From contig JAPJBO010000352.1 in NCBI GenBank assembly GCA_030068145.1, positions 1 to 64,000 on the forward strand: 64,000 bases of DNA, written 5' to 3'. A model generated the notes under the pieces. It searched no databases, was not told the DNA's origin, and saw only the letters and a program-made list of their open reading frames with translations. The stretch comes from Diplonema papillatum (Eukaryota; Euglenozoa; Diplonemea; Diplonemida; Diplonemidae). Below, in pieces: positions 1 to 64,000 of the stretch. Positions within the stretch are counted from its first letter, which is position 1, and the number at the start of each line of letters is the position of its first letter. A program made the position numbers and the translations under genes.

Positions 1-1694
1 GATGCGTCGCGTTCTTGCAGGGCTGCAGAGGCGGCTGCAGGGCATCCGCGGGCGGGCTGGCGGTGTACGACGAAGCCCCGACAACGTGTCCAGCTCGACC
101 TACTCGTCGACGCCCTCACTTCCAGGGTGTCGAGTGGCTCCGGGTAGGCGGGCGGACGCGGGGCTCCCTCTGGCGAGGGTAACGTCGAACCGCATCGACC
201 TGCACGCGTTGGCGGCGATGGACGGTGTCGGTCGATTCCGCGAGGTGCTGCCGATGTTGATGGATCCGGTTGCGTTTGCGGAGGCTTTCGTGTCTGGGGA
301 CGCCGCAGGCGGGTGCCGGGTGCCGTCGCGCGGGATGGAGCGACACCGGGCGACTCTGCGGTCGTGCGGGGTGGCGAGCGACGCACGTTCGCGGCCGGCA
401 TTCGCCATGAAGGCCTTCACGACGCCGAAGAAGGACGGACGAACGGCACGTCTCGTTCTGGATGCCCGGCCGCTGAACGACGCGATGCGCCGGCCGCCCA
501 GCATGGACCTGCCCCGGCTGCGCGACTTCATCGCCGAGGTCGAGAGGCACCGGTTCGCCATGCAGTGCGACGGCGTGTCGTACTTCTACCAGTTCCCAGT
601 AGACGCGAGCATTTCGCGATATTTCGGGATTGGTATGAAGGGGTGCGACATGCTGTTGAACGTGCTGTGCATGGGGTGGTCTTGGGCGCCGTGCATTGCG
701 CAGCGCGCGTCGAACGTGCTGGTCCGGGACCTGGGCCTCGCCTGGGTGGACAACTTCCTTGTCTTGGGTGGGACGCTGGACGAGGCAGAGCGGAACGTGG
801 CCGTTTTTCGGAAGCGGGCGCAGGCGGCGCGGGTCGAAGTGCGGGCGGAAGGCGACGACGCGCTGTGGCAGGTTCGCTCGCGGTTCGTGTGTGTGGGTGT
901 GGAGTTCGACCTGGCTGCCGAGACGCAGCGGCACAGGCTCGACCCGGCGTGGGCGGAGCGGTGGGTCGGCGGCAGCGGGATGACGGCGGTGCTTTCCGGC
1001 AGAGCGACGGCCCGACAGTTCGCCGAAGTTTTCGGGGGCGCCGTCTGGGCGACGGACATCCTGGCGGTGCCCCGCTGCCACTTCTTTCGCGGCGTTGCTG
1101 TCGTTCGCGGGAAGGCTCGGCGGGCGCATGGTGGGTGCCGCAGCGCCGGTGTGGGACGAGGTCGTCGACGTTCCTCCGTCGGCGAGACGGGAGCTGGGCG
1201 CGCTCCGGAAGATCGTCCGGGAGAACCCGTGGGTCGTGGGCGGCGTCCCTGAGGACACAGGGAGCGTCCTGTGGACGGACGCCAGCTCGCGGGCGTGGGC
1301 GGCGCTGCTGGAGGCGGAAGGCCGGTTCGTGGACGGGCGGCAGGGCGTGTTCGCGGGACCGGACGCGGACGCCCACATCAACTTGAAGGAGATGTTGGCG
1401 TTCGCGGAAGGTGTGGTTCGGCTGTGCTGGGCGCCGGGGGCGCAGCGGTGCCGCATCGACAACGCGGCGGTTGTGGGCGCCGTGGCGAAGGGGAGTTCTT
1501 CCTCGTACGCCGCGAATCGCGTTTTGTCCCGGTCTCTTCGTGTTGCCGGGCGCAGAGGGATTGTCCTCCGCCCTGACTGGGTGCCGTCCGGCGGACAGCT
1601 GGCGGACCCGTACACGCGGGGGACCTCGTTGCCTCGGTTCCCGGCGCAACTTCCGCTCCCGCGGTCACGTGCCACACCCTTTGACTTGTTTTGA
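1..1694 (+). pseudogene. RT/RNase H retroelement, 3' part, frameshifted
   Basis: Coding sequence enters from the left edge. Frame 2 (from base 2) encodes a reverse transcriptase: motif A Asp at about residue 190 (QCDGVSYFYQ), motif B CMGWSWAP, and motif C AWVDNF at bases 743-757, with Asn in place of the second catalytic Asp. At about 1080-1100 the meaningful frame changes to that of 1095-1694. That part encodes an RNase H-like domain (LWTDASSRAW, INLKEMLAF, CRIDNAAVVG, GGQLADPYTRG) and ends at TGA 1692. No integrase, tyrosine recombinase or protease is seen downstream. RT plus RNase H without integrase resembles DIRS/Ngaro/VIPER-type elements by established knowledge, but the class is inferred. 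The frameshift makes this copy inactive. It is related to the element at 30225-33170. Confidence 0.8.
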
Positions 1695-1893
1695 TGTGTT
1701 CTCGGGAAAGGTCAACGCGGTAGCGGAGACCACGAGAACACATACAGGTGGGTGGGGAGAGGCCCTGGGACTGCTAAGGCGTGACTACCCCGCCCCTGTC
1801 CCTCCCAGGGAGCCACCCCGAAACTAGCCTGCCCACCTGACGGTGGGGGCCCACCTGACGGTGGAGGCCCACACCTTTTGACTTGTTTTATGT

Positions 1894-1954
<61 letters not shown>

Positions 1955-1959
1955 CTCTG

Positions 1960-2034
<75 letters not shown>

Positions 2035-2439
2035 CGCTCAAAGGTGCGATGCCAACGAGACGGTCTTGTTGTAGACGGGAGATCGGGAGGGGAGTTGCTG
2101 GTTGCTTGTCTTCGGTTGTGAGTTTTACTTACCAACGTGAGCCGGTCCATCCCCTCTTGATAGACCGTGATAGACCGAAGAATAATACAGCACCGGGCAA
2201 TTCGATGCAGCTCCAGGGATGGTCCTGATAGACCGTGGTGGACCGTGATTCACTATGATAAACAGCAGCAGGCACTTCGATGCAGTTTCAAGACATAGGG
2301 GCGGACCGGCTCACAACGGCCCACACCCCCCGACGCCAAGTCCGCGCTTCGGGATAAGCTCGTCTAGAACTTCTCTCACTTCGTATCGTCGAGTTCTTGT
2401 CCCCTCGCTCCCTCCCATCTCCTCTAAACCGGAAACCGC
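1695..2439. other. Non-coding stretch with short duplications
   Basis: No gene is seen. A sequence reading ACACC(C/T)TTTGACTTGTTTT then ATGTGTTCTC occurs just before the RT stop (about 1674) and again at about 1871, next to a CT microsatellite. A short CCTGACGGTGG unit is repeated in tandem near 1837-1870, and TAGACCGTG-type words recur at 2160-2250. Confidence 0.6.
1896..2031 (+). repeat. (CT)n microsatellite
   Basis: About 135 bases of nearly pure CT dinucleotide with a few interruptions (GCT, TGC, CCT). The Arg-Glu or Leu-Ser reading frames through it are artefacts of the repeat. Confidence 0.97.
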
Positions 2440-2745
2440 CCTCAACAACCTATATTCAGACGAAGCCGCGCACAAAGAAAAAAGAAAACACAAAGAGAAG
2501 ATGCCGGCGTCCCCTCGAGAAGGGACGACGGCCGACCCCCGCCGCCTGCAAGCCGCCCTCGCCCTCGTATATAGCCGCAGGCACCCGGACCGGGCGAAGC
2601 CCCACGACCGGCTCCTCCTCGCCGAACGCGGCGGTGGTCGGCGGGTGGCACAGCCCAGTCCGCCCTTCGTATAAGCTCGTCTAGAACTTCTCTCACTTCG
2701 TATCGTCGGGGTTCTTGTCCCCTCGCTCCCTCCCCCTGAAAGGAC
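2440..2745 (+). pseudogene. Truncated copy 1 of the coiled-coil gene 5' end
   Basis: This copy repeats the leader and start of the gene at 4341 (ATG at 2501, MPASPREGTTADPRRLQAAL) but lacks the coiled-coil segment. It jumps from the GCCCTCGCC after the start region straight to the GCCCTCGTATATAGCC found about 410 bases further on in the intact copy. The deletion ends share the short word CTCGCC, so it looks like a microhomology deletion. A stop follows shortly after the junction. Confidence 0.8.
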
Positions 2746-2945
2746 CCACTGAAGAGCTCTAACTTTGGATTGGTATGCGTTCAAGAGCGAAACCAGAGAC
2801 AAAGAACGAGGTGCACACAACACCGCGGTGAAAAAAAGAAAAAAAGAATACAGAGGAATAGTCCCTCAAGGTTCCAGACCCTACCTGCGGAGTCTTACAC
2901 TCCCTGCGACCCTTTTCCCTTTCCCCTATTTTATTTTACACTTTC

Positions 2946-3027
2946 TTCGACGAAGACTTGATGCTAGCATCAAACATGCATGCGAGGCAGTACTCTGCCT
3001 AAACATTAAACTAAGTTTTTCCCCCTT
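2946..3027 (+). repeat. Dispersed palindrome-bearing element, copy a
   Basis: Contains the perfect 16-base palindrome TTGATGCTAGCATCAA (2958-2973), followed by CATGCATG, CCTAAACATTAAACTAAG and a pyrimidine run. Related copies lie at 3453-3535, 14118-14190, 14612-14700 and 57036-57090, with weaker ones near 7285 and 17296-17346. Confidence 0.65.
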
Positions 3028-3054
3028 CTCTAAACCAGAAACCCTGTCCTTCAT

Positions 3055-3350
3055 GCCCTCAACAACCTATATTCAGACGAAGCCGCGCACAAAGAAAAAA
3101 GAAAACACAAAGAGAAGATGCCGGCGTCCCCGCGAGAAGGGACGACGGCCGACCCCCGCCGCCTGCAAGCCGCCCTCGCCCTCGTATATAGCCGCAGGCA
3201 CCCGTACCGGGCGAAGCCCCACGACCGGCTCCTCCTCGCCGAACGCGGCGGTGGTCGGCGGGTGGCACAGCCCAGTCCGCCCTTCACAAGCTCGTCTAGA
3301 ACTTCTCTCACTTCGTATCGTCGGGGTTCTTGTCCCCTCGCTCCCTCCCC
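3055..3350 (+). pseudogene. Truncated copy 2 of the coiled-coil gene 5' end
   Basis: Same structure as copy 1, with ATG at 3118 and the same internal deletion of the coiled-coil segment, ending before TCTAGAACTTCTCTCACTTC. It is nearly identical to copy 1, so the two probably arose by duplication of an already deleted unit. Confidence 0.8.
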
Positions 3351-3452
3351 TCCTCTAAACGGAAACCCTCTGGTAAAGAAAGTAGAAGGAGAAAAAAGAA
3401 GTTGTCGACAACGAAAGAAAGAAAATAACAGAAAATAAGACTCTGCATTCCG

Positions 3453-3535
3453 CGAAGAAGACTTGATGCTAGCATCAACCACATGAGAGGCAAGTAGCGC
3501 CTGAACACGAAACTAAGATTTTCCCCCTCCTCTAA
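3453..3535 (+). repeat. Dispersed palindrome-bearing element, copy b
   Basis: Holds the same perfect palindrome TTGATGCTAGCATCAA at 3463-3478, then GAGAGGCAAGTAG, CCTGAACACGAAACTAAG and a T/C run. It precedes copy 3 of the tandem unit, as copy a precedes copy 2, so it is probably part of the duplicated unit. Confidence 0.65.
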
Positions 3536-3553
3536 ACGGAAACCCTGTCCTTC

Positions 3554-4210
3554 ATGCCCTCAACAACCTATATTCAGACGAAGCCGCGCACAAAGAAAAA
3601 AGAAAACACAACGAGAAGATGCCGGCGTCCCCTCGAGAAGGGACGACGGCCGACCCCCGCCGCCTGCAAGCCGCCCGCCATCAGCAAGCGCGAGCTCGAC
3701 CGGGAACGCGAGGAGACCGAGATCCTCCGGGCCCGGGTCCTGTCGCTGTCGGAGCAGCTGGGCGCCGAGCAGTCGCGGCGGGAGCGGGCCGAGCGGGCGG
3801 CGCGGGGCCCGCCCTCCGCGGCGGACCGGAGCGAAGACCTGCGCGGCAGGGACGCGCTGATAGCCGCGCTGCAGCGGCAGGTCGACGACGACCAGCACGC
3901 CATCGCGAGCCTCCGCACCGCCGCCCCGCTCGTCGTGGCCCCCCGGGGGGGGGCGGCCCCGGCGAAGAAGTCACCGCTCTCGCCGCCGCCGCCGCCGCGC
4001 GACGCCGACGGCAGCCAGCGGGCGTCCTCCGCCAGCGGCTCGCCCGACCGCGACTCCCACCGGTCGCCCCCGAAAGAAAACGGCGAGCTCGCCCTCGTAG
4101 GCACCCGGACCGGGCGAAGCCCCACGACCGGCTCCTCCTCGCCGAACGCGGCGGTGGTCGGCGGGTGACACACCCCAGTCCGCCCTTCGTATAAGCTCGT
4201 CTAGAACTTT
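3554..4210 (+). pseudogene. Frameshifted copy 3 of the coiled-coil gene 5' end
   Basis: This copy keeps the coiled-coil coding segment (ISKRELDREREETEIL and onward) but has lost two bases at the GCCCTCGCCATC junction (here GCCCGCCATC, near 3672). The ATG at 3619 is therefore out of frame with the coiled-coil segment. It also lacks the TATATAGCCGCAG word before the GCACCCGGACC segment. It ends in the same TCTAGAACTT and TCGTCGGGGTTCTTGTCC tail as copies 1 and 2. Confidence 0.8.
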
Positions 4211-4340
4211 TCTCACTTCGTATATCGTCGGGGTTCTTGTCCCCTCGCTCCCTCCCCTCTCCGCTAAACCGGAAACCCTGTCCTTCATGCCCTCAACAAC
4301 CTATATTCAGACACAAAGAAATAGAAAACACAAAGAGAAG

Positions 4341-6302
4341 ATGCCGGCGTCCCCTCGAGAAGGGACGACGGCCGACCCCCGCCGCCTACAAGCCGCCCTC
4401 GCCATCAGCAAGCGCGAGCTCGACCGGGAACGCGAGGAGACCGAGATCCTCCGGGCCCGGGTCCTGTCGCTGTCGGAGCAGCTGGGCGCCGAGCAGTCGC
4501 GGCGGGAGCGGGCCGAGCGGGCGGCGCGGGGCCCGCCCTCCGCGGCGGACCGGAGCGAAGACCTGCGCGGCAGGGACGCGCTGATAGCCGCGCTGCAGCG
4601 GCAGGTCGACGACGACCAGCACACCATCGCAAGCCTCCGCACCGCCGCCCCGCTCGTCGTGGCCCCCCGGGGGGGGGCGGCCCCGGCGAAGAAGTCACCG
4701 CTCTCGCCGCCGCCGCCGCGCGACGCCGACGGCAGCCAGCGGGCGTCCTCCGCCAGCGGCTCGCCCGACCGCGGCTCCCACCGGTCGCCCCCGAAAGAAA
4801 ACGGCGAGCTCGCCCTCGTATATAGCCGCAGGCACCCGGACCGGGCGAAGCCCCACGACCGGCTCCTCCTCGCCGAACGCAGCTGTTGGGCGGCGGACGC
4901 AGGCAGCCCCCGCGCCGACGCGCTCGCGCGGGAGAACTCGCAGCTGCGGGCCGAGGTCCGCGAGGCGAAGGCGGTGGCCGAGGCGCTGCGGGACAGGCTG
5001 CAGGCCGGGGACCGGTCCGGCTCGTTTGCTGCGGGGGCCGCCGCCGACGGCGAGTGGCTGGCGGACAGAGTCGCCACTCTCGAAGAGGACAAGAGCGTCC
5101 TGATGGAGGAGCTCCGGGCCGTGATGTCCGACCTCTCGGACAAGCGGCGCCTGAGTGAAGCTGTCGCCGAGAAGGCGGCCGAGTTCGCCGCGAACAAGAA
5201 GAAGCTGCTGCGGGAACTGCAGGTCCAGCATTTTTCTTTTTTCGTAATAACAATTAATTGTAAACACGAAAGAGAACGCTGGCAGCGTGTTTGGGAGAAG
5301 ATTAGCCTTTGCTTCCCTAGGTCTCTACCGCTCGGGTTTTGCACGGGTTCGAAACTTGACAAACGTTTCCCTTTTCCGAAGTGGTTCGCATCTTTTTTTT
5401 AGAGCGCGGGGCAGCATGTTCTTCTTTGCTGTGGTGTCATTTTTGACGAGCAATATGGAAAGATGTGGTGTTTCTGTTTGTACGTGCCGGGGGAGGATTA
5501 GCCTGTTAGTGAGTGATAGTAAGTGAACTACCCAGCTGGGCGGGCTAGCCTGACACTTGGGGGAAAACTGTTTGTTGTCGACACCGATTGCGAGTAAACG
5601 CAGCAGTCACAGTATCACCTTGGCTTCTCCAAAGCATCCCCCGTCTGCAAACAAAAAGGCTGGGCTTGGGAACGACCCCACCTTATCGTCCGGATGATCG
5701 ATGGCAACCATCGTCCAAATCTTCATCGACCGCCAGAACTTCTCCACTTCTGAAAGGGGATAGCACGGGCGGCAGAACGAGACTTATACCGGAAAGAATA
5801 GTTGAGGAGGTGACCCGCGGCATTGTCAGCGAAGGGTAAGTGTCGGCGTCTTCGGACAACGTCCTTGCTCCCGCTGGCCTGACGTGGTTAAACGCTCGCA
5901 GGCTCATGTCAGACACAGCGATCTTCTACTACCCGTCTTGAAACACGGACCATGATGCCAACCCCCCTTCTCTGTACTCGCCGACGTACAAAAACAACGA
6001 ACCCCCGTGTGCAGGCCAACCGCGACGAGACTTCCGTCCTTCGAGAACAGCTCGGCAAGCTGGAGACTGACAACGAGCGGCTCAGGGTCAGGCTCGAGGT
6101 AGAGCTGACGGCGCGTAAGACGGCGACCCACGTGGCGCGGTTGTACTCCGCTAAAGTTGACGATATGCTGCTCCAGCTCTCCGACGCTCCTTCGGGGCAC
6201 GCGCCGCAGATTGTCAACGCGCACGCCGCCATCTTCCGGCAACTGCACCATCACTGTGACGACGCGGATCCGTACGTTCGGGAGCACCGGGATCTGTCCT
6301 AG
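4341..6302 (+). CDS. Coiled-coil protein, two exons
   Basis: Proposed exons are 4341-5222 and 6015-6302, giving about 389 residues. The ATG follows an A-rich leader (AAAGAGAAG) shared with three degenerate upstream copies, and only this copy is open. Exon 1 encodes a charged coiled coil (about residues 22-110), a Pro/Ser-rich linker with KKSPLSPPPP and GSPDRGSHRSPPKENG, and a second coiled coil (ADALARENSQLRAEVREAKA onward). The intron is 792 bases: the donor follows CTGCAG and the acceptor is CCCGTGTGCAG. Both are phase 0, and the heptad pattern continues across the join (KKLLRELQ then ANRDETSVLREQLGKL). The donor (GTCCAGC) is atypical. The family is not recognised. A structural or cytoskeletal role is only a guess from the coiled coils. 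The 3' end may be incomplete, because a GTACGT donor-like word lies at 6271. Confidence 0.65.
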
Positions 6303-7767
6303 CATTCTGGCGCGCCGATGCAGAGTATCGCCACAGATTCTTTGCATTCTAACCCAAGCTGTTCTGGCGGTTCGCACCCACTCAGAGCAGCTACCTGGGC
6401 GAGGAGGTGGGAATCCCGGATCCATGCTGTCAGGTGCAAGCAACAGCTCCGCTACGATGCGTCCTTAACAGAGTGCGCTGGCTTCCACTTTCGGTCGTGC
6501 TTTCCGGAACCAGGCCATCCTCCATAGTGTACCCACGAAGAATCGGAGTTCACTTCGAAGGCCTAGCCGGGGGCACGGTGGGCATTGCTGTTCGGAAGCA
6601 TTGCTTCGGCCTCGCACAACGTAGCTACCACCACGCCGCGAGATACCCTGTTTCGGACATAATTTCCCTACAAACCATACCGACCGTCCGGATTCTTATC
6701 ATGCGCATTTGCGTCTGCTTTTGGCAATGCCACGTGGCGCAGAAGGCGGGTTGAGAGCAGACACCGAGACGAGGATCAAGGAAGCGACCCGCGCCACGTG
6801 CAGCGCAAGAAACGTGAAGACGAAGCGAACAAGCGCGGCACAACCAACCGGGGTGCACCAACGAGGCACAAAGCCAAGCGACGAAGGAAATATCCGTGCG
6901 TGTGTGTGTGTGTGACGGGCCCTTCTCCGAGGGCCCACGCGCTAAAAGGTTGACAACCATATCGAGGCAATCGCCCGAGCAAGAACGATCTCCGCATCGT
7001 CGCAAGGGGAAGGCGGCGTCACTCACCGTGTACACCTTCCCCTGTGGAGCAGCCTTTTTCAGCTGGAAAACCACTGCTTACCCACAGCGGCGACATCAAA
7101 CCAAATAGAGACCACTGTCAGCGCGATCAGACATGCAAAACCGCCCCGTCAGACTGGCGCGCCTTTCCAACTTCAAAGTTACCGTTCTGTACTGTGTACG
7201 GTGTACGTGTATAAAGCACCATAGATGGGGTGATCCGGGCCAATGTGCGCAGAAAGAAGAGGGCGTGTGCATGAGAGGCCATGGTCTACCCAAACATTAA
7301 ACCAACAATCCCCCTTTTCCCAACAAACGACAACGTTAGATCCAACCTTGCCTGTAAGCTTTTACCTATCGCTCTGCGCGTTTTATCCTGCCTTTCGCCG
7401 CCTGTGTCATTGTGGAATAGCAGGTGCTGGCGGAGACCGTGCCGGCAAGAGTGCCGAGTTCACAGGGCACAAGGCTAGTCGAGCCATGTGGAGCGTGTGC
7501 CTCGTTGGTCCACAACCATGTTTTGTAGACTCTTCGTTTGGCGCTGCAGTACTTCCCTCCGCTGGTGTAAGGACCCCAGTAAGTTCAAGTGCCATAAAAG
7601 GTAAGCATGCACTGTTCATGGGCTAGTTGTCGCCTTGACAAACGTGAGTCGACTAACAAAGGCCATTTCCAGGGCAATTGCGACATTTTCCGGCTTGCTT
7701 CTCATAGTCTTCACGCTGCGAATCAGGAAACGTCCGTTGGGCCGGTGGGTTGTGGGGCGATCTAAAT
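6303..7767. other. Intergenic, no gene recognised
   Basis: No convincing coding region. A short GT run lies near 6900-6914. A word related to the dispersed CCAAACATTAAACCAACAA repeat lies near 7285. A possible acceptor (CGAATCAG, ending 7725) precedes the ORF at 7768, so part of this stretch may be an intron of an unidentified gene. Confidence 0.4.
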
Positions 7768-8079
7768 ATGCCGATAGTAGAAAGCGTTGCGGCGACCCCA
7801 GATAGCGAAAGCTACGAGAACTTCTTGCGCAAGGACGCGGAGAGACTGCTGGACGAAGCCTTCGAGAAGGTGAAGGCGGATCGTCGCGAGCACAGCACCG
7901 CCGAGCTGGCGATGCCTGCACTGTTCTCGCCCGTGCACGAGCACAGCGCGGCGCGGCCCATCATCGGCGGAACCGCCGTCTACCAGCAGCTCTGGCGGAG
8001 CGTCGCAGGCACGGCAGAGACCGACGATGAGCCGCAGGAACCAGCCCCCACCATACACGAGCCGAGTCGCGAGCCATAA
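7768..8079 (+). CDS. Small hypothetical protein or terminal exon
   Basis: Open frame of 103 residues from ATG 7768 to TAA. It begins MPIVESVAATPDSESYENFL and continues with an acidic/basic helical segment (DAERLLDEAFEKVKADRREH). The composition is protein-like and GC3 is high, as in neighbouring genes. The frame stays open upstream to an AG at 7724-7725, so this may be the last exon of a longer gene, perhaps the coiled-coil gene upstream. No family is recognised. Confidence 0.4.
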   Translation: MPIVESVAATPDSESYENFLRKDAERLLDEAFEKVKADRREHSTAELAMPALFSPVHEHSAARPIIGGTAVYQQLWRSVAGTAETDDEPQEPAPTIHEPSREP

Positions 8080-9161
8080 CTGAAGAAGAGCACTCGGTGA
8101 CCAACGCGCCAGTCCTCAGGCATGTTGCCGCAACATGCAAACCTGCATGTAACCTGATCCGCACCACGAGGCCGTGGGCCTCCCTTCGTGACCGCCCGAA
8201 TGAGCTCTCTTGGCGTATGCTGTGAACAGCCGTCAGTCCTCAGCATCACTACCCGCAGCATTGCGAACGACACCCACGTCAGATGTGCGCTGTGAACAAC
8301 CTCTCAGGCATCGCGACCCACTGTATGCGACCTGAGTGTTGACCGCGAGCCTTAGTTCAAGCAAACAACGTGTCCACAGACCTCTTCCTTGTGAGTGCCG
8401 GGGCCGGGGCCGTAATCGAGACACACAGACAAGCGCTGACTCTCCTGCGTGCTGCCAACAACACGGCAGGTCTCACATTATCAACCAAAGCATGCGACCT
8501 GGCCAGTCCTCAAGCAGTTCTGGTGTGACCGCACCATTCAAGACAAGCGCTGCCCGCCCGCGTGTGCTCCGAGCATTCGTGTCCGTCCAGACCACCCGAA
8601 AATTGTGGCATATCCGTCGCCCTCTAGCTCAATGCCGCTGGCATTCTCTCTTTTATAAAGCTCGTGGAAACGGCAACCTTGTGTTTTCGCACCGCAATCC
8701 TTTCCTCTTGCATCAGTGGTCCGATCGCATCCCAACCGTCGTCGGCGACCACCTGTTGTGTCCGTGGTATTGCTGCGATAGCCCAAATCATGGGAGAAGG
8801 GGGACGTTACGTGTGGAGCAAGGCTTCCCGTATGGATTTGACTCCCCATTCACACATTATGGACCTCAGAATACAGGTTTTGGAGGGTTCCGGTCGCATA
8901 ACGCACATGCACAGCGTCGTACTTTGAGAATCTTCCCTTCCCCCTTTTGGCACCCTACGATCGTGTAGGCGGGACACCGATCTGACATGGGCTGACCCAT
9001 TTTCGGCCTCAACTTCCGAAATCCAAGTCCAGCCCTGTGTGCGAATGAAGACAAAGCAGCCCCATAGTTATCATGCTGACAGTTTGTGTTTCTCCCTGTC
9101 GACCGGATGATCATGGTCACCCCATTCCATAGAAATTCAGCCAGCAAAGGAAGAAGGAAAG
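8080..9161. other. Intergenic, no gene recognised
   Basis: No reading frame with convincing composition. The sequence is about half GC, lower than the flanking coding regions. The final 30 bases (GGAAGAAGGAAAG) are a purine-rich leader to the oxygenase start. Confidence 0.5.
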
Positions 9162-10109
9162 ATGGCCGGTCTTGCCATTCCCGTGGTGGACCTGCAGGAC
9201 CCCGACCACGTCGACGCCGTCCGGAAGGCGTGCGAATCGACCGGCTTCTTTTACGTGGTCAACCACGGGTTGCCAGAGGCTGCCATGGCCAGCATGTGGG
9301 AGCACAGCGCGCAGTTCTTCAACCTGCCCGTGCCCTTGAAGGCGAAGGCGAGCGCCAGGAAGGACAACAACAACAGGGGGTGGACGCCGATGCGGGAAGA
9401 GTGGTTGAGCGACGACCAGAAGGAAGGGGACTCGAAGGAAGGGTTCTACCTCGCCCGCGAGCCGCAGTCGAGCGAAGAGGCAGAGATCCCGATGATGGGA
9501 CCCAACACGTGGCCGGACGAGAAGGACGCGGGCGGCTTCCGGCAGGCCATGGAGACGTATCTGCAGGAAGCGTCGAAAGTAGGCATGAAAGTGGCAGAGT
9601 CCATCGCACGGACACTCCAAGGCACCGACGTTGCTTCAATCATGCAGACTTTCGAGAGACCGGTGGCTGTCGTCCGCCTGCTGAAGTACGCGCCAGAGAG
9701 GTCGGATGTGCAGGCGAAGAAGTTTGCCGCCGGCGCGCACACGGACTACGGGTTCATCACGCTGCTCGCCGTCAAAAACGGGAAGCCGGGCCTGCAAGTC
9801 CGCGTCGGCGGCGAGTGGCACGACGTTTTGCCCTGCGCGAAGGCGGTCGACGGGGAGACGCCGTTCTTGGTGAACATCGGGGACCTCCTCGCCCTGTACA
9901 CGGGAGATCGGTACGCCTCGACGTTGCATCGCGTCGTCAACGACACGGGCGAAGAACGGTACTCGACTCCCTTCTTCTTCGACCCTGCGTACCCAACCGT
10001 TGTCACATGCCTGCCTCCGTACCGAGAAGAAGGCAAAGAATACCCCTCGGTAACGTGGGGCGACCATATTGTCGCTCGCTATCAGGCGACGCACAAATCG
10101 TTTGTGTGA
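9162..10109 (+). CDS. 2-oxoglutarate/Fe(II) oxygenase, isopenicillin N synthase-like
   Basis: An intact single exon of 315 residues. The N-terminal part (about 5-115) matches the DIOX_N pattern: IPVVDLQDPD, then GFFYVVNHGLP, then a Phe-Phe-Asn/Leu-Pro segment. The C-terminal jelly roll (about 165-275) carries the iron ligands His193 and Asp195 (GAHTDYGFITLL) and His256 (TLHRVV). Arg266-x-Ser268 (RYSTPFF) is the 2-oxoglutarate carboxylate site of this superfamily. Length is typical. The family hydroxylates, desaturates or cyclises small molecules using O2 and 2-oxoglutarate in the cytosol, and the substrate cannot be read from sequence. The absence of introns contrasts with its neighbours and is compatible with retroposition or lateral gain, but nothing proves either. 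The start was chosen for its purine-rich leader and the immediate onset of the domain. Confidence 0.92.
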   Translation: MAGLAIPVVDLQDPDHVDAVRKACESTGFFYVVNHGLPEAAMASMWEHSAQFFNLPVPLKAKASARKDNNNRGWTPMREEWLSDDQKEGDSKEGFYLAREPQSSEEAEIPMMGPNTWPDEKDAGGFRQAMETYLQEASKVGMKVAESIARTLQGTDVASIMQTFERPVAVVRLLKYAPERSDVQAKKFAAGAHTDYGFITLLAVKNGKPGLQVRVGGEWHDVLPCAKAVDGETPFLVNIGDLLALYTGDRYASTLHRVVNDTGEERYSTPFFFDPAYPTVVTCLPPYREEGKEYPSVTWGDHIVARYQATHKSFV

Positions 10110-11643
10110 GATGGTCCCCCGGGTGTGCCGTCAGAGTCCAGAGGGAAGGGTCCTGACAGTTTCATCACGCTGCGCCAGCAAGTTTGACTCGTGTGCAAGG
10201 GCAATCTGCTCGTCGGCCTTGCACGGCGTTGTGGCTTGGCCCTCTAAGATGGGCCAGTTTGCTGGACTTCAGCGTACTGCTGGCATTCAGAAGGCTGTAA
10301 TCAACAACAGGACCTGTGCTCTATGAATGGTGGTATTGGCGCCTTGTAAGTAGTCTCGTCATCGGAATGATGTACTTACGCGTCTCTCGTCGTGCTCGCT
10401 TGTGAACTAGTAAACGAGGTGGATGTGTTGTCGTCAGCTCTTCGAACCGAGCTTTTTCGTGCGCCAACGGCAATCGTCCTCCTCTGCATCTTCACCATCT
10501 TCTTCTTCGTTGGGCTGCGTTTTCAGTTCTTTCGCTCGCTGCACTAGGCCACCAGCGAGGTTCCCATCTAAGCGGCAGCAGCTCCGGGGTCGACAAAGGC
10601 GGGAATCGATACCCGGAGTACCAATAATCTGGGACACTCTGCGGCGCTGCCACGCAATTCCCACTTTGCTCGTGCTTTCGCCTCTTTGTTCCGTGTTCGG
10701 GTGCGCGTTTGACGCCTCATGCTGGTATTACCGGAAGCGCATGAGCAAAGTCGGGCCTGCAATCCACGGAAAACGAGGTTTTAAACCTGGGACTCGTGTT
10801 TCTGCACCCGATTTTCGGGTGTGCCCACGGTGAGCCGCTGCACCATTTGCACGGCTCCGGCATCACGCCAGGCAATGCACGTGTACTCGTGCGAGTGCAC
10901 AACTCCTCTCTGGTACCGAATCGTTGTCAAGCTGCATTTATCCGAAAGGGCAACGGCGACGGACACCATGAGGCAGGCAGTGTGCCGTTAGTAAAGCTCA
11001 TTCACGCGACCGGCGCGCCTCGATCTGGCGTCGCGTCAACGACTCTTGGCACCCTGCACTCCTGCTCCGTCCTACGGAAGGGAGAACGCGGGGGGGATCA
11101 TTGTTGTTGTTGTTTGTTGTTGTCGCTTGCTTCTTGAGGCTTCGCCAAGGCGTTGTGTAACCGGCCCTTGCGGACAGGCCGAATGGGTTGAACACGATGG
11201 CAGAGCCTGACTCACGCTGCCAGCGGCGCAACTTTCCACCTTTGCAGCCGTTGGCACGTCTTCTTTGCATCGCGTCGTCGCAGCCACGAGCGAGGAAATC
11301 CTTTTTACCTTTTGACTGCCCGCCAAACTTGTACATTGCCTAGAAGACTCAGTCCCCTCGGTAGCACCCAGCGCTCAATCTCGTTGTACCGAACCCGGAC
11401 CAAGTTGAAAAGAAGCGTTTGGCAACGCGAAAACAGAATACCGGCTTTCTTAAAACTCAAAAAGAGTCAAACATTTCTCTCCGAAAAAAAGACGTCAAGT
11501 CTGTTTGCAAGTTCCCTCGGAAAAGTCCGTGAGCGTCACCTGCAGTCTCACCTTTCTTCCAATCAGCGAGGGGCGCCGGGGGTGTGGGGGGGAGGAGAGA
11601 GAGATTGTGTGCGAACGAAGCCGAAACGAAAAGGGGGAGAGAA
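10110..11643. other. Intergenic and probable 5' leader
   Basis: No gene recognised. A TTGTTGTTGTTTG run lies near 11100-11125. A CCAATCAG word at about 11561 and a purine-rich GGAGGAGAGAGAG stretch at about 11593 lie just ahead of the ATG at 11644 and may belong to the promoter or leader. Confidence 0.4.
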
Positions 11644-14600
11644 ATGGAAGGCGGCGCACTGCCGGTGGTTCCTGTCCCGGACGCCCTGAAGTCGTTCATC
11701 AACAGCGACGTGCTCTACGTGCGGCTGGTGGACAAGGTCACGTCGAAGAAGCGACGCCAGCGTCGGGTCGTCGCCCTGACGGGCAACAGCATCGTCCTCG
11801 CAGACCCGAAGAGCGGGACGGTCAAACGATTCCTGACCTCAGATGAGACCGTCGCACTCCTCTGGCAGGACGTGCCTCGGAAACAAGGCGGAACAGAGAA
11901 GCACATCGTCATCAAAGTAGAAGGCGAACACGATGTCGCTCTCTGCCAAGTCGACGACAAGCGCAATCCTGCCAACGCCCACCCAGCGGACACCGAACTC
12001 CTGCAGAAGCTTCCAAGGTGGTTTGCGTGGAACACCGGCAGGGAGCTGCCGGTCGTGCAAATGCCGCTCGAGCACGACATCATCGAAGAGTCGGACCGAG
12101 TGCGCAAACCGGGCTATGAGTTGAAGCGCGACAGGCTGCTGGAGGCGATCCACGAAGCCGCGAAGCGTCGGCGCGCCGCCGACAAGAGCACGTCGCAGCT
12201 CTCGGTCACCCCGTCCCTGACCGCCAGCCGCGCCCCGAGCGGGTCGAGCTCCACGCTGACGGCCTACGAGCCCCACCACCACCAGCCGGCGCAGTTCCTC
12301 CCGCCCCACTGCTCGCCGTCCTCGTTCGCGGCCCCTCGCCCGGCGCTGAGCTTGCTGCCTCAAAACCAGCCGCAGCCGGCGCCCTACCGTCCGCCGTACC
12401 CAGCCCGCGAGGTGAGCCCGCCCGACTACATCCCGATGGTGTCCGACTACATACCGCCGCACCCCGAGCACCATTTCACCACCCACCACAACCAGCCCTA
12501 CAGCACCGTGCCGCTGTCGCTGCCGAGGCAGGCCAGCGCATCCCCGCACGAAAGAGGCTACTCGACCTCACCTCACGACGCCGGGTCCAGCCAGCGGGGG
12601 AGAGCCGCTCCCCAGCAGCAGCAGCAGCAGTACCACCACCCAGGGTCGGTCTACACCAGCAGCCCGGGGTCGCCCGAGACGTTCATCCGCGCGACTTCGC
12701 ACAGCCAGCAGCAGACGTCGCCGGGGAGGTCGTCGATGTCGCCCGGGCGGGGCGCCGTGCAGAGCGCGTCTCCCCCCTTCAGCACGCCGCCCCGGGATCC
12801 GTCGGCGCCGCGGCCGCCGTCCACCCACCGCAGCCCCACCCAGTCTCCAGTCGCAACCCAAGTCCACCAGCACCAGCCGGCGCAGCAGGCGCAGCAGCAG
12901 CAGTTCGGGTTCCCGTCGACGTACTCGCCGTACCTCCCCAGGTACCCCGCGGAAGAGCCGGTCGTCCAGCAGTACGCGAGCTACGGCGGCAGCCCGCGGG
13001 TGCACAACTTCAAAAGCGTGTCGGCGAGCCCCCCCATGCCCACCCACGCGTCCCGCCTGCCGCCGACCGGAACCACCGCCCGGTCCGCGTCCGGCGGCAC
13101 CCCTCGGCAGAGCGAATCGCCCGCCGCGGCAGACGCCACCCCCCCCGCCGAGCAGCTGCACCTGTACGCGGACAGGCGTTCGCCGCCCGTTGCCGGCGGC
13201 CCCAGCCGCAGCCCGTCGCATGACGCCTTCCCCGCGCTGTCGGCGACCCCGGTGAGCATCACGCTCGCGGGCCGGCGCCGCAGCCGCAGCCGCAGCGCGA
13301 CCAACGACAGCCCGTCGCCGGTGCGCGGGCGGCTGGCGCCCAGCTTCGACCCGGCCCCGTCGGACGACCAGTGCTTCTACTGCCACTCGCCGGCGCAGCG
13401 GACGCACGCCACGTCATTCACCGACCCCCACCCCGGGCTGCCGGAAAGCTACGCGCTAAAGATATCAGGGCTCGAAGCGCAGGTGGACCACCTGTCGAAG
13501 GCCCTCCGCGACGTGCACGCGCACCTCGCGTTTGCCCGCCCCGTCACAGTCTCCCGCGACGGCGCCGCTGTGCCGCCCTCGTTCCAGAGGGCGAGCCTAG
13601 GGGGCGCCAGCCCGCCCGAAAACGTGCGCGAAGCCGACGGATCGCCGGCGCCGTCCAGCCCGCGGCGGCAGTCGCCCCCGCGGTCTGCGCACTCGACGCC
13701 GTCGAACCGCGAGCCCAGCGGCAGCCCGGACTCGCCCCGCCTTCGAGCGTCGCCGCCCCGGTCGCCGCCCCGGTCGCCGCCGCCGCCGGCGCCGCTGCTC
13801 GCCGACGAGCCGCGGACGCCGACCGAGCCGCCGTCGGGCGTCGACGACCGCGCGCTGATCATACCGGCCGGCAAGTACGTCGGCCCGTTCCCGCCGAACA
13901 GCCCGGTGGTCGTCGTAGACGGGCGCGACGGGGTCCGGCGCGTCGTCATCACGCCGGAGCCGGACGTGAGGGAGCCAAGGCTGTTCTGCATCCGTATGCG
14001 ATCGGTCCCTCGTACTAACAGTCCCTACTTTTGCTAGCCAACTAGCCAATACAAGGTTGAATATACACGAACGTGTACAACAAAGTATATTCCCCTCCGC
14101 CTCCACTATTTACATCTTCTTCGAGAAGACAGGATGCTAGCATAGATGCATGAAAGGTAGACTTCTGAACATTAAGCTAAGTTTGTCTCTCCATACTGCT
14201 TGTTTGTGCTGCCTCGTATACACATAAATATGCACACCCCTTTTATGCTGCGAATTAACGCTGTTCGGCGGGAACGGCCGGCCGGTCAGCGCCTTGTCAT
14301 CGACGCCCGACGGCGACTCGTCGGCGAGCAGCGGCGCCGGCGGCGGCGATCGGGGCGGCGACGCCCGAAGGCCGGGGGGAAAGGACCCGGGATTTTGAAA
14401 GTCGCCGGGTGACGCGCGACGAGGTCCGGCGCGTCGTCATCACGCCGGAGCCGGACGTGAGGGAGCCAAGGTTGTTCTGCATCCGTATGCGATCGTTCCC
14501 CCGCACAAATAGTCCCTACTTTAGCCGATAGTAGTTGGCAACACTGAATTTATACAACGAACGCGTACACCAAAGCAGTCTTCCCCCCGCCTCCACTATT

Positions 14601-17600
14601 TACATCTTCGAAACAGATCAGGGTGAAGATGCTAGTATCGATCATGCATGAAAGGCGCAGGGTTCTGTCTGAACATTAAGCCAACGTTTGCCTCTCCGTA
14701 GTGCTTAATTGTGCTGCCTCGTATACACATAAATACGCACACCCTTTTTTACGATGCTGCGAATTAACCCATTCAACGAAGGTCACCCGGAGACTTCGAA
14801 ATCCCGGATCCTTTCCCTCCCGCCTTGACAACCTCTCTCTCTGTGGCTCTCGTCTTTCGGCGAACATCCCAGAAACACAACAAGTTTTGGCAGCCGCTGC
14901 TTAACAAAATGTGGTTCATGTACTTAAAAGAACTCAATGCTTAACAACTGCCGAGAAATCTGACCACCCCTTCGCGCGGATTGCCCCGGCATGGACGTGG
15001 GAGCGGAACAAGACCTGGGGAGTACCGACGTTTTATGCGTTGGTAGCGTGGCTGTCGGACATGCAATGGACCGAGAACGGGCAGGCGTCAATGGGGTGGA
15101 GCTTGCGATCGACTTTTTGAGCTCTTCTCGGGCCTCAGCATGCCGCTGCACGGGAATGCGCCGAAGGGGGTGAGAGAACGGGGAAACGTCCTGCGCTGCA
15201 TGATGAGCGCGTTGGACAAGCTGGCGGCACAGCAAGGGCTGGGAAGCTGCATGAGAGGAGAGAGGGTGTGCCCGACGACGTCGCTGTCGTTCATGGGCAT
15301 CACGGGGATATCGGGTATACGGCCCAGGCCACGCTTTCGCGAGGCACACACGGGGACGATACTTGAGGAACAAGTGAAAGGAAGCGATGTAGGGACGCAG
15401 TGCCCGACGTACCCTGACTGGACGATCGGGAGAGCGGCGAGGTGGGCCCTGCCTGCCCCACCACAACTGCACCCAGACCCCGTGCATATGCCGGGTGTCG
15501 GTATAGAGAAGGCACTCGTCACGTGCGCGACCCATCACAAAGGGAAGTGTGAGGCGTGCAGAGCACTCGTCCGAAGGGACGTTCCCACGGTAGAGATGTG
15601 CTGCCGGCACCATCACCACGCGAACGATGGGCAGCCGATCGCGGTGTGCACAGAGCACAGCACGACGAAGTGCGGCGAGTGCAAGACGGCGGCGGCGTGT
15701 TGCCGCAGCGGGCATCATGCCTGCCGCACGCATGGCAGAGGGACCTGCCAAGAGTGCAAAAGGCTCCCTACGCTGACGCAGAGGCGACCGGCGGCATGTT
15801 GCAGCCGCGGCCACCACCAGTCCAACAAGCCGAACGTCGAGTCAACCCCCGGACGCAACAAGAAGAAGAGGCCCTCCTCACCCACCCAGGTGGGTGTACA
15901 GCGGGAAACGCCAGTAGGAAAGCGAGCGGCGCGAGCGCCGCTCGCGGCAACTAAAAAGGAGACGGCGACGACCGCACGGGCGACCAAGAGGCCGCCACCA
16001 ACGCCAGGAACCAGCGAACGACCAGCGCTGAAGAAGAGGGTGCTCGGCACCCCGAAGGAAGGCCTGATCGCCGGCCGCAAGCGGAAGAAGACGAAGGCGA
16101 CCACCCCCGACTCAGGGGTGCAACGAAGGAAGAAGAAGGTACCGAGGGCAAGCAGCTCTCAGAAACGACCGGGGACCACGGGCACACCAATGCCCTCGAA
16201 AGTGAAAAATGGACACACGTGCCCGCCCTCGTACTCGCCGACTCAGTCGATCTACATCTGAATGACACCTCAACCACAATATGTTGTCGACAACAAACAA
16301 GTAAAAGAATAAAACAAAACTACGCATTTCTTTCATATCCGATACCCTTTTGCAGGAAACGGCTCCGAACAGCCGGAGCAGATCGAAGGATCCGCGTCGC
16401 CGAACGACGCCCGGGCGCACGAGAGGCACGCCCGGCTGGCGGCGCAAACCGCGGAACCCGCGAACGAGCACCAGATCGACTCGTTTTTGGTGAAGCTCGA
16501 CCGCCCGCCGCCGCCGCCGGCGATGCCCGAGCCGGCAAGCCCGGCGGCTTCGGCCCCGCTGCACGACCGCATCGCCGCCGCGGTGCGCGAGGCGGCCGGC
16601 GGCCCGATGGGCTCATCGGGGCTGCTGTCCCTCGACGACGAGCTGCCGCCGCAGATCCGGGGCAAGCCGATCAACCTGAACCCCAGCACCATCATTGGGT
16701 CGCCGGCGCCGCCGCCGCACGGCGCCGGCGCGGGGCCCGCCGCCGGGCAGCTCGTTTCGCGGGACGCGACCCTCCGGGACAGCACCGCCACCCGCGACGA
16801 CAGCCCGTGGGAGAACACGCCGCGGGTGCTGCCCATTTGCGCGCGGGAGCCGGCGGGGGGGTCGCGGGAGGTCGCGCTCCGCGGCGCTGCGGACATCGAC
16901 GACGACGCCTCCGACATCCGCGTCGTGAACGAGTGCTTGGTACGCCGGGAGGGCCCTCTCTTCTTTTTTTTATCACCGCGTGCAAATGTGTGCGGAAACT
17001 GAACCGGCCGGAATCGGACCTTCTGATCATGACCAATGCCCATTTGTAACCTCTGCTGTGTCACACTGACTACCGCATTGCCAGTACTAGCGAGAAAAGT
17101 GTCGGTCATTTGGTGCCCCGGCACTTTTGCTGAAAAGAGCTAACTGTATGGGGGGGCGTACGTGGATATTGAGAAACCGCAAACAAACGGCGACGAATGC
17201 TCGTAGTCTACCTTGTCTCAACGCGTTATGAATGAAGGAGACGATGATCACCTGGAGACACTACCCACCCGGGATTCATGATGAACATTCATGATGAATG
17301 AGAGAAGCAGGAGTCTGCCCAAACTAAGCTAAGCTTGTTCCCCCCACCCTCAACAAGTCCGTCTACCACAATCATGCACTAAGCCCCACGAAAAAAGCAA
17401 CAGCAAAAGGTCAAAAGTACATCAATTACACTCATACGGGATCGTCAACATAAATGCAACCCAAACCAGGACGAACTAGCAGCCCGCCGCCTGCAAATTG
17501 GGAGGATGCCCGAAGCGGAAGTGCGGCAGCTGCAGCAAAGGCAACCCCTCCAGCAGCACCAACAACAACAACCACCGACGAAGCCGCAACCCGGTGAGGT

Positions 17601-20600
17601 GTGCCATTCTTGCTCGCGCTGTCATTTGACCTCCACCCGGCTGGGCAGAGGGCCACAATCCCTCATGGGCTCATTCCTGATCCCATTATTCAAAAGAGAC
17701 CGTTTAGCAGCGTTAGTGTTGATGGTGTGTGGGCCTTTGAAGCGTAGATGATGCCTCTCGCGCTGCTCCCCTTGAGGTTCCTGGCTCACGCCAAAGCGCC
17801 GCCACCCGGCTTAAGGGGTTGCGGCATCAGGTGTGGGCCAGGGCCAGGGACTGTCCGGAGGGGTCACCACTCACCGGCAGTAGTGTTGATGGTGATCCGT
17901 ATCTATAGAATCCGGAAAGAACTCAGCACTACCCCAGCAAGAACCAGGGACAGAACGGGGCGAAAACCTGGCACAAACCTGGGGTCTAACAGGAACTACG
18001 CACATGCACATATACAAGCTGCTGGTTGTCGCGGCAATTATTCGGTCACTTCCGTCTTCGTCCCTTGAAGATGAAGCGAGCACTCTGTCAATCGCAAATT
18101 CGATGCGGGCGATGTCCGGGTGAGCCTCACGTCCCTTCTTTTAGCTTGTATCACCCGCTTGTGCCAGCTTGACACCACTCGACGTAGTCGCCCGAGTTCC
18201 GCAGGGGAGCAGCAGTGCTGCAGTGCTTCGGAAACGCTGTTGCCCGAGGAAAGGTGCAGGTGAGTGCCGCCACCTCCGCTTTGCGATGTCGCAGCGATCG
18301 CTCCTACCGCTGGTGGGTTTCTCCTCCGACTGCTTTCTCTAAAGGGGGGGGTCGAATGAATGAAAGAACTCAATGCTTAACAACGAACGATTTAAAAGCT
18401 ACAGTTTCTGTACTTTATTGGCTGCTCACGCGGCCGGTAAAGGGCGCCCGGAATTCATCCAGGACAAACACCCTCCAAAACACAACAGCGGTACCCATCC
18501 GCGAAAAGAACGCGGGCTACCCGTAGCTCCGTCAAAATGGACAGGATTAACGCCCTGATCCAGGAAGCGCGCGGGATGGCGGAACGCGCCAACCGCGACC
18601 AGCTGGATGCCGTTTTCGGCATCCTCGACGTCGCCACGACGCTGCTCCGGCGTCAGATCGAGGCGAACAGCGGGGAGCCGGAGCAACAACGGCCGCCACT
18701 GCAGCAACAGCAGCAACCGAAGCAGCAGCAGCAGCAACCGAGGCAGCAGCAGCAGCCAGAAGCAGCAGCGGCAGCAACCGAAGCAGCAGCAACCGCAGCA
18801 ACAACCGCAGCAACAACCGCAACAGCAACAGCAACAGCAACAGCAAACGCAGCAGCGCCGCCCGCAGGAGCAGCAACAACCACAACAGCGGCCCCGGCAG
18901 GGGTACGCGCCCACCTGGGCAGAAGTGACCAGGCGGCCCCCGCCACCCGGTAAAATCGACGCCGCCGACTGGGACGCGCCGGTACTCCCCTCCCCCGACT
19001 TCGAAGCTGTCGAAGCTGGCCTCTGGGTCGCCCCGAGCGCCGCCGCAGCCGAAGAAGCGAAGGGTCCCGCAGCAGATGCGGTGGACGTCGCAGAGCGCGA
19101 CGGGAAGCGGGTGCGCCTCGGCGTGCTGTGCCGGGAGGCCTTCGACGACGCACGCCGGGGCCCAGTGCTGCTGGAAGGCGGGCGGGTACAGGATATGTAC
19201 CTGTGGGCGGGCGGCGGGCCGGTATGCCAGCGGGGCCAGGTGAAGGTCCAGAAGATGCCCGTCGGCGCGGTGAAGCCGAACGCCGCGACGACGGTACTGG
19301 CCTTCGTCGTGGCCAGGAAGCACGCCTCGCCGGAGACCTGGGAGTGCGTCGAGAGGGACCCGCGCACGGCCCTGACTCGCCTGTGCCGGAGGGCTGTCAA
19401 GACGGCCCTGAAGACGGAGGTCCGCGTCCCCGACGACGCCATGTGGGGCGTGTCGTCGCAGCAGGGGAGGCGCGAGCTGGTCGTGCGGGTGCCCCGCGCG
19501 CAGGCCGAAGCGATCCTGGCCAGCTCCGGCCGGGACGGCGGATTCTGGCGGTCGACGGAGAAGGCCTGCCGGGACGCCATGCCGGTGGTCGCCCTGCAAA
19601 AGGGGGTCACGAGGGCGGTCGCGCTGGCGGTAGCTGAGCGGGCAGGCGCGGCGGCAGCCGGTCTCGTGCTCACGGGCAGCCGCCTCCTCGTGCGCGCACG
19701 CAGCGGCGCTGTGCTGGAGGAGGTGCGTGCGGCGGCCGCCGAACACGCTGCTGCCCCCCTCGAGTCGAAGCCGCGCTTCCTCGTGGTGGGTGCGACGCCG
19801 CGGGAGCACGAGGCGGACGTCGAGTACGTCCTGCGGGAGGCCGGCTGGCAGGTCGACGTCGCCACGTCGTTCCTGCGAAGTGGGGCCCGGGTTTGCGTGG
19901 TGACGTCGGCGGCCGACCCTCCCTTCAGGGTGCTGCAGCGGGAGGGGGCACCCGACCTCCGGGTAAACCCGTACGACGGAGGTGAGCTGCCGAGGGAGCG
20001 GCGCAGGCGGCTCGCTGCCGCCCCCAGCGGGAAGCGGCGGATGCGGCTGCCGGCGGCGGAGGTGGACGAGCTACCGCAGCCGGCGGCCCCGCCAGCGGAC
20101 GCGGCCGGACAGAAGAAGAGGAAGACGCCGGAGCCGGCAGCGGACGGGCCGGAACCCGCTGGGGACGATGTCCCAATGGACGGTGCAGAGGCGGGCGGGC
20201 ACGTCCACGCCTTCGGGAGCCCGGCGAAGGCCACCGCCGGTTTCTCCTGCGCCCTATGCGGGAAGAAGAAGGCGAAGGGCCAGATCCGCACGACATGCGA
20301 GGGCTGCAACGTCGGCGCGTGCAAGGCGTGTGCGGGTTGACTGCCACCGCGACCCGTCCCCGGCGCCAGTTGTGGCCCCGCCAGGCCGGTGCAGGCCGCC
20401 CAGCGCGTGAGTCCCAGCACGCAGTTCGACGATGGAGCAGGCGAAGGTGGTGGCGATCCCTCTTCTTCTTCTTCTTCTTTTTGCCCCCCTCTCTCCCACA
20501 ATGCGCCAGGCCTCATTAGCCCGGGAAATTTACCCGCAGCGCACAAACAATCCCCCCACAAAGGCCAGCGTGCCTGCGGGGGGGGCCCTGTCAGGGTGGA

Positions 20601-23600
20601 GGGAGCAATCCCCGGACTAAGCTTCCAGACGATCCCTCGGGATCTTCTGGACAGACTGAGCCGAGTACCCGAGCTTGGGCCGAAAGCCACTTGGAGGAGG
20701 CTGGGGGGAGAACAAAGCAGAGAGACCCAGCAGTGGGGACACGCCTACCGACAGGGCGGACCCCCGGTCAGACTGGAACGGGGTATCCCCGAGGGGCCCC
20801 TGAAAGAAGCGGCGGATCTCATACGTGACCGTCTCGGGTGGGAACCGGACCAGTTGCTGGCCAACTGGTACCGGAGGGGAGTGGGGATCAACCCCCACAA
20901 AGACCAGAGAGAACTGGGTCCGAGGGTAGCGACCATATCGCTCTTGAGCGACACGGTCATGGAGTGGGAGAGGGGGAGCCGGAGAGTGAGAACCCCCCTG
21001 CCGGTCGGCACACTGTGCCACATGGAAGGCGAGGCCAGGAGCCTGTGGACACACGGGATTCGTCCCGATGATGTCGCACGCGACCGGGTCTCGCTCACCT
21101 ACAGGGCCGTGCGCGAGGCCGCCTCCCAACGTTTGCAAGGCCGGGACACCCCGCAAGAAACTCCCCCCATGCCCCCCCCGCCCCGCCCTCAGGCGTCCTC
21201 CCCACCCCCCCAGCAACAGTTCAGCCCCGCGCCACGTACTGACTTGTGTAATCGCCAAAGAACTCTTATATCTATTAAGGAAACTACTAGACAGCAGCTG
21301 TTAAGCGCTGGAGACATCGAACAGAACCCGGGCCCCGGCCGCACGGAGATGAAGTTCGCGACGTTGAACGTAACTAGCTTACTTCAATATCTCCCAGCGG
21401 CCGACGCGGTGGAAGCGGATCTTCTCTGCTGCCAGGAGGTGACACTCCTTCCGTGCAAACGGGCGCAGGCGGAGGAATACCTGCGGAAATGGTGCTGCCA
21501 CTGGGGCCTGCCGCCTCCCGGAAGACTCTGTAGAAACTCCGGTAGTCGCTCGACGGTGAACGCCGCGAACGGAGGGCTCTCCACTCTAGTACTGAGACCG
21601 ATACCTGCGTACGATACGATGACGGCGCTCTCGCACGCAGCAATACGGTCCCCGGACCGAGTGAGCCATACGGTAGTAGCAACAGGGGCCGGCAACACGT
21701 TCGTGCACGTGTTCAATGTCTACTGCCCTTCCGGAAACGGGAGGGCGGAGAGCGAGGAGCGTGAGGACATGCTGGAGAAGATCCTCTTCGCAGCGGCAGA
21801 TAGCCTCGGTGACGTCCCCATAATGGTGATGGGTGACCTGAACACGGAAGAAGACCGGTCCCCTGTGCTGCGGAAGGCACTAAGGAACGGATGGTCCGAC
21901 GCAGCGGAACTGCACCATGCGCGTACCGGTGACACACCGCCACCACCGACCTTTACCAGCGCCCGGACGACAGGCACGAGGATCGACCGCATACTCCTCA
22001 ACCGAATAACGACGGGAGCTTTCCGTCAATGCGTCACCACCGCGGTGAACGTACCGGGACACCGGCTCGTGACAATGACCCTGGACATTGCGGCGCTGCG
22101 CCAAATCGTGTGGCGATTTAAAGTACCGCGGGAAATCCCTACCGAGGGGGGACCCAAGTGGGGCCTCTCGGACACAGAAGCTAACAGGGAAGCCGTACAG
22201 AGACTGACCAACTCCGATTTCGCAGAACGGCTGGCAGCACAGCGAGTGGAAGAGGCCTGGCTCGAGTGGTCACGAGTCAGTGAGCAGTACTTGCAGGATG
22301 CCTTCGGAATCCCTGCGGAAGAAAGGGGAAGGAGTACCGGCCGGGGGATAAAGACGTCGCCTAAGAGAGTCTGTATCACGGCAAGCACTGCGAGCGACGG
22401 GTCGGGGGCGGCGAACAGCAGACAGCTACGGCTCCGGAAGGCCATCCACAGGATGGAACGCATCTGCAGCTACCTTGCGCAGCGACGCGGGCCGGAGGCA
22501 GTTCCGCATGAAGTATCCCGTTGCTGGCAGAACAGCAGACGGCTGGCACAGGCGTGCATGAAAGGTGGCCAATGGACAGAAGGATTCCCGGATCATGAGG
22601 AGGCGAAGCAGCTTCTCACGGCATTGCGGGAAGAGACGAGTAGGCTCGGAAGGGAAGGATCGGCGGCCAGGTTTACGAAGTACCGAGACAAGCTGAACGA
22701 GAGGGCCGATGCGAGCAGACGATGTCTGACAACCATCTGCGCCGGACGCGCTGAGCCGTCGGGGGTGTTGCGAACGGGGGCGGGTGTGACTGCAAATGTT
22801 GACGAGATGGACGAGGCGCTGAACACTGCGTGGGACCCTATCCTGCGTAAGTACAAGGACGGGCCAGAGCCGGAGTACGAGCCGTTTCGGGATCGGTTCC
22901 AGGATCACATCGGCCCACACTTGATGGAAGCCGGAACAATCACGGGGGAGGAGCTGCGAATTCTGCTGAGGAAGAAGCCGAAGAAAAGCGCGTCAGGGGT
23001 GGATGGCTGGCGTATGGCTGAACTGCGGGAGTTGCCGCTCCCCCTGCTGAATGCACTTGCAGACGTCATGAACCTGGTCGAAGCGACTGGGGACTGGCCG
23101 GCAAGCATGACAACTGCGCTGGTGTCGATGGTGCCGAAAGATGAGAGCCAAGACCCGCTGCACACGAGGCCGATAACCGTCACATCCGCCGTGTACCGCT
23201 TGTGGGCCTGCCGCAGGCTTGCGGACATTGTCCTGTGGCAGGAGGGGTGGATCGAAGAAGGACAGAAAGGCTTTCGGCCGGGCCACCGGATCGAGGACGT
23301 CTTGATGGAGATAGGGCTCGAGGTGGAGGACGCCTTGCTGGACGGAGAGCCGCTCTACGGAGTGGCGCTGGACTTCCGGAAGTGTTTCGACATGGTCCCG
23401 CGAGAGGTAGTGCTACGCTTGGCTGAGGACTTAGGACTGCACGGTCGGGTTCTCAAGCCGCTGAGGGCGATTTACAGTCTGCTCGCGAGACGCTTCAAGT
23501 TGCCGCTAGGGGTGGGCAGGGAGTTTAGTGTGACCAACGGTATCCTTCAAGGGTGCCCTGTGTCCGTCATACTCATCAATGCCCTGCTGTCGGTAGTGAT

Positions 23601-26225
23601 GAAAGCGGTCAAGAAAGAAGCTGAGGGTGTGAGTCCTAAGTCGTACGCGGATGATGCCACACTACTGTCCAGGCTGTCAGAGGCCGCATTGCAAAAGGGA
23701 GTCGACATTGTTGACGAGTTCTGCACACTCACCGGAATGCAGCTAAACCTCGAGAAGACCATCGCATTCTCGACGAGGCAGAGGCACCAGTCGACGCTCA
23801 GACTCCGAAGCGGAAATGCGCTGCTTCGATTTAGCAAGTCCGTCACGTGTCTGGGGGCCCTAGTCTCAACGGCGAAGAACAGAAAGGAGAGGTCCGACTC
23901 TAAGAGGGTAGAGAGGGCGGCGGCCCTAGCGGAAGGCCTCCGCCACGCGCCATTCCGGTACGAAAAGCGGGTCCGTATTGTGCAGTCGAATGTGTTGCCG
24001 GCAGCGCTATCAGGCTGCTCCTTCGCGCCGGTGTCGAAGGTGGCGATGAAGCGGTTGACGACGTCGGTGATGGGTCTGATCTGGGGTGGAGCAAACCCGA
24101 AGCGCGCGAGAGAAATGGTCCTGAACTTCCAGGAGAAGGGCCACCTGACGGACCCCGGTACGTGTTTAGCGTACCGGGTGACGACGGCGTTCTACGCGGC
24201 GTGCGAGAGGCTACCGCGACTGCTACCTCTGATGGAGAGTATCCGGGGGCGGTACGCCGAGGGGGACCAACCCCTCGGCCCAGTCGGGCTGGCGATGAGG
24301 AGCATGGAGGAGTGTGGACACATATGGGAACCTGGGCCCCTATCTCGCACGCTACGACGGAATGGTGCAGTGTTCGACCCGCTGGCCTCGTCGCCCTCGA
24401 AGAGGGGGCACGAAGTGAGGGCGGACCTGAGAACGAGGACGTGGGCCCGACTGATGGCGAGAAGGCCAGGATATCAGGGGCTGGAAAGAGCCGACTTGGA
24501 GCGCACGAATGCGTTCTGGAAGACGAGGGAATGTTCCGCGCACACGGCGAAGCTAATTCGAGTCGCGATTGCGGGGGGTGTGAACACGGCGGAGTTCACG
24601 TCGCGGATGAGGCAGGCCGGAGCTGAGCCGCAGGCGCCCAGCTGCAAGCACTGTGGGAGCGGCGTGACGGAGAACGCTCGTCGTGCGCTCCTTTTCTCTC
24701 CAAACGGTACACAATTCCAGGATTTTGCCCAAAAAAAGGCCCACACGGTACCGTCACCCGAGTGTTTGTGGGCCAAGTGTTTATGGGCCATACCGGGTCA
24801 TCAAATGACACGTATTTTTTACCAGAATGTTAGGGCCAAGTGTTTATGGGCCATACCGGGTCATCGAATGACACGTATTTTTTACCAGAATGTTAGGGCC
24901 AAGTGTTTATGGGCCATACCGGGTCATCAAATGACACGTATTTTTTACCAGAATGTTAGGGCCAAGTGTTTATGGGCCATACCGGGTCATCAAATGGCAC
25001 GTATTTTTTACCAGAATGTTAGGGCCAAGTGTTTATGGGCCATACCGGGTCATCAAATGACACGTATTTCTTACCAGAATGTTAGGGCCAAGTGTTTATG
25101 GGCCATACCGGGTCATCAAATGACACGTAATTTTTACCAGAATGTTAGGGCCAAGTGTTTATGGGCCATACCGGGTCATCAAATGACACGTATTTTTTAC
25201 CAGAATGTTAACTTCCCCCCTCTTGGCATCGTCTCATGTGGTAAAACCATTCGACAACCCCTCCGCAGAGTACGCTCGACCGCGCTTTGAAGCGCGCGAA
25301 GTCAGCCACGATCACCAAGACGGGGGTCCTCCACCCTGCGCCGGGCAGCCAGCTGTTCTCTCCGCCGCACAACGGCCGCGCTGCCCCGCCGCAGCCCAGC
25401 CAGCAGCACCTGCAGCCGGCCGCGGCAGCCGCCCGGTCACCGCCCCACCAGCCCCCCGCGGCTGCTGCGTCGCCGGCGGGCGACCCCCACGAGCACTTCC
25501 GGCGCCAGCAGCAGCAGCAAATGCAGCTGCAGCAGCAGCTGCAACTGCAGCTGCAGCAGCAGCAGCAGCAGCAGCACCTGCTGCTGCACCGCAAACGAGA
25601 CGCGGCCGCGCACCCGACGCCCGTGGCGCACCCCCGCCCCGCCGACGACGAGCGGCGGCCCTGCGGGCTCCCGGGGCCCCCGCAGCTGCGGCAAGGCGGC
25701 GCGGCCCGCCACCAGCTGGGGGCGAAGCCGGCGGGGCTCCACCCGCCCGGCGGCCTGGACGGGATCCCGGTGGTGTCGACGCCGCACGCGGGGCGGCCGT
25801 TCGGGGCGGGGGTGTGGGGCGATGACACGCCGCGGAGGGCGCTCAATTTCGCGGGCAGCCCGCCGAGCGCGCAGAAGGCGCGCTCCGCCGTCTTCGAAGG
25901 CCAGCGGCTGCTGCGGGAGTCGCTGGCTGACGTCGGCAAAGCGGACCGGGCGATGCACTTCGCAGAGGCGCTGGCGGTGCTGTCCGTCCCGCACCTGGTC
26001 GGGGTCCTCAACGAGTTTGTCCCGCCGCACTTGAAGCCGAACCTCGAGGTTCGCTGGCGCGCGGTCATCGCCCAGTACCAAGACAGGTCGAGGGCGAAGC
26101 TGCTCCGGGGAGACCCGCTCAGCATCCAGACACCCACCCACCACGTCGTGAACCACCCAGCCTCGCCGCTTTGCACAAGACGCACGTCGCCACCCCGCAG
26201 GTTGCAACCTGTACTCGGTCCCTGA
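11644..26225 (+). CDS. Large low-complexity protein, three exons
   Basis: Proposed exons: 11644-13993, 16356-16939 and 25269-26225 (phases 1 and 0), together 1,296 residues. The donors are GTATGC (13994) and GTACGC (16940); the acceptors are CCCTTTTGCAG and CCCCTCCGCAG. The N-terminus (about 10-115) has alternating strand-like segments (VLYVRLVDKVTSKKR, RVVALTGNSIVLADP, HIVIKVEG) that could be a PH-like domain; this is inference. The rest is Pro/Ser/Gln/His-rich, with PQQQQQQYHHP, SR-like RRSRSRSA, a possible CFYCHSPAQRTH metal site and, in exon 3, a poly-Gln tract. A helical C-terminus (ESLADVGKADRAMHFAEALA) follows. An alternative first donor (GTGAGG at 13966) would need another exon. Intron 2 (8,329 bases) carries a LINE in sense orientation. 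The family is not recognised. Confidence 0.6.
13938..14760 (+). repeat. Direct duplication spanning exon 1 end and intron start
   Basis: The segment from GGCGCGTCGTCATCACGCCG (13938) through the donor region, CTCCACTATTTACATCTTC, the GATGCTAG element and CTCGTATACACATAAATA recurs from about 14425 with about 90% identity by eye. The copy contains both candidate splice donors but no coding context upstream. Between the two lies an inverted copy of exon 1 sequence (14268-14380). Confidence 0.8.
14268..14380 (-). repeat. Inverted copy of exon 1 3' end
   Basis: CTGTTCGGCGGGAACGG and TCGACGCCCGACGGCGACTC are the reverse complement of exon 1 sequence at about 13770-13905 (CCGTTCCCGCCGAACAG, GTCGGGCGTCGA). 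Sense exon and inverted copy are separated by about 400 bases, so the pre-mRNA could fold back on itself here. Confidence 0.75.
14931..16270 (+). mobile_element. Probable retroelement fragment in intron 1
   Basis: Begins with AAGAACTCAATGCTTAACAA, the same word that stands at the 5' side of the LINE at 18366. It contains one long open frame (15140-16261) not required for the host gene. The end near 16270 is arbitrary. Assignment as a mobile-element fragment rests on this shared word and on the Cys/His-rich ORF, and is an inference. Confidence 0.4.
15140..16261 (+). CDS. Cys/His-rich basic protein in intron
   Basis: Open frame of 373 residues starting MPLHGNAPKGVRERG. Residues about 130-220 hold a repeated metal-binding pattern: CATHHKGKCEACRALV, then CCRHHHHANDG, CTEHSTTKCGECKTAAACC, and CRTHGRGTCQECKRL. 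The C-terminal 140 residues are strongly basic (KKKRPSSPTQ, GRKRKKTKATTP, RRKKKVPR), suggesting nucleic-acid binding or nuclear location. It lies in sense inside an intron of the gene at 11644-26225. A Cys-rich nucleic-acid-binding ORF1 of a retroelement would fit, as the neighbouring LINE ORF1 also ends in a Cys-rich module. It could instead be an alternative exon. The frame is intact, which suggests recent insertion or selection. Confidence 0.5.
   Translation: MPLHGNAPKGVRERGNVLRCMMSALDKLAAQQGLGSCMRGERVCPTTSLSFMGITGISGIRPRPRFREAHTGTILEEQVKGSDVGTQCPTYPDWTIGRAARWALPAPPQLHPDPVHMPGVGIEKALVTCATHHKGKCEACRALVRRDVPTVEMCCRHHHHANDGQPIAVCTEHSTTKCGECKTAAACCRSGHHACRTHGRGTCQECKRLPTLTQRRPAACCSRGHHQSNKPNVESTPGRNKKKRPSSPTQVGVQRETPVGKRAARAPLAATKKETATTARATKRPPPTPGTSERPALKKRVLGTPKEGLIAGRKRKKTKATTPDSGVQRRKKKVPRASSSQKRPGTTGTPMPSKVKNGHTCPPSYSPTQSIYI
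16940..18365. other. Host intron 2, part upstream of the LINE
   Basis: No gene is seen. Near 17080-17126 a minus-strand segment (CCGGGGCACCAAATGAC) resembles the 63-bp tandem unit at 24772-25212 in inverted orientation. At 17280-17346 a weak copy of the CTAAGCTAAGCTTG dispersed repeat follows CATGATGAACATTCATGATG. Confidence 0.5.
18537..20340 (+). pseudogene. LINE ORF1, Gln-rich with Cys-rich C-terminus
   Basis: The start at ATG 18537 gives a helical, protein-like N-terminus (MDRINALIQEARGMAERANR), then Pro/Gln repeats. Within the CAG/CAA tract (about 18720-18850) the plausible frame shifts by one base; downstream, the frame used by GYAPTWAEVTRRPPPPGKID runs to the stop at 20338. The break is either an indel in the repeat or a site of slippage. 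The middle part has alternating strands and helices, as in nucleic-acid-binding ORF1 proteins, but I recognise no named domain. The end has a zinc-binding arrangement (CALCGKKKAKGQ, CEGCNVGACKACAG). LINE ORF1 proteins coat the element RNA. This frame is identical to that of ORF2, with only UGA between them. Confidence 0.75.
20338..20340 (+). promoter_or_regulatory. In-frame UGA, candidate readthrough site
   Basis: GCGGGT-TGA-CTGCCACCG. Codons are open before it (ORF1) and after it (16 codons to 20389, then ORF2). UGA followed by C, and especially by CU, is a leaky context by established knowledge; the strongest known context is UGA CUA. ORF2 has no in-frame ATG until 20959, downstream of the AlkB HxD motif. 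This favours readthrough, though re-initiation at a GTG or a stop gained by mutation cannot be excluded. Confidence 0.5.
20341..24711 (+). CDS. LINE ORF2: AlkB-like, 2A, APE endonuclease, RT
   Basis: Open frame continuing ORF1 after the UGA; residues are numbered here from the GTG at 20389. The AlkB-like domain spans about 100-245, with HxD at His170/Asp172 (NPHKDQRE), distal His222 (WTHGIRP) and Arg233/Arg239 (RDRVSLTYRA). A Pro-rich linker and the 2A motif (304-316) follow. The APE-type endonuclease (about 321-570) shows MKFATLNVTS, CCQEVTL, VMGDLNTEED, RIDRILLN and PGHRLVTMTL. The reverse transcriptase (about 860-1150) shows KKSASGVDGWRM, ALDFRKCFDMVP, NGILQGCPVS and SYADDATLL, with the YADD Tyr at residue 1086. 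A C-terminal Cys motif (CKHCGSG) is cut short at about 24690. The domain order after 2A is that of APE-clade LINEs, in which EN nicks the target and RT primes on it. The AlkB module is not part of the standard LINE set. Confidence 0.88.
20690..21120 (+). other. AlkB-like 2OG/Fe(II) dioxygenase domain
   Basis: Segment of ORF2. The pattern fits the AlkB family: ANWYRRGVGINPHKDQRELG, then VATISLLSDTVMEW, PVGTLCHMEGEARSLWTHGI and DRVSLTYRAVRE. All predicted metal ligands (His, Asp, His) and the two Arg that bind 2-oxoglutarate are present, so the domain is expected to be catalytically competent. AlkB enzymes remove alkyl groups from nucleic-acid bases; some plant RNA viruses carry one to repair genomic RNA. 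A role in protecting or demethylating element RNA or cDNA is inference. Confidence 0.85.
21298..21336 (+). promoter_or_regulatory. 2A ribosome-skipping motif
   Basis: Encodes LLSAGDIEQNPG|P, an exact match to the D-(V/I)-E-x-N-P-G|P consensus, with the preceding Leu-Leu and Gly typical of active 2A sequences. Skipping would release the AlkB part and start the endonuclease product at Pro316, five residues before MKFATLNV. 2A motifs are known in trypanosome L1Tc and in some animal APE-type LINEs, where they sit N-terminally. Confidence 0.92.
24757..25212 (+). repeat. 63-bp tandem array, seven units
   Basis: Units start at 24772, 24835, 24898, 24961, 25024, 25087 and 25150, with a partial unit before the first. 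Each carries GCCAAGTGTTTATGGGCCAT, ACCGGGTCATCAAATGACAC and TTTTTTACCAGAATGTTAGG. Differences are single bases. Because 63 is a multiple of three, the LINE frame stays open across it, encoding seven 21-residue repeats (AKCLWAIPGHQMTRIFYQNV...), which is probably fortuitous. Confidence 0.95.
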
Positions 26226-26435
26226 TCCACAAAGCACAGTCTGGCGGACGTTCTTGCAAACCTAACGCGTTTAAAATTGCAACTGCCGAAATCTCTGCTT
26301 CACAAGTCGCTCGCCGCTGTCTGCGATGCAGAGGCTTTGGCAGGAAATCATCCAGCTTCGTCTCTTTGTCCCGTCGCCAAGGTGCACGGGTGGTGCTTGC
26401 TGTGGTCGGGCACTTGTCCCTCCCCGACACAAGAA
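26226..26435. other. Spacer between 3' end and its duplicate
   Basis: 3' flank of the gene at 11644-26225, itself partly repeated at about 26756-26850 (CGGACG...TTCTTGCAAAC and AAGTCGCTCGCCGCTGTCTG). No coding signal. Confidence 0.5.
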
Positions 26436-26850
26436 GCAACGGCTGCTGCGAGAGTCGCTGGCAGACGTCGGCAAAGCGGACGGGCGATGCACTTCGCAGA
26501 GGCGCTGGCGGTGCTGTCCGTCCCGCATCTGGTGGGGGGCCTCAACGAGTTTGTCCCGCCGCACTTGAAGCCGAACCTCGAGGTTCGCTGGCGCGCGGTC
26601 ATCGCCCAGTACCAAGACAGGTCGAGGGCGAAGCTGCTCCGGGGAGACCCGCTCAGCATCCAGACACCCACCCACCACGTCGTGAACCACCCAGCCTCGC
26701 CGCTTTGCACAAGACGCACGTCGCCACCCCGCAGGTTGCAACCTGTACTCGGTCGCTGATCCACAATCGCACAATCTGGCGGACGATCTTGCAAACCCAA
26801 CGCGTTTGAAAATGACCTTCCAAGTCGCTCGCCGCTGTCTGCGAAGTCGC
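26436..26850 (+). pseudogene. Tandem copy of the gene's 3' end
   Basis: From GGCTGCTGCGAGAGTCGCTG onward this repeats bases 25907-26330, including the stop region and 3' flank, with very few changes. A one-base loss near 26489 (GACGGGCGATG instead of GACCGGGCGATG) breaks the frame. The copy lacks everything 5' of this point, so it is a 5'-truncated tandem duplicate. Confidence 0.85.
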
Positions 26851-28817
26851 GAGTCGCACCCAACGTGGTGCAACAAATTGCTTCGGTCGTGGTATCTTTC
26901 CGATACACACAAGAACTGTGGAGCATCCAGCCCCGCCCCTTGCCCCAGCGGCGTGGGAGCAGATTCAATTGCAACCTATGACGGCTGAAATGCACTTTTT
27001 TGATGAGCCGCCGCTCGCCGGTGCGTGATGATGGCTTCCTCTTCGGTGAGGCTCACACACTCAAACCTCGACTGCAGATCGCAGAAGCTTTGCACTTGTA
27101 GCCCCCGCACACCGCGTTGAGGACCATCGTACAAAGGGCGCACAAGAACAATACTCGTTTGTCCCTGATCTTCTCTCCCCGCACTGACCTTTTCTGGACA
27201 AGTGCCTACTTTGCAGGAAAATACTCGACGTTGCCGCCCCTGCGGAGTACACAGGGGAAATGCGCTCACCCATCTAAACACAGTGCAAGTCAAAGACTCC
27301 CTACCCACAGGGAACTCTGGGGGGTTGTCGGGTGTCAGCGTTCAATGGAACAATTTCGCCCCTACTGGGAATGTTCCAATCGGACAAAGGAAAGGAAAGT
27401 AAGTCTTCAGATGCTACTGCTGGTATATCGAGCGTTTCATTTCCCGTTGCGCGTTCAACAAATCCCCGCGGAACTGAAATCGTGCACAAGAGGCACCGAG
27501 AATTTTGTACCTTTCTTCCATCCTCGTCTTGGCCGTGCCAGCTCTCGTGTACTTTGTTCTCGCCTCGCCTTCTCCCCTCTCTGTACGTGCCACTGTTGAT
27601 CCAACACTTAGATGCTGTACTGTCAACCCTGTTCGATTTTATCTACACCACATGTTGTCTTCCCCCGTAGAGAAAAAGGAAAAAAGAAAGCCATTTATGT
27701 TTAAAAAAAGTAGTATTAGAAAAACGACGCCCCGCGTTCAGATCGAAATGCAAAATGTGTACGGTTCCACTGCCCTGGGGAGACGCCGATCCGGCTAAGG
27801 CAACTCCGTGACCAAAGGCGGGGGGCCCAACTACGTTCTTAGCGAATGTGATCTTGGGGTCAGTCACACTGGCCACTGCCTTGGCTAGCCAGTGTGAAGT
27901 GCACGCACGAAAATGTCCACACTCCCCGACACTCCCAGCCTCAATGATGGCAACCGGGAACTCTCAAAATACCGGACTTTTACACCCACGTGTGCGGGGG
28001 GCGCTCTCCCAGGGCTGAGACAAAGTTTCCTCGTCATTTTCTTTTCGAATCAGCACCCGCTTCGTAGATACATACTCAAGGATGCCTCCCGTTGCAAAAC
28101 CTCAAAAGGAGGAAATGTGCTGCAGCCCGCAACGAAACCAGGGCACACAGCTGGCGTAAGCGTTCGATGCAATGGACCTATCTGCAGTTGTATTGTTTCT
28201 CCCCCTCTGGCCACCATCTAAAAAGCATCGGGCAGTCCCTCCGTGTATTTCTTGACCGTGGGACGCGTGGTTCCTTGTTCTATCTTCAAACACCGGCATG
28301 TTCCCCCCCCCCCCCCACTCTCTCTTGTCGACCCCCCTTCGGTTTCCGACTTGCGCTTATGCACGCCTCCATGGCCGTCGTCGAATATGGGGGTCCCTCT
28401 GCAGGTGCACAGGCATCGGATCGGTTAACCGCAACAGGTCTAGGCTAAGCGCCACTGGCTGCGCAGCATTGGACCGATTCTTTCGTGACGGAAGGCACTA
28501 TTGAATGGTTAGGGACACCTCCACGTGGTGGGGGAAGCTTTTAATATTTCTGCTCTCCGTACTGTCTGGCGAGAACTGGCAAGAAAGGTAAGTACGAACG
28601 CGTCTTCCACCAGCGCAAGGAAATGTTGACCGACTGCCTCGTCGCGGGGAAGTCTCCCGCCTGTATGACCATCCGCCTGCTCGGCCGTGTTTGCTCATAC
28701 AAATTTCATAACATTAATTCCCCTTAGGTCCGAACAGATTCGAGAAGTAGATAGCGCTCCGAAGTGGGGCTAATTGGACGGCGTATCCACAGCATCAAAC
28801 CTTACTTCCGATTTGAC
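26851..28817. other. Intergenic, no gene recognised
   Basis: No convincing coding region on either strand. The stretch at about 28085-28270 (AGGAGGAAATGTGCTGCAGC, GGCGTAAGCGTTC, TGCAGTTGTATTGTTTCTCC) recurs at about 36070-36250 inside the next gene's intron, so it is a dispersed repeat. A poly-C run lies at 28302-28315. Confidence 0.5.
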
Positions 28818-37326
<8,509 letters not shown>

Positions 37327-37460
37327 CTCTCTTACACGCGGCAACAGCATGTTTTCCCTTGCGAAGCCGCCTGCTGATGTTAGATGCCACCAGTGGATGA
37401 CCGGACGGCTCTCAAACCGAGTCTACAGTAATGCGCACACCGACCGCATCCAGCACGGTG

Positions 37461-37768
37461 CCCGTGCGTCGGCTGCGTATACGACGGTGTTTGCGATCGC
37501 GTACTCGATGGTCGCCTTCGGGTTTTGGGTCTGCGCCTGCGCGTTCCTCGGCTGCACGTTTCAAAACCTCGCGACCAACACCACGACGTATGACCAACAC
37601 GCTTGGTCGTCGACGGAAACGGATCACACTTACACCCGCGGGCTAGTCCACAACTTTTGCGAGGTCCTGGGCGATCATCCGTTGCTCTGGCTGATACCTG
37701 TTGAGAGACCGGTCGTCATGGACGGGTACTCGGCGACCCCCGAAGAAACGCAGTGGAAAACCGACTAG
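37461..37768 (+). pseudogene. 5'-truncated tandem copy of DHHC gene 3' end
   Basis: Bases 37461-37768 repeat 37018-37326 almost exactly, including the last membrane segment, the C-terminus (EETQWKTD) and the stop. The 3' flank is also repeated (CACGCGGCAACA, GGATGACCGGACGGCTCTCA). The unit is about 443 bases. The frame is intact but there is no DHHC motif, so on its own it cannot encode an active enzyme. Confidence 0.88.
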
Positions 37769-38658
37769 CTCTCCTACACGCGGCAACAACATGTTTTCCC
37801 CTTGCTAGGCTGCCTGCGGTTGTTCGATCGTGCCGTGATGCCACCGGTGGATGACCGGACGGCTCTCAAACCGGAACCGAGTCTCACATCTGACTCATCA
37901 CGGTCACGACCCCAAAATGACATGCGGGTCGAGCACTGGCTTCGGCGAACGGTAACTCCTAAATACACGTCCACATCCGTGTCCACATCCGTGTCCATCG
38001 ACCCTACCGGGTGGCTACGAGCCCCACGTTCCAGCGAACCAGCTTTCCACAGGTAACTACACCCCGGACTTCAGCAGCCATAAACTATGTCAATGCGGGA
38101 GTGAAAAGTGCGGGAGTGGCCACGCTTCACGCGGGACAGGGTTATCTACCCGGAAAAGTTTCGCTTCCGACGTAGAGCCGGACGTCTCTGGTGAGGAAAA
38201 ACGAAACTCCACACACTCCACCAAACACCTAGACAGTACGCGGAAAAACATCTACGCCACCCCTCCGCGTCGTAGGGGCCCGTGCATGGAATATCAGGGG
38301 GGAGATCTAGAATCGTGCCGTACACGTTAACCGTAGGTCTGTTCTTCAGGGAGTGTATTGGTTGTTAAAGCACGTCTTCTTGCCAGCCGCTCGCAGGGCT
38401 GTGCCTAGCTACAAGTCTCGTCCCACGTTCGGAAGGCAACGAAGCCTGCCGCCGGCCGCTCGGCGTGGCGTCGCTGTCTTTCTTTTCGTCACTTGGCTTT
38501 GCTTGTTCGTGCTTGTCTGGTCCAATGGACATCGGTCCCCATCGAAAACCTTCTTTTCGTGAAGTAACCGATAGCCAACGGGCCCTGAAAGCTCGTACAG
38601 TTAAAAGGCGAGGATGGTAACATAAGACAAACCCCCTACGCTGTGCTGCTTGAGCCTA
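37769..38658. other. Intergenic, no gene recognised
   Basis: No coding signal. A short tandem of GTCCACATCCGT occurs near 37968-38000. Otherwise unremarkable sequence up to the poly-G inverted-repeat element. Confidence 0.5.
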
Positions 38659-38907
38659 CTGGGGGGGGCTAATTACTATTGAACCGTATAATACAATTGA
38701 ACCGTATAATACAATTGAACTTTTTTTTCGGGGAATCGGCGCATCCCAACCGTATAATACAATTGAATTGTAGTGTTACTGTACGGCTGACACTTTCGCA
38801 CTGCCGTTGAGTGTGAGCCAGCCAGTGAGGCGGTTTCAGGGCCGTTTTCGTTTCGGCTTTTTTTTGGAAAAGTCATGTTGGACCTCCAAAGCGGAGAAGA
38901 AATCTTA

Positions 38908-40135
38908 CAGGGGGGGGGCTAAATACAACGAGCGCCCGTTGTATTTAAAGCGTCAAGCTCAAAATGCAGGTTCGCGGCAGAACGTGGTCTTCGAATGCAA
39001 CTGTCTTGGAATACAACTGTTTTTCCATGCTAATCAACCGTGGGTTTCCGTGCCCCCGTACAGAGGGAGCAGATTTCGAGCAGCATTTCATACTTCGCAG
39101 TCGGTCTGACTCAGACCGGTGTTTTTCGTACTTCTTTCCGAGTCAGAAAAAAGTCAGACGGCCGTCTGACTCGGACCCCCGCCCCGCTCGCCGTCCAGGC
39201 CGGCTTTGTCGCGGCAACTTGGCCCGCAATGGGTGCGTCGAACAGGCTGGACTCGCAGCCGGCGCCCAGGCTGACCCCGCCACCGCAAGAGGCCGACGAG
39301 GCCCACCACGCAGCTGCCGGCCAGGCCGCTGCCAGGCGGACCTCCCCTCCGCGAGCGGCAGGCCGTCACTGGATCCGGAAGTAGCAGCGGCGTTTCAGCC
39401 ACAGGGGTCGACTCGAGCGTGAACCTCACCCTGGAACCCTTTCACAAAGTTTCAGGACTCCAAGTCCGACTCTAGTTCGGAATCGGACAAGCCCGAATCG
39501 GAAGTGGACTCGTCGGGACCTCCCCCCACGAAGTCTGACGACGAGTGACGGAGGGCCGGGCGACCTCCGTTCGACCGGCTGGACAGGGATGGACGACATT
39601 GGACCGAGCCGCAACCGGACCAGTTCCTGGTCCGGTTGCGAAATGGAAGCAGCCGGTCGAGGCGCTGCGGAAACAGGAACCCAGCCGGACGCCCTGGGAT
39701 GCTCGGGGGCGCCCCACAACCAAGGTAGGCCGGCATCGCCCTCGCCGGTCGACACGCCGGCACCCGTTTGCCGCAGACAACCAGGCGCCTCCGAGGACCC
39801 CTGGGAGGCTCCCCATCCAGGCTCACCTGGGCCAGGCTGGGTTCGTGCCGACGGAGGCCAGCTTTCCGTCGGAGGACGCCGGAGAGGTTTGGACGAACTT
39901 CCTCCGGCCCAGGCCCTCGGCATCCAGTCCGAAGAGGAAACGCCGACTCACAGCGAGCCCTAATCAATCTTAGAGGCTTCACTGAAACGAGAATAGTGCA
40001 GAACTCCAGTGAAACAGCACTATCCCAAGACAGTAGTATTCAACGGAACAAGGAGAAAAAACTAGGGGAAAAAAACAGTAGTTGTATTTAGCGGCGGTAG
40101 TTGTATTCCAAGAAAGTTGTATTTAGCCCCCCCTG
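38908..40135. mobile_element. Inner inverted-repeat element, poly-G termini
   Basis: Left end CAGGGGGGGGGCTAAATACA then AC; right end GTTGTATTTAGCCCCCCCTG; both flanked by TA (38906-38907 and 40136-40137). Subterminal inverted words (GGAATACAAC near 39008 and GTTGTATTCC near 40099) strengthen the fold. Length is 1,228 bases. The core (39160-39960) is GC-rich with exon-like composition, perhaps captured host sequence, and contains a perfect hairpin at 39610-39640. Confidence 0.8.
39610..39640. other. Perfect 14-bp hairpin
   Basis: CGCAACCGGACCAG and its exact reverse complement CTGGTCCGGTTGCG are separated by TTC, within the inner inverted-repeat element. Confidence 0.9.
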
Positions 40136-40920
40136 TAAAACGAGGTTTTGGCGTGCATTCCGAACCCGGGTCTTCCGAAGGTTTTGAGCATGATCATGAT
40201 GATGTCGCTGATGCCGTTGCTCGTGCCAAAGTCTTGGAGCTGCTGCGTGCGGGGATCATGAAGCACAAACATGGCAATGGGTCGGCAATCGCAGTGTGGG
40301 TGGCTCCGGAGCTGCTGAGCCAGCTCCGGAGTTGAGCTTCGGAGCCAGCCGGAGACACTGTCAATCGTGACCGTGGCCCGGAATGGGGGCGATGGCCCAT
40401 CGGATGGGACATCTTGTTATCCCCAGATTTATCGGTGGTGCCTGTCTGCCGCCAGCGCTCTCTGTCAAAAAGAGAAAGCAGTTAGTGCGTCGGACTGCGG
40501 TCGCCATGCTGTTGGAAACTCTGATACTGAGCAACCGCCCCAGAAAGTGAACCTTAGGCCCAAGTTAGGGTACTCTCTTGCCAAGAGTTCTTGGCAGGAG
40601 TCTTGCCAGGTGTTGGTGGAAACACCCACGGCATGCACCAGTTGGGTATCTCCGACCCGGTGCACGAGAATCAGGGCTCGGAGTCCGAACTGCGGGCTCG
40701 AACCTTTCACTTGTTTTGTGAAGGTTTTTCCTTCAGTTTTTGCTCGGAGTTGCACTGTACTCAGACTGTCATTTAGTCCCGACAACAACGTGTTTCCAAC
40801 AGGCAAGCTGCACTTCAATTGTAATACACTAGTGTTTTTTTGGGGGGTCTGCGACCCCCCAATTCCACGCCGTGTATCGTTATATTACAATTGAACTCAA
40901 TTGTAATTGGCCCCCCCCAG

Positions 40921-41699
40921 TAGCCAATTCGGATTCGCCTGTGCTCTAGTAGCACGGGTGGTCCTGGCTGTGACGAGCTACGAACAGCCGCCTGACGAAC
41001 CAGACTCACACCGCAGTCCTGTCTGCAGACACTCAGGTTCCACGCTGATGATGGTCCGCCTTATGTGTCCGTGGCTTAAAGGACCGAAACACGGCGCAGA
41101 CGGGACCAGTGCGGTGTTGAGCACATACCCATTCCCAGCACGTTCTTGCAATCCCCCAGTAGCCAATCTCCTTTGCCCTCGCCTCGCGCGTTTGGCTTCC
41201 GTACCTTTGCGTTTTAGCCTTCTCAAAGTCATGCGCAATAGGCCCACGATCTGTTTTGTTTGTGCGTACGTGTGTAAACCCTGTTTAGAGTGATTTAGCA
41301 CAGCACGCTGCCATCCGACACTTTTTGATTTCAAAAAGCAAGCTTGTTACCATAAGAAATTATTCCGCATCCGAATCTTGCTGGGTGAGTTCTTAGCCCT
41401 CGAAGGAGTTTCTGCTCTTCGTATTGTCTGACGAGAACTGCCTAGAAGAAAGGGAGAAGTAAGAACACGTCTTTGTAACTGATAGCACTAGCGCAAGGGA
41501 ATGTTGAGTGACTGCCTTAACCCGGGGAAACGAGCTTGGGCGAGGTCACCCACCGCAAAAACTTGAATTTTTCTTTGAACCGACCACACCCTGAAGGCTG
41601 TGTGGAGTTCTCTAATTGACTTTTCGTGGTGCATCAACTCCCTCAGTGAAACTGTGAGAATGCTTGGTGTCGGTCACAAACAGTCCCGGATATGGCTGC
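40921..41699. other. Intergenic, no gene recognised
   Basis: No convincing coding region on either strand and no repeat noticed apart from the transposon edge. Confidence 0.5.
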
Positions 41700-42390
41700 C
41701 AGTATTCCATGATGAAAGTGTACACCTAATAAACAACCCACACCCACACAGCCCTTGCTGCTTGCTCTGAGAGAACCCATTGAACAAAGGCCACCCGGAG
41801 ATCCTGCAATCCCGGAAACACAAGCGAACTTCGACTCTAAAAACACACCAGTCAACCACAGGGTGCACAGATCACGAAAAACGACCCACTCCACACAACT
41901 GAAATTGACATGCCGCCCGGGCTACTGAAAACGTGTGAGTTGCAACAAACGGCGACGCGGGTCGGGCATGTCTCTCGCGCGGTAGGCGCCATGCCCGCAG
42001 CAGAAGGCGCCACGAGCGCACCTCGGAGTGGCTGGTCCAGCAGTGGGACGACGCCGAGCGACGGGCCTGCCGCCGCAGGGCTTTGGAAGGGGGCCCGCCG
42101 GCGGTGCTGCCCGGTGCGGTTCCGGAGGATCGAGCCCGCACACCGCGGCTCTCAGCAAGGCGCCGCCGAGCAGCCGGCGGCGCCAGCCGCCGACGAACCG
42201 GTCGACACCCGCGGCCGGTCAGTCGCTCCTTCAGCCCGGGAGGGCCGGGGCTCGAGGTCTCAACCTCGGCTTGTGCTGCACCGACGATTCGGACCAGGAC
42301 TCCGCCCCGACACAGGCGACTTCCAAGCGTCGAAAACCCGACGCTCGCCCCGCAGCCTGCCGGTCTCAAACAGTCCCGGACATAGGCTAG
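41700..42390 (+). pseudogene. Broken copy of the large gene's 5' region
   Basis: Repeats the promoter-proximal region and exon 1 start of the gene at 42916: the same CCCGGGCTACTGAAAACGTG leader, then an ATG at about 41991 and MPAAEGAT. About ten bases are missing just after this (GCGCGCTGGGAC shortened), shifting the frame. Similarity ends near CGCAGCCTGC (42357), where the sequence jumps back to CAAACAGTCCCGGA, the word that also begins the unit at about 41680. The unit is about 690-920 bases. Confidence 0.82.
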
Positions 42391-42915
42391 TCATTCCTCA
42401 TAATGAAAGTGTGATACCAAAGAAACACAGGATAGCTAGAACCAAAACAGGAGTTACGCCAGGTAAAAAGCGAATGATTGAAGGCATTGGGGAAACCGCT
42501 TCCTCGACCTATTCTCAAACTTTAAATGGGCGTGAGCTCGGGGTTACTTCATAAAACCCTGACGTAGAATCCTGGTTCTAAGTGGGCCACTTCTGGTATC
42601 TGGTAAGCAGGGAGAGCTGACTTAAGGTGTCCGAGTGATCGCTTATCAGATCCCACAAAGGGTGTCGGTTCATACACCCACATAGCCCTTACTTGCTCTC
42701 AGAGAAACCCCATTTAACAACGGTCACCCGGGGACCCTGAAGTTCCGGAATCTCAAGCGAACTTTGACTCTAAAAGCCCATCAGCCAATTCCACAGGGTG
42801 CACCGATCACAAATAAAGACCCAAAACAATTTGACATGTGCCCGGGCTACTGAAAACGTGTGAGTTGCAACAAACGGCGACGCGGGTCGGGCATGTCTCT
42901 CGCGCGGTAGGCGCC
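42391..42915. other. 5' flank of the large two-exon gene
   Basis: Bases 42650-42915 repeat the 41730-41985 flank of the broken copy (ACACCCACA, CCCATTTAACAACGGTCACC, GCGAACTTTGACTCTAAA). The shared part presumably includes the promoter and leader. No specific promoter motif is clear. Confidence 0.5.
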
Positions 42916-45900
42916 ATGCCCGCAGCAGAAGGCGCCACGGCGCGCTGGGACCGCACCTCGGAGTGGCTGGTCCAGCAGTGGGACGACGCCGAGCGACGGG
43001 CCTGCCGCCGCAGGGCTTTGGAAGGGGGCCCGCCGGCGGTGCTGCCGGTGCGGTTCCGGAGGGTCGAGCCCCCACACCGCGGCTCTCAGCAAGGCGCCGC
43101 CGAGCAGCCGGTGGCGCCAGCCGCCGACGAACCGGGCGACACCCGCGGCCGGTTCAGGGTGCGCGTCGCTCCGACGGCGTTCAGCCCGCCTCCGGAGCGG
43201 AGGGGCGGGCTCGAGGTCATCGACCTCGGCTCGTGCTGCACCGACGATTCGGACCAGGACTCCGCCCCCGGCACCGACGACTTCCGAGCGTCGAAAACCC
43301 CGACGACAGCATCGCCACGCAGCCTGCTGGCCCCGTTGGAGCCTGCCGCATCGCCCGAGGCTTCCCCCGTCGCCGCAGACCCGGAACCGCCGCCCCCCCC
43401 TGCAGCCGGGCTGCTGTGGAAGCATCGCGCGGAGGACACCGTCCGCCGGCTGTTCGAACTCGCCCGCGAGCCCTTCAGCAGCGAGCAGCGGGCGTGGGTC
43501 GGCGGCGTCGTGGCGCGGCTGCCGCCGGCCTGGCAGCACGAAGCGCAGGTGCTGCTGGAGGAGGACCCCGTGTGGGTCCCGGGAGAGTGCCTGTGCCGCA
43601 CCTTCGCGCTCCTCCAGGACAAATCTGGCAGGTTCCTCGGGCCGTTTAGGTTGATCTCCTCGGCGAAGGTGTTCGTCAACGGGGTCGAGACGTCGAGCGA
43701 CCGGCTTTTCGCGTCGCAGGACCCGAATTCCAGCCCGAAACGGCAGTATTGGGTGACGGGTTTCGCCCGGGCGATGCACAAGGGGAGCCTCTTGAACACG
43801 ACGGAGCCGCCGACGCCGGTCCGCATCGAGGTTGCGAGGTCGCTGGTCATCGAGTCCGGGCTCTGGAGCGGGAAGTGGTTCTGCTCCCGGCTCCACCAAA
43901 ACTGGTACCGGATCTGCCTCTCGGCCCTCGACCGGGTGTCGCGCATCGACGGCAACCCGGGCCTGAGCACGGCCTCCTTGCACCCAGCCCTCGACGCGCT
44001 GCAGCAAGCGCACGCCATCGCGAGACCGCTCCCGGGGAGAGAAGGCCTGGACTCCGACGACGGTGAAAACGCCAATGCCGACACAGGCAGCGAGCCAGGT
44101 ATGTGAACGCCGGCGTCCAACGAAAGCCAGGCACACCTCTTTCCCTGCTTTCGTTCGTACTCTCTCTCTGTCTCTCTCTCTCTATGGGAAATACAATACA
44201 AACACAATCTGATTTGTTACACCAACGTGTGTTGTTTTCTCACCCAGGACTTTGACCTGTTGTGTTTGTGTGCTTTGATCGTGTAACACGTGTAGACCCG
44301 CATGACCTCACGTCCGTTCAACACGTGGTTCGGTAGTTACATCACTTGGGAATCCCTTCTCTCGTTAACTCGGGCTTATTGGAACCGGCAGTATTGCTGT
44401 TCTCGTAGCTTATTCGTTGTGTCTGCTCTCAAAGCTAGACCACTGGACTGTTCTTGTGCCGCAGAAGATGCGCTTGGTGCCGTGACACGAGCCTGCAAAG
44501 TGAAGCCGCAACACAGCTTTTCGGGAGGGGCGTTGCGGTTGTTCCTGTGGTCTTGTTGTGTGTACATGACCCACCCCCCGCACGCCCAACTTTGTCCAGA
44601 TTTCGTTTCCGAAGCTCTTGACCTCGTGTAGGAACTGGAGCCGCGCGCATGAGCACACCACCCGAACCTACAACAGAATAATTCGGGTAGATTGAGGCGG
44701 ATCGTTCTAAGATTGAGTTTCCCGACAGAATAGCACGAAGAGCCTTGTCCGGTTAAAATTTCCACTTCTACTCTATTTGTGCAGTCTATCGTCACAAATT
44801 GTTGCTGCGTATCAAATCAAACTTCTGCTCCTACAACTGCAGCCTGACTAGTTTTTCCCTCTACTCTATTTGTGCAGTCTATCGTCACAGATTGTTGCTG
44901 CGTATCAAGTCAAACTTCTGCTACAACTGCAGCCTGACTAGTTTTTCCCTCAAAGACGATCCACCTCCCACCAAAACAGACGAGTTGGACCCGGGCCGCA
45001 TGGCGCTTGAAGCGCTTGTTTTCCAAGGCGCCCGCCTGTACAGCGAGCGGCCAGCCACGGAGGTGATGGGCGCCTACATGGACCTCCGCCGCAGGAGGCA
45101 GCACCTGCGGAGCATGACGCCCAGCCTGCCTCGGTCGCAGTCGGCGGACTCGACGCCGGCCACTCGGCCGGCCGATTTTCTGTCCCACCCGGAGAGCTGC
45201 ATCCAGCCCGGGGCGCCCAACCGCCTGGGCCCCCCGCCGCAGCTGAAGCCGCAGGCTTCGCAGAATTTCTCGCTGGACGAGGAGGACGCCGGGCTCCGGC
45301 TCTGCCTGCGCGGCGCGCTTCCGAAGCGGACCCTCGCCCTGGCGGCCCCCTGGGCGCTGACGGCGGACGAGCTGGCGGAGTTTGCCCTCCGGTTCTCACC
45401 TGACGGCGCGGCAGACCACTGCGTGCTTAACTACCGGCTGTTCTGCGGGACCGCCGTCATTTCGGTGCACGATTTGATCGCGCGCAGCGGCGCCGCCCGC
45501 GGCCCGTCGGCGTCTTCGTCCCCCGCAGACGCCGCCGCCGGGAAGGGCGGCGATGAGTCCTACTTTTTCGTCGGCCTCGTTTTTTCGGTCGCGCACCGGG
45601 CCATGCAGCTCGCGGTGCTCACCTTTCGCCGCTTTTCCGTCCAGGCGGTCGACACGACCGACCCCGCCAGCGGGGGCGTCGCTATCTTCCCGACTGGGCC
45701 TGCGCGGCCTCCTGGCGTGTCCGCGTCCTCATCGCTCCTCGGCCCGCACGACGAGCACTGCTTCCCGCTCCCGCACGTGGGCCCATCGCCTCGCCGCTCG
45801 CGCGGGCAGCCCGGGCCGCCGGCTAGCCGCCGGCCCCGCATCATCCTCCCCATCTTCTGCCCGAAGACCGAAGCTCGGTACCCCGAAGTGCCCCGCAAGT

Positions 45901-48900
45901 CGGCACCCGCCGAGCAGCTGGGTGGCGACGCCCGCCCCGCCACCCGCGTTGCCAACTCCCAGCCGCAGGCCGGCGGCGGGCTGCCCCACAAAAGGGCGGG
46001 ACCCCCCACGACGGGGCCGGCGGCAGAGCCGGAGGTCTCGCACAGCCACGCCCGACGGGCCCGCAGGCTCGGCGTCCCGCTGAGGCTGTCCATCCCTGGG
46101 AAGGCGGACGCCGCCACCACCCACTCGTCGAAGGCCTGCCGGCTGGAGAAGGAGGGGGGACGGCGGGCCATCTTCGCGAAGGAGGCGGCGGACGCGGCAG
46201 CCACCACCACCACCACCACTCCCCTGGGGAACCCGTCGAAGGGCGGCCGGCTGGAGAAGGAGGGGGGAAGGCTGGCCATCTTCGCGAAGAAGGCGGGCGA
46301 GTCGCCGCCCGGAAAAAGGGGCCAGCAACCCCCCCCGGTTAAGGCGAGGGAGAGGCCCCAGCCGGAGGCACCGAAGCAGCGGGAGCAGCCGCCGCCGCCG
46401 CCGCCGGCGTCGCGCTCGCCGGACAAGCGGCGGGCGCAAGCGAAGGAGAGGACCCCGGCGGCGGCGGCGGCAGCCGCCGCCGCGAAGGAGCCAACGAGCC
46501 CGGGCGCTTCGAGCTCGGGGCCCGCGCTTCACAAACGGGGGAAGGCGGGCTGGGTTAAGGACGGCCCGGCAGCAGCACGGCACGCTGCGGTCGCGCCGGC
46601 GGGGGGGAGTCCTCATTTGAGCGCGTCGCACCCGCCGCCGGATGCGACGCGAAGGGCGAAGGAGCAAAGCATGTCGCAATCGAGGGAATCGGCTGCTTCC
46701 GACGCTTTGTTGCACTCGCCCGGCAAGCGGGGGGTGCCGAGCGCGAAGGAGAGCGCAGCGAGGCGCGGAGCTGTGGCCTACTCGGTGAAAGATCCACCCC
46801 CTGGGAGCACCGCGCACCCGAAGTTGAAGGAGAAAAGCATGTCGCAATCAAGGGAACCGGCTGTTCCGTCTGCTTCCGACGCCTTGTTGCACTCGCCCGG
46901 CAAGCGGGGGGTGCCGGGCGCGAAGGAGAGCGCGGCGCCGGCAGCGAGGCGCGGGGCGTTGGCCACCTCACCAAGAGATGCGCCTTCTGGGTTCGCCGTG
47001 AACCTGTCGCACCTGAAGCCGAGAGAGAAAGCGTCGGTGGACGCTGCGCGGAGCAACCGGCCCGCCCCGGTGCCCGCCGCCGCGCGGAGGCCGGAGCTGC
47101 CGCCGGGCCCCGCCCGGCCCGCGCTGCCCCCGCCATCGAAGCGGCGCGCGTCGCCGCGCGATGCGTCGCCCAACCGCAAGCGGCCGCACCACGCGCACGC
47201 AGAGGTGCCCGATGCGAGGCAAAAGCCGAAACTGCCTCACCAACAACCCTCGGCTCAAAGCAAGCCACACGCGAAGCAACAAACACCTGCCGGTGATCTG
47301 TATTTTGCGGTGAAACCGTCCGGCGCGTCGACATCACAGCCGACGCGTCGGCCCTCAAGTGTGGCCGTTCAAGTCCCGAGAACGACGATAATCCTCAGCG
47401 ACGACGACGACGACGAACCATCACGTCAAGGTGCTGGCGAAAAAAGACCGACTGGGAGTTCTGTGTCAGCTTCGGTTTCTCCGTCGGATCCACCCCGGGG
47501 CCGCAAGCGCAAGGCCAGTGGCCCGGAATCGGGAAGCGACGACACACCGTCCGTTGTTCGCAAACGCAAAGCTCACGAAATGGAATCGAGCACCTTCCCC
47601 ATCGCCGGCAGCAGCCGCCCTGCCTCTGAAGCGGCGCTCTCGAGAACGAAGCCGGTGCAGGCACAAGTCTATCGTATCGTGGACCCACCGCAAGTCTGCC
47701 AGGAACCTCATTCCGAGACGAGCAACCGCGCGGCTGAACTGGAATCGGGCACCTCCATCAACACCGACAGCAGCCACCCCGACCCCGTATCGGAAGCGTC
47801 TCACCCGGGGACGGAACCAGCGCCTGTTCAACTGGTTGGTGTCGTGAAACCGCCTCAAATCTGTCAGGAACCTCCACCCGAGACGAGCAGCCGCAAGGCT
47901 AGCGAAGGATCGGGCACCTCCATTAACACCGACAGCAGCCACCCTGAATCTGAAGCGTCACTCACGGGAACGGAACCCGCGCTTGTTCAACTGGTTAGTG
48001 TCGTGGAACCACCTCGGGCCTGCAAGGAACTCCCGCCCAAGACGAGCAACCGCAAGGCTGGTGTCCTGAAATCGGGCACTTCCGTCAACATCGACAGCGG
48101 CCACCATGCATCTGAAGCCGAGCTCAATAACATTGAACCAGAGCTTGCCGAACCTGCAGTGATAGACGTGGACTCCTATCATTTACCTTCGCCGGAGTGG
48201 TCGGACTTCTCTGTCCTGAGCGGCGGGAGCCCTGCAGGGGACAGCGCGGACCCGACAGTCGCAGTAGGGAACGGATCAAGCTCCATCTCCAACATCAGCT
48301 GCACAGAAGACACCGGCCTCAGGGGCCCGAGCACACACGACTCCAGCAACGAGGCTGCCAACAAAGGCGAGGGCAACGCCGCTGGCAACAGCGACGCCGG
48401 CGCCAACGGCGCCGCTGCCCGCAGCCTCGCCGACGAGGAAGACGCCGCTCGCAGCAACGGCGCCACTGCCGACGGCACCGCCGACAACGACGCCAGCGAT
48501 GGCAAAAAGGAACCGACGCCGAAGCTCGAAGAAGGCGGCGACGCCCAGCCCACGAAAGCGGCCGCGAAGGAGGCTCGAAGCGAGGCGCCGTTCGTCGGCA
48601 CCTCGCACACGCTCGGAGCCACCGGACACGGGAACGGCGCGGCCGGAGGAGACGAGGATCAAGAAACTGAGGGCCCACCCACAGCTCCGTCGACCCCGGC
48701 CGCGAACAGGGCCCTGCGCGAAGCCACCGGGAACGGCACCGCCGGAGAAGGCGAAGAAAGCGAGGACCCATCGACAGTACCAGCACCCCCGGCGGCAAAG
48801 AAGGCCCGATGCGAGAAACCCCTGGTACAATTGACCGACAACGGCACCGCCGGAGGCGAAGAAAGCGAAGCCCCGTCAACAGCTCCAACACCCCCGACGG

Positions 48901-50360
48901 CAAAGAAGACCCAAATCGAGATATCCCAGCGCAGAGTGCTCGAGAACGGCACCGCCGGAGAAGGCAAAGAAAGCGAGGACCCATGGACAGTTCCAGCACT
49001 CCCGCCGGCAAAGAATGCCCGAAGTGAGAACTCCCTGCACAACGTTACCGAGAACGGCACCGCCGGAGAAGGCGAAGAAAGCGAGGACCCATCGACAGTT
49101 CCAACAATCCCGACGGCAAAGAATGCCCGAAGCGAGGAACCCCTGCCCACAGTTACTGAGAACGGCACTGCTGCTGCCGGAGAAGGCGAAAAAAGCGAAC
49201 CCCCATCAACCGCTTCAACACCCCCGACGGAAAAGAAGGCGCGAAGCGAGAAGTCCCTGCACAAAGTTACCGAGGACGGCACCGCCGGAGAAGGCGAAGA
49301 AAGCGAGGATCCATCGACGGTTCCAACGATCCCGACGGCAAAGAATGCCCGAAGCGAGAAATCCCTGCCCACAGTTACCGAGAACGGCACCGCCGGCGAA
49401 GGCGAAGAAAGCCGAGCCCCGTCAACAGCTCCAACACCCCCGACGGCAAAGAAGGCCCGAAGCGGGAGGTCCAAGCGCAAAGTGCCCGAGAACGGCTCCG
49501 CCGGAGAAGGCGAAAAAAGCGAATCCCCATCAACCGCTTCAACACCCCCGACGGCAAAGAAGGCGCGAAGCGAGAAGTCCCTGCACAAAGTTACCGAGAA
49601 CGGCACCGTCGGAGATAGGGAAGAAAGCGAAGCCCCGTCAACAGTTCCAACACCTGCGGCGGTGAAGAAGCCGCGCCCGGACCGAAACGAGGCAAGCCAA
49701 AGGAAGGCAGCCAGCAGAGTGCTGCCACGGGGCAGCGCTTTGCCCCCCACGTTGGCCATCAGCCCATCGCTGCGGAATGACGCGGGGGGCGTGTTTGTGG
49801 GATCGGTGCCCGTTGCACACTATAGCCCCGCGTTCCCACCGGGGAGGCCGCATATCCTGTTTACGCATCGCGTCGACGAGTGCTGGGACGAGCTGATGTA
49901 CAAATACCGAATTGGATGCGGGAATCGCATGGCAGTCGTCGCCATCAAGACGCGTGCCGACTTTGAATTTTCCGTGCGGTCCCACTTCCAGTGGGCCACA
50001 GTCCTCGTCGTCGACAAGGACTTGTGCAGCGGATTCTACCCGGGGGCTGATGCGGTGAACGCGTTCCTTCAAACTCTGTCATACCGGCACATCGTCGTCG
50101 ACTTATGCCCTTCAAGTGACGGGTGGCATTCTGCCACACCGCAGCACTTGTGGTCATTGATCTTCAATCTGCCCTTTGACGCGGTGCACGTGTTGGTGCC
50201 CGCTTTGTATTTGACGAGCGAACGTGTCGTTCACATCTCCGAGATGCTCTATTTGCAACACGAGGTAGAGACTGTTCTTTCAGATCCCGCGGCTTCCAGC
50301 GAAGCGAAGGTCGACTCGTTCAAGGACTTCAGACGGCGACACATCGTGTACGGGACGTAG
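42916..50360 (+). CDS. Large repetitive protein, two exons
   Basis: Exons 42916-44098 and 44956-50360, giving 2,195 residues. Donor CCAG|GTATGTGA and acceptor CCCTCAAAG|AC are both phase 1, together making an Asp codon. Exon 1 has a globular segment (about 170-390: LLWKHRAEDTVRRLFELARE, RTFALLQDKSGRFLGPFRLI, GLWSGKWFCSRLHQNWYRI). Exon 2 begins with a second globular part (YRLFCGTAVISVHDLI, YFFVGLVFSVAHRAMQLAVL). A long basic Pro/Ala/Ser region follows, then four repeats of about 57 residues (SGTSINTDSSHP) and ten of about 36 (TENGTAGEGEESEDPSTVP, TAKKARSEKSL). The last 190 residues look globular (HILFTHRVDECWDELMYKYR, ATVLVVDKDLCSGF, YRHIVVDLCPSSDG). These faintly recall a degenerate P-loop or SNF2-type fold, but I see no Walker motif. 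The many KKAR/KRKA clusters suggest nuclear location. The family is not recognised. Confidence 0.75.
44099..44955. other. Intron of the large gene, with a retroelement relic
   Basis: 857 bases. Bases 44634-44690 (GGAACTGGAGCCGCGCGCAT, then ACAACAGAATAATTCGGG) match the R-type repeats at 29970, 33680 and 34955, with a deletion and stops. Near the 3' end a unit of about 95 bases (CTCTATTTGTGCAGTCTATC, GTTGCTGCGTATCAA, GCAGCCTGACTAGTTTTTCC) is repeated in tandem, so the acceptor region is duplicated. A CT-rich run lies near 44160-44182. Confidence 0.7.
47570..48140 (+). repeat. Intragenic repeats of about 57 codons, four units
   Basis: In exon 2 of the large gene. Units share SGTSINTDSSHP, SEASLTGTEPALVQLV and VVEPPRACKELPPKTSNRKA with substitutions. 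The first and last units are the most diverged. Confidence 0.8.
48610..49685 (+). repeat. Intragenic repeats of about 36 codons, about ten units
   Basis: In exon 2 of the large gene. Each unit has ENGTAGEGEESEDPSTVP then PTAKKARSEKSLHKVT, with small variations. Nucleotide identity between units is high (ACGGCACCGCCGGAGAAGGC), so the array is recent or homogenised. Confidence 0.9.
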
Positions 50361-50539
50361 CGGCCGCAGAGAAGCTGTCGGCCGCTCAACGATCAGTCAA
50401 TGCTGCATCTCAGGGACCTTTCGTGTCACCGGTTCAGTTTACATGTCCGTGCTCCACATGGACATCCCTAACACAAGACATACCCAGGCGAACTGGAGAG
50501 CGCCAACCTGAAGTGAACCCGCCAGGGGATTAGTTTCCG

Positions 50540-50574
50540 TTTGCAGATTTAGACCGTCGGTCTAAATCTGCAAA
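50540..50574. repeat. Perfect 17-bp palindrome with a third copy nearby
   Basis: TTTGCAGATTTAGACCG (50540-50556), one T, then the exact reverse complement CGGTCTAAATCTGCAAA. CGGTCTAAATCTGCAA occurs again at 51135-51150. These could be terminal repeats of a small element or of two elements placed end to end. Confidence 0.8.
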
Positions 50575-50831
50575 CCGGACTTGGCCGGGGGAAAAAGAAT
50601 TGCTCAAAAAACGGTGTTCAAAGTAAATATAGGCGGGGGGTGTGGTGTTTGTAGCAGTGCTGAAGGTGCTGGAAGGCTGCTGAGCCTCCGCTGCTGAGAC
50701 CCACACATGGTAAAGGGGGGCGGTATTATTTTTGCCCAAGTTTTCCCGTGAAAGTAAAACTTATTGGTGATAAAACGTTCCTATTATTAGGCTTTTTCCA
50801 ATAGCTATCAAGGGCGAGTGGCAATTTTTTT

Positions 50832-50941
50832 TGCGATAACCAATTTCTGCTTCCTGGAGACAGTATTTGTTCCAGCTAAAAAGAACGTTGGCAGCAGTTT
50901 AACCAAATCACATACAGGTTAAATCGCACAAACAAGCGCCT
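50832..50941 (+). repeat. Dispersed repeat, copy 1
   Basis: GCGATAACCAATTTCTGCTT, CTGGAGACAGTATTTG, AAAGAACGTTGGCAGCAGTT and GGTTAAATCGCACAAACAA recur in the same order at 55715-55823 with a few changes. Confidence 0.85.
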
Positions 50942-52259
50942 GTTGTTGTACGCAGGTGCAGATACACGAAAACCGCGGACCTATTATCATGGAAATCATA
51001 GGATAATATTTTTGGAGCTCGTCCCCATATGGTACAAGCCGCGGGATTTTTGGACCAAGATATCTGTCCCAACTGGCACCGACACGACACATAACCGACC
51101 AGAACACACCGCCAAAACGACCCCTATATATAACCGGTCTAAATCTGCAAGACCCAGAAATCTGCGAACTAATACCCGCCAGAGAAGTAGCTTCATATAC
51201 CCTATGTTGACCCCATACAACATCCAAAAAAAAAAAAAAAACTATAGTTATAGCAGGTGTGGCCCTAAAGCGTGAACGTGAATAGAGATTTTGCCCAAAC
51301 ACATTTTTTTGCACTTTTCTTTTTGCACTTTTTTTGCACCAGGCTACAGCCAGGCCTCACGTTCAGCATGCTAAACGTACTGATCTCAACACGTGAATTC
51401 TTTTAGTTTCTCTTTGTACGTTATCAGCACATATCTTCTGTCCAAGATGCCACCCGAAGGCCACCCAAGCAGGCCCATGCAGGTCTTTCGAAGAACTGGT
51501 GGAGGAGGGAGCAAGCTGGCTTGGATGTCTGCACATGACAGGCATACCCGTTTCTTCGGGCATACGCGAGTGGGGGAATTGGCGTTTTTTTCGGCTCGCT
51601 ACGCGAGCCGAAGAAGGGGATGATAAATACTCCATTACTTCGATGACCGCCATAGAGGACCGCATATGACATGATCATTCATCTGAGTGCAAGAGACAAG
51701 TTACCACAGTCCGGAACGCAAAACAGACATAGCATGTCGGCTCGATTTCTTCGTTCGATGAAGAACTATTCAGAAATGTTTTGTGACCAAGCTAGGAGCC
51801 TCTGAAAGTATTAGCTGTATGTTGGCAAGCGTTGACACAACACCATTCGAGTTCCTGTTGGAACTTGCGCCTGACAAACTTCCAATTGTGATGATGGTGA
51901 TGATCTTAGCGGCTGTGCTGGTACAACCTCCTTAGCACAGACGACAGAAAGAAAGCGAAAGCGCGAAGAGTCCGACATTCCTCAGTCCGGCTACGATCCA
52001 AAACGGGTGCAAAAAGCAGGCGGAAAAAGTGCAGAAAAACGTAAATAGGATCTTGGATTTTGCCCAAAAAGAGCGTAAATAGGGCCACACGTGAGTTATA
52101 GCCAGCGGCCGGGTGTTGCGGGTGGGCAGCGGTAGTGGGTGGTTGTGCAGTGGGTGGGTGGTGCGGTGGGCAGTGGTGGTAGTGGGCAGTGAGTGGGTGG
52201 ATGATGCTACAGTACGGTTACTGCACCTTTGGATCATCGTTCTAGCAACGTACACCCTC

Positions 52260-52795
52260 AATTTTGGAACCTGCTGCACTGGCCCATTAGCTTGGCAAAA
52301 ATTTCCGCGCCTGCGGCGCTGGCATTTTTGGCTTGTGTATTGTTTCGTGTCTTGTTGCCAAGAAGACCGCAGTTGTCCACCCTGCTCTCTGTGGTGGGCA
52401 GTAGTGACAACCACAAAGAGGAGCACCCTGTCGGGTACATGAAAGTGCACTTGACTCGCATCAACTTTGCCGCAGTCCCTGTGGACTACAAAGCGGCTAT
52501 AGCGATTCTTGCTGTTTGGATACCTGCAGCGCTGACCCAATAGCTTGAAAAAATTTCCGCGCCTGCGGCGCTGGTATTAGCTTATGTAAAGTTACATGTC
52601 GTGTTGCCAAGAAGACCGCAGCTATCAGCCCTGCTGTCGCAGAAAACCGCCAGGCGACACCTTCTTCACATGGCTTTTTTGCTTCCCGAAGGACAGTCTC
52701 TGGGGTGGACAGTAGTGACAACTACAAAGTTGCCCCAGTCTCTGTGGACTACAAAGCGGCTAGCAATTCTTGCTGTGTGGCGCTACCTTCGATGA
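52260..52795 (+). repeat. Tandem duplication, two units of about 270 bases
   Basis: Unit 1 (about 52275-52515) and unit 2 (about 52535-52780) share AATTTCCGCGCCTGCGGCGC, TGTTGCCAAGAAGACCGCAG, CAGTAGTGACAAC and CTGTGGACTACAAAGCGGCT. Each has indels. No frame is intact in both units, so coding is doubtful. Confidence 0.8.
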
Positions 52796-53040
52796 GCAAA
52801 ACCCACTTGCACGTGCCGCATTTCGTCCGAACACCCCTCAACACAGTGTCGGTCTGAGCTCCACACGCACCAAGTGCCACGAGGACCCCGAAAAGTGCTC
52901 TGTACAACATTTGGTAGGATTTTACGTGGGGCTCAGAGCTCAAGCTACTTCCCTGATACCCCAGGGGACTTTGGAAACCCGGTTTCCCGGTTTCAGGAAC
53001 CGGGTTTTTCCGGTTTCGGTTTTTCAAAAAAATAAAATAA

Positions 53041-55237
53041 GGGCAGACTATTTTTATTTTTTGATCCGCGTCCCCCGACCCTTGAAAATTTTCCGCGCGC
53101 GCGCGCAAAAAAAAAAAGTTCTTTAAAAAAAAATAGTTTGGCAAGTTACCTGGCCTGTGGGTTCCTGTGTGGAGGGGGGTGGTCTTGGTGGCAAGCGGTC
53201 GGGGGGTGGGGGCCCGGAGGGGTACGCGCCCCTCACTTTGATTCTTCGGCGACTTACTGCACTGGGAAATAACCGTCGTCTGCATGTGCTCAGGCTTTTT
53301 GTTGTACGGAGGGACCAGGTGAGCCTAGCGTAGAGCTGCTGCCACCCACCGATTAGTAGGCGTCTAGTCGTGGGCCTTGCGACTGCCTGGGAGCAACCGT
53401 GTTGTTCGGCGTACTCGGCCAGAATTGGTATCGTACCCACGTTTCGGACGGGACGTGGGCATCGGCCGGAAGCCGCTTCTGCACTTCTTCCACGAGAAGC
53501 GGATGCTTGCGGGGGCCTCAAACGTGAGGCGTGAAACTTCTCCATGACGCCTCTCGTCCACGACAGTACCGCACTTCTCAAGAACGCGGCCCATGGCGTC
53601 CCAGTAGCCGTCGTGTTTGGACTCTTTTGACGAGCTTCGGAATGCAACCTCACTGGGGTGAAATGTGAGGAGTTCAGCCAGGTGGCTTTCGGTTGGTGTG
53701 CGCAGGGGGTTCACATCTCCAGTCACGAACATGTACATCGTCTTGAGGATGGTACCCGGAACCCCAGAAGACTTCCAGACCTCGACGAATTTCATCCTCG
53801 TGGCCCGGGTGTGGAACCTTTTCCCCGTCCCGATGCACGACTTGAACGCCTTGGCGACATCCTCCTGTAGGTGGCGGTCGCTCGGTGGCAGCTTGAATAC
53901 CAAGCCCCCCAGCGTTGTATTTGTGGACACCGAAGGGGAAGCTCGTCTTTACCCCGTGGATCTGCTTGAACCGAGCACGGCGATCGTCAGAGAGGCTGGG
54001 CACGGTGTCCAGTGAAAACGGCTCGAATTGCCTCGGCGAATTGCCCTACCAGCTCTCCCCAAGAAGAAGACCCCTCCGCTTTCACGATGGACTGCTCCAG
54101 TCGCAAACAGGGTTTCTGGATGGAACTCCCGCACTGCGTTGCTCAGTGCGCTGTTGGTTTTGCGCTTGCTGCGTGACGATACGGGTACACACCACATCTC
54201 TCACTTCCTGCAGTTTCGTGCAGTGGATGCTGAGAATACCTCAGCTCTGCAACCCACGAAGACCAACACATTTCTCAGGCTACTTTCTTGTTCTTGCAGG
54301 TTCTGAAGGGTGCACCGGGGGATGTCGGCGGTAGGCGCTGGGCAATCACCTTGTTGGTGCCCTCTACTACTGCAACAGCTGCACAGAAAGTGGGAGCCCA
54401 TCAAGTTTGAGAAGGGTCTTGGCCACTTCCTGATAGAACGGATGCCCTTTTTCATCGACCAGGAGGGCCCTGTCAAATTCTATGGGGTAGTCCTGGACTA
54501 GCCTGTTGAACAACACTATCCACGACTTCGGTTCACCCACTTGCAGCGGCTTCACGCGGGCTTGGCTCTTTTTCACAGGTCGAAGGCGTTGACAGGTGTT
54601 CGCTACGGGAACTTTTGCTTCACAACGTGAGTCCATGGCCTGCACAGACATCCCAAGAGAACCATCTCTCCACACGCTCCTGCTATCAGCCCTAGCCGAC
54701 ACCACCACATCCTCGTCATACTCGGCAGGCGTCTGGAGGTGACGGTCTTTTATGATCTGCTGAAACATCTCCATGAAGGACAACGACAGGTCGTTGATCT
54801 CAAGGAGGTGTCGATCCTGCACTGCACCATTCTCAACATCGATGGCACAAAACCACAGCAGTGTCCCTTCCCTTTGCTTGTGCCCTGTTTTTGCATTAGC
54901 ATGCAACACTCACTTAGTCAAGGTGAAATTTGCCGGCGTCACAGCTTTCGTGGTGCTGCAGCAACAGATAGGTCAGGGGGTCAAAACAAATTAGAGATTC
55001 GCTTCTAATCCGGCGTTCCGCCGACGTGTCGTTGTTGGCCCCACGAGCGGGGTTTGGTGTTTCCGCAGCCGAAGCTCGGACTTCAGTGACCATCTGGAGT
55101 CCCCCCATGGCACCCTGTTGTGCCCTTCCCACAGCAAAAAAGAAAAAATAATTTTTTTTTCAACTATTTTTTTTTCCACGGTTTCCCAAAATTTTCCGCG
55201 CGCTAGGACGCGGATCAAAAAAAAAAATAGTCTGCCC
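53041..55237. mobile_element. DNA element with about 32-bp terminal inverted repeats
   Basis: Left end GGGCAGACTATTTTTATTTT then TTGATCCGCGTC; the right end is the reverse complement with one fewer T and no A (GACGCGGATC...TAGTCTGCCC). AT-rich runs and an AAAATTTTCCGCGCGC word lie inside both ends. No clear target-site duplication. The inside carries decayed minus-strand coding sequence. TIRs and size suggest a class II element, but the coded protein is not a transposase I recognise. Confidence 0.75.
53364..54909 (-). pseudogene. Decayed gene inside the TIR element
   Basis: Minus-strand open segments at 54909-54367 (LLWFCAIDVENGAVQDRHLL, then KSWIVLFNRLVQDYPIEFDR and FYQEVAKTLLKLDGLPLSVQ) and 53930-53364 (LVFKLPPSDRHLQEDVAKAF, then RATRMKFVEVWKSSGVPGTI and SHLAELLTFHPSEVAF). 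Just before the second segment another frame reads DDRRARFKQIHGVKTSFPFG, and the two meet at a GGGGGG run near 53903, so a one-base indel there is likely. Stops (TAGTAG near 54363) follow the first segment. Composition is protein-like, but no family is recognised. Confidence 0.55.
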
Positions 55238-57878
55238 CATTTTGTAAATTATGATTTCAAGTGGCCCCTGTACTGTACAGTGACTGCAGTTACATGGCGC
55301 GTCACGGTGTGTCACTGCAATTCGAAGCTTTTCACTTACCATCTCCGTAGTTTGATAGACGTGCACACCACCACCGCAAGCTTATATCTCACCACCCCCC
55401 CTCCGTCCCCTTGTTTGCGTGCGCGGGGCGACGGTTCCAGGCACTCAGACACCCACAGGCACCGCAGAGCCCCAAAACCGGGTTTTTGGCTGAAACCGGC
55501 TTTTTTGCTCGGTCAGACAAAGAGCTAAAGTCCCCTGACTGATACCCGCAAAAAAAAAAAAAAAAAAAAACAGTCGAGTGTGGATGCGTCACCGCAAAGG
55601 TCTTCGGAAAGGGTAGCGAAAGGGCGAGGGCATAGTGGAGGGTGTCTTCTTGCTAGAACGCAGTGCCGCCGCCTCCCTTGCGGCACTGCCTTGTCAATAT
55701 TGTCTTTTATTTTTAGCGACAACCAATTTCTGCTTCCCTGGAGACAGTATTTGATACAGCCAAAAAGAACGTTGGCAGCAGTTTAACCAGAACACACGCA
55801 GGTTAAATCGCACAAACAAACGACGTTCGGAGTGCCGTGGGAAGGGAGTGCAGCTTGTCACTGTCCGCGCTTTCCCGGGACTCCTTTTTCTGGAAGGGGA
55901 GGGGAAGGGGACAGTCCGCACTAACCTTTTCGGGGTTTCGCCACAGCAGGGCGGTATCCTTCCAACGTATCCGCAGGCGAAAGTTTCTGCGAACGTGAAG
56001 CATTATCGGGCGGGTGCCCAGGATGGAACAGCGACATTCGCGCTCATTACGACGAGTTGCCAGCAACGAAAGACAGGCATCAAAAGAACAAAAGAAATGT
56101 CCCCGGTTGGTGTTGGCGAAAGCCAAAAGGTTTGTACGAAGGCACCCCGACCCCTCTCCCGTAGCACACTTGGCCCTCGCCTGCCCGTAATCCCCCGACC
56201 TATAGAAAATCCCACTTTAGAGGTGGGTACCCCCATCCGGGGGTCCATCAACCAAAACGAATTCGTGACAGGTCTGGGGGGGAGGTTCAGCCTTTTCTTT
56301 TACATAAGCGCCAGCTTGGAAGGAAATGCTCGACAATAGCTGCCAGACAAAGAACCGAAGGGATCCCAAGTGCTGTAACTACCGAACCACGTGTTGAACG
56401 GACGTGAGGTCATGCGGGTTTACCCTAACACGACAAATCACACAAACCCAACAGGTCAAAAGTCCGGAGTGAGAGAACAACACACGGTGGTGTAAGTAGC
56501 GAAGAATAAAGAGTCAAAGCAGCTACGTCGAGTATTTTCTGCGTAAATTTAGTACACTTGTACTGAAGGAAACATTTCCGGAACAACGGTCGCACATGAA
56601 AATGTAAAGACCCACGAAAATAACGCTAGAAAAATGTGGGTAATCATGCCTACATCCCCCGTACTACCCGCCTCCCAGCCTCAATGGTCAAGCGGAGACC
56701 CTAAAACACCGAACCTCTAAACCACAATAACCGCTAGAAAAATTCTCTAGCGGAGTATAACTCTGAAAAAGTGCCAATGCGGGGAACCAACCCTGAGAGT
56801 TTACATTCCCCGTGCACCCGATATATTTGCCTCTATTTTCACCATCATTCAGTTGAAGCAGATATTCCGTTGTTTCGTTTATTATCGCAAACCCCAACTC
56901 CGGACATGCTCAGCCCTTTACGGACATGTCAAAATATTGTTCTTGTGTGCAGATGTACAGAGCCTGAGTGTTGACACATGGCGACGTGTCTTGCGTTGCT
57001 CAGCGTAGTGTTGGAGTTCACGGCTAGCACCAACCACGCACGTGAGCAGTGTTCTGTTTAAACATTAAAGAAAGATCTCCCTCCCAGTAAGCAATTCTTG
57101 CGATTCGAGGGCGTCTCCACCTCTTGCCACTCACGGGACTTCAACCCTCTTTTCAAAGTTCTTTGCATCTTTCCGGGGTGAAGGGATACCTGCGGATTAG
57201 CTTATCATTCCCAAGGCGGGCGACCCGTTGTGGTGCATTATGGTACTGCAAAGAAGCGAAGGGAGCCTGCCACCGCGTCTGCGGGGAAGGTGCGGAAGAA
57301 GATGCAAGAAAAAGTTTTGCACCACAAAAAAAGCACGCCCAAGGCCCACTTAACCCAATTGTCTCGGGGCTGTCTTTGTTGTGGTGGCGAACCATCTGCC
57401 CCAACGGGTATTTCGTCTTGCCTGGCCAGTGGTCGATCACTGCCGGACGAAGCCGACGACAGGTACGTCGTCTAAGCGTGCGAGTCAGTTGCCGATTCAA
57501 AGGTGTGGCCACAGCGTCGACTGCATGAGGCGGAGCTTCATCACAGTTTACGGTAACAAACGCGCGTTTATCATTATTAAAAAGAGACGGTTGACAGCGT
57601 GTCGTGTTTTACCTATCAAACACGCGTACGCACAGACAAATGCACACTGGCTGCAGGCATCTCCACGGCTCACCTGACCTGGGCTCGCAGCGTTGGCATT
57701 CGGACCGAAAGGCCGCACTCTCCCGCCCCCTGTTGGCCACGGACGTCTTGAAAGCGACCCTCGCAGTTGACGCACCATAATAGGGAGGAACCCCGCCCTC
57801 TCTGGTTTCTGGTTGTTGCGTGCGAGCAGCTCGTCTCTTCAGCACGTGATTCTCTTCTCGACGCCACCCTTCTTTCAG
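55238..57878. other. Intergenic with dispersed repeats
   Basis: No gene recognised. It contains a poly-A run (55550-55570) and the second copy of the AACCAATTTCTGCTTCC repeat (55715-55823). A copy of the TTTAAACATTAAAGAAAG dispersed element lies at 57036-57090. Other words recall the 28-kb and 36-kb introns (AAGGAAATGCTCGACAATAG near 56320). Confidence 0.45.
55715..55823 (+). repeat. Dispersed repeat, copy 2
   Basis: Second copy of the repeat at 50832-50941, in the same orientation. The TIR element at 53041-55237 lies between the two copies. Confidence 0.85.
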
Positions 57879-58150
57879 TGGAAGCTGAAGTTTCCCATCA
57901 AGACGCCAGCCGCCGCCGTAGGCCGTGCAATTGCCAAGAAGAAGAGAGCCCGCGACGCGTCAAGACGGTTCTCCCTCGCGAAACGGGCTCGCCCGCGCTG
58001 CCAGATCGGCCCCGGTTGTGTCAACACCGACGCCGTCACCTTCGGTGACGGGGCCGCGGCCCGCACCGCGCCTCCGACGGACCGACCTACGCCCGCCTTA
58101 GAACTACGTGGCAGTAGTGAGGCGACCGGAAACTCCTCGGAGAGATGGTC
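57879..58150 (+). CDS. Possible exon of an unidentified gene
   Basis: After an acceptor-like CCCTTCTTTCAG the frame is open and exon-like: WKLKFPIKTPAAAVGRAIAK, then KKRARDASRRFSLAKRARPR, CQIGPGCVNTDAVTFGDGAA. High GC3 and basic clusters resemble host exons. The word GATTCTCTTCTCGACGCCAC just upstream (57849) recurs at 58184, suggesting another small tandem duplication. The boundaries are guesses and no other exon is identified. Confidence 0.3.
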
Positions 58151-60556
58151 CCTGCACTCCAACTCGTCTCTCTCTCTCTCTCTGATTCTCTTCTCGACGC
58201 CACCTGCCACAACCGCCCATCTTGCCGCAAAGAGTTCAAGATCAACACCGGTTGCTACCGCAGCTGCCCCCCGCCCAAAACGTTGAGGAACATTGTAAAA
58301 AACAAAGAAAGAGGAAACGTCAAAATCAAAAAAGAAAAAAGAAAAAATGCAAAACGAAGAAAGAGCAAAGGAAAGCGCCAGAGCGGACCTCGACCCCACC
58401 CACGTTTGTCCCCTGCAGCTTGCGGTTACGCGGAAGAGAACCGTTTGCCTGGCAAAAACGACCGAGAGATCCTTTTTCTCCGACAGCATCATGTGTTGGT
58501 TCGAAGCGTTTTCCTTTCTTTTTCGGAGATTCGCCCTTTTTCACTATCGAACCAGTCTGTGCGGACCAGGAGGTTCGCCCATAACTTTCACGCAGGTGGC
58601 CAACGCCTCTGTGTCGAACGCGTGGGTTGCGCGCGTCTGTATCTTGTACATGTAGCCCGCGGTTAAACGCCTTGTCTTTAAGCCAGATCGGTATTCAAGG
58701 AATTCGTGAGCACCCATTGCGAGGGCACATGTCTTCGGCGAACAGCAGTTTCCAAGTTCACCAGCGAGACTGGCGGTTAGACTGGCATTTTGAACCGTAT
58801 TCCTAGCAATCCGTCGAGAGCTCGCACCGTGTCGGATGGAGGAACGTTTTCGGAGACTCGCCTTGCTGAAGATCTACGCATGAGACGAGCAGACAGGCCG
58901 CACGTATAAATTTCCCTCTGGTAGCTGCATGGACGAAACCAAAGCTTTCTTGCGACGGAATATGCCGTATCATGTAATGATGCTGATAGTGTCTCAATGC
59001 TTAACCGACAGGACCAGCTCACCAACCCCGAACTCGGAGTTGACCTCCCCCGCCTCCGTCACCATCATCATCACCGTCGCCCAAGACGTCATCAACGGGG
59101 AATATCATCCCCGCTCAATCAACCCACCCTCGCACGCCAGCCGGCGAGCTCAAAGACGCGCCTCCCAGGAGGGGCGGAAGCGACCCTGCAGGAATTCTCC
59201 GTCGGCTACTCACTCCTGCATTAGGAGAATGCTGCTACTGCAAGTTTCACTGGAATACAAGAAAAGGGGGAGAAACAAAGTCTAACGTACGATGGGGTAA
59301 GCCTCCCGAGATAGCCACCATGTGTGAGAGAATAGGCTATTCCAGGAGGTCACGGGGGGACGGAGGGTGGGAACCCCAAATCTCCCGGACCTCGCCACTG
59401 AAGCGGCGGAAACAAAGCTAGTGATAACCCTCGCGGCGAGGGTAACAGGGGCCGCACGGCCTCGAATACAAACAGCAGGGAGGGTAGGAGGAAAATATTT
59501 TCCCCGCCAGCCAGCCCAAAGGAACCTGAAGTTCGTTCGTAATGCCTTGTGGAATTCCACCCACTGCGGAGAGAAGGTCGATGTTGCCGGGCCGCCGCAC
59601 ACCCGACGACGGTGGGCGCCGAACAATTCTGTCTTCCCGTCTGCTGTGACACAGAAAGTGTCCCCATGCCGAATTGGGGGGATGTCCCTGCGCTGGGTAC
59701 GGCCGTCGATCTTCCGGACGAACCGGAAGAGAAGGCCGCGTGAACCCCTCGATGAATCGCAAGAGGCCCGCGTCCCCGACAGGGAAGAAACGAAGATTGA
59801 AGCGATCGCGGCAGGCCGCGAACAACTCGACGCACGATCAGGAAATGGAATGTCTGACATCTTCCCTGCCACCGACCCGGAAACAGATAGCACGGCCCGG
59901 AAAGTCTGTGCGGCGAAAGCGAGCAGGAACAAAACTTGACCTGGAAATGACCAGTTCGACATCATCCTCATCATCGTTGACTCTCCCGACGGACGAAGTC
60001 ATAACGTAACACTAGCCCGTGGACAGCGCTTGCTTGCCTTGATGGCACCTGCACTTTACAGAACACAATGCTTAACCGACAGGAGCCCACTGCCCACGTC
60101 GGGGGGAAGGAGAGGCGGAGTGTGGCGGGGCCGGGGGAAACGTGTGCAAGGGGGGCAGGGGTGGACGTCCCGCGGAAGCGACGGGGGTGATCAAAAATAA
60201 ATACACCACCCCCGCCGCCAACCCCCGCCTCCTCTCCCTCCCCTCCCGACACGACTTGAGTTCCCCCAAAAAAACCGATAAACTGATAACACCACCGCGT
60301 CTATCGCGGACACACACGGAAAGCCATCGAGCCCACACGGCCCTCCCCCACGAAGGGGAGCAGCCCCCCCCGCCCTCCTTTCGACGACAGCGAAGAAGCA
60401 GCAGAGTCACTCGAAGCGACACCGCGGAATTCTGCGCAGAATTCCTTTTGCCGTCTTCAAGCGCGTTGAGCGGGCGGCACCGTCTCGGAGGGAGCCACGG
60501 GCTCGGCCAATCCGGCGAGGAGAATAAAAAGTTCAAAGCGCTCGCCGAAAAGAAAA
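58151..60556. other. Region without a firmly supported gene
   Basis: Open frames on both strands at 59282-59974 compete, and neither is convincing. The plus frame ending at 60009 has a basic stretch (KKRRLKRSRQAANN) and an acidic/Ser end. CAATGCTTAACCGACAGGA occurs at about 58995 and 60067, matching the core word at the 5' side of the LINE. Two retroelement-derived fragments are therefore possible. Confidence 0.4.
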
Positions 60557-60716
60557 AACACCAGACTGCACATCGACCCGGTTGGTTGCCGGCAACACAA
60601 GAAGACCGTCAAAAAGACACCAGACTGTACATCAACCCCGGTTGATTGTCGGCAACACAAAGACCGTCAAAAGACACCAGACTGTGCATCAACCCCGGTT
60701 GATTGTCGGCAACCCA
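60557..60716 (+). repeat. Three tandem units just upstream of a start codon
   Basis: Three copies of about 50 bases sharing ACACCAGACTG, CATCAACCCCGGTTGATTG and TCGGCAACACAA with small changes. The last ends five bases before the ATG at 60722, so the repeats form the 5' leader or core promoter of that gene. Confidence 0.88.
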
Positions 60717-60721
60717 GAAGG

Positions 60722-61575
60722 ATGAGCTACAACGCCACGGACGACGACTCTGCGACGGACTGGGGCGGCGGCCGGCGGGAGCTGGTGATCGTGTTCGCTG
60801 CCTTTTTCGCGTGCATCGTGCTGGTGGCCGTGTTCTTCTGCCAGTGGATCCAGCGGCAGAGCGAGTTGTACATGGACACGTGGTTCTGCCGGTCCGAGAA
60901 GGACGGCTGCCTTGACCCGTCGAGCTGCGTGACGATCGAGCGGGGTCCCTGCGCGGCCTGCCAGCCGCTGGAAGACACCGACTCCGCGGTCGGTCGGAAC
61001 AACTCCACCTCGCAAGGCTTTAGCTCCTTCGTCCCCCAGCAGCCAGGCGGCGTGCAAAACCACTACTTGCCGGGCAATCAGGCGGTTGTGCGTGAGGTGC
61101 CGGGCGAGGTGGCCGCCGCGGCGCTGAGGGCGACGCTAAGTGTAAGCCAGGGCAACATGTCGCTGTCGAGCTCCGTTGCCAATCACAGCCACAGCCACAA
61201 CCACAGCCACAGCCAGCACCAGCACGGCGAAGGGCTCTCGGGCTTCCCGCCGCCCCCGCTTGTGTACCCGCCAATGGGCGCGCACCGGCAGCCCTCGCGC
61301 GACGACGCCCTCACGTACAGCAACACGTGCTCGCACGCCGCCGCCGCCGACATATCTGACCTCAGGTGCGCGCCGCCTTGTTTTTTTTTTGTTACAGTGC
61401 TCCCCCGAACTTCACTTTTACTGAGGAAACCCAAAAACCTGGTTTGGTGTGGTCGGTATAGCCAGGGGGAACTACGGGGGAACTACGGGGAACTGACCTT
61501 GGGGTGTCTTTTTTTTTTTGTAGTGAATTTCTTCAAACGCCACGCACCGGCGCCAAACCGGGAGCTTTGGAGTGA
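60722..61575 (+). CDS. Single-pass membrane protein, two exons
   Basis: Exons 60722-61365 and 61524-61575, giving 231 residues. The donor is CTCAG|GTGCGC; the acceptor follows a T tract (TTTTTTTTTGTAG). An acidic N-terminus (MSYNATDDDSATDWGGG) precedes one membrane segment at about residues 20-43 (ELVIVFAAFFACIVLVAVFF). A Cys-rich stretch follows (CRSEKDGC, SSCVTIERGPCAACQ), then a Ser/Asn/Pro-rich tail with a His-Ser repeat (NHSHSHNHSHSQHQHG) that could bind metal. No signal peptide is evident apart from the membrane segment. The second exon is short (SEFLQTPRTGAKPGALE) and less certain; reading through the donor would give a longer product. The family is not recognised. Confidence 0.6.
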
Positions 61576-61627
61576 GCAAAACGGTTCCTCTTGCTCGGGC
61601 TTTCAACAGAAGGGCCAAGCCTTCTGA

Positions 61628-62778
61628 AAAATGGAGTCTTCGGGGTGTCGGGGGTGGTGCTTTCGTGACGCCGTGGCATGAAGGATTCGTTGGAAAGTAG
61701 ACTCGAACGCTATCGTAGGACTCGCAGAAGTCGGTTGGCTCACGCTTGCAGGAACCTAAGTAAAGCTCGCTACCGGACCCCCTCAACGTTCCCCAAGAGG
61801 ACTGAAGGAAAAGATCAGTTGCTACCATTGCGTGCTTGTACTGGTCCTTGAAAATAATCGCGTTATCGTGACGGATGGCAGAGGCCTGACCGATCGAGAT
61901 ATCTTGGACAGCCCACAGGTAAAATTGGCAGCACGCAATCAAGAGTCCGGTGATAGACGAAAGGATGTGCTTGAGTCCAACTTGTGTCTGCATGGAAGGG
62001 AAGCTGATTAGAAGTTACTTCTTGATAAACTACATGCCCTCACCCGAAGCATGCCATTTAAGGCTAATGTTGTTGTGGGCAAGATCTCTGGAACAGAAGG
62101 ATGCAGAGCCCGAAGAACGCAAGGCTTTGCCGTGTCCGAAGTCTCCCTCTCACCAGCGAAAGAAGCAAACAAGCCAGAGCCTCTCCTTGCGCGCCATTCC
62201 GACACTCCAATCCCTCTTGGGTTTGGGCAAGAAGGTGATCCGCAATCACGTTCAGAAGCCCAGGTGGCGTTTGCATCAGCTCCTCTACTCCTGGGAGAAA
62301 CCGGAAGCTGTCCGGAGATGGTACCTGCATTCCAACTCGTCCTCTTGGGAAAGGCCAGTCGACGGCTGTATGCAAGTGGGCGGGGGTCTTGGGACTGCGA
62401 AGGCGTGACTACCCCACAAGAAGGACTCGCTGTCTCTCTGTTCTGCCCCTGCCGCCATAGCCATCTTATCCTCGGCCAAGCACCAGTTTCTCCTCCTGCA
62501 ACGCAACCTTGCCTTCGGCATGGCCATTATGACTGTCATTCTGGTTATCAACCTTACTCCTCGCGCGGGTTGCCGTCTTCGACCGCGACCGCCTAATACA
62601 AATAATCTGTGGCGATTTGCGGTGTCGCGGTTATCTCTTAGTACGTGATGTGTCATGCTTTCGCCTCTTTAGCTCGACTTGATCGGCGCGCTCAAGCGCG
62701 CGTTTGGTGCCTCGCTTCTTCTTCGATTGCTCGTCCAGGTTCATCGGTTGCTGCACCGGCGCTTTCACACGCCGCACT
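61628..62778. other. Intergenic, no gene recognised
   Basis: No convincing coding region. GGACTGCGAAGGCGTGACTA near 62392 resembles GGACTGCTAAGGCGTGACTA near 1768, a short dispersed word at opposite ends of the window. Confidence 0.45.
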
Positions 62779-63354
62779 TCACTTTCTGGTGCTCGTGGCA
62801 CACCCGCTCACTCCACTCTTCGTGCTCCGTAGCGTTGAACACCGCCCATCTCGCCGCACGCTCCGCCCTTTTGGGAAAAGATCCATCCCCCACCCTCGCC
62901 GCTGAACTCGTGCCGTCGTCAGCTGTGTCTCGAGCACTTCCATCGTCTCCGAACCACCACCTCGTACCCCGTGAGGCACGGCGGGGCTCCCACCGTTTTC
63001 AGCGACCCTATCTTCTTCAGTTGGCAGAAGCGGTCCGTCGCCGTTTCGCTCCAGCGCATCCCCGACGGTTTTTAAAAGTTTTGAGAGTACCCTCGCACGC
63101 ATGCTCAACGGTGTCTCGTCCGTCGTCGCTCCGACACTGCCCGGAAGATCCAGTTTAGTGCACACTTCAAAGTCGACGGCGAGCTTCGCCATCGAGACGT
63201 CACCCGCCACCGACCAGCACATCCCATCCAGCTCCCGGAACCACCTCTCCTCCGACCGCCGCGAAGGTCTCCGGTCCCGCGATCGCTTCGAAACCCGGCC
63301 GGCGCGCTCTGATAGAACATTTCCTGCTCTCCTTACCGCAGCTGATCCTGTCAC
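62779..63354 (-). CDS. Hypothetical minus-strand protein
   Basis: Open frame of 191 residues on the minus strand. It starts MTGSAAVRRAGNVLSERAGR and continues FRELDGMCWSVAGDVSMAKL, AVDFEVCTKLDLPGSVGATT, then LSKLLKTVGDALERNGDG. The composition is balanced and protein-like, better than the overlapping plus-strand frames. It would be the only minus-strand host gene here. It could also be an exon or a relic. No family is recognised. Confidence 0.4.
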   Translation of the reverse strand: MTGSAAVRRAGNVLSERAGRVSKRSRDRRPSRRSEERWFRELDGMCWSVAGDVSMAKLAVDFEVCTKLDLPGSVGATTDETPLSMRARVLSKLLKTVGDALERNGDGPLLPTEEDRVAENGGSPAVPHGVRGGGSETMEVLETQLTTARVQRRGWGMDLFPKGRSVRRDGRCSTLRSTKSGVSGCATSTRK

Positions 63355-64000
63355 TACCTGTCAAACCGTGACTCCCAGTCTGTCCTTCCTTCTCATCCTA
63401 TTCCTTCCTCTTCGGGGCACGCATAGCACATGGCCGCTCTGCGCAAGGTGGGGCCGTAATACTGCACCTTTGTAGCTCTTCCGCCCAGGCCGACTGCAGA
63501 AAGTGGTCGCCACAAAGGAATTACCCCCCAAAATTCACTGATTTTGGCCTGGACCAGGTGGCTTGTCTCCTGGGTCTTTGATCTTGATACGCTCGAATTA
63601 CCTGAAATTGTCCTTATTTTGTGACGAAAAAGTGCAAAGTAGCTTAGAAATGCTCTCCAGGACCCAAGGCTGCATCCCTGAAGCACTCAGCGAAAAAACA
63701 AGAAACGAAAAAAAAAAAGACACCCCCCCCCCATGTTGAACTACGGGGGAACTACGGGGAACTGGCCCACCGACCACACCATGGTTTGGGCTTTTTTTTT
63801 TTTTGAATAGTACATCTGTACTGTTTGCCTTATCATTTTCATCACCTTTGGTCAGTTGATGCTGATCGTCCGACGCTTCGTTAATCAGTGCAAGCCCCAA
63901 CTCCGGAAATGTTCTCTCCCCCGCTAGGCTCTCGCGTCTGGCGCAGGCTATTAAATTCTGGGGCACCCGAGTCTTCCAAATGAGGGGCTCCGGCCCCGGT
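63355..64000. other. No gene recognised at the right edge
   Basis: Contains GAACTACGGGGGAACTACGG near 63738, also found near 61470 in the same orientation. The flanking words (GACACCCC and CCGACCACACCA) are inverted relative to that copy. Poly-A and poly-T runs lie at 63707-63718 and 63791-63802. Confidence 0.45.

What the first reader, a model, noticed from the sequence alone, without database searches (positions are those of the whole stretch)
18366..24711. LINE polyprotein combining AlkB-like dioxygenase, 2A and APE/RT
ORF2 carries an AlkB-family domain with its three iron ligands and two Arg intact. It is followed by an exact 2A motif, and the APE endonuclease begins within five residues of the predicted skip site. 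2A in APE-type LINEs is established for trypanosomes and some animals. An N-terminal AlkB released by 2A is, as far as I know, not a standard arrangement. It suggests a retrotransposon that carries its own base-demethylation or alkylation-repair activity for its RNA or cDNA, by analogy with AlkB in plant RNA viruses. I could not search, so novelty is unproven.
Basis: partly seen in the sequence, partly recalled or inferred. Interest (0 to 1): 0.92.

Follow-up and report, generated by a model that had tools for sequence, protein, structure and literature searches.

The report
Jumping gene carrying an AlkB eraser
In the marine flagellate Diplonema papillatum, a family of copy-and-paste jumping genes with more than a hundred copies carries an AlkB-type enzyme domain, kept intact by selection, in front of its copying machinery; the domain is likely made by reading through a stop signal, is predicted to be split from that machinery by a 2A peptide, and would probably erase methyl marks from the element's own RNA.

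Summary
The frame at 20341-24690 encodes an AlkB domain (PF13532, E 5.5e-12, above the curated cut-off), an exact 2A motif, an APE endonuclease and a reverse transcriptase. The host is Diplonema papillatum. It is no one-copy chimera: 120 places were scored in the genome (of 900 candidates), 105 of them spanning linker, AlkB and 2A without a stop. Between three copies AlkB shows purifying selection (dN/dS 0.16-0.23, like the endonuclease). The predicted fold is a full AlkB.

AlkB has no start codon of its own: in the three copies read in full here, ORF1 ends UGA-CUG/CUA and AlkB follows in the same frame, with only whole-codon gaps. AlkB is therefore probably made by stop-codon readthrough as a tail on the ORF1 protein, parted from APE-RT by 2A. 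The slot is swappable: 11 of the 150 best APE places have an OTU-like domain instead; the two that I read keep UGA-CUG and a 2A. Copies begin with the host's spliced leader. The nearest published case found is an orchid LTR element with an active AlkB. Readthrough, 2A activity, catalysis and substrate are untested.

The parts
18363..18381 (+). Flank just before the element: AAAGAACTCAATGCTTAAC, like the sequence that follows ORF2 in sister copies
18382..18420 (+). Spliced-leader sequence at the element's 5' end (38 of 39 nt; position 4 differs)
   Evidence: leader sequence from a table in PMC3795323
18537..20340 (+). ORF1: start MDRINALIQ at 18537, Q-rich tract, main frame 18607-20340, cysteine pairs near the end; the start and main frame differ in this copy
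   Evidence: sister ORF1 of C2440 is one frame of 686 aa
20338..20340 (+). UGA stop of ORF1, followed by CUG; ORF2 continues in the same frame
   Evidence: TGA-CTG (window), TGA-CTA (C2440), TGA-CTG (C1482)
20341..24690 (+). ORF2 frame of this copy (AlkB-2A-APE-RT), without a Met before residue 207; matches sister copies up to 24690
20608..21120 (+). AlkB domain (Pfam match 20815-21105)
21313..21336 (+). 2A motif DIEQNPGP; predicted skip between G (21331-21333) and P (21334-21336)
21349..22080 (+). APE (Exo_endo_phos) endonuclease
23158..23772 (+). Reverse transcriptase (RVT_1), YADD at 23644

Best explanation
This is a copy of a multicopy APE-type LINE of Diplonema papillatum whose second frame encodes AlkB, 2A, endonuclease and reverse transcriptase in that order; AlkB is likely made by readthrough of the ORF1 UGA stop, is predicted to be cut from the reverse transcriptase by 2A skipping so that it stays on the ORF1 protein, and would remove methyl groups from the element's RNA (or cDNA) so that copying can be completed. 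Shown here: domain order, intact active-site residues, purifying selection on AlkB, many near-identical copies, in-frame UGA-CUR and no Met before AlkB in the three copies read, the 2A motif, and an OTU-like domain in place of AlkB in some copies. Inferred: readthrough, 2A activity, catalysis, substrate, and binding of the element's RNA by ORF1 protein.
Against: No expression, readthrough, skipping or enzyme data. Sequence and fold do not single out a substrate: ALKBH8 is the best sequence match, ALKBH6 and ALKBH5 the best fold matches. RNA folding after the UGA is not consistently unusual (z -0.1, -2.1, -2.2). ORF1 function is unknown: no convincing Pfam match and a useless model (pLDDT 36.5). 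Some copies do without AlkB and carry an OTU-like domain, so AlkB is not indispensable to every member. The stop and in-frame layout were read in three AlkB copies only.
Confidence: 0.5

Rival explanations
1. AlkB is made by another route, non-AUG initiation or a separately trans-spliced ORF2 mRNA, so that a free AlkB peptide is released by 2A.
For: Diplonema trans-splices its mRNAs (PMC10161547, passages). In the third element type AlkB has a Met directly in front (C845), so AlkB can start a protein there. OTU forms have a Met at the sixth codon after the stop.
Against: In the three AlkB LINE copies there is no Met before AlkB, and the frame from ORF1's stop to AlkB is kept through whole-codon gaps, which free initiation near AlkB would not require.
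Confidence: 0.25
2. AlkB is active but serves alkylation repair of cDNA or target DNA, or acts on host RNA, instead of erasing marks on the element's RNA.
Against: If AlkB is tethered to ORF1 protein it would sit on RNA; ALKBH5/6/8, RNA-linked as far as recalled, score best. None of this decides.
Confidence: 0.2
3. The domain is no longer an enzyme and serves as an RNA-binding or structural spacer.
For: No activity has been measured; an unrelated-looking OTU-like domain can take the same place.
Against: All catalytic residues are kept and dN/dS is as low as for the endonuclease.
Confidence: 0.08
4. Chance chimera or gene-model artefact in this one copy.
For: Database proteins P0001-P0003 of sister copies show no AlkB, and this copy is truncated.
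Against: Those models start at or after the Met behind the 2A; the DNA upstream of P0001 and P0002 encodes AlkB in frame, and 120 scored places carry it or part of it.
Confidence: 0.01

Closest known systems
AlkB-bearing Ty3/Gypsy elements of Phalaenopsis orchids (PMC9289625; abstract and passages)
   Same: A retrotransposon that carries an AlkB-type domain; there with RNA binding and demethylase activity shown in vitro
   Different: LTR element with AlkB in an additional ORF; here an APE-type LINE with AlkB in frame behind a UGA and ahead of a 2A
L1Tc/ingi LINEs of trypanosomes (PMC4748587, passages)
   Same: APE and RT in one frame, with a 2A that is active in L1Tc; related host group
   Different: L1Tc has RNase H and a Pr77 promoter/ribozyme, neither seen here; no AlkB in its described domain list; no ORF1-UGA-ORF2 layout that I know of (recalled)
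AlkB/OTU domains of plant flexivirus replicases (PMC544882, passages)
   Same: AlkB and an OTU protease occupy one variable region of a polyprotein, and related members lack one or the other
   Different: RNA virus replicases, not retrotransposons; the domains there lie between methyltransferase and helicase
Human ALKBH5, ALKBH6, ALKBH8, ALKBH3 (PDB)
   Same: Fold and active-site residues
   Different: About 18-29% identity to the best fold matches; cellular enzymes, not fused to retroelement proteins

Membership tests
AlkB family (PF13532) | Profile match above the curated cut-off | tested here: met
   46.7 bits against 31.2; C2440 46.8 and C1482 52.2 bits
AlkB family (PF13532) | HxD...H iron site and C-terminal Arg pair | tested here: met
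AlkB family (PF13532) | Double-stranded beta-helix AlkB fold | tested here: met
   prediction only: pLDDT 89.0, ALKBH matches
AlkB family (PF13532) | 2OG- and Fe(II)-dependent demethylation | not testable with these tools
   needs an assay
APE-type LINE | APE endonuclease followed by RT, APE and YADD residues kept | tested here: met
APE-type LINE | 5'-truncated copies | tested here: met
   C336, C469, C13, C94 cut within AlkB, C1201 before APE
2A (StopGo) peptide | D(V/I)ExNPGP motif | tested here: met
   window, C2440, C1482; the OTU forms read GDVGQNPGPG, one residue off this motif
2A (StopGo) peptide | Skipping during translation | not testable with these tools
   needs a translation assay
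L1Tc/ingi clade | RNase H domain | tested here: not met
   no RNase H match in P0001, whose model runs to the end of ORF2, at E <= 0.1; so not filed under this clade
L1Tc/ingi clade | Pr77 with HDV-like ribozyme at the 5' end | tested here: inconclusive
   no Rfam match at E <= 5 in 17000-25300; Rfam may lack this variant
Programmed UGA readthrough | UGA-CUR context with the downstream frame open and no start codon | tested here: met
   three AlkB copies; that UGA-CUA is a known readthrough context is recalled
Programmed UGA readthrough | Readthrough product | not testable with these tools
   needs a reporter or peptides
Orchid-type AlkB LTR retrotransposon | LTR-element proteins (integrase) instead of APE | tested here: not met
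   APE present, no integrase among Pfam matches; it may work like it but is not a member

The most novel reading that the evidence does not exclude
A LINE with a swappable accessory-enzyme slot: whatever domain lies between the ORF1 UGA and the 2A (AlkB in most copies, an OTU-like domain in others) is made in small amounts as a tail on the RNA-coating ORF1 protein, while 2A sets the RT free. AlkB there cleans methyl marks off the template, including those of a hypermethylated spliced-leader cap, so that RT can copy trans-spliced mRNA to its 5' end; that is why genomic copies begin with nearly the whole 39-nt leader.
Probability: 0.22. Interest if true: 0.92.

Novelty: new variant of a known kind. 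Interest (0 to 1): 0.8.

Why it matters
LINEs are usually lean: an RNA-binding ORF1 and an endonuclease-RT. Here a lineage keeps a demethylase-type domain in over a hundred copies under purifying selection, at a slot that can also hold an OTU-like domain. If it erases RNA methylation, a LINE would be carrying its own tool against marks on its template, a question so far approached with host enzymes and with one plant LTR element. The UGA/2A layout would be a compact way to tie an enzyme to the RNP while freeing the RT. It also raises the question whether some of the dozen AlkB-type genes cited as a sign of methylation-based gene regulation in Diplonema (PMC10161547) belong to retroelements; I did not test that.

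Tried and rejected
Chance chimera: rejected. HDV-like ribozyme or other Rfam RNA in the element: no match in 17000-25300; one chance-level match near the 5' end (9.3 bits). RNA structure after the UGA: not convincing. ORF1 fold from the single window sequence: unusable (pLDDT 36.5). IMG/VR scan with the AlkB alignment: 10 pattern matches, none a relative. That P0014 joins a tyrosine recombinase to AlkB in one element: not supported; the recombinase label was mine by eye, the N-terminal part lies at C1151:9834-11516 and no AlkB lies in the 50 kb of that contig that I read. That the third element type (C845, P0013) has a reverse transcriptase: by eye only; Pfam shows AlkB and a sub-threshold OTU there, no RVT (the protein is partial). 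Own-genome searches with PF13532 and with P0004 did not complete, so host ALKBH genes and the 51-62%-identical sister subfamily (P0004 and P0006-P0009) were not checked for AlkB upstream. Families absent from the fold lists are not taken as excluded.

Dropped rows: one search used all 120 AlkB places, all 150 APE places and the 100 listed leader places (of 517), but only 46 of the 150 OTU places; 104 were left out, so 11 of 150 is a lower bound. The lists themselves are capped: 120 of 900, 150 of 1,528 and 150 of 858 candidates were scored.

Full report

HOST. The near-identical database proteins are named Diplonema papillatum. The held assembly of the window (271,365,524 bases, 2,910 contigs; window = C352:1-64000) has contigs of exactly the six lengths listed for P0001, P0002, P0011, P0012, P0013 and P0014.

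SISTER COPIES. The database models P0001-P0003 begin at or after the Met that follows the 2A, so they show no AlkB. In the DNA upstream of P0001 (C1482) and P0002 (C2440) AlkB is present, in frame with 2A, APE and RT (Pfam). P0011 marks a further locus (C532): its end reads into AlkB at 97% identity and into the same linker, and the query matches at C532:31711-32520 into APE. Genome-wide, 120 places were scored of 900 candidates. 119 of 120 reach the query end inside APE; 105 of 120 also start at query residue 10 or earlier, and none of these has a stop inside (my count's list); 60 of 120 have an open frame of 1,980-2,050 aa and 1 a longer one. Of the 150 best APE places (of 1,528 candidates) 103 have AlkB-2A directly upstream, 11 an OTU-like domain, and 36 neither in the lists used. 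I read 6 of those 36: C336, C469, C13 and C94 are cut off within AlkB, C151 has a deletion in AlkB, and C1201 is cut off just before APE. These look like ordinary truncated LINE copies; the other 30 were not read.

SELECTION. Nei-Gojobori dN/dS between three copies: AlkB 0.23, 0.16, 0.16 (bootstrap upper bounds 0.42, 0.26, 0.27); APE 0.14, 0.15, 0.15; RT 0.08, 0.10, 0.06; 2A stretch 0.19, 0.40, 0.33; linkers 0.47-0.78. AlkB is kept as a protein about as strictly as the endonuclease. ORF1 of C1482 is only 25% identical to the window's although its AlkB is 86% identical, which suggests exchange of 5' modules or fast ORF1 change.

HOW ALKB IS MADE. In the three copies ORF1 ends TGA-CTG, TGA-CTA and TGA-CTG, and ORF2 runs on in the same frame; its first Met is residue 207, 221 or 217 after the stop, inside AlkB and past the HxD motif. 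All 15 pairwise gap runs between stop and AlkB, and all 6 between AlkB and 2A, are multiples of three (three copies, so not independent). UGA-CUA is a classic readthrough context (recalled). The simplest reading is gag-pol-like readthrough: mostly ORF1 protein, and a minority of ORF1-AlkB plus APE-RT, parted at the 2A. This is inferred. RNA folding after the UGA gives z -0.1, -2.1 and -2.2, no consistent signal.

A SWAPPABLE SLOT. A divergent LINE in C1151 (- strand) has ORF1, TGA-CTG, then in the same frame a 210-aa stretch with a weak OTU match (Pfam 19.6 bits, below the cut-off of 23.3; OTUD3 in PDB at E 0.0042), then APE; no AlkB and no 2A motif there. Two of the 11 OTU forms, whose APE is 98% identical to the window's, were read (C249, C311): ORF1, TGA-CTG, OTU-like stretch, then a 2A module ending GDVGQNPGPG, then APE. 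They look like joins at the 2A boundary. They have a Met at the sixth codon after the stop, so re-initiation is possible there. The OTU query matches at least 150 places (of 858 candidates). A third element type (C845, one open frame from 94507 to at least 100000) has AlkB and a sub-threshold OTU match (P0013); that it also has an RT is my reading by eye and Pfam does not show it. Against the window only about 520 bases, the AlkB module, align (82% DNA identity), besides the leader and CAG-type repeats; against C1482 also about 94 bases of 5' leader region. Its AlkB has a Met just in front.

SPLICED LEADER. The published 39-nt leader AACCAACGATTTAAAAGCTACAGTTTCTGTACTTTATTG (table in PMC3795323, passage, labelled Euglenozoa 14; that it is Diplonema's is recalled, the 39-nt length is in PMC10161547) matches the 5' ends of C2440, C845 and C1801 over 38 nt, and the window over 38 of 39 with one change; C1151 and C1482 keep 15 and 13 nt. 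The 12-mer TGTACTTTATTG occurs 6 times in the 331,553 bases I held, each time at one of these six 5' ends. Exact copies of leader nt 3-39 number 517 in the genome, against about 110 leader RNA genes reported (PMC10161547, passages). Of 57 AlkB places on C1-C371, 18 have an exact copy 1,972-2,368 bases upstream (the list of leader places was cut at 100). So the RNA that is copied appears to be trans-spliced mRNA. Kinetoplastid leaders carry base-methylated cap-4 nucleotides (recalled); an AlkB that clears such blocks is a testable idea, not a finding.

NOVELTY. Paper searches found the orchid Gypsy AlkB (PMC9289625; abstract and passages) and viral AlkB/OTU polyproteins (PMC544882; passages), and listed no LINE with AlkB. 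A 2026 StopGo paper (PMC12846837) showed no occurrence of AlkB or Diplonem in a term search. The D. papillatum genome paper (passages only) mentions about 2,500 retroelement gene models and a dozen AlkB homologues, and the passages do not link them. Subscription papers are mostly not held, so prior description is not excluded. L1Tc's 2A, RNase H and ribozyme are from passages of PMC4748587. I rate it a new variant of a known kind.

I withdrew the claim of an RT in the third element type and lowered the novel case from 0.25 to 0.22 and the best explanation to 0.5, because the OTU matches lie below Pfam's cut-off and the stop context was read in only three AlkB copies.

Noticed in passing
18363-18381; C2440 (L040) before the leader and after ORF2; C1482 after ORF2; L107, L110 (also near the 5' ends in L109, L111): The sequence AAAGAACTCAATGC(TAAACA) lies directly before the leader in the window and C2440 and before truncated copies, and also just after ORF2 in C2440 and C1482 (50 identical bases in C2440). 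It suggests insertion at a preferred site, often head-to-tail behind another copy.
   Followed up: partly
14950-16279: 3' end of another copy of the same LINE (up to 98% identical to P0002 in 15116-16252), with a frame break near 15100, 5' truncated.
   Followed up: partly
24770-25210: Seven copies of a 63-bp unit, 97% alike, just behind the point where ORF2 is cut off; they keep the frame open to 25290.
   Followed up: no
C845:94210-100000 (L074), C1801 (L042-L044): Another element type that starts with the spliced leader and shares the AlkB module (about 78% protein identity) and adds an OTU-like domain.
   Followed up: partly
L041 (C2440:12983): A second exact 2A motif (GDVERNPGP) in another frame set behind the LINE, near a stretch weakly like P0013 (27% identity).
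   Followed up: no
42426-42619: LSU rRNA fragment (Rfam RF02543, 85.1 bits); the genome paper reports about 3,600 scattered 28S pieces (PMC10161547).
   Followed up: no
29668-29959, 33449-33666, 35346-36022: Long, nearly perfect TAC/CTA triplet arrays.
   Followed up: no
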